This document shows, one piece after another, positions 1 through 40,205 of a stretch of 40,205 bases of DNA (its first letter is position 1; every line of letters starts with the position of its first letter). The stretch comes from Pseudomonadota bacterium (GTDB lineage: Bacteria; Myxococcota_A; UBA9042): the NCBI GenBank assembly GCA_005792545.1, contig SXRM01000293.1, positions 1 to 40,205 on the forward strand, written 5' to 3'. The position numbers and the translations under genes were made by a program. The notes under the pieces were generated by a model. The model saw only the letters and a program-made list of their open reading frames with translations. It had not been told where the DNA came from and made no database searches.

Positions 1-297
1 GAAACGGGGCTCCGGTCCGGCCGCGTCGGCAGCGCGGCCGGACTAGGGCTCGGTCCCGGCCCTGCCGGGACGCGCCCAGACCTCTCACAAGTTGATCGGT
101 GCTGCGCTGCTGCCGCGCGGCGACCTAGCGATAGCCCTGCTACGCGACCCGCTTGGACAGCACATTGGTCCGGCAACAGGGCAGCCCATTGGCCCGGGTA
201 GGTGCGGACCTCCGCGTCCGCCCGCCAGCAAGCCACGCGCGCGCCATGCCTTGAGAGGACGGCCATGAGCAAGCATGGCCACAGACACTGCATCAGA
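1..297. other. Non-coding, hairpin-rich stretch at the left edge
   Basis: I see no convincing gene here. The only open frame is a 67-codon arginine/proline-rich one on the minus strand with no family resemblance. The stretch holds several perfect inverted repeats (15-25/33-43, 53-60/64-71, 204-209/216-221) and an imperfect tandem repeat of about 24 nt sharing CATTGG and CCGG (158-181 and 182-205). It could be the terminator region of a gene left of the window, or part of a structured RNA. It does not match the conserved cores of RNase P RNA, tmRNA or SRP RNA that I know. Confidence 0.5.
15..71. terminator. Two consecutive strong hairpins
   Basis: Positions 15-25 pair with 33-43 (perfect 11-bp GC stem, 7-nt loop). 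Positions 53-60 pair with 64-71 (GTCCCGGC/GCCGGGAC, 3-nt loop). No T-tract follows on either strand, so this is a GC-rich, possibly bidirectional terminator or an RNA structural element, not a classic intrinsic terminator. Confidence 0.4.
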
Positions 298-317
298 GCC
301 CGACTCGGAAGTCGGGC
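298..317 (-). terminator. Hairpin downstream of the broken lipoprotein gene
   Basis: GCCCGACT (298-305) pairs perfectly with AGTCGGGC (310-317) around a 4-nt loop (TCCG as read on the minus strand). It lies about 20 nt past the final stop of the minus-strand lipoprotein gene, where a terminator is expected. No U-tract follows. Confidence 0.5.
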
Positions 318-338
318 CTGATCATGGCTGCGCTTAAG

Positions 339-1100
339 CTACTTGAACGCCCGATACCGCGCCATCAGCGCGTCGATGCCGCCGTCCAGCGCTTCGCCCA
401 AAGCTTGATTCTCATGCTCATTGATTTCGGCGCCCATCGTCACGGCCATGCCGGTCTTGGCCGGCGCACCCTCTGCACCGCGGTCGCGCCACAACGGCTC
501 CGGTTCGCGCGCGCCCTGGACCAGCATGCGCACGATGGCCTTGGGGTACTTGGTCACTTTGCCGATGCCGCCCAGCGCAAAGCCGCTGGTGTCACCGACC
601 ACGAACGTCAGGTGCACGATGGCCACGGCGTCGACACCGAGCGCCACCGCCAGCGCCGAGAGCTCCGCAGCGTTGAGCCGATCCGCCTAGTCCGCGCGCA
701 TGACGTCGGGCAGCATCTGCATCCCAAGGAACGCGACGCTGCCGTTTTCGCTGGCCTTGAGGCCCGGCTGATACGCGGCATGGTTGGCCACCGCGGCGCG
801 GTCTGAGATGGCCCAGCCGAGGTCGGCGGTCAGTTTCTTGGTCAGCGCCGCGAAGCCGGCTTGTGCCTGGGCCAACCGCCGCTGGCCCAGCTGGCCACTG
901 GCGGCGTCGTTGATGGACTTGACGGCGCCGACCACGTCGGTCACGCCGCTGGTTTCGTTGGCCTCGCGCATCTGCACGCTGCCCTGGTAGCCGATGATGG
1001 CGACGGTTTTGACGCCGGCGATTTTGTCGCGGTTGACTTGCAGAGACGAGCAACTACACAGGACGGCAAGGGCAAGGAGCAGAAGGCGCGGCAAGGACAT
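339..1100 (-). pseudogene. Putative lipoprotein gene interrupted by an in-frame TAG
   Basis: The start is the ATG at 1098-1100, with GGAG five bases upstream. It encodes MSLPRLLLLALAVLCSC, a lipoprotein-like signal peptide (lipid-modified Cys most likely residue 17), then an alpha/beta region containing GVKTVAIIGYQG. Residue 137 is followed by TAG at 687-689. The same frame then stays open for another 115 codons (ADRLNAAELSALA, then GVDAVAIVHLTFVVGD) to a stop at 339-341. The strand pattern after the stop (short hydrophobic stretch, then a Gly-rich turn) looks like the natural continuation of a periplasmic lipoprotein, so one gene of 254 codons appears split by a nonsense codon. Downstream re-initiation at the GTG at 647 has no clear RBS. 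Function is unknown. The alternatives are a real pseudogene, a sequencing error, or amber readthrough. Confidence 0.7.
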
Positions 1101-1168
1101 GGGACTCCAAAGGCGAGACGAACTCGGCAGGGGGGCCGGCATGGTTGTCCCGCGGCGTCCCGGTGTCA

Positions 1169-3154
1169 ATGCGCCAGCGCCAGGTGCCGTTTTGCCCTTG
1201 CGCACCGCGCCTTGCGAGCGTACAACAGCCCGGACGCATTGCGCCGGAGGCCGCTACGGTCCCACGCTCCCACCGCTCCCAACGACCGCCGCGCGTACTC
1301 GCGCTAGCAGGCGCGCTCACGGCACTACTGCTCGCCGGCCAGCCGAGCCATGCACTCGACGCTACTGTGGCGAGCGGCGCTGCGGCACCGGTGGAGGGTC
1401 AACTCTACTACGGCATGCATAGCATGGCCGCAGAGGGCCACGATTCGGCGTTTGGCACCCTGCGCCTGCGCTGGCCGGCCGAGCGCGGTTTGGGCGTGAT
1501 GGCCGACATCAGTTGGGGGGTGTCGCCACGGTCCAAGGTGTACTTCAACGGCCAGGATCTGGTCCGCGCACGCGGCGAGGTGCAAACCGTCTCCGGCCGC
1601 ACCGGCATGGGTTGGCGCGGTCAGTTCGTCGACGTCCTGGGTGGTGTCGACTGGGGCACCGCCGACTGGCAGCCCTTCGTGCGCGCAGTGGCGATGACGA
1701 GGCCCTTCGCCCTGCGCGCGGGTGTACTGGACGGCGGACCGTGGAACCAAACCGCCGACCTTGGGCACTTGGGCGTGAGCGCCGCGCTGCACCGGTTGGG
1801 ATTGGCAGGTGAAGTCGATGTGGCCGCGGTGCTGCGGCCCGGGGGCACGGTCGCGCCGGAGGTGGCGGTGTCGGCGTGGGTGTATGGCCAAACCGTGCGC
1901 CTGACGGTAGTGGGCCGCTTGTTCGCTCCTTCGCTGGTGGTAGCGGTGGCCTTGGCGCCGTGGCAACGCGAACAGCGTGCACAGATGCTCGCGACGGCGC
2001 GGCAGGCCGACGGCTATGTCATCGACAGCCGCAACCGGCGCGTGATTCGCACGGCGCCGGAGGCGACAACGGCCAAGCGGCCTGACCTGGACCTGGAGGC
2101 GGCCTTTCCCAAAGACCGGGCGTTCACTTGGACGCTGACCGGCATGACCAGGCCGCTGCACCGCTGCTGGGTGGTCGAACACCACGCACTGCAGACCCAA
2201 GATGCGCGCCTGGCGTTGCTGCGGCTGGTGTGCACCGATGATGCCGACCCTGCCGACGTGGCAAGGCCAGACAGTCCGGTGCTGCTGCGCACCGGCTGCC
2301 ACGTCATCGACGACGCGGGCCTGTGGCGGCTGCCGAGTTGCCCCGGAGTCCTGCCGCGCGACCCCAGCCAACGACCGCGGCTGTTGCTGCCGCTGCGGGT
2401 TGGCGTGCCTGGGACGGAGGCGTGGTTCGTGCAGATCGGCCCGCGCTTCCTGTTCGACCGCTCGTTCACAGTTGGCGGCGAGGCCGTTCTGGCGCGCTGC
2501 TCGGAGCAGTTCTTGCCAGGCATTGCCCAGTCGTGCGCGAGTCCGACGCTGGGCTGGATGTGGTCGCGTACCGTCGACGGGCGCACGGCGGCGCTGTCGG
2601 CGACCGCAACCGAGCCGCTAGGCGAACCGCAGACGTTGGAGCGCTACTCTGGCCCCGATGTCGCCTGCCGCCTGCACAGCGCCTGCGCGGTTTTCGGGCA
2701 CTGTCACCCGTTCGAGGACCGCTGCGTGGCGCTGCGCGACGCCGATTGTGCGCCGGCGGCTATTTGCCAAATGGCCGGTCAGTGCGCGGCCGAAGCCGGT
2801 GGCTGCGTCGCCCGCAGCGCAGAGGCCTGCGCCAAGACCCCGATGTGTGACGAGCGCGGCCGCTGCACGCCACAAGGCGGCCGCTGCGTCGCCGAGTCGA
2901 GCGCCTGGTGCGCCATCACTGCCGCCTGTCTGGTGCACGGCCGGTGCAGCAAGCTCGGACCCGAGTGCGCGGTCGCGGCCGACGGCGATTGCCAGCGCCA
3001 TGCCGGCTGCTTTTCCGAAGGCCGCTGCGGCAAAGTCGCCAACACCTGCCAGGCGGTGAGCGACCAGCACTGCGCGGCCAGCGCCGCGTGCAGCAACGAG
3101 CGTCGGTGTGTGGCGGTCGGCGGCGCGTGTGTGATCGAAGCGGGTGCGCCGTGA
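1169..3154 (+). CDS. Exported protein with six C-terminal 27-residue Cys repeats
   Basis: About 661 residues from the ATG at 1169. The signal peptide lies unusually far in: basic residues, then VLALAGALTALLLAG and a likely SHA cleavage site, preceded by some 44 residues with no RBS. A shorter product starting near 1256 after GGAGG is more natural, but its codon would be ACG. The first 250 residues after cleavage alternate hydrophobic and polar residues with many Gly and aromatics (QLYYGMHSM, FGTLRLRWPAERGLGVM), like beta-strand or barrel proteins. The C-terminus is six exact-length repeats of pattern C-x5-C-x5-C-x6-C-x7 (2666-3151), a type seen in myxobacterial envelope proteins. It overlaps the next gene by 4 nt (GTGA), so both are probably translated together. 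No enzymatic motif is recognised; an envelope role is inferred. Confidence 0.75.
   Translation: MRQRQVPFCPCAPRLASVQQPGRIAPEAATVPRSHRSQRPPRVLALAGALTALLLAGQPSHALDATVASGAAAPVEGQLYYGMHSMAAEGHDSAFGTLRLRWPAERGLGVMADISWGVSPRSKVYFNGQDLVRARGEVQTVSGRTGMGWRGQFVDVLGGVDWGTADWQPFVRAVAMTRPFALRAGVLDGGPWNQTADLGHLGVSAALHRLGLAGEVDVAAVLRPGGTVAPEVAVSAWVYGQTVRLTVVGRLFAPSLVVAVALAPWQREQRAQMLATARQADGYVIDSRNRRVIRTAPEATTAKRPDLDLEAAFPKDRAFTWTLTGMTRPLHRCWVVEHHALQTQDARLALLRLVCTDDADPADVARPDSPVLLRTGCHVIDDAGLWRLPSCPGVLPRDPSQRPRLLLPLRVGVPGTEAWFVQIGPRFLFDRSFTVGGEAVLARCSEQFLPGIAQSCASPTLGWMWSRTVDGRTAALSATATEPLGEPQTLERYSGPDVACRLHSACAVFGHCHPFEDRCVALRDADCAPAAICQMAGQCAAEAGGCVARSAEACAKTPMCDERGRCTPQGGRCVAESSAWCAITAACLVHGRCSKLGPECAVAADGDCQRHAGCFSEGRCGKVANTCQAVSDQHCAASAACSNERRCVAVGGACVIEAGAP
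1198..1226 (+). promoter_or_regulatory. Possible sigma70-type promoter inside the annotated 5' end of the 1169 gene
   Basis: TTGCGC (1198-1203), 17-bp spacer, TACAAC (1221-1226). If used, transcription would start near 1233, downstream of every conventional start codon of the following gene. That favours a start near 1256, where GGAGG (1246-1250) sits at ideal distance. Confidence 0.3.
2666..3151 (+). repeat. Six tandem 81-nt units encoding Cys repeats
   Basis: Six units of exactly 27 codons each encode C-x5-C-x5-C-x6-C-x7, for example CAKTPMCDERGRC followed by TPQGGRCVAESSAW. Spacing is constant while residues between the cysteines vary, so the array is old and held by selection on the four cysteines, presumably two disulphides per unit. 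The last unit ends at the stop codon. Confidence 0.85.
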
Positions 3155-5112
3155 AGCCCGTAGGTCGGCAGCAACTCGGGTTGGCGGTGTGCGCTCTGGC
3201 CGCCTGTGCGTGCGAAACCGAGCTGGACTTGACCTCCAACGTGACCCTGGTGCCGGGGCCGCGGTTCCAGATGGACTTTGACCGCAAACGGTCGCTGTGG
3301 GACGCGCCGGTGCCGGCGGCCGGTCTGGCAACCGCGAAGGCCTATGGCCGGGGCAGCATGGCTGGCCCCCCGCCGAACGTGTTTGGCACGGCGCTAGTAG
3401 AGGCTGCCGCGGCCCTGCTGCCGCCGGACGGCGACTACGGGTCGCAAATGTCGGCCATCTACCTGCGGCCGGGCGCGCCGATCTTGCCCAAGTCGCTGCC
3501 CGCGGCCGGCGCGGCGCCGTCTTGGGACGACAGCGTCGTGCTTTTCGCGGATGTGCCAACGGGTCCAGTGCTGGTACCCATTGATGTCGAGCTGCAGGCC
3601 AACCCGGTCACGGGCGAACCACTGCTGGCGCTGCGCCCGCGCGCGGCCTATCCGTTGCAGCCCAAGACCAGGTACATCTCAGCTGCCACCGGCCGCTTGC
3701 GGCACCTGGACCACACGCGACCGACCCCGGCGTTACAAGTGCAGAGTACTTTCAGCGGACTCTGGCCGTTCTTCGCTGGCATTTGGGAATTCAAGGAGGC
3801 CACGCTCACCGCGCGGCAGGTTTTGAGCGGCACTGAAGTCGTTGCGGTCACGACCTTCATGACCGACGATGTGGCCAAGACGTACCAGAAGCAGGCCCCG
3901 ACCCACGGCCAAACCAAGATCACCCTGGCCGCCGACCCCAACGCTGCAGAGGCGGTGACCGGCGCAGGGTTCTGCGGCCAGCCGTTGACGGTGCTGGTGC
4001 CCGACACCAACCCGGTGTTCTCTGGTGGCGACGCCGTCGGACCGGGCAGTCTTGCCCGCTTGTGCCTGACGATTCCCACTGGTCCCATGCCCAAAGACGG
4101 CTGGCCGCTGGCGGTGTGGGTCGGCGCCGGCTTCACCGAGCCGTTTCCCTTGCTTTTTGGCGATGGCGCGAAGCCGCAAGTGGCGTTGGCACCCGCTGCG
4201 CATCTGGCGGCGATCGGCATTGCGAGTGTCATGCTCGATGGGCCGTTTCAAGGTCTGCGGGCACAAGGCGGCACGGCCAAAGCCGACCTGTACCTGCCCG
4301 AAGACCCCAAACGCTGGCGCGCGATTCTGCGGCAACTGGCCTGGGAGACCGTGGCCGTCGTGTCGTTTGTCGACCAGTTGCCCATCAAGGTCTGTGGTGG
4401 GGTGGGCGAATTCCTCAACATCGACGCCAAGCGCCTGGCGCTGGTCGCGCACGGTCACGGTACCCGTGTAGTGCCGGTGCTATTGTCGGGCTACCACCCG
4501 TTTACTGCCGCGGTGTCGAGCGCTGGCGGTGGCGGTTGGGATCCCGAGTCGCTGGAACCCGCGCTGCGCAAGAACTTGGCGAGCCGCCTGGGCTGGCCGG
4601 CGGCCGAGCACTACCGCGATCGGCGCCTTGACCCGCACTTCAACCTGCTCGACTGGGCCATGCAGGCCGCCGACCCACTGGCCTACGCCCATCGCGCGCG
4701 TGGTCCGCAGAATTCCGATGTGCACCACCTGGCGATCCAAGGCGTCGTCAGCACGCAAACGCCCGCCGTCGCCGCGAACGCCTACCATGCCGCATTGGGG
4801 CTGTCGCCAGCGCTACCCGTGCTGGACGCCGCGGACCCCGAGATTGCCGATGGCCACGTGCCCTCGGCTGGGGTGCTGCTGCCGCAACTGGGCTTTGCCG
4901 CAACCCAGTTGCCCGCGTCCGCAAACCAGACCGCGCGCAAAGGCGTGCCGGCGCGAACGGCCGTGCTGGTGCAGCTGCTGGCGCCACCGGGCGTGGACGG
5001 CCACCGCGTGCTGTTCGCGTCCGAACAAGCCTGGCGGGTGGTGCGCTGCTTCTTGCAGTCCTGGCGCGACGGCAAGCCGACGGTCGGCAACCCCGGCGCC
5101 TGCCAGGACTGA
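3151..5112 (+). CDS. Lipoprotein resembling an alpha/beta hydrolase, nucleophile apparently lost
   Basis: The start is GTG at 3151, whose GTGA overlaps the stop of the upstream gene. The product has 653 residues. The first residues, MKPVGRQQLGLAVCALAAC, are a lipoprotein signal with lipobox LAAC (Cys19). The N-terminal half resembles the beta-rich domain found before secreted lipase-like domains. The C-terminal half looks like an alpha/beta hydrolase: PKDGWPLAVWVGAGFTEPFP (strand before the core), AAIGIASVMLDGPFQG, then LVAHGHGTRVVPVLLSGYHP. The last aligns with the nucleophile elbow of relatives (GHSQGG-type), but the Ser position is Gly435. The segment HHLAIQGVVSTQTPAVAANA corresponds to the QGxxDxYTP region and also lacks the acidic residue. 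I therefore read it as a non-catalytic hydrolase-fold surface lipoprotein; this alignment was made by eye. Confidence 0.7.
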   Translation: MKPVGRQQLGLAVCALAACACETELDLTSNVTLVPGPRFQMDFDRKRSLWDAPVPAAGLATAKAYGRGSMAGPPPNVFGTALVEAAAALLPPDGDYGSQMSAIYLRPGAPILPKSLPAAGAAPSWDDSVVLFADVPTGPVLVPIDVELQANPVTGEPLLALRPRAAYPLQPKTRYISAATGRLRHLDHTRPTPALQVQSTFSGLWPFFAGIWEFKEATLTARQVLSGTEVVAVTTFMTDDVAKTYQKQAPTHGQTKITLAADPNAAEAVTGAGFCGQPLTVLVPDTNPVFSGGDAVGPGSLARLCLTIPTGPMPKDGWPLAVWVGAGFTEPFPLLFGDGAKPQVALAPAAHLAAIGIASVMLDGPFQGLRAQGGTAKADLYLPEDPKRWRAILRQLAWETVAVVSFVDQLPIKVCGGVGEFLNIDAKRLALVAHGHGTRVVPVLLSGYHPFTAAVSSAGGGGWDPESLEPALRKNLASRLGWPAAEHYRDRRLDPHFNLLDWAMQAADPLAYAHRARGPQNSDVHHLAIQGVVSTQTPAVAANAYHAALGLSPALPVLDAADPEIADGHVPSAGVLLPQLGFAATQLPASANQTARKGVPARTAVLVQLLAPPGVDGHRVLFASEQAWRVVRCFLQSWRDGKPTVGNPGACQD

Positions 5113-5141
5113 CGTCGGCCAATGTCGCCTGCGCGCACCGT

Positions 5142-5170
5142 TTGCAGCACTCCCGCACCACGGTTACCAT
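5142..5170 (+). promoter_or_regulatory. Possible promoter of the lectin/FGE lipoprotein gene
   Basis: TTGCAG (5142-5147), 17-bp spacer, TACCAT (5165-5170), about 54 bp before the start codon. The -10 matches TATAAT at four of six positions; the -35 is weak. Confidence 0.35.
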
Positions 5171-5223
5171 AGCGCGATGACACGGCGGCGACTTGGCGCC
5201 GGTCAGGGGCGAGGCAAGCGACG

Positions 5224-8200
5224 ATGGGTGAGCGCCGCGGCGGCAATGTGCGTGGGCTGGCGGCGACGTCAGCGTGTGCGCGGATCTGCGCGCTGGTCGC
5301 TTTGTTGACTGGCTGCCTGCAAGAAATCGACACCAATCCAGACAGTTACGCGTGCCTGACTGCCGACGAGTGCCGGCCGCCGCTGGCTTCTGCCGATGTT
5401 GCCGTGGATGCAGCGCAGCCCGACGCGCAACCCGAAGACAGCGGAGCGGATACGCCGGCCGACCCCGGGCCGGGCGATGGCGTCGCAGCTGACGCAGACG
5501 CACTGCCGGAGACCAACACCGACGCTGTCGCGGACGCCGACGCAGAATCGAGCGACGCCGCGAGCGATACGACACAGGTGCAGGCCGACGCCAGCGCGGG
5601 CGCGAGCGGCGATGCCACCGCCAGCGCCGACGCCGGCCCGGCGTGCGCCGGTTCCTGCGACGACGGCAACCCGTGCACCCACGACGCCTGCACGGCCGGC
5701 GTGTGTACCCACAAGCCCGAGACCGGCCAGCCGTGCAACGACGGCGATGCTTGCACGGCCAGCGACGCCTGCAAAGCCGGCGCGTGCACGGGGGCCAAGA
5801 CCGTGTGCTCACCCGCCGACGGCTGCCACGTGGCTGGGGTGTGCAACCCGACGACGGGCACCTGCTCGGCGCCGCTCGCCGCGGACGGCACACCGTGTAC
5901 CGATGGCAACGTCTGCACGGTCGGCGACGCCTGCCAGTTCGGCGTGTGCCTGCCCAAGGCGATCACCGACTGCGACGACGGCAACCCGTGCACGGTCGGC
6001 GCGTGCAGTCTGCCCAAGGGCTGCAGCTACTCTGCCTCCGTGGGCGGCGAGGCATGCAACGACGCCAACCCGTGCACCGAGAAAGATGCTTGCGCAGCGG
6101 GCAAGTGCGCCGGCAATGCGACCGCGTGCAGCGACGGCAACGTCTGCACCGCCGATTACTGCGACACCGTCAAGGGATGCGTCGGCATCCCCAGCGCGGC
6201 GACCTGTACCGACGGCAACGCCTGCACGGTCGGCGACGCCTGCACCGACGGCGCCTGCAAAGGGGGCTCGAGCAAGCCCGACTGCGACGACAAGAACGCC
6301 TGCACCAAGGACAGCTGCTCCGAAGTCTCTGGGTGCGTGCACGTGGCGATCGCCGAGGTCTGCGACGACGGCGACAAGTGCACGACCGGCGACAAGTGCA
6401 GCAACGGCGCATGCGCCGCGGGAACCTGGACCTGCCAGTGCCAAAAAGACACCGACTGCGCCAACAGCAACCCCTGCGCGATCGCCATCTGCAGCGGCAA
6501 CCAGTGCGTGTACAGCACCAAATCGGGGCCGTGCGACGACAAGAACCTATGCACGACCGGCGAGACCTGCGCCAACAGCGCGTGCGGCGGCGGCAAGCCT
6601 GTGTCGTGCGACGACGGCCAAGTCTGTACCGCCGACGGCTGCGACCCGGCCAAAGGCTGCGCGTCGGCGCCCGCGCCGGTACAAGACAGCAACTGCGGGC
6701 TCAACGGCCTGGTCAGCAACGGCCGCTGCTATCGCTGCATTGCAGTCAACGACCTCAAGCTGGACGCCGCCGAGGCGGAGTGCGCCAAGCTCGGCGTGGA
6801 TGCCCACCTGGTCAGTATCGCCAGCAAGGCCGAGAACAATGCCGCGCACTCAGCCATGCAAAAAGGGTGTTCAGTTCCGAATGCCTGGATTGGGCTGAGC
6901 GCCTCGCTGGCAACGGGCGCCAAGTGGAGCGACGGGTCGGCCGTGACCTACGTCAATTGGGCGGCCGGCGGGCCAAACGTAGCCGCCTGGGTCGCCACCA
7001 TGCAGCAAGTAGAGGGCGCGTGGGGTACGACCGGGGACGTCAACAAGACTTTGAAAGCCGCGCTGTGTGAAAAGCCGTACGAAAAGCCGTGCGACGACGG
7101 CAGCGTCTGCTCGGCGACGAGTTTTTGCCAGGCCGGCAAGTGCACGGCCGGCTTTGCCGCCACGCCATGTGACGACGGCAAGCCGTGCACCCAAGACAGC
7201 TGTGACCCGGCCAAGGGGTGCGTCGCGGTGACGTTGCCCGACGGCACCAATTGTTCCAACGCCTCCTGCTCGGCGGGTGTCCACATTGGGCCGGGCAGTT
7301 GCACTACGGGCACCTGCTCTGGGGTGGTGCAGAAGAACTGCGGCGACGGCAACGTATGCACTGCCGACACCTGCGAGGCAGCCAAAGGCTGCTCCAGTGC
7401 GGCCAGCGGCACCGCGGCGTGCAGCGACAACAACCCGTGTACGACCGGCGACGCTTGCGCCAACGGCACCTGCAAAGCCGGTTCAGGCACGCTGGCGTGT
7501 GACGACGGCAATAGCTGCACCGACGACAAGTGCGAAAGCGGCAAGGGCTGCACCGCGGCGGCAAAGAGCTATGCGGGCGTTTCGTGCAGCGGTTTCACCT
7601 GGAACAACCACTGCTACGAAGCCTTCCAGGTCACCGGCAACTACGCAGCCATGATCAGCAAGTGCCAGGGCATGGGCGGCACGCTGGCCACCATCCATTC
7701 GGCGGACGAAAACGCTCAGGTGCTCGCCGCGGCCAACAAGGTTTGCGGCAAGGCGGTCAGCACTGGGGCGCTATTTGGCCTCAAGCAGACCATCGCCGCC
7801 GACAACAGTAGCGACCAGTGGCTCGATGGGTCGCCGGTCACCTACACCAACTGGTATGCGGGCGAGCCCAACGGCGCCAACGAACCCTATGGCGGCATGT
7901 GGCTCGACACCGGCACCTGGAACGACTTTGGCGAACCCACCAGCCAGTGCGCCGTGTGCGAGCGCCTGCTCGGCGTCGCGTGCAACGACGCCAACATCTG
8001 CAGCCAGGGCGATGTTTGTGGCAACGGCGTGTGCGGCGGCGCACCTTTGTCGTGCGACGACAAGAACGGCTGCACGGCCGAAGCCTGCGACCCCAAGCTC
8101 GGCTGCACCTTCACGGCGTTGGCCGCAGGCGCCGTGTGCGCCGGGGCCAGTTGCGACGGAGTCAAGTACGCGACCAAATCGACCTGCCAGGCGGGCGCCT

Positions 8201-9846
8201 GTGTGCAGACAGCGCCGACCACCTGCAACGACGGCAAGGACTGTACCAGCGACCAGTGCGACGCCACCAAGGGTTGCTTTGCCACCGCCTACACCTGCGC
8301 AGACAACAACCCGTGTACCGACGACAAGTGCATTGGCGGCGGCCAGTGCAGCTATCCGGCAGTGGCGGACGACGCAGCGTCCTGTAAGGGCGAGATGTGG
8401 CGCGGTCACTGCTACGAGGCCGCCACCGGCAGCAACCAGTCGCTCGACACAGTCAAGAGCGCATGTGCCGCCAGCAAAGGCTGGCTCGCCAGCATCCACA
8501 GCGCCGACGAGAACGAGGCGGTGCGATTGGCGGCCAACAAAGGCTGCGGCAGCGTCATCGAAGCCCTTTTCGGCCTGGTGCAGACCAACGCAAACGACAA
8601 TATCACCCACAACTGGCTGGACGGCACGCCCTACTCGTACCAGAACTGGACCGCAGGCGAACCGTCGCTGGCCGCCGAACAGCGCACCCGCATGCACAAG
8701 GGCACCGGCAAGTGGAACGACACCACCATGACTGCTGGCAACATGTGCTGGGTCTGCGAACGCGTGCCCGGCACCACTTGCGACGACAAGAACCCGTGCA
8801 CCGTCAACGACGGCTGCTTTCTGGGCGACTGCACCGGCGCGCCACAAACCTGCGACGACGGCGTGGCGTGTACGCTTGACCAGTGCACGGCGGCTGCAGG
8901 TTGCAGCAGCGCGGCCGGCAAGAAAGGCGCGCAGTACACGCCGCTATTTTGCGACTTGCCCGCTGCCAGCAAGCAGTGCGCCACCAATGGCGTGTGCGAT
9001 TCGGTGCCTGCGGCGTGCGCCGGCAAAGTGTGCGGCTACGACGGCGCGCTCGGCGACTGCGGCAAGTGTGGCATTGGCAACGTGTGCAACAAGAACGGCC
9101 TGTGCTCAGCCAAGACCAACTTCGCGCAAACCGACAAGGTGCTGGTGTCGGGCGGCGCTTTCAGCATGGGCTGTTCGGCCTGGAACGACACCTTCTGCGA
9201 CGCCAATACCTTGCCGCGCCATGTCGTCTACGTCAGCAGCTACTACCTGGATACCTACGAAGTTTCGCAGGCCAAATACAAGGCGTGCGTTGCCGCCAGC
9301 AAGTGCTCGCAGCCGAGCGGCGGCTACGACGCGACCGAGGACAGTAAGCCCATCGTGAAGCTGACTTGGGCACAAGCGAGCGGCTACTGCGGGTGGGCGG
9401 GTGGCGACCTGCCGACCGAGGCGCAATGGGAGTTCGCCGCGCGCAGCATCGACAAGGGCGTCAGCACAACGATCTATCCGTGGGGCAACAATTGGCCGCC
9501 ACCCTTGCTGGCCGACATTGGCAACACCGGCATCGCGTCGCTCGGCGACCCGTACCCGTATGCCCACGACGCCAACGTCTGCTACGAGAAGAACGCCGTC
9601 GGCGCCTGCAACATGCTCGGCAACGTCAGCGAGTGGACCCGCGACTGGTACACCGCCTACTACCCAACCAACCTGACGGTCAAAGACCCACTGAACACGA
9701 CTGCCGCTTCCCAGCGCGCCTTTCGCGGCATGAGCTGGTTCTTTTCGCTGCCGGCAGAGGCGGCGCCATACCGCCGCTTCTTCTATGACCCCAACGTCGT
9801 CTACTCAAACATCGGCGTGCGGTGTGCGTATGCGTTCACCCAGTAG
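5224..9846 (+). CDS. Giant lipoprotein: Cys repeats, three C-type-lectin-like domains, FGE-like domain
   Basis: The product has 1540 residues; the start is ATG at 5224 with a purine-rich GGGGCGAGG upstream. The lipobox is LTGC (Cys31), followed by an Asp/Ala-rich linker to about 137. About two dozen CDDGNPCT-type repeats are interrupted by three C-type-lectin-like domains at roughly 493-620, 787-918 and 1056-1181. Domain 2 keeps the classical calcium/sugar motifs (GEPN, then TWND). Domain 3 has GEPS and KWND. Domain 1 has lost both (GGPN, AWGTT). Residues about 1303-1538 are an FGE/sulfatase-modifying-factor-type domain: GGAFSMGC, DTYEVSQAKYKAC, LPTEAQWEFAAR, YPWGNNWP, NMLGNVSEWTRDWY, GVRC. 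The paired active-site cysteines of true formylglycine-generating enzymes are not evident near the C-terminus (FRGMSWFFSLPAEAAPYRRF), so it is probably a binding fold. An outer-membrane surface, glycan-binding role is inferred. Confidence 0.9.
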   Translation: MGERRGGNVRGLAATSACARICALVALLTGCLQEIDTNPDSYACLTADECRPPLASADVAVDAAQPDAQPEDSGADTPADPGPGDGVAADADALPETNTDAVADADAESSDAASDTTQVQADASAGASGDATASADAGPACAGSCDDGNPCTHDACTAGVCTHKPETGQPCNDGDACTASDACKAGACTGAKTVCSPADGCHVAGVCNPTTGTCSAPLAADGTPCTDGNVCTVGDACQFGVCLPKAITDCDDGNPCTVGACSLPKGCSYSASVGGEACNDANPCTEKDACAAGKCAGNATACSDGNVCTADYCDTVKGCVGIPSAATCTDGNACTVGDACTDGACKGGSSKPDCDDKNACTKDSCSEVSGCVHVAIAEVCDDGDKCTTGDKCSNGACAAGTWTCQCQKDTDCANSNPCAIAICSGNQCVYSTKSGPCDDKNLCTTGETCANSACGGGKPVSCDDGQVCTADGCDPAKGCASAPAPVQDSNCGLNGLVSNGRCYRCIAVNDLKLDAAEAECAKLGVDAHLVSIASKAENNAAHSAMQKGCSVPNAWIGLSASLATGAKWSDGSAVTYVNWAAGGPNVAAWVATMQQVEGAWGTTGDVNKTLKAALCEKPYEKPCDDGSVCSATSFCQAGKCTAGFAATPCDDGKPCTQDSCDPAKGCVAVTLPDGTNCSNASCSAGVHIGPGSCTTGTCSGVVQKNCGDGNVCTADTCEAAKGCSSAASGTAACSDNNPCTTGDACANGTCKAGSGTLACDDGNSCTDDKCESGKGCTAAAKSYAGVSCSGFTWNNHCYEAFQVTGNYAAMISKCQGMGGTLATIHSADENAQVLAAANKVCGKAVSTGALFGLKQTIAADNSSDQWLDGSPVTYTNWYAGEPNGANEPYGGMWLDTGTWNDFGEPTSQCAVCERLLGVACNDANICSQGDVCGNGVCGGAPLSCDDKNGCTAEACDPKLGCTFTALAAGAVCAGASCDGVKYATKSTCQAGACVQTAPTTCNDGKDCTSDQCDATKGCFATAYTCADNNPCTDDKCIGGGQCSYPAVADDAASCKGEMWRGHCYEAATGSNQSLDTVKSACAASKGWLASIHSADENEAVRLAANKGCGSVIEALFGLVQTNANDNITHNWLDGTPYSYQNWTAGEPSLAAEQRTRMHKGTGKWNDTTMTAGNMCWVCERVPGTTCDDKNPCTVNDGCFLGDCTGAPQTCDDGVACTLDQCTAAAGCSSAAGKKGAQYTPLFCDLPAASKQCATNGVCDSVPAACAGKVCGYDGALGDCGKCGIGNVCNKNGLCSAKTNFAQTDKVLVSGGAFSMGCSAWNDTFCDANTLPRHVVYVSSYYLDTYEVSQAKYKACVAASKCSQPSGGYDATEDSKPIVKLTWAQASGYCGWAGGDLPTEAQWEFAARSIDKGVSTTIYPWGNNWPPPLLADIGNTGIASLGDPYPYAHDANVCYEKNAVGACNMLGNVSEWTRDWYTAYYPTNLTVKDPLNTTAASQRAFRGMSWFFSLPAEAAPYRRFFYDPNVVYSNIGVRCAYAFTQ

Positions 9847-9853
9847 GCGTCGT

Positions 9854-9882
9854 TTGCACCCGCGCTTCGGGCGCGCGACAAT
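9854..9882 (+). promoter_or_regulatory. Possible promoter of the kinase-TPR operon
   Basis: TTGCAC (9854-9859), 17-bp spacer, GACAAT (9877-9882), about 39 bp before the GTG start at 9922. As at 5142, the -35 begins TTGCA and is preceded by T. Confidence 0.35.
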
Positions 9883-9907
9883 CCCAGTCGGGCGCTTGGC
9901 TGCGCCC
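9861..9907 (+). terminator. Hairpins between the lectin/FGE gene and the kinase gene
   Basis: CGCGC (9861-9865) pairs with GCGCG (9871-9875) around TTCGG. GGGCGC (9890-9895) pairs with GCGCCC (9902-9907) around TTGGCT. The second lies just upstream of the kinase RBS and could also act as a leader structure. There is no T-tract. Confidence 0.35.
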
Positions 9908-9921
9908 AAGCTGAAGGGGCT

Positions 9922-11637
9922 GTGAGCACCACCGAACTCTACCCAGCCGGTATCGTCCCGAGCGCGCTTGTGCGGTTCTGCCCGCAGTGCGACGCCGAGG
10001 GCGCCGAGCGGGTGTGCCCGGCCGATGGCACGGCTACGCTCATGCGCGACGCCCCGACGCCAAACCTGGCGGTGCTCCAGCCTGGCTACATCTTGAACCA
10101 CCGTTATCGACTGGATCGCGAACTGGGCCGCGGCGGCTTTGGCGCGGTGTTCGAGGCCCGCCACACCGGCACCGGCCAGCAGATGGCGGTCAAGGTGCTG
10201 TTCTCGGCCGGTGATCGCAATTCGCTTAAGCGCTTTTTCCGCGAGGCACGGGTCACCGCTCAGCTCAAAAGCAAACACACCATCCGCGTGTTCGACTTTG
10301 GCCAGGACGACAACGGCCTGGCCTACCTGGCCATGGAGATGCTGCACGGCAAGCCGCTCATCGATGAGCTCAAGGACCGGTTGCGTGCCAACCACGCGTT
10401 CAGCGAAAGAGAGGCGATCGACATCGGCGTCGCCGTGTGCAAAAGCCTGCACGAAGCCCATGCTGCGGGGCTGGTGCACCGCGACTTGAAGCCGCACAAC
10501 ATCTTTTGCGCGCAGGACGAGGACGGGCTGGTCTACAAGGTGCTCGACTTCGGCATCGCCAAGAGCACCGACCAGTCGCTGACCGGCGGCAGCATCCTGG
10601 GCACCGTCGCCTACATGAGCCCAGAGCAGGCCCAAAGCATCAAGCTCGATGGCCGCAGCGACCTGTACAGCCTGGGGATTACGCTCTACCAGTTGGTGGC
10701 AGGCGAGGTGCCGTTCGCAGGCGAGACTCCGGTGCAGACGCTGATGATGCACATCACCAGTGAGCCGGCGCCGCTCGGCGCGCGGGCGTTGGTGCCGCTG
10801 ACCGCGCGCTTTGAGGGGGTCGTCGAGCGGTTGCTTGCCAAGGATCCAGAGGCGCGCTACTCGTCGCCCGGCGAGGTCGTCGCCGACCTGGACCCCTTGC
10901 GGTCGATTGCCAGCGACACCAGCAAGGTCAAGCCAGTGACGGTGGTCGCGGCCAATGCGGGCCTGAACGCGTTCGGGTCGCAGCAAGACGAGACGATGGC
11001 CGACGCGGCAGGCGGCACCAACCGCTACAAGAAGCCGACGGGCCGCCATCCGAGCGCGGCCAGCCTGGCTGTGGCCACCGTCCGCCCGACCGTCGCCAAC
11101 GGCAAGACCGTGATGGATGCCACAGCTGGCATGCCCGCTGGCGTGCTCGCCGAAGCCGCGGGTCAAGCCAATCCGCTGACGCCATTGGTCGAGGCCTCGA
11201 CCGCGCCGGCCAGTGGTTCGGCAGTCAAGTGGATCGCCGTCCTAGCCGGTGGAGCTGCCGTCGCAGTGGTCGGTGTGCTGGCGTTTGGTCCCAAGGCGGG
11301 TGAGCCAGGTCCTGCCGCCGAGGCCGCCGCGGTGCCTGCACCCGCAACCACCCATGCCGCACCTGCCGTGCTGCCCGTGGCCGCGCCGCCAGCCGCGCCT
11401 GCGCTGCCAGCGCCCGTTGCGGCTGCCGCGGCGCCAACGCCGGAGGCGGCCGCTGCGCCGCCTGCACCTGTCCCTGCGCCTGTACCTGTCCCTGCGCCTG
11501 TTGCTGTTCCTGTCCCTGTTGCTGCACCTGCTCCTGAACCAGCAGCCGCGCCCAAGCCGGCGGCCGCGGCCGTCAAAAAGAAAGGCGACGGCAAGCCCAA
11601 AGGCGGCGCCAAGCCAGCCCTGGAGCGCGACCTGTGA
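9922..11637 (+). CDS. Transmembrane serine/threonine protein kinase
   Basis: The product has 571 residues. The start is GTG at 9922 with GAAGGGG five bases upstream. The N-terminus carries a small zinc-ribbon-like Cys cluster (C20, C23, C32), common in myxobacterial kinases. The kinase domain spans about 60-330: Gly-rich loop GRGGFGAVFEA (69-79), ATP Lys91, HRDLKPHN (186-193, catalytic Asp188), DFG (209-211), SPE (233-235). It has all residues needed for activity. One transmembrane helix follows (about 437-457), then a Pro/Ala/Val-rich tail ending in Lys-rich KKKGDGKPKGG. The tail lies outside the membrane and may contact envelope or peptidoglycan. The stop codon overlaps the GTG start of the TPR gene, so the two proteins are likely partners. 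A hexanucleotide repeat in the tail could vary its length. Confidence 0.95.
   Translation: MSTTELYPAGIVPSALVRFCPQCDAEGAERVCPADGTATLMRDAPTPNLAVLQPGYILNHRYRLDRELGRGGFGAVFEARHTGTGQQMAVKVLFSAGDRNSLKRFFREARVTAQLKSKHTIRVFDFGQDDNGLAYLAMEMLHGKPLIDELKDRLRANHAFSEREAIDIGVAVCKSLHEAHAAGLVHRDLKPHNIFCAQDEDGLVYKVLDFGIAKSTDQSLTGGSILGTVAYMSPEQAQSIKLDGRSDLYSLGITLYQLVAGEVPFAGETPVQTLMMHITSEPAPLGARALVPLTARFEGVVERLLAKDPEARYSSPGEVVADLDPLRSIASDTSKVKPVTVVAANAGLNAFGSQQDETMADAAGGTNRYKKPTGRHPSAASLAVATVRPTVANGKTVMDATAGMPAGVLAEAAGQANPLTPLVEASTAPASGSAVKWIAVLAGGAAVAVVGVLAFGPKAGEPGPAAEAAAVPAPATTHAAPAVLPVAAPPAAPALPAPVAAAAAPTPEAAAAPPAPVPAPVPVPAPVAVPVPVAAPAPEPAAAPKPAAAAVKKKGDGKPKGGAKPALERDL
11461..11538 (+). repeat. Hexanucleotide repeat (CCTGNN)13 in the kinase tail
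   Basis: Thirteen consecutive 6-bp units start CCTG (GCTG in two of them) and encode alternating Pro-Val/Ala pairs (PAPVPAPVPVPAPV). Copy-number changes would keep the frame and only alter linker length. The strand is strongly pyrimidine-biased. Confidence 0.8.
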
Positions 11638-13232
11638 AGTCGGTCCAGCGTTTGCTCGCGATGGCGTTCGCGCTATGCGCGTGGGCGGCGGCGCCAGCGT
11701 TTGCCGACGACGACCCGGCGGCAGCTGCCCTGGAAAAAGAGGCCAACACCACCGTCGATCAGGCCTTCAAGGACTTTGAGGCTAAGAAGTACCGCGAGGC
11801 CGCGCAGGGCTTCTTGCGCGCGTACGAGATGACCGGCGGCAAGTTTCCCAAGCAGCTGCGCAATGCCGCCAAGGCCTACACGACCGGCGCACTGTACGAG
11901 GAAGCCGTACAAGTCTGGGAGCGCCTGACCAACCTGCCGCGTGCCGACGAGGCCGTGCGCCGCGAGGCCAAAGAGCAGCTGGCCGCCGTGCGCGGTCAGT
12001 GGTCGGAGCAGCTCAAAGGCCAGGGCGACGCCGCCCACAAGGGCAAGCAGAGCCGTGCCGCCGCCGACGCCTATGTGCGCGCGTTTCGAGCCAGCGGGCG
12101 CAGTCGCGGCGACGTGCTGCAGCTGGCAGCCAAGGACTACGAAGCGGCGAAGCGCCTGGACGACGCCCACCTGGCGTGGACGTTGCTCGAACGTCTGCCC
12201 GGCGTCGACGCGACACTGGCCAAGACGGCGCGCGAACAGGGCGCGCGGGTTTTGGACGCCACCCGTGGCCATGCCTCGGCCAATCAGGGCCTGGACAAGC
12301 TGGCGGCCGGCCAATTCGCCGACGCAGCCGGGCAGCTGCTGGCGGCTTTTGACGCGACCCGCGAGCGCACCCACCTGCGGCTGGCCGCGCACTGCCTGGA
12401 AGCAGCGGAGCAGTTTGACCAGGCCCTGGCCACCTGGAGCCGCTACGAGCTGCACGACCCGACGAGCCTGCTGGGCACCGACGAGGCGCGTGCGCGCCAA
12501 AAAGCGCTGCGCCGTACCAAGCTCAAGAACGAGGCCAAGGCGGCGGCGGCGGCGAGCAACCATGCGGCCGCTGGCGAGGCGTGGCTGGCCATGTACGACG
12601 TCAGTCAAGAGCGCGATGTGGCGGCGCTGCGCGAAGCCGCCCAGGCGTTTGAGCAAGCCGGGGCCACCGAGCGCGCGGTCGGTCTGTGGCAACGTCTGGC
12701 CGACAGCCCCTACGCGAGCGACGCCGAACGCGCGGCCGCCGTGGAGCGCAAAGCCGAGGCCGGCAAAGTCAGGCCCAAGCCGGTGGTGGTGGTGGCGGTC
12801 GAAAAGCCGGCTGATCCAGGTGTGGCGGTGAGCAAAGGCCCGACGGTTCCGCAGCCGCCCGCGCCCGCGCCGGTTGGCGAGCGCATGTGTACGGCGTGCT
12901 GGGCGCTGGTGGGCGGCGGCGCGGCAGTGCTACTTGGCAGTGGCACTTTGGTGTACCTGGCGCGCGACGACCAGTCGCTGCTGCTGACGGCCGTGCAGAG
13001 TAAGGACAGCGATGGCCGCATCGTCGGCATCACCCACCAAGAGGCGGTGTCGCGGCAAGAGCGCAACTTCACGCTCAACAGCCTGGGTGTGGCGGGGACC
13101 GTGGGCGGCCTGGCCGCGGTGGCGGGCGGCGTGCTGCTCAAGCTCGTGAGCGGGCCAGGGGCGAGCACCAGCCGTGTGGAGCCGGTGATTGAGTTGGGGC
13201 CGGGCGGGCTGGTGGTGGGGGCGAGGTACTGA
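11634..13232 (+). CDS. Exported TPR-like repeat protein coupled to the kinase
   Basis: The product has 532 residues. The GTG at 11634 overlaps the kinase TGA (GTGA, 4 nt), so it is translated by coupling. MKSVQRLLAMAFALCAWAAAPAFA is followed directly by DDD, a clear Sec signal peptide with an AFA cleavage site. Residues about 30-385 are alpha-helical with TPR-like units (FKDFEAKKYREAAQGFLRAY, AKAYTTGALYEEAVQVWERL, AAHCLEAAEQFDQALATWSR). After a Pro-rich linker come two hydrophobic Gly/Ala-rich helices (about 418-442 and 483-505). The likely location is periplasm, anchored by its C-terminus. It may be the sensor or scaffold for the kinase tail; that is inference from the gene order. No catalytic motif is seen. 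Confidence 0.85.
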   Translation: MKSVQRLLAMAFALCAWAAAPAFADDDPAAAALEKEANTTVDQAFKDFEAKKYREAAQGFLRAYEMTGGKFPKQLRNAAKAYTTGALYEEAVQVWERLTNLPRADEAVRREAKEQLAAVRGQWSEQLKGQGDAAHKGKQSRAAADAYVRAFRASGRSRGDVLQLAAKDYEAAKRLDDAHLAWTLLERLPGVDATLAKTAREQGARVLDATRGHASANQGLDKLAAGQFADAAGQLLAAFDATRERTHLRLAAHCLEAAEQFDQALATWSRYELHDPTSLLGTDEARARQKALRRTKLKNEAKAAAAASNHAAAGEAWLAMYDVSQERDVAALREAAQAFEQAGATERAVGLWQRLADSPYASDAERAAAVERKAEAGKVRPKPVVVVAVEKPADPGVAVSKGPTVPQPPAPAPVGERMCTACWALVGGGAAVLLGSGTLVYLARDDQSLLLTAVQSKDSDGRIVGITHQEAVSRQERNFTLNSLGVAGTVGGLAAVAGGVLLKLVSGPGASTSRVEPVIELGPGGLVVGARY

Positions 13233-13452
13233 GGGCCGGCCTGGGTGCCCGAAATCGAGGCTGTCTCAGCTCAGTTCGGACAGGCTGCCACGATTGTCCG
13301 ACACTCTTGGAACCATTCACATTCCGTGACAGACTGTCCCCGAAATCGGCCTCTTGTGACAGCGCGCAGAGCGAGGATTTGCCCTTGCAATCCCACTGTA
13401 AAAGCCGAATGCTTTGGCAAACTCGAACGCCTGTCGCCCGAAGGACCTAACT
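13233..13452. other. Intergenic region before the HNH gene, with inverted and direct repeats
   Basis: There is no gene; AT content rises relative to the flanks. TCGGACA (13276-13282) pairs with TGTCCGA (13295-13301). GACAGACTGTC (13328-13338) is a near-palindrome. GTGACAG recurs at 13326 and 13356, and CCCGAAATCG at 13248 and 13339. These are candidate operator or junction sequences; no promoter could be assigned with confidence. Confidence 0.4.
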
Positions 13453-14487
13453 ATGACGAGAAAATTCAAAGGCCCATCTGTCAAGACGATTTGCTCGCGA
13501 ACTGCGACGATTACCAATGCTTTTGGCAACGCTATCATGCCGGTAGTTGAGCCTTCTGACGCCGAAATCGAAGCAGTCCTGGACGGAATTGGTCAGGGCG
13601 GAAAGACAATCGACAAGCAGAGTTGTGTGTATTGCTCAGAGAAGGCGACAGAGTGGGACCACCTCAATCCCATGATCCGGGACAAAAAGCCAACGGGTTA
13701 CTTTTCTGAAATCTGGAACCTGGTGCCAGCTTGCGGTACTTGCAATCAAAGTAAAGGCGCGCGCGATTGGGCGGACTGGATCGGGTCTGACGCACCCAAA
13801 TCACCAAAAGTCCAAGGCAAACCATGGGAGGAAAACAGACGGCGCCTCGACGGCTACCTCAGGTCAAGGCCACAGCGGGCCACGTGCATCGACATTAAGG
13901 CGATCGTAGAGGCAGATCGCTTACAAGCATACGAGGACCTACGCCAGAACATACTGAAACTGATGAAAGCTGCTGACGAAATCGCCGCGGAATTGCGGAG
14001 TCAAATTGTGCTCAAGGCCAACCGTCTGATGGAAGAAGCTGACGAAATCGCCGCGGAAATGCCGGGTCACATTGTGTACGAGCCCAACCGTGCGGCGAGA
14101 CTGGCTCCTGGCCGGGCACAGGCGCACACGGGCACGCCGGTCCCGCTCACTGACGCGACGACGTTGCCGATCGGCCACCGAGTGCGCAGTGTGCTGCAGC
14201 ACCTGGCCGGGCACAATCACCTGACCGACGACCACCTTGAGGTGCTGACGAGCAAAGAGAAGAGCCACGCCGCCTTCAAGGCGTCGTTTGCTGTTTTGAT
14301 TGACGTAACCGGGATGTCAAAGCCAGCGAGAATGGCGGCATCACGGGACGACGGTGGTCGACTTCGCTACTACTCGACTTTTGAGCTCGCATACCGCCAA
14401 CGCATCTACGCGCTTTCAGCTCAATGGTTTGAGCATCAACGACCGTTGTTCGAGGCCTGGGTATGGACCGTTGCCCAACCGGGCTAG
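13453..14487 (+). CDS. HNH endonuclease-domain protein
   Basis: The product has 344 residues. The ATG at 13453 is chosen because AAGGA (13441-13445) lies 7 nt upstream; an open frame upstream to 13414 has no RBS. The HNH/zinc motif is complete: CVYC (C58, C61), WDH (D69, H70), the Asn of WNL (89), then CGTCNQSKG (C94, C97, N98, K101). This suggests a metal-dependent DNA nuclease. After it come an acidic/helical segment with a duplicated 22-residue unit and a C-terminal domain I do not recognise. Base composition is lower in GC than the neighbours, and the gene sits beside a HEPN/MNT pair, so recent acquisition and a defence-type role are plausible but not shown. A stand-alone homing-type nuclease is the main alternative. 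Confidence 0.85.
   Translation: MTRKFKGPSVKTICSRTATITNAFGNAIMPVVEPSDAEIEAVLDGIGQGGKTIDKQSCVYCSEKATEWDHLNPMIRDKKPTGYFSEIWNLVPACGTCNQSKGARDWADWIGSDAPKSPKVQGKPWEENRRRLDGYLRSRPQRATCIDIKAIVEADRLQAYEDLRQNILKLMKAADEIAAELRSQIVLKANRLMEEADEIAAEMPGHIVYEPNRAARLAPGRAQAHTGTPVPLTDATTLPIGHRVRSVLQHLAGHNHLTDDHLEVLTSKEKSHAAFKASFAVLIDVTGMSKPARMAASRDDGGRLRYYSTFELAYRQRIYALSAQWFEHQRPLFEAWVWTVAQPG
13972..14058 (+). repeat. Internal 66-nt tandem duplication in the HNH gene
   Basis: GCTGACGAAATCGCCGCGGAA, 21 nt and identical in both copies apart from flanks, occurs at 13972-13992 and 14038-14058, 66 nt (22 codons) apart. It encodes ADEIAAE twice with similar flanks (QIVLKANR / HIVYEPNR). The near identity at DNA level points to a recent duplication. 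Confidence 0.8.
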
Positions 14488-14635
14488 CGCTTTTCTGGGT
14501 TGCAGTTTGCCACGCTGAACGGAAACCTCCATGTTCTGCAGTAAATCCAATGTGATGCAACGGTTGCTGACAGATGGCGTTCCGCCGAGCGCACAGGCTC
14601 GCGGCACACCAACTTCTGTCACGGTGCCCGATCGC
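14488..14635. other. Convergent intergenic gap
   Basis: This separates the HNH stop (plus) from the MNT stop (minus). I see no gene and no clear terminator hairpin with a T-tract. Confidence 0.3.
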
Positions 14636-14971
14636 TCACGCTGGCCCCGCCCCCAACGGCACCCGCACCCCTGTCGCCTGGATTTCGTGGACGAAGCTAG
14701 TCGGGTCCGGGTCCGCCCACTCGTCCGGCGTAAAGGCCATCGCCGAGATGGCCGGGTTGATGACGACCTTGGCCATCGACAGCAACGGAATGCGTACCGC
14801 CGGATCGGCGAGATCAGGCGACACGACTGCGAGGTCGATGTCACTCCAAGTGTCCGCGGAGCCGCGGGCGTACGAACCAAAGAGCACGACCTCGTCGACG
14901 CGGGCCTGCGCAGACACGTATGCGACGAACTGCCGCAGGGTCGGTATCAAGTCGGCAGGGATAGCAGCCAT
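14636..14971 (-). CDS. MNT-type nucleotidyltransferase (antitoxin-like)
   Basis: The product has 111 residues. It carries the minimal nucleotidyltransferase motif LFGSYARGSADTWSDIDLAV, with G32-S33 and the metal-binding pair D44 and D46. In HEPN/MNT toxin-antitoxin modules such proteins transfer AMP to the HEPN partner or bind it to block its RNase activity. The start at 14971 lies inside the 3' end of the HEPN gene (25-nt overlap), so the pair is translated together. The canonical order for this type (HEPN first, MNT second, or the reverse) varies. The gene ends 148 bp from the convergent HNH gene. Confidence 0.9.
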   Translation of the reverse strand: MAAIPADLIPTLRQFVAYVSAQARVDEVVLFGSYARGSADTWSDIDLAVVSPDLADPAVRIPLLSMAKVVINPAISAMAFTPDEWADPDPTSFVHEIQATGVRVPLGAGPA

Positions 14972-15336
14972 GCATAGACCTCGTCGGTTTGCGCGATCAG
15001 CCGATCGGCGGTACTTGGCTCCGACAGCCAGGCCAAAGTGGTCTTCCAGTTTGGATGGACGTAGCGCGCTTGGGTGTAGATATCGGTCAACTCAGCCAAA
15101 AAGGGTTCGCGGCTGGCAAGGCCAGCTTCTTGACCATGCAACTCACGCGCCAGTTTGAGGAGTTCGTGCGTGAACGGCGGCGGCTTGCCAAACCGGCAGG
15201 CCCAGCGATGTTTCAAAACCTTCTCAAGCGCCTGCTGACAGTGAAAGCCAATTGGCAAATACACGCCGGCAACGCGCAGCGCTTTGGCAGCGTCGAGGTC
15301 GGCCTGCGCCAGAATGCGCCATGCTGCCGCGTCCAT
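14947..15336 (-). CDS. HEPN-domain protein (toxin-like partner of the MNT gene)
   Basis: The product has 129 residues from the ATG at 15336, chosen because GGGAG lies 8 nt upstream; a GTG at 15351 is possible. Helix motif FHCQQALEKVLKHRW, a conserved THEL His, and YTQARYV near the end are the signature of the HEPN family usually paired with MNT proteins. The strict RNase motif R-x4-6-H of HepT-type toxins is not seen; only R-x2-H is present (ARYVHP). So it may belong to the HEPN branch with RYP-type ends, whose RNase activity is less certain. It is the first gene of a two-gene minus-strand operon. Confidence 0.85.
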   Translation of the reverse strand: MDAAAWRILAQADLDAAKALRVAGVYLPIGFHCQQALEKVLKHRWACRFGKPPPFTHELLKLARELHGQEAGLASREPFLAELTDIYTQARYVHPNWKTTLAWLSEPSTADRLIAQTDEVYAWLLSLPT

Positions 15337-15629
15337 GGTCAATGCTCCCACTGCAACGGCGCATGTAGGTTCTGGGCGACATGCGATGCGCTCGTGCGCT
15401 CGCCGTCAATAGGAGTCGTCCGCAAAGCTCCGACCGGAAAGTACTTGGTGTTGCGGGCCGTGGAGCTCATGCCACAAGCGTACGAGGTGCGCCCCCATCG
15501 GGCAAGCGTCTGCAGCGAAGCTCCGCCGCCGGGGCCCGGACCCGGCATTCGCCCGCGCGCCCGCCACCTCGGCCCCCCAAACCGTTGCACCCACCGCCAC
15601 AGCGTGCCATCTTCGCCACAGAGGCCCAA
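15337..15629. other. Divergent intergenic region, HEPN versus membrane protein gene
   Basis: It holds the 5' ends of two divergent transcription units. TTGCAC at 15585-15590 could be a -35 for the plus-strand gene, but the -10 is poor. Short frames on both strands here have no RBS and no recognisable product. Confidence 0.3.
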
Positions 15630-16061
15630 ATGCACGCCATCCAGTTCCTGCTCAAAATCGACTTCGTGCTGTCACTGGCCGCGCTGTGGTACTTCGCCGT
15701 GCCCGCAGCCACGACTGCGCAATACGACCGCTGCACCACCGACGCCGCTTCGCTCGCCTGCCAATTCGCGCTGGTCAATGTCCAGCTGTTCTACGGCAAA
15801 AGCCTGGCACACAGCGCGTGCATTCTCGCCGGCGCATTGACCAAAGAGGCCCGCACGGTGGCGCTGGTAGCCGGCGGCGTGTGCCTGTGGTGCTTCACCA
15901 TGCCGACGCTACTGTGGCGCTACGGGTTTGCCGACAAGACGGCTGTGGCAATCGTGCTGCTGCTGATTTTCGGCTGTGCGTACGCAGTCTTGCTCGGGCG
16001 CTGGTGGTGGATGTCGCGGCGAGCGCCGGGCGCTGCCAGTCCGGCAGCGACGTTGGCATAG
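15630..16061 (+). CDS. Small integral membrane protein, function unknown
   Basis: The product has 143 residues from the ATG at 15630, with GAGG 6 nt upstream. Longer upstream frames are rejected because they are Pro/Arg-rich and lack an RBS. Four hydrophobic helices can be seen (about 6-27, 60-72, 76-97 and 106-123), with a short Cys-containing loop (QYDRCTTDAASLACQF) between the first two. The C-terminus is basic (RWWWMSRR). The topology resembles small DUF-type inner-membrane proteins; I do not recognise the family. It ends 30 bp from the convergent stop of the giant lipoprotein gene. Confidence 0.7.
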   Translation: MHAIQFLLKIDFVLSLAALWYFAVPAATTAQYDRCTTDAASLACQFALVNVQLFYGKSLAHSACILAGALTKEARTVALVAGGVCLWCFTMPTLLWRYGFADKTAVAIVLLLIFGCAYAVLLGRWWWMSRRAPGAASPAATLA

Positions 16062-16091
16062 TTCGTCGCAGCCGAGCGCAACGCCCCCCGC

Positions 16092-19000
16092 CTACTTGCC
16101 ATCACAGTTGTCATCCACCAGATTCTGGTACGTCAGCCCCATCAAGTACCCGGTCTCCTGCGTGCAACTGCCCGTCAGCCCGGCCAGCAGCACGCGCTTG
16201 CCGACCAGCGCCACCGCCGCCGTGCCGCCGTACTGGCCCTGGTAGGCGTTGAGGTTGAGCTGCGTCGGGCTCCACGCTCCAAACGCCGTGGTCAAGTACA
16301 GGTTCTGCGACGGCACTAGCGCGTGTGCCGCTCCATTGTCGTCCACGGTCAGGCCGAGGCCCGTCGCAGACGGGTATTGACTGCCCATGCCGACCTGGCC
16401 CACCTGCACCGGCTCTGACCACGTCCCGGCTTTCCACACCATGTACATCAGCTTCTCCGGCGCCGGCGACACCGCCGGCTTGCGGTACAACACATGCCGC
16501 ACGTCCTGCGCGTCGATGGCCAGCGCCACGTCGGCCGCGGCCTCGGCCACCAGCGTCGAGATGACCCAGTTGTTGGTGCCGGAGCGGGTGGCCATGCGCA
16601 CGTTCTTGCCGCCATAGATGGCCACCAGCATGCCGTTTGGCGCAATCGACAACTCCTGGGTGCCGCCGGTGCCAAACGACGGGTCAGGGATCTCCGTCGG
16701 CGAGGCCACGCCCGCCTTGACCCGTGCGTAGCGCATCACCTGATTGCCGGCGTCGTACCAGGTCAAGTGGGCAGTGCCGTCGCCGGCCATCGCGATGGAG
16801 CACGGCGTCAGCGCCTGGGTGCTCGGATCGACGGTGACGATGGGGTTGGCGGTGCTCCAGGTGCCACTGGCGTAGCCCATGCCTTTGGGAGAATAGCCGG
16901 TGGTCTGGGTAATGGTCCCGCACGCGTGCCAGCCACCGCCCTGGGTTACAGCCATCGAGCCTGCGCGCACCGCGTTGGCCACTTGAAACAACCGCCACTC
17001 ATAGGCATTGCCCAGCCAGCGCGCCACGGTCTGGGCGCCGTAGACCAGCCCCACGCCGACCGGGTCGGCGTTGCCGATCTTGGCCCGCGGCCCGGCCCAG
17101 CCGACCATGCCACCCTGGCACCACTCGCTGGTGGCGCCGCGGTCGGCGTACTCGAGCGTAAACGTGCTGCCCTTGCGGGTGCCGAGCTTGACCCGCTCGT
17201 AGTAGCTGCCGTTGTTCTGGCTGTTGAAGGCGACGTAGACCTCGGTGCCCCAGGTCGCTACGGCGGTGGACGTCGACTTTTGCACTGGCTCCAGTTGCGA
17301 AGTCACCCAGGTCCCCTGCTTGCCGATAGCAAACCGCGCCTGGCCGCTGTCGACGTTGACGTAGCTGATGTGCACATTGCCTGCGGCGCTCGTCGCCAGG
17401 CTGGTGTACTGGCCGACCGTGCCGGTCTGCTCGACGATTTCGGTCTTCCAGGCGCCACTGAGGTTGGTGGTGTAGAGCAGGTCGCTGCCAATCAGCTCAT
17501 AGTGGCTGATGTGGACCTTGCCGGCGTTGTCCAGGCCCAGGGACGCGTAAAAACCGGCGGCGCTGACGGTTCCGTCGATGATCTTGGCGCTGAACACGCC
17601 GGGACTGCTCTCGTCGGTCGCATAGCGCAGATCCTGGTTGGTGTAGTCCAGGTAGGCCAGGTGCACCGCGCCTGAGGCATAGACGCCGAGCGACACGAAC
17701 TGGCCGACGTCGTTTTGGCTGTCGACAACGACCGGCGTCCACTTGCCGCCGTCGTTGTTGGCGTAGCGCAAGTCGCCACTACTGTTGTCGTAGTAGGCGA
17801 TGTGCACCAGGCCCCCCGGCCCGCCGCTCAGCGCCACAAAGTCGCCGATGCCGGCCTTGGTCTCGACGACTTCGCTGAACCAGCCCTGGTTGGTGCGCCA
17901 GGCGTGGCGCACGGCCTTGTTCTTGAGGTCCTGGTAGGCCAGGTGCGGCACACCCTGGCTGTCGATGGCCAGCGCATGGGCGCCGACGTCGGTCTTCTCG
18001 TCGACCACTGCGCGCACCCAGTTGGGGTTGCCAGCCTCGCGCGACCACACGTACAGCAGGTTCAAGCTGACGCCAAGGGCATTGCTCTGCGCTTTGTTGG
18101 CCAGCCACTGGGTGCCATCGATAGCGACCTTAAGGTTGGGGCCGGTCGTCGGTTGGTAGTTGTACTGCGGCACGCTCATCTGGACCTTGTGGTCGATGTC
18201 CACTTCGAGCTTTTCGACCGCGCCGGGGTTGATGGCGTTCTTGGTGTCTTCGCAGTCGCCGCCGCCCTTGGTGCAGGTCTTGGGGTTGGCAGGGCCTTTG
18301 CCCAGTTGCATCTTGCTGTCGCACCAGTCGTCGTTGTCGTCGTCGCAGCCGTCGTCAACGCCAGACTTGCAGTCGTTGTCAAAGTCGTCGCACACCTCTG
18401 GCTGACCGGGAAAGCAGGTGGCGCAGTTGTCGTCGCAGTCGTCGCCGCCGCAGCTGGTCGGCAAATGCCCATCGTTGTCGGCATCTTTCTTGCCTTTGGG
18501 CGTGCACTTGCCCTTGAGGCACGACTCGTCGCTGGTGCAATTGTTGTTGTCATTGCACAGGTCGCCGTCGGGCAGTGCCGTGTAGACGCAGCCTTTCTTG
18601 GGATCGCAGCTGTCGGTGGTGCAGGGCTCACTGTCGTTGCAGACCAGTTTCGGGCCCCCCAGGCAAATACCGTTGCTGCACTTGTCGCTTTGCGTGCACG
18701 AGTCGCCGTCGTTGCAGACCGTGCCGTCGACGAGCTTTTGGTACACGCAGCCTTTGGCTGGGTCGCACAGGTCCTGGGTGCAGCTGTTGCTGTCGTCGCA
18801 GTTGGTGGGCTTGGTCGACTTGCAGGCGCCACCACCGCAGGTATCGGCGTCGGTGCAGGCGTTGCCGTCGTTGCACTGCAACGTGTTGGGCGCAAACGCG
18901 CAGCCGCTTTTGGGTTCGCAGGCGTCGTCGGTGCAGGCGTTGCCGTCGCTGCACGGCAGCTGTCCCGCGCCCAAGCACTGGCCGCCATTGCACTTGTCGC

Positions 19001-21596
19001 CGCTGGTGCATGCGTTGCCGTCATTGCAGCCGATGCCCTGATTGTTGGCGTGGGCGCAGCCGGTCTTGGCGTTACAGTTGTCAATGGTGCAGGGGTTGTT
19101 GTCGTCGCAATCGAGCGCCTTTTGCGGGGTGCACACCGCGGTCTTGCAGACGTCGCCGTCGGTGCAGACGTTGCCGTCGTCGCACGGCAAGGTGTTGTGG
19201 TTGTGCACGCAGCCGGCTTTGGGGTCGCAGCCGTCTGACGTGCACGGGTTGGCGTCGTCGCAGGGCAAGCTCGCACCCGGCTTGCACAGTCCGCCGGCAC
19301 AGGCGTCGCTCACCGTGCACGAGTTTCCGTCACTGCAGCTGACCCCGTCGAGCGGCGACGAGGTGCAGCCCTTGTTGGCATCGCAGACGTCTTGGGTGCA
19401 CGGGTTGTTGTCGTCGCAGGCGGCGGCGCCGTACTTGCCGAGGCAACTACCCTGCTTGCAGGCGTCGCCGCTGGTGCAGCCGTTGCCGTCGTTGCAGCCG
19501 CCGCCGTCGTTGGTGGGGGCGATGGCACACTTGCCGCTTTTGGCGTCGCACTGGCTCTTGACGCACTCGGCGCCGTTGCCAATCGGCGGCGGGCACAGGA
19601 TGACCGTGCCGGGATCGACCTGGCAGGTGTGGGTGATCTTCTCGCAAAACAGCGTGCCATTGCACAGGTTGCCGTCCTCTTTGGCGACGCAGTCGCTGTT
19701 GGCGGTGCACTCGCCGCAACCGAACGCGCCCGCCTGACACTGGCCGCCGGCGCAATAGTCGCCCTTGGTGCAGGCGTCGCCGTCTTCGCACGCGCCGCCC
19801 TTTGCGGCCTTGGTGCACCCCGACTTGGCGTCGCAACTGTCGGCAGTGCAGGCGTTTTTGTCGTCGCAGATCATCGGCTGACCGACACACGCCGCGCCGG
19901 TGGCCGTGATCTCGCAGGCATCGCTGACGGTGCACAGGTCGCCGTCGGTGCAGGCCGCGCCGGCCTTGGGGCCGTGGGTGCAGCCGGTCTTGACGTCGCA
20001 CGCGTCGGCGGTGCACGGGTTCTCGTCGTCGCAGGGCAGCTTGCCGAGGCCAATGCACTTGCCACCGAGACACCCGTCGCCGAGCGTACACGCGTTGCCA
20101 TCGTTGCAGGCCCCGGCGTTGTAGAAGTGCTTGCACGCCGCCACCCCGCCCTGCAGCGCGTCGCAGCCGTCGTCGGTACAGGGGTTGGCATCGTCGCACT
20201 TGCTCTGGGTGGCGATGCACTTGCCGGCCGTGCACGCCGCCGCGATGGTGCACACGGTGCCGTCGCTGCACGTCGCGCCATCGGCCAGCGCCACGCCCGC
20301 GCATTGCAGCTTGCCGCTGCTGCCGGCGCTGCACAGGTCGCCGCCGGTACAGGCGTTGCTGTCGTCGCAGGGGCCGCCCGGGGTGGCCTTGTGCGCGCAG
20401 CCGGCGGCCGAGCACGAGTCAAAGCTGCACGGATCACCGTCGTCGCACGACACGCCAATGCCGCTGCACTTGCCTTCTTTGCACAGGTCTTCGTAGGTGC
20501 AGACGTCGCCGTCGTCGCAAGGCTTGGTGACGGTGGCGAACACGCAGCCACCCATCGACAGGTTGCAGGCGTCTTCGGTGCAGCCGTTGCTGTCGTTGCA
20601 GGCGGCCTCGTCGACCTGGCCGTCGCAGTCGTCGTCTTTGCCGTTGCAGGTCTCTGTTGCGGGCTCGGGGGCGTCGCAGGCGCCTTTGCCTTGGGCGCAG
20701 GTCAAGGTGCCGCTGCAAGTGCCGTTGGCGTTCGATTTGCTGCAGGGGGCATTGCCGAGGCCCTCATCGGTCTGGCCGTCGCAGTTGTCATCTTTGCCGT
20801 TGCACAGCTCGGCCGATGGCACCGCGGCGTCGCACAGCGTCAGGCCATCCTTGCCGCACGTCCGCGCGCCGGTGCAGGTGCCAAATGGCGAGGTCTGCTT
20901 GCAAGAAGTGGCAAGCTGCGCGGCCTGGGCGGTCGGGCTACAGGCGCACTGGCCGATTTGCTGGCGGCACTGGCCGGCCTGCACGCCGTTGTGGGTCTCG
21001 CTGGCGCAGAAGTAGCCACCCGGGCAGTCGGCGTCGGCCTTGCACTCGGTGCCGCAAAATGAGCCGTCTTTGCCGTAGTCGATGCAAAACTGGATGCCGC
21101 CACCGAGCGTGTTCTTGCAGTCGGCGTCGACCTTGCAGGGGTCGCAGAGCTTGGGGTACTTGGCGATGCACACGAACACCGCGTCGCTGCCGGGCACCGG
21201 GCCGCAGGCGTAGCCCTTGGGGCAGCTGTCGGTACAGGTCTTGCTGCACTGCTTGCCGGCGGCGGTCGGCAGGCAGGCGGCGCTGGCGCACTCGCTGTTG
21301 TCACTGCACGGCCAGCCAAAGCTGCCGGGGGCGGGCGGCAGGTCGGCGATGGGCGCATCGACGGCTGCATCTACGGCTATTTCGCCGCCCAAATCTGCCA
21401 GCGGCTGTGCACCATCGGGGGCAACGTCTGCCGGGTCGTCGCCGTCTTTGGCGAACACCGCGCCGACATCGACCGTGCCGCCGCCCGTCGTCTCGGGAAG
21501 GCTGGTGCCGGTGGTGTTGGCGGCGTCTTCGCAGGCCGCGAGGCCGAGCGCCAGGCACAGTGCTGCTGCGCTGGCTCCAAAGCTGTTGTTGACCAT
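16092..21596 (-). CDS. Giant Cys-rich lipoprotein with MopE-type motifs and a propeller-like C-terminus
   Basis: The product has 1834 residues; the start is ATG at 21596 with GGGGAGG 7 nt upstream. The lipobox is LAAC (Cys22), with an acidic linker to about 90. A Cys module follows at 92-250 (CSDNSECASAAC, CKADADCPGGYFC). MopE-like acidic motifs are CNGKDDNCDGQTDEG (about 266) and CNGKDDDCDGQVDE (about 319). About 24 CDDGNPCT-type repeats (330-1030) alternate between two spacings. A further Asp-rich block (DNDGHLPTSCGGDDCDDNC, 1033-1096) follows. Residues about 1130-1823 hold units of roughly 50 residues containing GxVHLAYLD and LRYA, which look like beta-propeller blades. The chain ends VDDNCDGK, half of a MopE motif. 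MopE itself is a copper-binding surface protein; metal binding here is inferred from that resemblance. It is paralogous with the 2572-residue protein across argH. Confidence 0.9.
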   Translation of the reverse strand: MVNNSFGASAAALCLALGLAACEDAANTTGTSLPETTGGGTVDVGAVFAKDGDDPADVAPDGAQPLADLGGEIAVDAAVDAPIADLPPAPGSFGWPCSDNSECASAACLPTAAGKQCSKTCTDSCPKGYACGPVPGSDAVFVCIAKYPKLCDPCKVDADCKNTLGGGIQFCIDYGKDGSFCGTECKADADCPGGYFCASETHNGVQAGQCRQQIGQCACSPTAQAAQLATSCKQTSPFGTCTGARTCGKDGLTLCDAAVPSAELCNGKDDNCDGQTDEGLGNAPCSKSNANGTCSGTLTCAQGKGACDAPEPATETCNGKDDDCDGQVDEAACNDSNGCTEDACNLSMGGCVFATVTKPCDDGDVCTYEDLCKEGKCSGIGVSCDDGDPCSFDSCSAAGCAHKATPGGPCDDSNACTGGDLCSAGSSGKLQCAGVALADGATCSDGTVCTIAAACTAGKCIATQSKCDDANPCTDDGCDALQGGVAACKHFYNAGACNDGNACTLGDGCLGGKCIGLGKLPCDDENPCTADACDVKTGCTHGPKAGAACTDGDLCTVSDACEITATGAACVGQPMICDDKNACTADSCDAKSGCTKAAKGGACEDGDACTKGDYCAGGQCQAGAFGCGECTANSDCVAKEDGNLCNGTLFCEKITHTCQVDPGTVILCPPPIGNGAECVKSQCDAKSGKCAIAPTNDGGGCNDGNGCTSGDACKQGSCLGKYGAAACDDNNPCTQDVCDANKGCTSSPLDGVSCSDGNSCTVSDACAGGLCKPGASLPCDDANPCTSDGCDPKAGCVHNHNTLPCDDGNVCTDGDVCKTAVCTPQKALDCDDNNPCTIDNCNAKTGCAHANNQGIGCNDGNACTSGDKCNGGQCLGAGQLPCSDGNACTDDACEPKSGCAFAPNTLQCNDGNACTDADTCGGGACKSTKPTNCDDSNSCTQDLCDPAKGCVYQKLVDGTVCNDGDSCTQSDKCSNGICLGGPKLVCNDSEPCTTDSCDPKKGCVYTALPDGDLCNDNNNCTSDESCLKGKCTPKGKKDADNDGHLPTSCGGDDCDDNCATCFPGQPEVCDDFDNDCKSGVDDGCDDDNDDWCDSKMQLGKGPANPKTCTKGGGDCEDTKNAINPGAVEKLEVDIDHKVQMSVPQYNYQPTTGPNLKVAIDGTQWLANKAQSNALGVSLNLLYVWSREAGNPNWVRAVVDEKTDVGAHALAIDSQGVPHLAYQDLKNKAVRHAWRTNQGWFSEVVETKAGIGDFVALSGGPGGLVHIAYYDNSSGDLRYANNDGGKWTPVVVDSQNDVGQFVSLGVYASGAVHLAYLDYTNQDLRYATDESSPGVFSAKIIDGTVSAAGFYASLGLDNAGKVHISHYELIGSDLLYTTNLSGAWKTEIVEQTGTVGQYTSLATSAAGNVHISYVNVDSGQARFAIGKQGTWVTSQLEPVQKSTSTAVATWGTEVYVAFNSQNNGSYYERVKLGTRKGSTFTLEYADRGATSEWCQGGMVGWAGPRAKIGNADPVGVGLVYGAQTVARWLGNAYEWRLFQVANAVRAGSMAVTQGGGWHACGTITQTTGYSPKGMGYASGTWSTANPIVTVDPSTQALTPCSIAMAGDGTAHLTWYDAGNQVMRYARVKAGVASPTEIPDPSFGTGGTQELSIAPNGMLVAIYGGKNVRMATRSGTNNWVISTLVAEAAADVALAIDAQDVRHVLYRKPAVSPAPEKLMYMVWKAGTWSEPVQVGQVGMGSQYPSATGLGLTVDDNGAAHALVPSQNLYLTTAFGAWSPTQLNLNAYQGQYGGTAAVALVGKRVLLAGLTGSCTQETGYLMGLTYQNLVDDNCDGK
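18530..20615 (-). repeat. Array of about 24 CDDGNPCT-type repeats
   Basis: Units of about 22-25 codons begin with C[DN]D[GNKA]NxCT. Two spacings alternate along most of the array: C-T-x2-D-x-C (for example CTADAC) and C-T-x3-D-x-C (CTVSDAC). Near-identical 15-20-nt blocks recur across this gene and the two related giant genes. Confidence 0.85.
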
Positions 21597-21619
21597 CAGG
21601 TGCCTCCCCGTGTGCGATT

Positions 21620-21638
21620 GCCTGCCCGGGCGGCAGGC
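21620..21638 (-). terminator. Hairpin between argH and the giant lipoprotein gene
   Basis: GCCTGCC (21620-21626) pairs with GGCAGGC (21632-21638), loop CGGGC. It lies 40 nt after the argH stop and 24 nt before the next start codon. It could terminate argH or sit in the leader of the giant gene. There is no T-tract. Confidence 0.45.
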
Positions 21639-21677
21639 TACGGCATTGCGGGTGGGGCGGCAATGGGGCTTTGAGCG

Positions 21678-23147
21678 CTACGCCGCGTCACCCACCAACA
21701 ACCGCTCCGCCGCACAAGGCACCAACCACGCCTGCGCCAGCGCCTGTACCTTGGCCGCCCGTTTGCCCATCGCGACCGCTTCGCGCGCCACCCGCCCTGG
21801 ATGCGGCGCCCCCGGAATGTCGCGCCGCCGCAGGGCTTTGCGTACGTCGATGGCCGCAGCCACCACACCTGTGTCCACGCCGAGCTTGTCGGCCAGCCGC
21901 ACCGCGCCGAGCTTGCCAAAGGTGGTGTTGGCCGCCACCAACTCGGCGACCAGCGACGCAACTTTTTCGTGTGCGGTGCGAAACGGCATGCCAGCGCGCA
22001 CCAGCTCGTCGGCCAGGTCCGTCGCCAGCAAGAACCCCTTGTCGAGCGCAGCCAAAAGCGCCTTCTTCTGCCACTGAGCGGCCGCCAGCATATCGGCGGT
22101 GACCTGCAGGCAGTCGCCCCAGGTCTGCATAGCGTCGAACAGCGGCTCTTTGTCCTCTTGCATGTCCTTGTTGTAGGCGCGCGGCAGGCCCTTGAGCGCC
22201 ACCAGCAGCGTCACCAGGTCGCCGATGACCCGACCCGACTTGCCGCGCAAGAGTTCCGCCATGTCGGGGTTCTTTTTTTGCGGCATCAGCGAGCTGCCGG
22301 TGGTGAACGCATCCGGTAGCCGCACAAAGCCAAACTCGGCCGAAGCGTACAGGCACAGCTCTTCGCCAATGCGCGACAGGTGCACGGCGCCCAGCGCAGC
22401 CGCGGCCATGGCTTCGACCAGGTGGTCGCGGTCGGCCACGGCATCGAGCGAATTGCGGGTCGGCCCCGCAAACCCAAGCAGCGCCGAGGTCTTGTCGCGG
22501 TCGATCGGCAGCGTCGTGCCCGCCAGTGCCCCAGAGCCAAGCGGCGACACGTTCAGGCGCTGCAGGCAGTCGAGCACCCGGCTAGCGTCGCGCAGTTGCG
22601 CCTCCGCGTGGGCCAGCAGCAGGTGTCCGACCGTGACCGGCTGCGCCCGCTGCAGATGGGTGTAGCCCGGCATCGGCCAGTTGGCATGGTCGCGCGCCGC
22701 TTCGGCCAGCACCGCCGCCAGATGCGCAATGTAGCCGGCAATCTGGCCAAGTGTGCGCCGCAGCCACAGTCGTTCGTCCAGGGCCACCTGGTCGTTGCGC
22801 GAGCGCGCTGTGTGCAACCTGCCGGCCGGGTCACCGATGCGGTCGCGCAGGGCGGCTTCGATGTTCATGTGCACGTCTTCGCGCGCCACCGACCAGACGA
22901 ATCGCCCGGCGGCGATGTCGGCCCAGATGGTGCGCAGCCCGGTGACGATGGCGGCGTAGTCATCCTCGGGCAGGATGCTCTGGTCGCGCAGCATGGTCGC
23001 GTGGGCTAGCGACCCGACGATGTCGTCGTAGGCCAATTTCTGATCGTAGCCCACCGACGCGTTGAGCTTTTGCACCAGCGGATGGGTGTCTTGGGCGTAG
23101 CCGCCGCCCCACAGACGGTCGGGGGCCTTGCCGACGGGGTCGGTCAT
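21678..23147 (-). CDS. argH: Argininosuccinate lyase
   Basis: This enzyme cleaves argininosuccinate to arginine and fumarate in the cytoplasm, the last step of arginine synthesis. The product has 489 residues from the ATG at 23147, preferred over the GTG at 23153 because GGAG lies 5 nt upstream of the ATG. Typical family features are complete: N-terminal LWGGGYAQ, HTARSRNDQVALD, YTHLQRAQP with catalytic His164, and the fumarase/aspartase signature GSSLMPQKKNPD (284-295) carrying the catalytic Ser. C-terminal sequence (AAERLLVGDAA) is slightly longer than in short family members. It is alone; argG is not next to it. Instead it is flanked by the two paralogous giant lipoprotein genes, each separated by a GC-rich hairpin. 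Confidence 0.97.
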   Translation of the reverse strand: MTDPVGKAPDRLWGGGYAQDTHPLVQKLNASVGYDQKLAYDDIVGSLAHATMLRDQSILPEDDYAAIVTGLRTIWADIAAGRFVWSVAREDVHMNIEAALRDRIGDPAGRLHTARSRNDQVALDERLWLRRTLGQIAGYIAHLAAVLAEAARDHANWPMPGYTHLQRAQPVTVGHLLLAHAEAQLRDASRVLDCLQRLNVSPLGSGALAGTTLPIDRDKTSALLGFAGPTRNSLDAVADRDHLVEAMAAAALGAVHLSRIGEELCLYASAEFGFVRLPDAFTTGSSLMPQKKNPDMAELLRGKSGRVIGDLVTLLVALKGLPRAYNKDMQEDKEPLFDAMQTWGDCLQVTADMLAAAQWQKKALLAALDKGFLLATDLADELVRAGMPFRTAHEKVASLVAELVAANTTFGKLGAVRLADKLGVDTGVVAAAIDVRKALRRRDIPGAPHPGRVAREAVAMGKRAAKVQALAQAWLVPCAAERLLVGDAA

Positions 23148-23182
23148 CTTCACTCCACTTGTGCGCGAAGATTGGTCTTTCC

Positions 23183-23212
23183 GGGCGCCGCCGCAACTGC
23201 CGCGGGGCGCCC
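23183..23212 (-). terminator. Long GC-rich hairpin between the cupredoxin giant gene and argH
   Basis: GGGCGCC (23183-23189) pairs with GGCGCCC (23206-23212), and CCGC (23191-23194) with GCGG (23202-23205): 11 bp with one bulged G and a 7-nt loop. It lies 17 nt after the giant gene's stop and 36 nt before the argH start. Confidence 0.5.
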
Positions 23213-23228
23213 AGCCGGGCGCGCGGGC

Positions 23229-23516
23229 CTATTTGACGATGATCTGGCCCTTCATGCCAAACGAGGCGTGCGGCGCGCAGACGTAGTAGTAGGTGCCGGC
23301 CTTGGCAAACGTCACCTTCTTGGTCTGGCCAAAGCCCACCGAGAAGCCGTCGGGCACCGGCACTGCGTCGCCAGCCTCCCAATCGGACTGCGCCACCTCG
23401 ACCACGTTGTGGTTGCCGGGCAAGGCGAACTCGACCGAATCGCCCGCCGCGATCGCCAGCGGCGTCGGCGTGAAGGTAAAGCCACTGGTAGTGACTTTGT
23501 GCACGGTCGGCGGCAC
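23229..23516 (-). other. Type 1 copper (cupredoxin) domain of the giant lipoprotein
   Basis: Residues about 2479-2572. Beta-sandwich sequence with FTFTPTPLAIAAGDSVEFAL, then the ligand His in GNHNVV and the C-terminal loop YYYVCAPHASFGMKGQIIV. All four ligands (His, Cys, His, Met) are present in the right order. Such domains are usually free electron carriers; here it is the tail of a surface lipoprotein. Confidence 0.85.
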
Positions 23517-26500
23517 CTGCGCGACAACCTTGATGTCGTCGACAAACCACCCAGGCCCACTATTACCAAAGCCGTCTTGCGTGTTGAAGTTGAAGCGGAT
23601 CTTGATCTTCTTGCCGGCGTGGGCGGACAGGTCGACCGTGACCTGCACCCACTTGTTGAGGTCCGCAGCCACGTTGACCTTGAAAGCCGGGACCACGGTC
23701 GTGCCCACCAGAACCTCGACTGTGCGCAGTTCGAAGTTGTTCTCTTGCACGCCACTGTACGACTGGAAGGTCAGGACGGTCGGGCCAGCGACCGTCAAGT
23801 CGATCTCGGGCGACGTGGCCGTGCCGCTCGACACGCCGCCGGTGCCGCCATAGCCGCTGCCGTCGTTGAAGTTCAGCGAACAGGTCGGCGAAAACGCTGC
23901 CGGCGTCTTGGGGGTGTCGTCAATGCCCCAGCCCGTGCCATTGCTGCCCTTGGCGCTGAGCGTCCAGCCGGCAGTGTTGCCACAGGCGGTGAAGTTCTCG
24001 ACATACTTGTCCACGGGCTTGCAGATGTTGGTTGGACCCTTGCAGGCGGAGGCCGTGCAGACGTCGCCATCGGTGCACGGATTGCCGTCGTCGCAGGTGG
24101 CGCCGTCCTTTTGGGGCGTGAAGGTACACAGTGCCTGACTGCCGTTGACGGAGCAGGCGTCGGTGGTGCACGGATTCTTGTCGTCACAAGCCGGGGTTGT
24201 GCCGCCGCACTTGCCCGTCTTGCACAGATCGGCGTTCAGGCACGGGTTGTTGTCGTTGCAGGTCGTGCCGTCGGCGACATTGCTGGCGCCAGTGCAGACG
24301 CCCACCTGGCAGACGTCGCCGGCGGTGCAGGCGTTGTTGTCGGTGCAGGTGGTCTTGTCGGCTTTTGGCTGACCGCCGATGCACTTGCCGGCTTTGCAGC
24401 CCTCTGCCGTAGTGCAGTCGTTGTCGTCGCTGCAGATCGCGCCGTCGGCCATCGCGACCGCCGTGCAATCGCCGCTAGCGGGCACGCAGCTGTCGGTGGT
24501 GCAGGTGTTGTTGTCGTTGCAGACCTTGACGATGCCCGCGCAGGCAGAACTGCCGCACTTGTCGGCGAGCGTGCATGCATTGCCGTCGTCGCACGGATCA
24601 GTGTTTGCCGCGTTGACGCAGGCCCCGGAGCTGACGGTGCAGGTGTCGGTTGTGCACGGGTTGCTGTCGTTGCAGTCGCCATTGGCCTTGCAACTGGCGT
24701 CGCCGATGGTCAGGTTTTCGATGAACGCGCCGACCGTGGCGTTGCTGGTGCAGTTGGTCGCCGCGAACGAGAACTTCACGCGAAAGCGCTGGCCGATGAA
24801 TTTGCTGGCATCCAACTGCACGACTTTCCAGTAATTCGCGCTGTCATAGGTGGCGGTGACGGCCGTCGCCGTCGAGTTGACTGGCAGTAGCGCGACGTCG
24901 AGGTTGTCGAAGCTGTTGTTCTCCCATGCGCCGCTGTACTGGAACTTGACGTGCAGCTTGGTGCCCGTATAGCCGGTGGCGTCGATGACCGGCGACAGCG
25001 CTTTGCCGCCGACCTTGGTGGCGCCGGTCGGGCACTGGAAGTCTACGTCATTGTTGAAGTTCAACGAGCAATCGGGCGACAGGAAGCCCGGCGGGTTGGG
25101 CTTGGCATCGACCTTCCACGCCGGACCCGGCTGCGGCGGGTCATTGAGGATCAGCCACGAAGTCATCGGGTCAGTGCACTTGAAATCGTTGGCATACGGC
25201 GGCTTGACCTCCGAACAACCGTTGATATAGGCGTACTTGCAGCCGGTCTTGGCGTCGCAACTGTCGGCGGTGCACTTGTCGCCGTCGTCGCACACGATCG
25301 GCTGGCTGCCCTTGCACACGCCAGCCTGACAAGCGCTGGCCTGGGTGCACACATCGCCGTCGTTGCACAGGTTGCCGTTGAGCGGCTCGGATACGCACTT
25401 GGCCTTGTCGCACTTTTCGACCGTGCACATTTCGGCGTCCGGCGGACACTCGCTGTCTTGCATGCAGCCCGCGTTGGCGACGGTGCTGATGCTGACGTCG
25501 TCGATGAACCAGCCAGCGCCATTGTTGGCGGCGCTGTCGCCGCTGTCGAAGCGGAAGCGGAGCTTGATGGTCTTGCCGGCGAACTGCGCGAGCGAAATGG
25601 GCGCCGGCTGGTACCACAGCTTGGTCTTGCTCTCGGTCAGTTGGAATGACAGCGCGGTCGTGACAAAGTTGTCCGTAGAAAACTCCACGAACTTCTTGTC
25701 GTAGCTGCTGCCGGTCTCGCTGTCGTAGTAGGTCCACCACTTGAGGATCTGGCCGGGTTCAATGGTGATGGCCGGCGAGTCGGCCGTGCCCTTGACCGTG
25801 CCTGCAAAGTCCACGCCGTTGTTGAAGTTGAGCGAGCACGGAGCGCTCTTGGGCGCCGGCGGGTTGGGCGTGGCGTCAAAGGCCCACACACTGCCGCTCG
25901 AAGCCGCGCTCATCGTCCAGCCGGTGGTGTTGCAGTCCATCGGAAACGAGGCTGCGACCGTACAGGCGCTGGTTGCGGCCTTGCACACGCCAGCCTTGCA
26001 CGCCTCGTTGATGGTGCACTGGTCGCCGTCGCTGCAGGGGGCGTCCTCGGCCATCGGCACGTTGGCGCAGGTCTTGCCGCCGGGACCATTCTGGGTGCAG
26101 TTGTCCAGCGTACAGGGGTTGCCGTCGTCGCAGGCGTTGCCGCCCTGACACTTTCCAGACAGACACTTGGGGCCCGCCGCCACACAGCCGTCCGAGGTCG
26201 AGCACGATGCGCCGTCGGCGGCCGCCATTTTGGGCACGCATTTGCCACTCGCGCACGCGTCGCCGACCGAGCACGCGTCGCCGTCGTTGCACACGAGGTT
26301 GTCGGCCACCGGCAGGCCAGTGCACTTGCCGCCAGCGCACGCATCCTTGTCGGTGCAGGCGTTGCCATCGCTGCAAATCGCCGCGTCGTTCAGCGGTGTG
26401 TACACGCAGCCCACCGCCGGATTGCAGCTGTCACTGGTGCAGGCTTCGTTGTCGTTGCAGACCTTGCCGGGACCCGCGGCGCAACTGCCTGCTTTGCAAG

Positions 26501-29500
26501 TGTCGGCGAGCGAGCAGGGGTTGCCGTCTTCGCACGGCGTGCCGACCAGCGGCGCGTAGGTACACTTGCCGCTGGCGCAGGTGTCCTTGGTGCAGGCGTC
26601 GCCGTCGCCACAGTTGGCATCGGTCTGGCAAGCCAGTGCCACGTCGGTCCAGATCGACAGGTCGTCGACAAACCAGCCGGCGCCGCTGTTGACGTTGCAG
26701 TTGACCGAGTCGAAGCGGAAGCGAACTTTGATTTCCTTGCCGGCCAGCGGGGTCAGGTCGACAGCGACCTGCTTCCACTGGGTGTTGGTGCTGTCGTTAT
26801 CGAGCAACAGCGACACAGGCACGGTCTTGAAGTCGTCGGCGCTCGCCTCGATCCAACGCAAGTCGGCGGCGTCGGGCGTGCCAGTGCCGGCCCACGACCA
26901 GACCTTAAGCAGCGCCGCCTTGGCGCCGAGCAGGCTGTAAGTCTTGGCCGAAACCGCGCTGCCTTCGACCTTGCTCGCCCCGGTCGGACACGCAAAATTC
27001 TGGCTGTTGTTGAAGTTGAGCGAGCACAGTGGCGAGAAGTAGCCGGGGCTGGCGGCGCTGCTGTCAATGGCCCACTGCGCGGGCGTCGGATCGGCGGGCG
27101 GCGGCACTACCCAACCGCCCTTGCCGCAGTCGAACTTGTCGGTGGCGGCGCTGCTGCAAGGTCCAGCGGCGCCCACGCACTTGCCGGCCTTGCAGGCATC
27201 GGCGGCGGTGCACGGATCGTTGTCGCTGCACGAGGCGTTGTCGGCCAGCGGCGTGTTGGTGCAGGCGCCGCTGGTGGCCGCACAACTGTCAGTGGTGCAC
27301 GGGTTGGCGTCGTCGCACTTGGCGCGACCGACGCACTTACCGCCTTTGCAGTTGTCGTCAATGGTGCAGTTGTCGCTGTCGCCACACGAGAAGCCTTCGT
27401 CGGCATTGGCGTACTTGCAGCCGATCACCGGGTCGCAGCTGTCGATGGTGCAGGCCGCGTTGTCGTTGCAGTTGGTGGGGGTCGGGCCCAAGCAGCCGCC
27501 GGCACCATTGCAGAGGTCGCCCGTGGTGCACTTGCTTCCGTCGTCGCACGGCAGCTTGTTGAACGGGAACTGGCAGGCGCCGTTGACGCACTTGTCGTCG
27601 GTGCAGGCGTTGCCGTCGCCACACTCGCCGTCGCCGGCGCAGCCTTTAGCCTTGTCGGTGATGACGACCAGGTCGTCCACGAACCAGCCGACGCCGGTGT
27701 TGGTGACACAGTTCAGTGAGTCGAAGCGGAAGCGCACCTTGACCGCCTTGCCGGCGAGCGGCGACAGGTCCATGGCCAGCAGCTTCCAGGCACCGAGGGC
27801 GGTCGAACTGTTGTCGAGCTTCCAGCTCAACGCCACCGTCTTGAAGTCGTCGCCGCTGACTTCGACCCAGCGCTGGTCGGTGTAGTTGTCGGCGTTGACG
27901 CCAGCCCAGCTCCAGAACTTGAGCACGGCCTGCTTGCCGCCGGTCAGGTCGAGCGCCGCGCCGAGCGTCGCGGTGCCGGCAACCTTGGTCTGACCAGTCT
28001 GGCAGGTGAAATTGGTGCCGTTGTTGAAGTTGAGCGAGCACGCGGCCGACTTGTAGCCGGGCGGCAACGGCGAAGCGTCGACCGACCAGCCGCTGTGGGT
28101 GGGCGATTCCGGCAGCGGCGCGACCACGAAGGCCTGGGCTTCCGTGCATGCGATGGCCATGCCATACGCCACCGAGCAAGGTCCGGCGGTGCCGGCGCAC
28201 TTGCCCGCGGTGCACTGGTCGCCGGCGGTGCAGGCGTCGATGTCGCTGCAAGGCGTTCCGTCCGGCGAGTTTGGCGCTGCGCAGGTGTAGGTGCTGACGT
28301 TGGGGGTGCATTTGTCGTCGGTGCAGGGGTTGCCGTCGTCGCAACTGGGCGCCGCAACGCACTTGACGTTTTCGCAGTGGTCGAGCTTGGTGCACGGGTC
28401 GCCGTCGTTGCAGGTGGTGCCATCGGCGATCGGCTTGAACACGCACTGGCCGGTCAGCTTGTCGCAGGTGTCGGTGGTGCAGGAATTCTTGTCGTCGCAA
28501 GGCACTGCGGCGCCGGTGCAGAAGCCGCCCGTGTTGCAGGCGTCGTCGGTGGTGCACTTGTTGTTGTCGTCGCACTTGCCGGCGGCCGGCGTGCCTTGGC
28601 AGAAACCATCGCTGCACTTGTCGTTGCTGGTACAGCCGTTCTTGTCGTCGCAGGGGCCGGTCATCGCGGGTGCGCCGCCGCACTTGCCACCCGCGCACTT
28701 GTCGTCGATCGAACACGGATCGCCGTCGTCGCACGCGGCGGTGCTCGGGGCGTAGGTGCAGGCGCCGGTCGCCACCGTGCAGGAGTCGGTGGTGCATGGA
28801 TCGCTGTCGTCGCAGCCCTTGTCATCCTTGCACGTGGCGTCGACCACGGTCAGGTCGTCAATGAACGGACCGGGCGTGGCGTTGCCGATGCAATCTGTGG
28901 TGTTGAAGGCGAAACGCAGCTGGATCTTCTTGCCGGCCGCGTTTGGCAACAAGAAGGCCCTGGGGGCGTAACCACCGCCGACCGGATTGTCCAGATCGAC
29001 CAGTTGGGCCCATGTCGCGCCACCATCCAGGCTCAGTTCCAGCACCAGGTTGTCGTAGCTGCCATTCTCCCACATGCCGGCCAGCCAGAACTTGACCTTG
29101 ACCTGGGCTTTGGGGTCGAGCTTGCCGAGGTCCAAGACCGGGCCGGTCGCGTACGACTTGGCAATGCCGCCACCAGTGGCCGGATCGACGCATTCAAAGT
29201 CGTTGCCGTTGTTAAAGTTGAGCGCGCACGCCGCCGACTTGGCGCCGGGCGGGTTGGGCGTCGCATCCAGGCCCCAGCCGCCGGTCGAATTGGCGGGCTT
29301 GCCGTCGAGCTTCCAGTCGGTCGCCGTGCAGGCGAAATCGGTCTTGTACAAATCGCCCGGCACGCAGTTGGGGATGGGAGCGCTCTGGCAGCCCTTGGCC
29401 GGATCGCACGAGTCGGTCGAGCACGGGTTCTTGTCGTCGCAGTCGCCGGCCGGCTTGGGCGTGTTCTGGCAGCCTTTCTGCTTGTCGCAGCTGTCCAGGG

Positions 29501-30947
29501 TGCACAGATTGCCGTCGTCGCAGGCACCGTTGTCGCTCAGGCACTTGGCGGCCTTGCAGACGTCTTTGGTGCAGGCGTCGCCGTCGCTGCAAGCCTGGGT
29601 GTCGTCGGCGACGTTGGTGCAGCCACCCTTGCTGTCGCAGCCGTCCTTGGTACACGGGTTCTTGTCGTCGCAGCCGGCCGCCGAACTGACGCACTTGCCT
29701 GCCTTGCAGCCGTCGGTGGTGCACTCGTCGCCGTCGGTGCAGGTGGCGGTGTCGGGCAACGCCGCGTTCTTGCAGCCGTCTTTGGCGGCGCAGCTGTCGG
29801 CAGTGCACACGTTGTTGTCGTCACACAGGCCAGCCTTGTCGTCGACAGTGCCGCTGCAATCGTTGTCGACGCCGTCGCACAACTCGACCGACGGGGTGGC
29901 CGCAGTGCATGGGGTCAGCCCAGCGGCGGTGCAGGTGCGGTCGGCCTTGCAGGCGCCGTTGCTGCAGGTGGTGCTGGCGCCGACGGCGATCGCGGCCGGG
30001 CTGCACTTGCACACAGCGTTGTCTTTGGGCTTGCAGAACTTGCCCTTGGCGCCGGCCACGTCGGTACCGTCGGCGCAGCTGTAGCCGTCGGGGCAGTCCA
30101 GGTTGAGCAGGCAGCCAAAGCCGCAGAAGCTGCCCTCGTTGCCAAACGCCACGCAGGCCCCGGCCTTGCCGGCCGCCGAAGGCTGGGCGCACTGGTCGTT
30201 GGCTTTGCACGGCGAGCACAGCGCGATGTCCTGCTCCAAGCACAGCGCCTTGCCGGCGGCCTTGGCACACGCGAAACCGGCCGCGCAGGCGTCGTTGGCG
30301 CCGCAGTTGGCGACGCACACCGGCTTACCGAGCAGGTTGACGCCGCACTCGCCGCTGGTGCAGTCCTTGGCCTCTTTGCAGGCGCAACCCGTCGCACCGG
30401 GGCAGGCCGGGCCGGCGTCGGGGGCGGTCGTCTCGCCGCCCGCGTCGCCGATGTCGGCGACCAGGGTCGTTTCGCTGCCCGCGTCGTCGGTGTCGGGGCC
30501 GACCGCGGTCTCGCCGGCGGTCTCCGCGGCGACGTCTTGCACGGTCTCGCCCGCGGTCTCCGGGGCCGTGTCTGGGGTTACTTCGGCCGTGGTTTCGGGC
30601 TCGGCGTCGGGACCGACCTCGGGTGCGACCTCGGCGGTGGCGTCGTCGGTGTCAGGCGCCGTCTCCGGCGCGGCCGCGTCGGTCGCCGCATCCGTCGTCG
30701 CGTCTGGTGTGGCAGTGGTGGTGTCGGTCGCAACGCCGTCTTCGCCACCGCCGCCGGTGGTGTCGGTGGTCACGTTCTGGTCGGCCACGGCGCCGCTGTC
30801 GGTGCCGGTGTCGCCGGTGGTCTGGCTGCCGCCGCCGACCCCGGCGCCGTCGCCGCAGGCCATCAGGAACAGCACGGCCAGGATGCCGGAAATACGCCAC
30901 AAAACCGACGCGCGAGCGCGCGCGCCAAAAGCCGCCGACGTTGTCAT
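23229..30947 (-). CDS. Giant Cys-rich lipoprotein with six jelly-roll-like domains and a C-terminal cupredoxin
   Basis: The product has 2572 residues from the ATG at 30947, chosen for GAGG 6 nt upstream and the lipobox LMAC (Cys31); the frame is open upstream to 31100. A Thr/Asp/Glu-rich linker leads to a Cys module homologous to that of the 1834-residue protein (LCSPCKANDQC, GNEGSFCG, ELCDGVDNDCSGTVDD). About 40 CDDGNPCT-type repeats separate six domains of about 170 residues, at roughly 532-710, 927-1103, 1267-1441, 1662-1830, 1915-2086 and 2311-2478. Each has a CSLNFNNGxxF motif and most end GWFVDDI; a MAM/concanavalin-like jelly roll is likely. The last 94 residues are a type 1 copper domain: His2513 (GNHNVVEV), then Cys2557, His2560 and Met2565 in CAPHASFGM, the C-x2-H-x4-M loop of pseudoazurin and plastocyanin. 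The ligand set is complete, so copper binding is likely. Surface location is inferred. Confidence 0.92.
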   Translation of the reverse strand: MTTSAAFGARARASVLWRISGILAVLFLMACGDGAGVGGGSQTTGDTGTDSGAVADQNVTTDTTGGGGEDGVATDTTTATPDATTDAATDAAAPETAPDTDDATAEVAPEVGPDAEPETTAEVTPDTAPETAGETVQDVAAETAGETAVGPDTDDAGSETTLVADIGDAGGETTAPDAGPACPGATGCACKEAKDCTSGECGVNLLGKPVCVANCGANDACAAGFACAKAAGKALCLEQDIALCSPCKANDQCAQPSAAGKAGACVAFGNEGSFCGFGCLLNLDCPDGYSCADGTDVAGAKGKFCKPKDNAVCKCSPAAIAVGASTTCSNGACKADRTCTAAGLTPCTAATPSVELCDGVDNDCSGTVDDKAGLCDDNNVCTADSCAAKDGCKNAALPDTATCTDGDECTTDGCKAGKCVSSAAGCDDKNPCTKDGCDSKGGCTNVADDTQACSDGDACTKDVCKAAKCLSDNGACDDGNLCTLDSCDKQKGCQNTPKPAGDCDDKNPCSTDSCDPAKGCQSAPIPNCVPGDLYKTDFACTATDWKLDGKPANSTGGWGLDATPNPPGAKSAACALNFNNGNDFECVDPATGGGIAKSYATGPVLDLGKLDPKAQVKVKFWLAGMWENGSYDNLVLELSLDGGATWAQLVDLDNPVGGGYAPRAFLLPNAAGKKIQLRFAFNTTDCIGNATPGPFIDDLTVVDATCKDDKGCDDSDPCTTDSCTVATGACTYAPSTAACDDGDPCSIDDKCAGGKCGGAPAMTGPCDDKNGCTSNDKCSDGFCQGTPAAGKCDDNNKCTTDDACNTGGFCTGAAVPCDDKNSCTTDTCDKLTGQCVFKPIADGTTCNDGDPCTKLDHCENVKCVAAPSCDDGNPCTDDKCTPNVSTYTCAAPNSPDGTPCSDIDACTAGDQCTAGKCAGTAGPCSVAYGMAIACTEAQAFVVAPLPESPTHSGWSVDASPLPPGYKSAACSLNFNNGTNFTCQTGQTKVAGTATLGAALDLTGGKQAVLKFWSWAGVNADNYTDQRWVEVSGDDFKTVALSWKLDNSSTALGAWKLLAMDLSPLAGKAVKVRFRFDSLNCVTNTGVGWFVDDLVVITDKAKGCAGDGECGDGNACTDDKCVNGACQFPFNKLPCDDGSKCTTGDLCNGAGGCLGPTPTNCNDNAACTIDSCDPVIGCKYANADEGFSCGDSDNCTIDDNCKGGKCVGRAKCDDANPCTTDSCAATSGACTNTPLADNASCSDNDPCTAADACKAGKCVGAAGPCSSAATDKFDCGKGGWVVPPPADPTPAQWAIDSSAASPGYFSPLCSLNFNNSQNFACPTGASKVEGSAVSAKTYSLLGAKAALLKVWSWAGTGTPDAADLRWIEASADDFKTVPVSLLLDNDSTNTQWKQVAVDLTPLAGKEIKVRFRFDSVNCNVNSGAGWFVDDLSIWTDVALACQTDANCGDGDACTKDTCASGKCTYAPLVGTPCEDGNPCSLADTCKAGSCAAGPGKVCNDNEACTSDSCNPAVGCVYTPLNDAAICSDGNACTDKDACAGGKCTGLPVADNLVCNDGDACSVGDACASGKCVPKMAAADGASCSTSDGCVAAGPKCLSGKCQGGNACDDGNPCTLDNCTQNGPGGKTCANVPMAEDAPCSDGDQCTINEACKAGVCKAATSACTVAASFPMDCNTTGWTMSAASSGSVWAFDATPNPPAPKSAPCSLNFNNGVDFAGTVKGTADSPAITIEPGQILKWWTYYDSETGSSYDKKFVEFSTDNFVTTALSFQLTESKTKLWYQPAPISLAQFAGKTIKLRFRFDSGDSAANNGAGWFIDDVSISTVANAGCMQDSECPPDAEMCTVEKCDKAKCVSEPLNGNLCNDGDVCTQASACQAGVCKGSQPIVCDDGDKCTADSCDAKTGCKYAYINGCSEVKPPYANDFKCTDPMTSWLILNDPPQPGPAWKVDAKPNPPGFLSPDCSLNFNNDVDFQCPTGATKVGGKALSPVIDATGYTGTKLHVKFQYSGAWENNSFDNLDVALLPVNSTATAVTATYDSANYWKVVQLDASKFIGQRFRVKFSFAATNCTSNATVGAFIENLTIGDASCKANGDCNDSNPCTTDTCTVSSGACVNAANTDPCDDGNACTLADKCGSSACAGIVKVCNDNNTCTTDSCVPASGDCTAVAMADGAICSDDNDCTTAEGCKAGKCIGGQPKADKTTCTDNNACTAGDVCQVGVCTGASNVADGTTCNDNNPCLNADLCKTGKCGGTTPACDDKNPCTTDACSVNGSQALCTFTPQKDGATCDDGNPCTDGDVCTASACKGPTNICKPVDKYVENFTACGNTAGWTLSAKGSNGTGWGIDDTPKTPAAFSPTCSLNFNDGSGYGGTGGVSSGTATSPEIDLTVAGPTVLTFQSYSGVQENNFELRTVEVLVGTTVVPAFKVNVAADLNKWVQVTVDLSAHAGKKIKIRFNFNTQDGFGNSGPGWFVDDIKVVAQVPPTVHKVTTSGFTFTPTPLAIAAGDSVEFALPGNHNVVEVAQSDWEAGDAVPVPDGFSVGFGQTKKVTFAKAGTYYYVCAPHASFGMKGQIIVK

Positions 30948-31038
30948 GCGTTGCCTCGAACTGGAGCTGGGTGGGACCGCGCGCCGACCCGCGCGCTTCG
31001 CAGCGTTCGCCGCTGGGGGGACGGCAACCGGGGCGGGC

Positions 31039-31068
31039 AGTGTAACGAAGTGTGAATAGCCGGCGCAA
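31039..31068 (-). promoter_or_regulatory. Possible promoter of the cupredoxin giant gene
   Basis: Read on the minus strand: TTGCGC (31068-31063), 18-bp spacer, TACACT (31044-31039). The predicted leader is about 85 nt. The -10 matches at four of six positions. Confidence 0.35.
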
Positions 31069-31221
31069 GGCGGCGCGGACGATTGTTGCCTTGGCGTCAC
31101 GGTGGGGCTGATTGCCTGGACGGCACTGGCGGCGGATTCAGGGCCAGATGCGAAGTCGTTCCAGTGGCCTGAATGTTGGGGGCATGTTCTGCCACCCTGA
31201 TTCCGCCCCTACGCCGTGAAG

Positions 31222-31237
31222 TTGCGGTTGGCCGCAA
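31222..31237 (-). terminator. Hairpin after the DUF2442 gene
   Basis: TTGCGG (31222-31227) and CCGCAA (31232-31237) pair around TTGG, 27 nt downstream of the DUF2442 stop on the minus strand. No T-tract follows. Confidence 0.4.
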
Positions 31238-31263
31238 TGGATGCCCGCGGCAGGCTTGGTTTG

Positions 31264-31509
31264 CTACGGACGCACCGCTGCGGCGTAAAGCGATTCGGGC
31301 GCCAAGTCGATGTTGCCCGGCCAGCTGACAACGCCCCAATGCGCGTCGACCGTCGCCTGTGCAAAGAAGGCGGCGTCTGCCAGCGGAGCAAACACGCCGC
31401 GAAACGGTACCACGTCGGCGACGTTGACCTCACCGCTGACACCATCGCTGAAATGCAAATACAGATTGCTGGGGCCGACCACGGCCGCGCGAACGACTTC
31501 GACGGCCAT
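31264..31509 (-). CDS. DUF2442-domain protein
   Basis: The product has 81 residues. GGAG lies 4 nt before the ATG, inside the end of the upstream gene (stop TAG, one base, then ATG). The pattern follows DUF2442: NLYLHFSDGVSGEVNVADV, FRGVFAPLADAAFFAQATVD, then VSWPGNIDLAPESLY. These small proteins are very often encoded directly beside a DUF4160 protein, as here, and the pair is suspected to be a toxin-antitoxin-like module. Biochemistry is, to my knowledge, not settled. It is second in a two-gene unit that follows the DUF1566 lipoprotein. Confidence 0.85.
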   Translation of the reverse strand: MAVEVVRAAVVGPSNLYLHFSDGVSGEVNVADVVPFRGVFAPLADAAFFAQATVDAHWGVVSWPGNIDLAPESLYAAAVRP

Positions 31510-31510
31510 G

Positions 31511-31762
31511 CTACTCCAATGGGGCGATCGGCAGCAGCGGTTGCTGTGTCCGAGCTCGCTGCCAATCGTCCAGCAGTTCTTCGCGGTGGACGGTCAACCA
31601 CTCGACCAACAGGCCAAGCACACGCGGCGGCAGCCGGCCTTCGAGAAGTGTCGGCGGGTCGGCCCCAACCACTGCCTTCAATTCCCCAGAGCAAGCCTTC
31701 ACATGCTGGAGCACGGGACCGCTCCAAAAGCGTATCACCCTACTCGCGAACACAGCGAACAT
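31511..31762 (-). CDS. DUF4160-domain protein, N-terminus shortened or diverged
   Basis: The product has 83 residues. The C-terminal half is typical of DUF4160: LLEGRLPPRVLGLLVEWL, HREELLDDWQ, and a final LLPIAPLE. The N-terminal half is poor: family members usually begin with a strand containing ISRFYG and a PPHFH-type motif, where this one reads IRFWSGPVLQHVKACSGELK, so the His-rich motif is mostly lost. The ATG at 31762 overlaps the last 23 nt of the DUF1566 gene; GTG codons at 31753 and 31738 are alternative starts. It could be a degenerate copy, or a divergent family member. Confidence 0.7.
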   Translation of the reverse strand: MFAVFASRVIRFWSGPVLQHVKACSGELKAVVGADPPTLLEGRLPPRVLGLLVEWLTVHREELLDDWQRARTQQPLLPIAPLE

Positions 31763-33044
31763 AATTGGTGTCGTCCGCCGCCAGTTTGCTCAGACCTGCA
31801 TAGGCATAGAGCGCCCAGCCGGCGCCGCTGAACGGCCCCAACGGTGTCGAACTCCAAAAGACCTCTTCCTGCCCCTGGGTGCCAAAGACCGGGTCCCATG
31901 CGGGTTGCGCGATGAAGCGGTCGGCAATCGACTCCAATTCGGTTATCGAGGGCAAACGCCAGCCAGTGCCGCCCACAGCAAAGCCTTTGCAGTACGCGTT
32001 GGCCTTGTCGAAGTCCAACGCCGAAGCCGTTGGCAGCCTTTGCCACGTCAATTTGGTGTAGTTGTCCAGCACGGTTTGATTGACATTGCCGACCACAAAC
32101 CTCGGGACCGCGGGTTGCGCCGGCGGGACTTTGGCGCGGACACAGCGCGGCCGGTACTCGCCGTACGAGACGTTGCTCACGCCGCCGAAAGTGAACTCCA
32201 CGTTCCAATGGGTCCCAACTCCGACCGCGACGGTTGCGGTCGCGAAGGTTGTCTTGTTCGACCATTTTTCCAGCAGGACGAAGGGCAGAGCCAGATTCTG
32301 ATCGGTGAGCTTGCGTGTTGTCGCAAGCTCAGTGACCGTTGGCAGGCGCCAGTCCGTGTGCCCAGCCGTCGTCAAGTCGTCACAGTACGCCTCTGCTTGT
32401 ACCCAGGAGGCCGCTGGCGCGGCATTGGTCTTTTGCCAAAGCAACTTTGTCTTGACGTCGAGTACGGTGCCATCGCCTTGGTCGATGAGTTGATCCGTCG
32501 GGTCCAAGACGCTTGCGCCCCACACCGGTACGTCTGGCGCGCACACAAAACTGGAATCGACTTTGACCTTGGAGAATCCGGGCCAACACTTGTCGCCAAC
32601 CGATGCCACCTCCGCCGAGTCCGGGCTTGGCTGCGTCGCGTCGGTGGCGCCAGTATCTGCAGCCGTCGAGTCTGTGCTGGCAGTGTCCGGCTGGGTCGCA
32701 TCCTGTTCGGGCAATTCGGTGTCTTTTGCTGCTGACAGGTCCGCGGTCACCCAATCCGCCGCGTCCGCCGAGGGCGCATCAAGCACCTGGCTTGTCTCCG
32801 CGGCCGTGCCCGGCAGCACCTCGATTTCGGCCGAAGCGTCCGCTGTTGTTTGCCCACCATCGGTGGTTGCCGCGAGTTCGCCAGAAGCTTGGTCCAGCAT
32901 TGCTTGCGCGGCATCCGCGCCAGCATCGACGCCGCTGGGCGGACATGTGCAGGTCACTGGCGGGACACCATTTTGGTTCGCGCAGCTAGTGACGACGACC
33001 AAGGAACAAGCGCCGGCCAATCCGAACTCGAGCACGTTGCGCAT
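31740..33044 (-). CDS. Lipoprotein with two DUF1566 (Lcl C-terminal-like) domains
   Basis: The product has 434 residues from the ATG at 33044, with GGGAG 7 nt upstream. Signal MRNVLEFGLAGACSLVVVTSC has lipobox VTSC (Cys21). A long Ala/Asp/Thr/Glu-rich linker (to about 150) resembles those of the three giant lipoproteins. Two repeats follow: VLDVKTKLLWQK with WRLPTVTELATT, and VLDNYTKLTWQR with WRLPSITELESIAD and VFWSSTPL. This is the DUF1566 fold, related to C-type-lectin/FGE-like modules and common in deltaproteobacterial surface proteins. It ends YVRCVRE. Surface attachment is supported by the lipobox; ligand unknown. Confidence 0.88.
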   Translation of the reverse strand: MRNVLEFGLAGACSLVVVTSCANQNGVPPVTCTCPPSGVDAGADAAQAMLDQASGELAATTDGGQTTADASAEIEVLPGTAAETSQVLDAPSADAADWVTADLSAAKDTELPEQDATQPDTASTDSTAADTGATDATQPSPDSAEVASVGDKCWPGFSKVKVDSSFVCAPDVPVWGASVLDPTDQLIDQGDGTVLDVKTKLLWQKTNAAPAASWVQAEAYCDDLTTAGHTDWRLPTVTELATTRKLTDQNLALPFVLLEKWSNKTTFATATVAVGVGTHWNVEFTFGGVSNVSYGEYRPRCVRAKVPPAQPAVPRFVVGNVNQTVLDNYTKLTWQRLPTASALDFDKANAYCKGFAVGGTGWRLPSITELESIADRFIAQPAWDPVFGTQGQEEVFWSSTPLGPFSGAGWALYAYAGLSKLAADDTNYVRCVRE

Positions 33045-33395
33045 CGTTTGTCTCCCGCTTGCGGCTGGCTTACAGTTTGTTGGCTCTGCACGCGGACCAA
33101 CCGGCAACATCCCTTGCAGATTGGCGCCATGAGGCGAAGCGCACGGACAGGCACGGGGGCCAACCGAGCCCCGGGGCGACAGCCTCCGGTCAGGCTGCCC
33201 AGCAAGGACGCAGGCACTGCGCCCAGAACTGCTCGCAGCTTACGCCGTCGCACTGCCAGCCACAATCGCAGGCCCCTTCAGCGACATCGCGACGATGAGT
33301 CCGGTCCCAGGCTTTCGCGCCGTCATTCGTTTAGTGTGGCGCGGCGCGCCCCCCGAGTTTCTAGCTACCTGAACAGGGCCAAAGTTTGCCGTGGA
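33045..33395. other. Intergenic region, DUF1566 leader and methyltransferase 3' end
   Basis: No gene is supportable. CAGCCT (33180-33185) and AGGCTG (33192-33197) form a perfect 6-bp hairpin, and GTTGG (33079-33083) faces CCAAC (33097-33101) in the DUF1566 leader. Short frames on both strands are low-quality. Confidence 0.35.
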
Positions 33396-34235
33396 TCACA
33401 CCCGAAACCGCAAGCAGTAGTAAAACCGCCCCGGCTGCTCGACCAGCACATCTCTTGCGCCCGGCGGCAGCGCCTCGACCGGACAGTGCGGCTTGCTGTC
33501 ATAAAACGTCAGCGCCTTGAACCACGCGCGCACCCACAAGCCATGCGACCGGCCCGGGTCCAATTGCTCATCCACCACCACAATGGGGGTGCCTGGCCGC
33601 GCCACCCGCGCCATCTCCGCCATGGCCTTGGCGGGGTCGGCGAAGTTGCCAATTGCGCCGACATGAAACACGCGGTCAAAGCTGTGGTCCGCAAAAGGCA
33701 GCGCGTGGGCGTCGCCCTGCACCATCTGCACGCCGGCGTAGCCCTGGCGCGCCAGCTTCTTGCGACACACAGCCATCATGCCGTCAGACAGGTCCAGGCC
33801 CCAGTACTCGTAGTCAACGCCGGGCGGCATCGCGCGCTGGACCAGGCCGACGTTGACACCGGTGCCAATGCACACTTCGAGGATGCGCAGCGGCCTGCCC
33901 GTTGTTTCGGACGACAAAATCGGCAGCTCAATGCGCTCAATGTAGGCGCCGCGCATCTGGGCTTCGCTGCCCTCTAACTGCCACACCGGCAAGAAGTAGG
34001 TGACAGCGGGGTCGTGCCAGCTCGGCAGCGCGTTGTAGATGACCCGCATCAGCCGGTCGTTGCCGCGCACCCATTCGTCGCGGTACAGGATCGGGATCTG
34101 GTCGCGCACCGCCCAGGTTGCCGCACAGTCGCGACAGCGCAGCAGCGCCACGCCGCGGTCGGCGGCTTCTGGCAGCGGACCCCGACAGGCCGGGCAGCGC
34201 AGGATCGTCCAGTCGGCGACGGGCACCAGACTCAT
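33396..34235 (-). CDS. SAM-dependent methyltransferase with N-terminal zinc-ribbon-like segment
   Basis: The product has 279 residues; the ATG at 34235 forms an ATGA overlap with the stop of the cyclase gene. An N-terminal Cys pair (CPAC at 14-17, CRDC at 34-37) forms a Trm112-like small domain, followed by the class I fold: LEVCIGTGVNVG (motif I, about 119-130), LDLSDGMMAVCRKKL, QGDAHALPFADHSFDRVF (motif around 173-190) and EMARVARPGTPIVVVDE. It is of the UbiE/type 11 kind; substrate unknown. Translational coupling with an adenylyl-cyclase-like protein is unusual. Confidence 0.9.
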   Translation of the reverse strand: MSLVPVADWTILRCPACRGPLPEAADRGVALLRCRDCAATWAVRDQIPILYRDEWVRGNDRLMRVIYNALPSWHDPAVTYFLPVWQLEGSEAQMRGAYIERIELPILSSETTGRPLRILEVCIGTGVNVGLVQRAMPPGVDYEYWGLDLSDGMMAVCRKKLARQGYAGVQMVQGDAHALPFADHSFDRVFHVGAIGNFADPAKAMAEMARVARPGTPIVVVDEQLDPGRSHGLWVRAWFKALTFYDSKPHCPVEALPPGARDVLVEQPGRFYYCLRFRV

Positions 34236-37200
34236 GCATTCCACCGTTCGTGATCGGTCAGGTCCAGGTCCCAGCGCGAGCCGAGCGTCTCCAGTTCGAC
34301 GATGGCTCTGTCGAGCCACACATTGCGCTGCGGGTCGTGCTTGGGCAGCTGGCGGCCGAGTTCGCGCTTGGCCAGCGCCGACTCCCACGGCATGTTCAGC
34401 TTGTCGCAAGTGGCGATGCACTGTTGCCACAACTGCGCGGCCTTGGCAGGCCGACCAGCCTGCTGCTCGAAGACGCCGTCCCACAGCAAGGCTTGCGGCC
34501 GACCAAACGGAAAGGCGCCACCAAACCTGCGCATGGCCAGGCAGCCGATCGCCGCCTTGGCCCGCAGGGCTGTCGCCTCGGGTGAACGTGGCTTGGCTTG
34601 CGACCACAGCAGCAGGTACGTCTCGGCGACGGCGGCCAGCGCGTGCTGCACCCAATAGGCGACCGGGCGCTTCTTGATATAGGGCAGCAGCCCGTCGGCC
34701 AGTTCCAAGGCGCCCTTGGCATCGCCGCGGCGGGCCCGCGCCAGGGCTTCAATGCCGTTGGCCCACAGCACTTCGCTTTTGGTGGCATTTTTGGCCACCC
34801 AATCGGCGATGTGGGCATACTCGCGACCGGCTTCGTCGGCAGTGCCGGTGCGGGTATGCACAGCAGCGGTCATCATGGTCGCCCAGGCCTGGATCTGCAC
34901 GTTGTTGCTGAAGTGCGCGCTCGACTTCATGCTCTCGAAGTTGGCCTGCGCTTCGCGAAAGCGACCGGCAAAGAACAGCGTGATGCCGTGCACGCCCAGC
35001 GCTTCTTCGCGCAATCGCCGGTCGCCGACGGTGCGGGCGACGTCGGCCGCGCGCTGCAGCTTGCTCTCTGCCCCCGGCCACTTGGCGTCGTACAGGTCCA
35101 CGATGGCGACACGCGACAGCACGTAGGCTAGCGCGGCGTTGGCGCCTTCGGCGCGCTCGGTCACTTCGATGGCGCGTTCAGCCCACTTGTTGGCGATGCC
35201 ACGCAGTTGCGGCACGGAGCCCAGCACCACGGCCATCACCGCATAGGCCTTGCCGAGCTCGGGCGAGTGACCAGCCGGCTCCGAGACATTGAGCTCGCGC
35301 AGGCCCGAGTCCAAACAACCGGCGGCGTCTTCGGCGTAGATATGGATTTCCGTCAAACGGTTGAGCACGCGGGTGGCCCAGATGCGGCGCTTCTTGGCCA
35401 ACTCGTCGGCAAGCGCAAACCACTGCGGAAACCAGCGCTGCGCCATGCGCACGAACACCTGCCCGAGCATACCGCCAACGGTTGCCAAAAGCGTCGTCGG
35501 CACCGGCGTCTTGAGGTACTTGAGCGCCAGGCGGCCATGGGTCTTGGTCAGGTCCAGCCGGCCGAGCCGAAACCACGCCTCGGCGATGTGGCGGTGCCAG
35601 TGGGCGCGACGCAAGTCATCCGACTGTTCCGGATGGTTCTTGTCCAGCTGCAGCGCCTGGGTGATGAGCTCGACGGCTTCGCGGTTGGCATAGCGATCCA
35701 GGTTCTGCTCGGCCGCGAGCTCCAGGCATGACAGGGCCTTGCTCCACTCTTCGGCGCGCATCCAGTGGTGGGCCAGGATCGGCAAGTGGTGCGACAGATC
35801 ATCGGCGTAGCGGCGCTCGTACCACTCTGCGACCGAGCGATGCAGTCCGCGGCGCTGGCCAAACAGCATCAGGCCATAGACCGCCTCTTTGGTCAGCACG
35901 TGCTTGAAGATGTACTGATCGGCGATGTCGGCCGTGCGCACCAGCTCTTGCAGGATGAGCCCCGGGATCATCTTGGGCACGTCGGACTTGTGCTCCGGCA
36001 GCGGATAGACCTCTTGCACGGTCTCGATCGGAAACTGCCGGCCGACGACCGACGCCACCTTGAGCGTCATCTGCTCGGGCAGCTGCAGCGAGTCGACGCG
36101 ACTGACGATCAGGCCCTCGACCGTCGCCGGCAGCTGCAGGTTGCCAAGCTCTTCGATGGGCACCGCCAGCCGGGTATCCTCGCCGTCGATGATGATGCTC
36201 TTGGTGTCGCGCAACACCAGGGCCATTTCTTCGACGTACAGCGCATTGCCTTCGGCGCGGGTCGCAATCAGGTCGATGACCTCACTAGGCAGACCTTTGA
36301 CGCCGATGCGCTGACAAGCGAGGTTGCCGGCATCGTCGCGGCCAAGCGGGCCGAGCCGGAGCTTCTTGATGTCGGGGTCGCGCAACAGCGCCTGGAATTC
36401 TTCGGGCGGGTCGTCGAGGGGTCGCGACGCCACCAACCACATCACCGGCACCACGTTTAGGCGCAGCGAGCGGAACAGCGCCCACGACGCCGAGTCGAAC
36501 CAGTGGGCATCTTCAACGATAATCGCAATATGCTGCTTATCGACGGCGTGCTGCAGGACCGCGGCCAAGAGTTTCTGGGTCTGCTGCGCGCGCGCCTCGC
36601 CAGACAGGTGCTTGACTGCCTCGTCGCTGCCGAGGTCCGCCGCCAGCACCACTTCGAGCAGCGGCCGCAGTAGCCGCAGCTTGTCGGGCAGGGCCTGCAG
36701 AAAACGCTCGACCTTGGCGCCGCGTTCGTTGACGTCGTCGCTGGGCTGGATCCCAAAAATATCAGCGAAAACCGTACGCCACGGATGGTACGGCGCATTG
36801 CGGTCGACCGCGTCGCCAGCGCCTTTGAGCACGCGCAGGTTGAGCGCCGCCGCCTGGCGCTCGAAGTCGTCGAGCAGGCGCGACTTGCCCATGCCCGCTT
36901 CGCCGATGATGACTGCGACCGAGCTCTGGCGGGCGCGCAGCACCGACTGGATGCACTCGGCGAGCGCTTCGCGCTCTTTTTGGCGGCCGACCATCACGGT
37001 CTTGGACTTGACCGCCGCGCGCAGATTGCCGGTGGGCGCCCAGATCTGCACGGGCTCGGTGCAGCCACGGACCTCGATGACGCTGAGCTTTTGCAGCTCA
37101 AGCTGACTGCTCGCCTGCTGCGCGGTCAGGTCGTCGCACCACAGCTTGCCTTCGCTGGCCTCCATCAGGCGGGCGGCGAGGTTGACCACGTGCCCGAGCA

Positions 37201-38383
37201 CCGTGTACTCGCAGCGCTCGTTGCTGCCGACGGTGCCGCAGAACACCTGGCCGGTCGCCACGCCGACGCCAGCCTGCACGCCGCTCTCCATCAGCGCCTT
37301 GCGCATGGCCATGGCGGCTTGCAGCGCGCGGGCGGCGTTGTCTTCGTGCGAAATCGGCGGCAAGCCGAACGCGGCAATCAACACCGCGCCCTTTTCGTCG
37401 ACGCTGATCTTGTTGATGGCGCCGTCGTAGCGGTACACCGACTTTTGCATCGCCGTGACCATCGCCTGCACGTGGTGCACGTTGACGTCGGTCGCCACGC
37501 CGCCGGGCAAAGCCGCGAACACCACCGACACGCGGCGCAGTTCGCTCAGCCAGTCGCTCATGCCCTCAGCCAGCCGCGACAGCACCACGCCAGGAACGAA
37601 CATCCGCAGCGTCGGCTCGGCTTCGGGATGCACCGGAACCCGCAGCAGCGGCTCCGCAGGCGGCAGGTTGTCCACCCAGTTCAGGCGCATGGGCTTGTCG
37701 CCGGCGGGTCCAAAAGCGGTGCGGTTGGTCAGCGCCTCCAGGTCGGCCAGCGTCGACTTGCCGTCGGCGCCGAGCTTGGGCGCCGCACGACCCGTGAACG
37801 GCACCCCGAGCTGCGACCACGCTGCCGCGCTGACCACCACCTGGCCCGGAGCGGTCAGCGCACGCAGGCTCTTGAGGTCGGCGACTGCGGCGCCGGTCGG
37901 CACCACTTCCCAGCGCTCGAGCACGCCGCCCACGTGCAGCATCGAGATGTCGCCGGAGCAGATGCACACGCGCATCGACAGGGTGATCTCGTCGTCGACC
38001 GTAAAGCCGGCGAGCTCCTTTTGGGCGCGCAGGCCACAGGCCGCGGCGGCGCGCACTGCGCTCGACTGGCCGGTGCCGGTGCCGTCCCAGATGCAGATGA
38101 GCGCATCGCCGGCGAACTTGATGACGTCGCCGCCGTGGTCGGTGACGGTCTCGATCAGCTTGCCGAGGTAGCCGTTGAGCGCCGCATTGATGCGCTCAGC
38201 GCCGTCGGGTCGGCCCGACAGGATCTCGGTCATGCGCGAAAAACCGGTGATGTCGGCAAACATCACCGCGCCTTGCAGCTCATCCGACACCGCGGTCTGT
38301 AGCGGCGTAGGGTCGGCCAGCAACCGCGATACCAGCGAAGCGGGTGCAAAGCGGGCGAGGTAGTCGGCGGAAATCTGCGGCAT
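34232..38383 (-). CDS. Soluble-adenylyl-cyclase-like protein: two cyclase domains, AAA/NTPase, TPR region
   Basis: The product has 1383 residues from the ATG at 38383; longer starts reach only a TTG at 38449. Cyclase domain 1 (about 38-190) has both metal Asp residues, D44 in MFADITGF and D93 in IKFAGDALICIW, with Lys89. Cyclase domain 2 (about 284-405) has INKISVDEKG (Lys325), GQVFCGTVGS and EYTVLGHVVNLAARLM (Thr394, Asn401, Arg405). Thr in place of the usual substrate Asp, and the Lys/Thr/Asn/Arg set, match mammalian soluble adenylyl cyclase and CyaC-type class IIIb enzymes. The NTPase has Walker A GEAGMGKS (494-501) and Walker B IIVEDAHW. A long helical TPR-like C-terminus follows. It probably makes cAMP; bicarbonate response is possible, with Lys171 where human sAC has Arg176. 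Confidence 0.93.
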   Translation of the reverse strand: MPQISADYLARFAPASLVSRLLADPTPLQTAVSDELQGAVMFADITGFSRMTEILSGRPDGAERINAALNGYLGKLIETVTDHGGDVIKFAGDALICIWDGTGTGQSSAVRAAAACGLRAQKELAGFTVDDEITLSMRVCICSGDISMLHVGGVLERWEVVPTGAAVADLKSLRALTAPGQVVVSAAAWSQLGVPFTGRAAPKLGADGKSTLADLEALTNRTAFGPAGDKPMRLNWVDNLPPAEPLLRVPVHPEAEPTLRMFVPGVVLSRLAEGMSDWLSELRRVSVVFAALPGGVATDVNVHHVQAMVTAMQKSVYRYDGAINKISVDEKGAVLIAAFGLPPISHEDNAARALQAAMAMRKALMESGVQAGVGVATGQVFCGTVGSNERCEYTVLGHVVNLAARLMEASEGKLWCDDLTAQQASSQLELQKLSVIEVRGCTEPVQIWAPTGNLRAAVKSKTVMVGRQKEREALAECIQSVLRARQSSVAVIIGEAGMGKSRLLDDFERQAAALNLRVLKGAGDAVDRNAPYHPWRTVFADIFGIQPSDDVNERGAKVERFLQALPDKLRLLRPLLEVVLAADLGSDEAVKHLSGEARAQQTQKLLAAVLQHAVDKQHIAIIVEDAHWFDSASWALFRSLRLNVVPVMWLVASRPLDDPPEEFQALLRDPDIKKLRLGPLGRDDAGNLACQRIGVKGLPSEVIDLIATRAEGNALYVEEMALVLRDTKSIIIDGEDTRLAVPIEELGNLQLPATVEGLIVSRVDSLQLPEQMTLKVASVVGRQFPIETVQEVYPLPEHKSDVPKMIPGLILQELVRTADIADQYIFKHVLTKEAVYGLMLFGQRRGLHRSVAEWYERRYADDLSHHLPILAHHWMRAEEWSKALSCLELAAEQNLDRYANREAVELITQALQLDKNHPEQSDDLRRAHWHRHIAEAWFRLGRLDLTKTHGRLALKYLKTPVPTTLLATVGGMLGQVFVRMAQRWFPQWFALADELAKKRRIWATRVLNRLTEIHIYAEDAAGCLDSGLRELNVSEPAGHSPELGKAYAVMAVVLGSVPQLRGIANKWAERAIEVTERAEGANAALAYVLSRVAIVDLYDAKWPGAESKLQRAADVARTVGDRRLREEALGVHGITLFFAGRFREAQANFESMKSSAHFSNNVQIQAWATMMTAAVHTRTGTADEAGREYAHIADWVAKNATKSEVLWANGIEALARARRGDAKGALELADGLLPYIKKRPVAYWVQHALAAVAETYLLLWSQAKPRSPEATALRAKAAIGCLAMRRFGGAFPFGRPQALLWDGVFEQQAGRPAKAAQLWQQCIATCDKLNMPWESALAKRELGRQLPKHDPQRNVWLDRAIVELETLGSRWDLDLTDHERWNA

Positions 38384-38550
38384 CAACGCTCGACGAGGGG
38401 TGACCGCGCTGCCGACCGACGGACGCGGGCGCCGGCCCGGTGGCGCCAACCCGTTAGCTTAGGCCCGTGCCGCAAAAGCGGCAACAAAATCATGTTTTGA
38501 CAACAGGTCTGGCGATTCTGATCCCCAATCCTATGACTGAGAACGCACTA
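38384..38550. other. Intergenic region with two inverted repeats
   Basis: TGCCGC (38468-38473) pairs with GCGGCA (38478-38483) around AAAA: a possible histidine-kinase terminator. CAAAA (38485-38489) and TTTTG (38495-38499) flank TCATG in an AT-rich palindrome that stands out in GC-rich DNA and could be an operator for the downstream cyclase gene. A consensus TTGACA at 38497 on the plus strand lacks a -10. Confidence 0.45.
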
Positions 38551-39726
38551 TCATGCCGGAGTGGTCGCCGGCAGCAGCGGCAGGGTCGCTTCGAAGGTCG
38601 CGCCGCGCGAAGGCCCCTGGCTGTGCGCGAGCAGCTCGCCGCCCATCTGGCGCATCAACTGGCGGCCGATCGACAGCCCGAGCCCCGTGCCGTGCTTGCC
38701 CTGGCGACTGGCGGCGGACGACACCAGTGGCTCGAAGATCGCTTCGGCATCGGCTGGCTCAAAGCCCACGCCGTCGTCGCTGACAGAAACGCACACTTGC
38801 GCCCCGCGGCCAGCACCGCGCAGCACCAGCGCCTTGCCGCCGTACTTGACCGCGTTGTCGACGAGGTTCTCCAGCACCGTCCACAGCGCCACGTCGTCGC
38901 CGATACCTTGCAAGCCGTCGGGGCACTGCACGTCGATGGTCACTGCACCGCCCAGTGTCTCCAAGCGGTGATCGGCGAATTTGCGCAGCAGCGGCGCGAC
39001 GTCGATCGCATTGCGGACCAACCGCTGGTCGGGCACGCGCAGGCGCTGGGCGAGCAGCAGGTTCTGGATGAGGTGCTCTTCGCGCTCGACCTCCTGCAGC
39101 GCCATCGTCAGCAGCGGCACTTGCTGCTCGGCAGGCATGCGGCCGAGCTTAAGCGTCTCCAACACCGCCTTGATGCCCGCAAGCGGCGTCTTGAGCTCGT
39201 GGGTCATTCGGCCCAGGAACTCGGCCATCTCGCGGCGAAACCGCGACTCGGCGCGCGACAGCCGGTAGAGCATCGACACCACTGCCAGTAGAAGCGTTAT
39301 CAGGAACACGCCCTCGCCGAGCACCATCGCCTGGCGGCGGTCGTTCTGCGCCTGGCGCGCCGCCATCCACGCGGTAGCCGGCTGCACCAGATAGCGCCGC
39401 TCGCCGCTGCCGCCCGTCTGCACGTTGGCGCCGTCGCCAACCCAGTGCGCCGGCAGTACCAGCGGCGCTTGACCCGCCTCGACCACCACCAGCCGCGGGT
39501 CGTCGGGCAGCGGGCCCGGCTTGGGCGCCGGCCCCGCCCGCAGCGCGGCCAGCGCCACGTCACGGTCGAGCAGGGCCGCTGCGGTGGCCTGACCTTCGGC
39601 AACCGAGCGCCGCAGAAACGCAAACCACCACAGCGACAGCGCGATCAGCAGCACCACTGCTGCGCCGAACAGCAGCGTCACGCCGTGGCGGCGCCACAGC
39701 GAACCGGCGCGGGTCACGTGCGCCAT
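38551..39726 (-). CDS. Membrane sensor histidine kinase
   Basis: The product has 391 residues. TM1 (about 16-37), an extracytoplasmic region (about 38-133), and TM2 (about 135-156) lead to HisKA with the phospho-acceptor His176 (FLGRMTHELKTPLAGIK), N box LENLVDNAVKYG, G1 DDGVGF and G2 GTGLGLSIGRQL. All catalytic boxes are intact. The start (39726) is 3 nt after the hemL stop (TAG GCG ATG), so it is co-transcribed with hemL and likely translated by coupling. No response regulator is adjacent in this window, so the partner is encoded elsewhere or right of the window. Confidence 0.93.
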   Translation of the reverse strand: MAHVTRAGSLWRRHGVTLLFGAAVVLLIALSLWWFAFLRRSVAEGQATAAALLDRDVALAALRAGPAPKPGPLPDDPRLVVVEAGQAPLVLPAHWVGDGANVQTGGSGERRYLVQPATAWMAARQAQNDRRQAMVLGEGVFLITLLLAVVSMLYRLSRAESRFRREMAEFLGRMTHELKTPLAGIKAVLETLKLGRMPAEQQVPLLTMALQEVEREEHLIQNLLLAQRLRVPDQRLVRNAIDVAPLLRKFADHRLETLGGAVTIDVQCPDGLQGIGDDVALWTVLENLVDNAVKYGGKALVLRGAGRGAQVCVSVSDDGVGFEPADAEAIFEPLVSSAASRQGKHGTGLGLSIGRQLMRQMGGELLAHSQGPSRGATFEATLPLLPATTPA

Positions 39727-39729
39727 CGC

Positions 39730-40205
39730 CTACGCCATCCGCCGGGCCGCATCGGCCAGTGCCGCAACCAGCGCATCCAGGTGGGTCTCGGTGTGGGCGG
39801 TGCTCAAGAACCAGACCTCGTAAGCCGACGGCGGCAGGTAGCAGCCGGCCTGCAGCACGTGGTGGTAAAGGTTGTTGAAGCGCGCGACGGCCATCGGCGA
39901 GATGGTGTCGGCGCGCACCGGAATCGGCCCCAGGTCAAAGTACGGCCAAAACACCGAACCCACGCGCACGCCGCGCAGCCACGGCACGCCGGTCGCGGCC
40001 AGCTTGTGCTCGAGATAGCCGCCGAGGTGGTCCAATCGGCGGTAGACGGCCGGATCTTGCAACTGCCGCAGGGTGGCAAGGCCGGCGGCGATCGACAGGG
40101 GGTTACCCGACAGCGTCCCGGCCTGGTACACCGGGCCCAACGGCGCCAGCAAGCCCAGGATCGCCGCCGGCCCGACGATGGCGCCCAGCGGCATGCCGCC
40201 GCCGA
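39730..40205 (-). CDS. hemL: Glutamate-1-semialdehyde 2,1-aminomutase, 3' part (cut by the window edge)
   Basis: The last 157 residues or so, open at the right edge. The end of the class III aminotransferase domain is clear: GGGMPLGAIVG, PVYQAGTLSGNPLSIAAGLA, then a C-terminal domain ending LADAARRMA. The PLP lysine lies just outside the window. The enzyme converts glutamate-1-semialdehyde to 5-aminolevulinate in tetrapyrrole synthesis. Its 3' end sits 3 nt from the histidine kinase start. Confidence 0.95.
   Translation of the reverse strand, partial: GGGMPLGAIVGPAAILGLLAPLGPVYQAGTLSGNPLSIAAGLATLRQLQDPAVYRRLDHLGGYLEHKLAATGVPWLRGVRVGSVFWPYFDLGPIPVRADTISPMAVARFNNLYHHVLQAGCYLPPSAYEVWFLSTAHTETHLDALVAALADAARRMA

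Follow-up and report, generated by a model that had tools for sequence, protein, structure and literature searches.

Cupredoxins are usually small, diffusing carriers. Halocyanins are membrane-associated prokaryotic cupredoxins, and in Laz, the lipid-anchored azurin of Neisseria, the azurin domain sits on a short linker. Laz has been reported to be surface-exposed in the meningococcus; in the gonococcus it was found in the periplasm, as an electron donor to cytochrome c peroxidase (PMC6277709). Direct interspecies electron transfer is accompanied in Methanosarcina by the induction of a membrane cupredoxin (PMC6315138) and, therefore, the idea that anchored cupredoxins may act outwards has already been put forward.

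The stretch of DNA analysed here (40,205 nucleotides, called the window in what follows) carries on its minus strand a gene at 23229..30947, with an ATG start at 30947 and the stop at 23229, which encodes a predicted lipoprotein of 2,572 aa. The open frame covers 23229-31100 (-) and gives 2,623 aa when counted from a GTG at 31100; the ATG lies 51 codons inside this GTG frame, and the 2,572-aa form corresponds to the numbering of the first-pass annotation. The ATG is the likelier start because it stands directly ahead of the signal peptide (MTTSAAFGARARASVLWRISGILAVLFLMAC). The orthologue in genome G002 has a matching start (MTTSASFG), and the GC3 pattern of the giant gene is that of a real gene. 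Over aligned stretches the identity is 80% with the G002 orthologue and 64% with that of G005 (L031, "Myxococcales bacterium Baikal-deep-G136"), whose tip is 76% identical to the tip of the window protein.

The protein had been annotated as a surface lipoprotein with a Cys-rich stalk of about 2500 residues, and both the lipoprotein signals and the stalk were found. The signal peptide (30855..30947, -) contains the lipobox LFLMAC at residues 26-31, so that the predicted acylated residue would be Cys31 (codon 30855-30857); equivalent lipoboxes are present in the G002 and G005 orthologues. Counted from Cys31, the mature protein has 2,542 aa and 216 Cys, most of which fall in the stalk (24006..30854, -). 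An Asp/Thr/Ala-rich linker is followed by about 36 CTDC motifs, interrupted by six MAM-like domains of which the first five belong to the stalk as delimited here, and then by the copper domain. This description is based on PF00526 (the CTDC motifs, 13 stretches), on PF20773 (the MAM-like domains, named choice-of-anchor J by NCBI, NF038128) and on motif counts. The sixth and last MAM/choice-of-anchor-J domain (23511..24005, -) is matched by NF038128 at residues 2367-2525 and by PF20773 at residues 2476-2526 of the GTG form, and the copper domain adjoins it directly and closes the protein. The AlphaFold model, built on a three-sequence alignment, is poor over the MAM half.

The C-terminal domain, or tip, comprises the last ~93 residues (2480-2572; 23232..23510, -) and was delimited with PF00127, an alignment of tips (A1), an AF2 model and Foldseek. 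PF00127 (Copper-bind) spans residues 2536-2623 of the GTG form with an E-value of 5.1e-12 and a score of 46.5 bits (cut-off 21.2), and therefore this match is not due to chance. All four ligands of a type 1 copper site, which had been listed previously, are at their places: His2513 (codon 23409..23411, -) and, within the loop C-x2-H-x4-M (23253..23279, -), Cys2557 (23277-23279), His2560 (23268-23270) and Met2565 (23253-23255). In the alignment this loop has the same length as that of plastocyanin. The conservation of the ligands in orthologues, on which the copper assignment had been made to depend, was followed across the 24 tips of A1, which were taken from different stalks and include one from Bacteroidetes. 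Three of the four ligands are invariant (His34, Cys78 and His81, 24/24), while the axial Met86 is kept in 23 of the 24, the sole exception being a Glu in G008. In that protein (C88, L060 4830-6689) the adjoining Cys/His domains are without most of the HCPH motifs, and it stands as a single case. The AF2 model of the tip, although only three sequences were in its alignment, has pLDDT blocks of about 80-93 that cover most of the domain, and Foldseek matches it to plastocyanins, pseudoazurins and one phytocyanin (E about 1e-5 to 1e-4). When sequence profiles are compared with solved structures, plastocyanins, which are electron carriers, rank first (E 3e-16), ahead of amicyanins and pseudoazurins. 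The predicted structure is thus that of a cupredoxin beta-sandwich.

To which kind of cupredoxin the tip is closest can be judged from the NCBIfam models. It scores 41.8 bits with the plastocyanin model (TIGR02656, cut-off 87.85), 40.1 with halocyanin (TIGR03102, 93.8), 22.7 with pseudoazurin (TIGR02375, 109.85), 21.1 with amicyanin (TIGR02657, 110.2) and 18.5 with rusticyanin (TIGR03095, 146.7). The NCBIfam matches with E <= 0.01 include no azurin model, the nearest types being plastocyanin and halocyanin. Since these scores are far under the NCBI cut-offs, the tip is to be placed in the superfamily (PF00127) but outside every named type: as read from the profiles, it is a cupredoxin of the plastocyanin/azurin type, of no named type.

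The tip is not restricted to this gene. It occurs in 9 of the 22 genomes of the window's own family (21 copies, with one to five heads per tip-bearing genome), in 12/52 genomes across the class and in 16/379 across the phylum Myxococcota. When the full genes were read, it was C-terminal on predicted lipoproteins, the lipobox being recognized from its pattern or on visual inspection, and their stalks were of at least five kinds: the giant CTDC and MAM stalk (G000, G002, G005 and G013), CTDC together with an unnamed Cys/His domain (G000 C344, G002, G005 and G006), copies of this unnamed domain by themselves (G000 C353 among others), only CTDC (G001 C18), and a repeat region of another kind (G013 C137). 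A short version of 178 residues adjoins glmU in G007, where G006 has a stalked one, and in other families of the phylum the lipoproteins that bear the tip are short, DADADADA being one example of their spacers. The presence of the tip as the last ~90 residues on varied stalks and on short spacers fits a head with variable tether length, and we regard it as a recurring C-terminal module on predicted exchangeable stalks. The first-pass annotation had called a copper site on such a tether unusual. This has to be qualified, as anchored cupredoxins are known (Laz, PMC6277709), and the tip is found on short lipoproteins in the phylum and on some 21 lipoproteins of the family. In the gene tree of the tips, the copies of the argH locus group together (100/99), as do those of the C344 type (97/97); the deeper order lacks resolution, so the number of moves between stalks is not countable. 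One copy (G013 C19) is cut off by the end of its contig. Another (G002 C13, L061 5957-8479 and 6721-6996), next to glmS, is frameshifted near its end, with the last ligands in another frame, which may be a true frameshift or an assembly error.

The unnamed Cys/His-rich domain of the second and third kinds of stalk has about 160 residues (C..YC...NAQY...CRxYHA...HCPHAG; for instance L027 3682-5442, L046 7104-8981 and L052 6483-8384, A3). Many proteins of the class contain it, some with the copper tip and others not; no Pfam match was found among its carriers, and no solved relative of it was found. The possibility that this "AQY" domain is a copper-loading partner was dropped, as many tip-free proteins contain it and nothing related to it has a solved structure; a role of the tip as C-terminal sorting signal was also discarded, because most stalk lipoproteins have no tip. 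A cupredoxin is also C-terminal in a DUF4331 protein of G023 (L063 4189-6297; PF00127, E 4e-12), a fusion unlike the lipoprotein tips.

The locus itself permits the tip to be considered separately from the stalk. The gene argH (argininosuccinate lyase, PF00206/PF14698; 21678..23153, -) lies 75 bp downstream of the giant gene and is used as a synteny marker only, outside the proposed system. The giant stands directly upstream of argH in G002 and G005, as in the window, and the same order is seen in G008, where the giant lipoprotein (C65, L113 5353-10458; 1,702 residues, CTDC/MAM) has no copper tip: it ends after its last MAM domain, and the ~110 bp up to argH are too few for a tip. From its position this protein is likely to be orthologous to the window giant, bearing in mind that repeats inflate similarity. 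No giant was found beside argH in G001, G003 and G006. The tip-free giant beside argH in another genus (G008) indicates that the tip is separable from the stalk. Where it is kept, the tip is under purifying selection, comparable to that on the stalk, and its dN/dS (0.185 vs G002, 0.193 vs G005; stalk 0.136 and 0.246) is lower than that of the neighbouring MAM domain (0.326 and 0.229). It could be argued that the copper domain is a degenerate or accidental fusion, a leftover with no function, since the G008 giant and 13 of the 22 family genomes do without a tip and the G002 C13 copy is frameshifted. The low dN/dS and the invariance of the ligands, however, and the retention of the tip at the same locus in three species and on several stalks, make this extremely improbable.

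Between 38 and 114 matches to stalk modules were counted in each genome searched; the scaffold is thus abundant, and the tip is an addition that only a minority of its copies carry. In the window itself, the lipoprotein at 16092-21596 has CTDC alone and no copper head. A further CTDC lipoprotein of 1,540 aa (5224-9846, +) has, by eye, inserts resembling C-type lectin domains, and its C-terminal region resembles the formylglycine-enzyme/sulfatase-modifying domain. The abundance of these scaffolds bears on whether the head serves adhesion or recognition, its fold being a binding surface, as in animal ephrins, with copper incidental. The CTDC and MAM/choice-of-anchor-J stalk does resemble a surface adhesin, and each genome has dozens of similar stalk stretches that carry no copper head. 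Nevertheless the ligands are kept across diverse stalks, and a mere binding fold would not need them; we consider this explanation very improbable.

In our opinion the best explanation, with a probability of about 0.7, is that the giant protein is a lipid-tethered one-electron carrier whose reach is set by the stalk. The acylated N-terminal Cys would serve as membrane anchor, probably in the outer membrane, and the CTDC motifs, rich in disulphides, would together with the MAM-like sandwiches form a long stalk of about 2,400 residues acting as a spacer. The plastocyanin-like tip would then bind one copper through His2513, Cys2557, His2560 and Met2565 and cycle between Cu(I) and Cu(II), giving electrons to, or taking them from, a partner within reach of the stalk. 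Of the elements used here, those read from the sequences are the conserved ligands, the model fold, the signal peptide and lipobox, the C-terminal position on varied stalks, the separability of the tip and its purifying selection. The reading is also favoured by the plastocyanin length of the ligand loop and by the electron-carrier plastocyanins as best solved relatives, and Laz is a precedent for a lipid-anchored electron donor. Four points speak against an electron carrier: the lack of an adjacent redox gene, four candidate enzymes that do not track the tip, the 13 of 22 family genomes that are tip-free and the Glu for Met in G008.

A partner was searched for in the gene neighbourhood and by co-distribution. 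No redox gene lies beside the giant lipoprotein gene; the recurring neighbours of the tip genes (argH, glmS and glmU) are housekeeping genes with no redox role, and were retained as synteny markers only. Among the 22 genomes of the family, no association with the tip was observed for nitrous-oxide reductase (3/9 tip-bearing against 7/13 tip-free genomes), Cu-oxidase_3 (2/9 and 7/13), CCP_MauG (8/9 and 13/13) or COX2 (8/9 and 9/13). None of these four enzymes tracks the tip and therefore no partner is supported; moreover, the absence of the tip from 13 of the 22 genomes means that it is not essential to the family's respiration. In G000 a nitrous-oxide reductase (C303, L030 2528-4732; TIGR04246, 857 bits) has an N-terminus that reads like a lipoprotein signal (LALACNPP).

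Conserved ligands with no conserved redox partner are also what would be expected if the head captured or buffered copper, binding it tightly in the envelope for scavenging or detoxification and passing no electrons, and the several copies per genome on different lipoproteins agree with such a role. However, a protein that takes 2,572 residues to hold a single copper would be a poor store, a type 1 site with all four ligands and of plastocyanin length is made for electron transfer, and copper-handling genes were not found next to the tip copies, whose neighbour genes were read by eye only. Copper capture is thus quite improbable.

Coming back to the tethered electron carrier, the place where it would work depends on the length of the stalk. 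Estimated from module counts, the stalk, if extended, would be longer than the width of the periplasm, so that the head could plausibly be displayed beyond the outer membrane; together with the lipobox, this length suggests that the head may be exposed at the surface. As a special case, electrons could be exchanged extracellularly, with the head tens of nm outside the cell and minerals, other cells or surface cytochromes as partners. The same rough length, inferred from motif counts, favours this, as does the up-regulation of the Methanosarcina membrane cupredoxin in direct interspecies electron transfer (PMC6315138). It should be noted, however, that gonococcal Laz is periplasmic despite its lipid anchor (PMC6277709), and that genes for multihaem cytochromes or extracellular electron transfer were not linked to the tip, although they were not searched for systematically; we hold this case to be unlikely. 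A broader proposal, distinctly unlikely in our view, is a modular surface redox system of one lineage of Myxococcota, in which one head on interchangeable, mostly disulphide-rich stalks of 80-2,400 residues would work at several set distances from the membrane, the longest tens of nm outside, and would let cells trade electrons with their environment or with adjacent cells and need no multihaem cytochromes for this.

The same head, with its ligands kept, is found on stalks of varied make-up whose lengths span up to a thirty-fold range, one of them a giant with 216 Cys. Should this head carry electrons, the proteins would provide a natural series of rulers for the reach of a tethered copper centre across, or out of, the Gram-negative envelope. 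Such genomes have many giant Cys-rich lipoproteins, and for a few of these a testable function is thereby offered. No description of a giant stalk with a copper tip in Myxococcota was found in the open-access literature, and to our knowledge all lipid-anchored cupredoxins described so far are on short linkers.

Among known systems, Laz shares with the giant a C-terminal cupredoxin on a lipid-anchored envelope protein, the signal peptide with lipobox and a full type 1 site, but its domain is an azurin, whereas that of the giant is plastocyanin-like and tethered by a 2,400-residue Cys-rich multi-domain stalk. Plastocyanin and pseudoazurin, among the best solved-structure matches, have the same fold, four ligands and C-x2-H-x4-M loop, but they are small soluble proteins and the tip scores under the TIGR02656 and TIGR02375 cut-offs. 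Halocyanin (TIGR03102) is likewise a membrane-associated cupredoxin; it is archaeal, however, and the tip scores under its cut-off too. Closer are the short lipoprotein cupredoxins (G031, G178, G218 and G288), alike in domain family, C-terminal position, ligand set and, where the N-terminus is covered, lipobox, but with a short low-complexity Asp/Ala or Gly/Thr spacer and no folded Cys-rich stalk. Conversely, CTDC/choice-of-anchor-J lipoproteins of the same family (window 16092-21596; G008 L113 5353-10458) have the same modules and design and no copper head. The head is an ordinary one and its anchoring has a precedent in Laz, while the novelty lies in the giant, exchangeable tethers.
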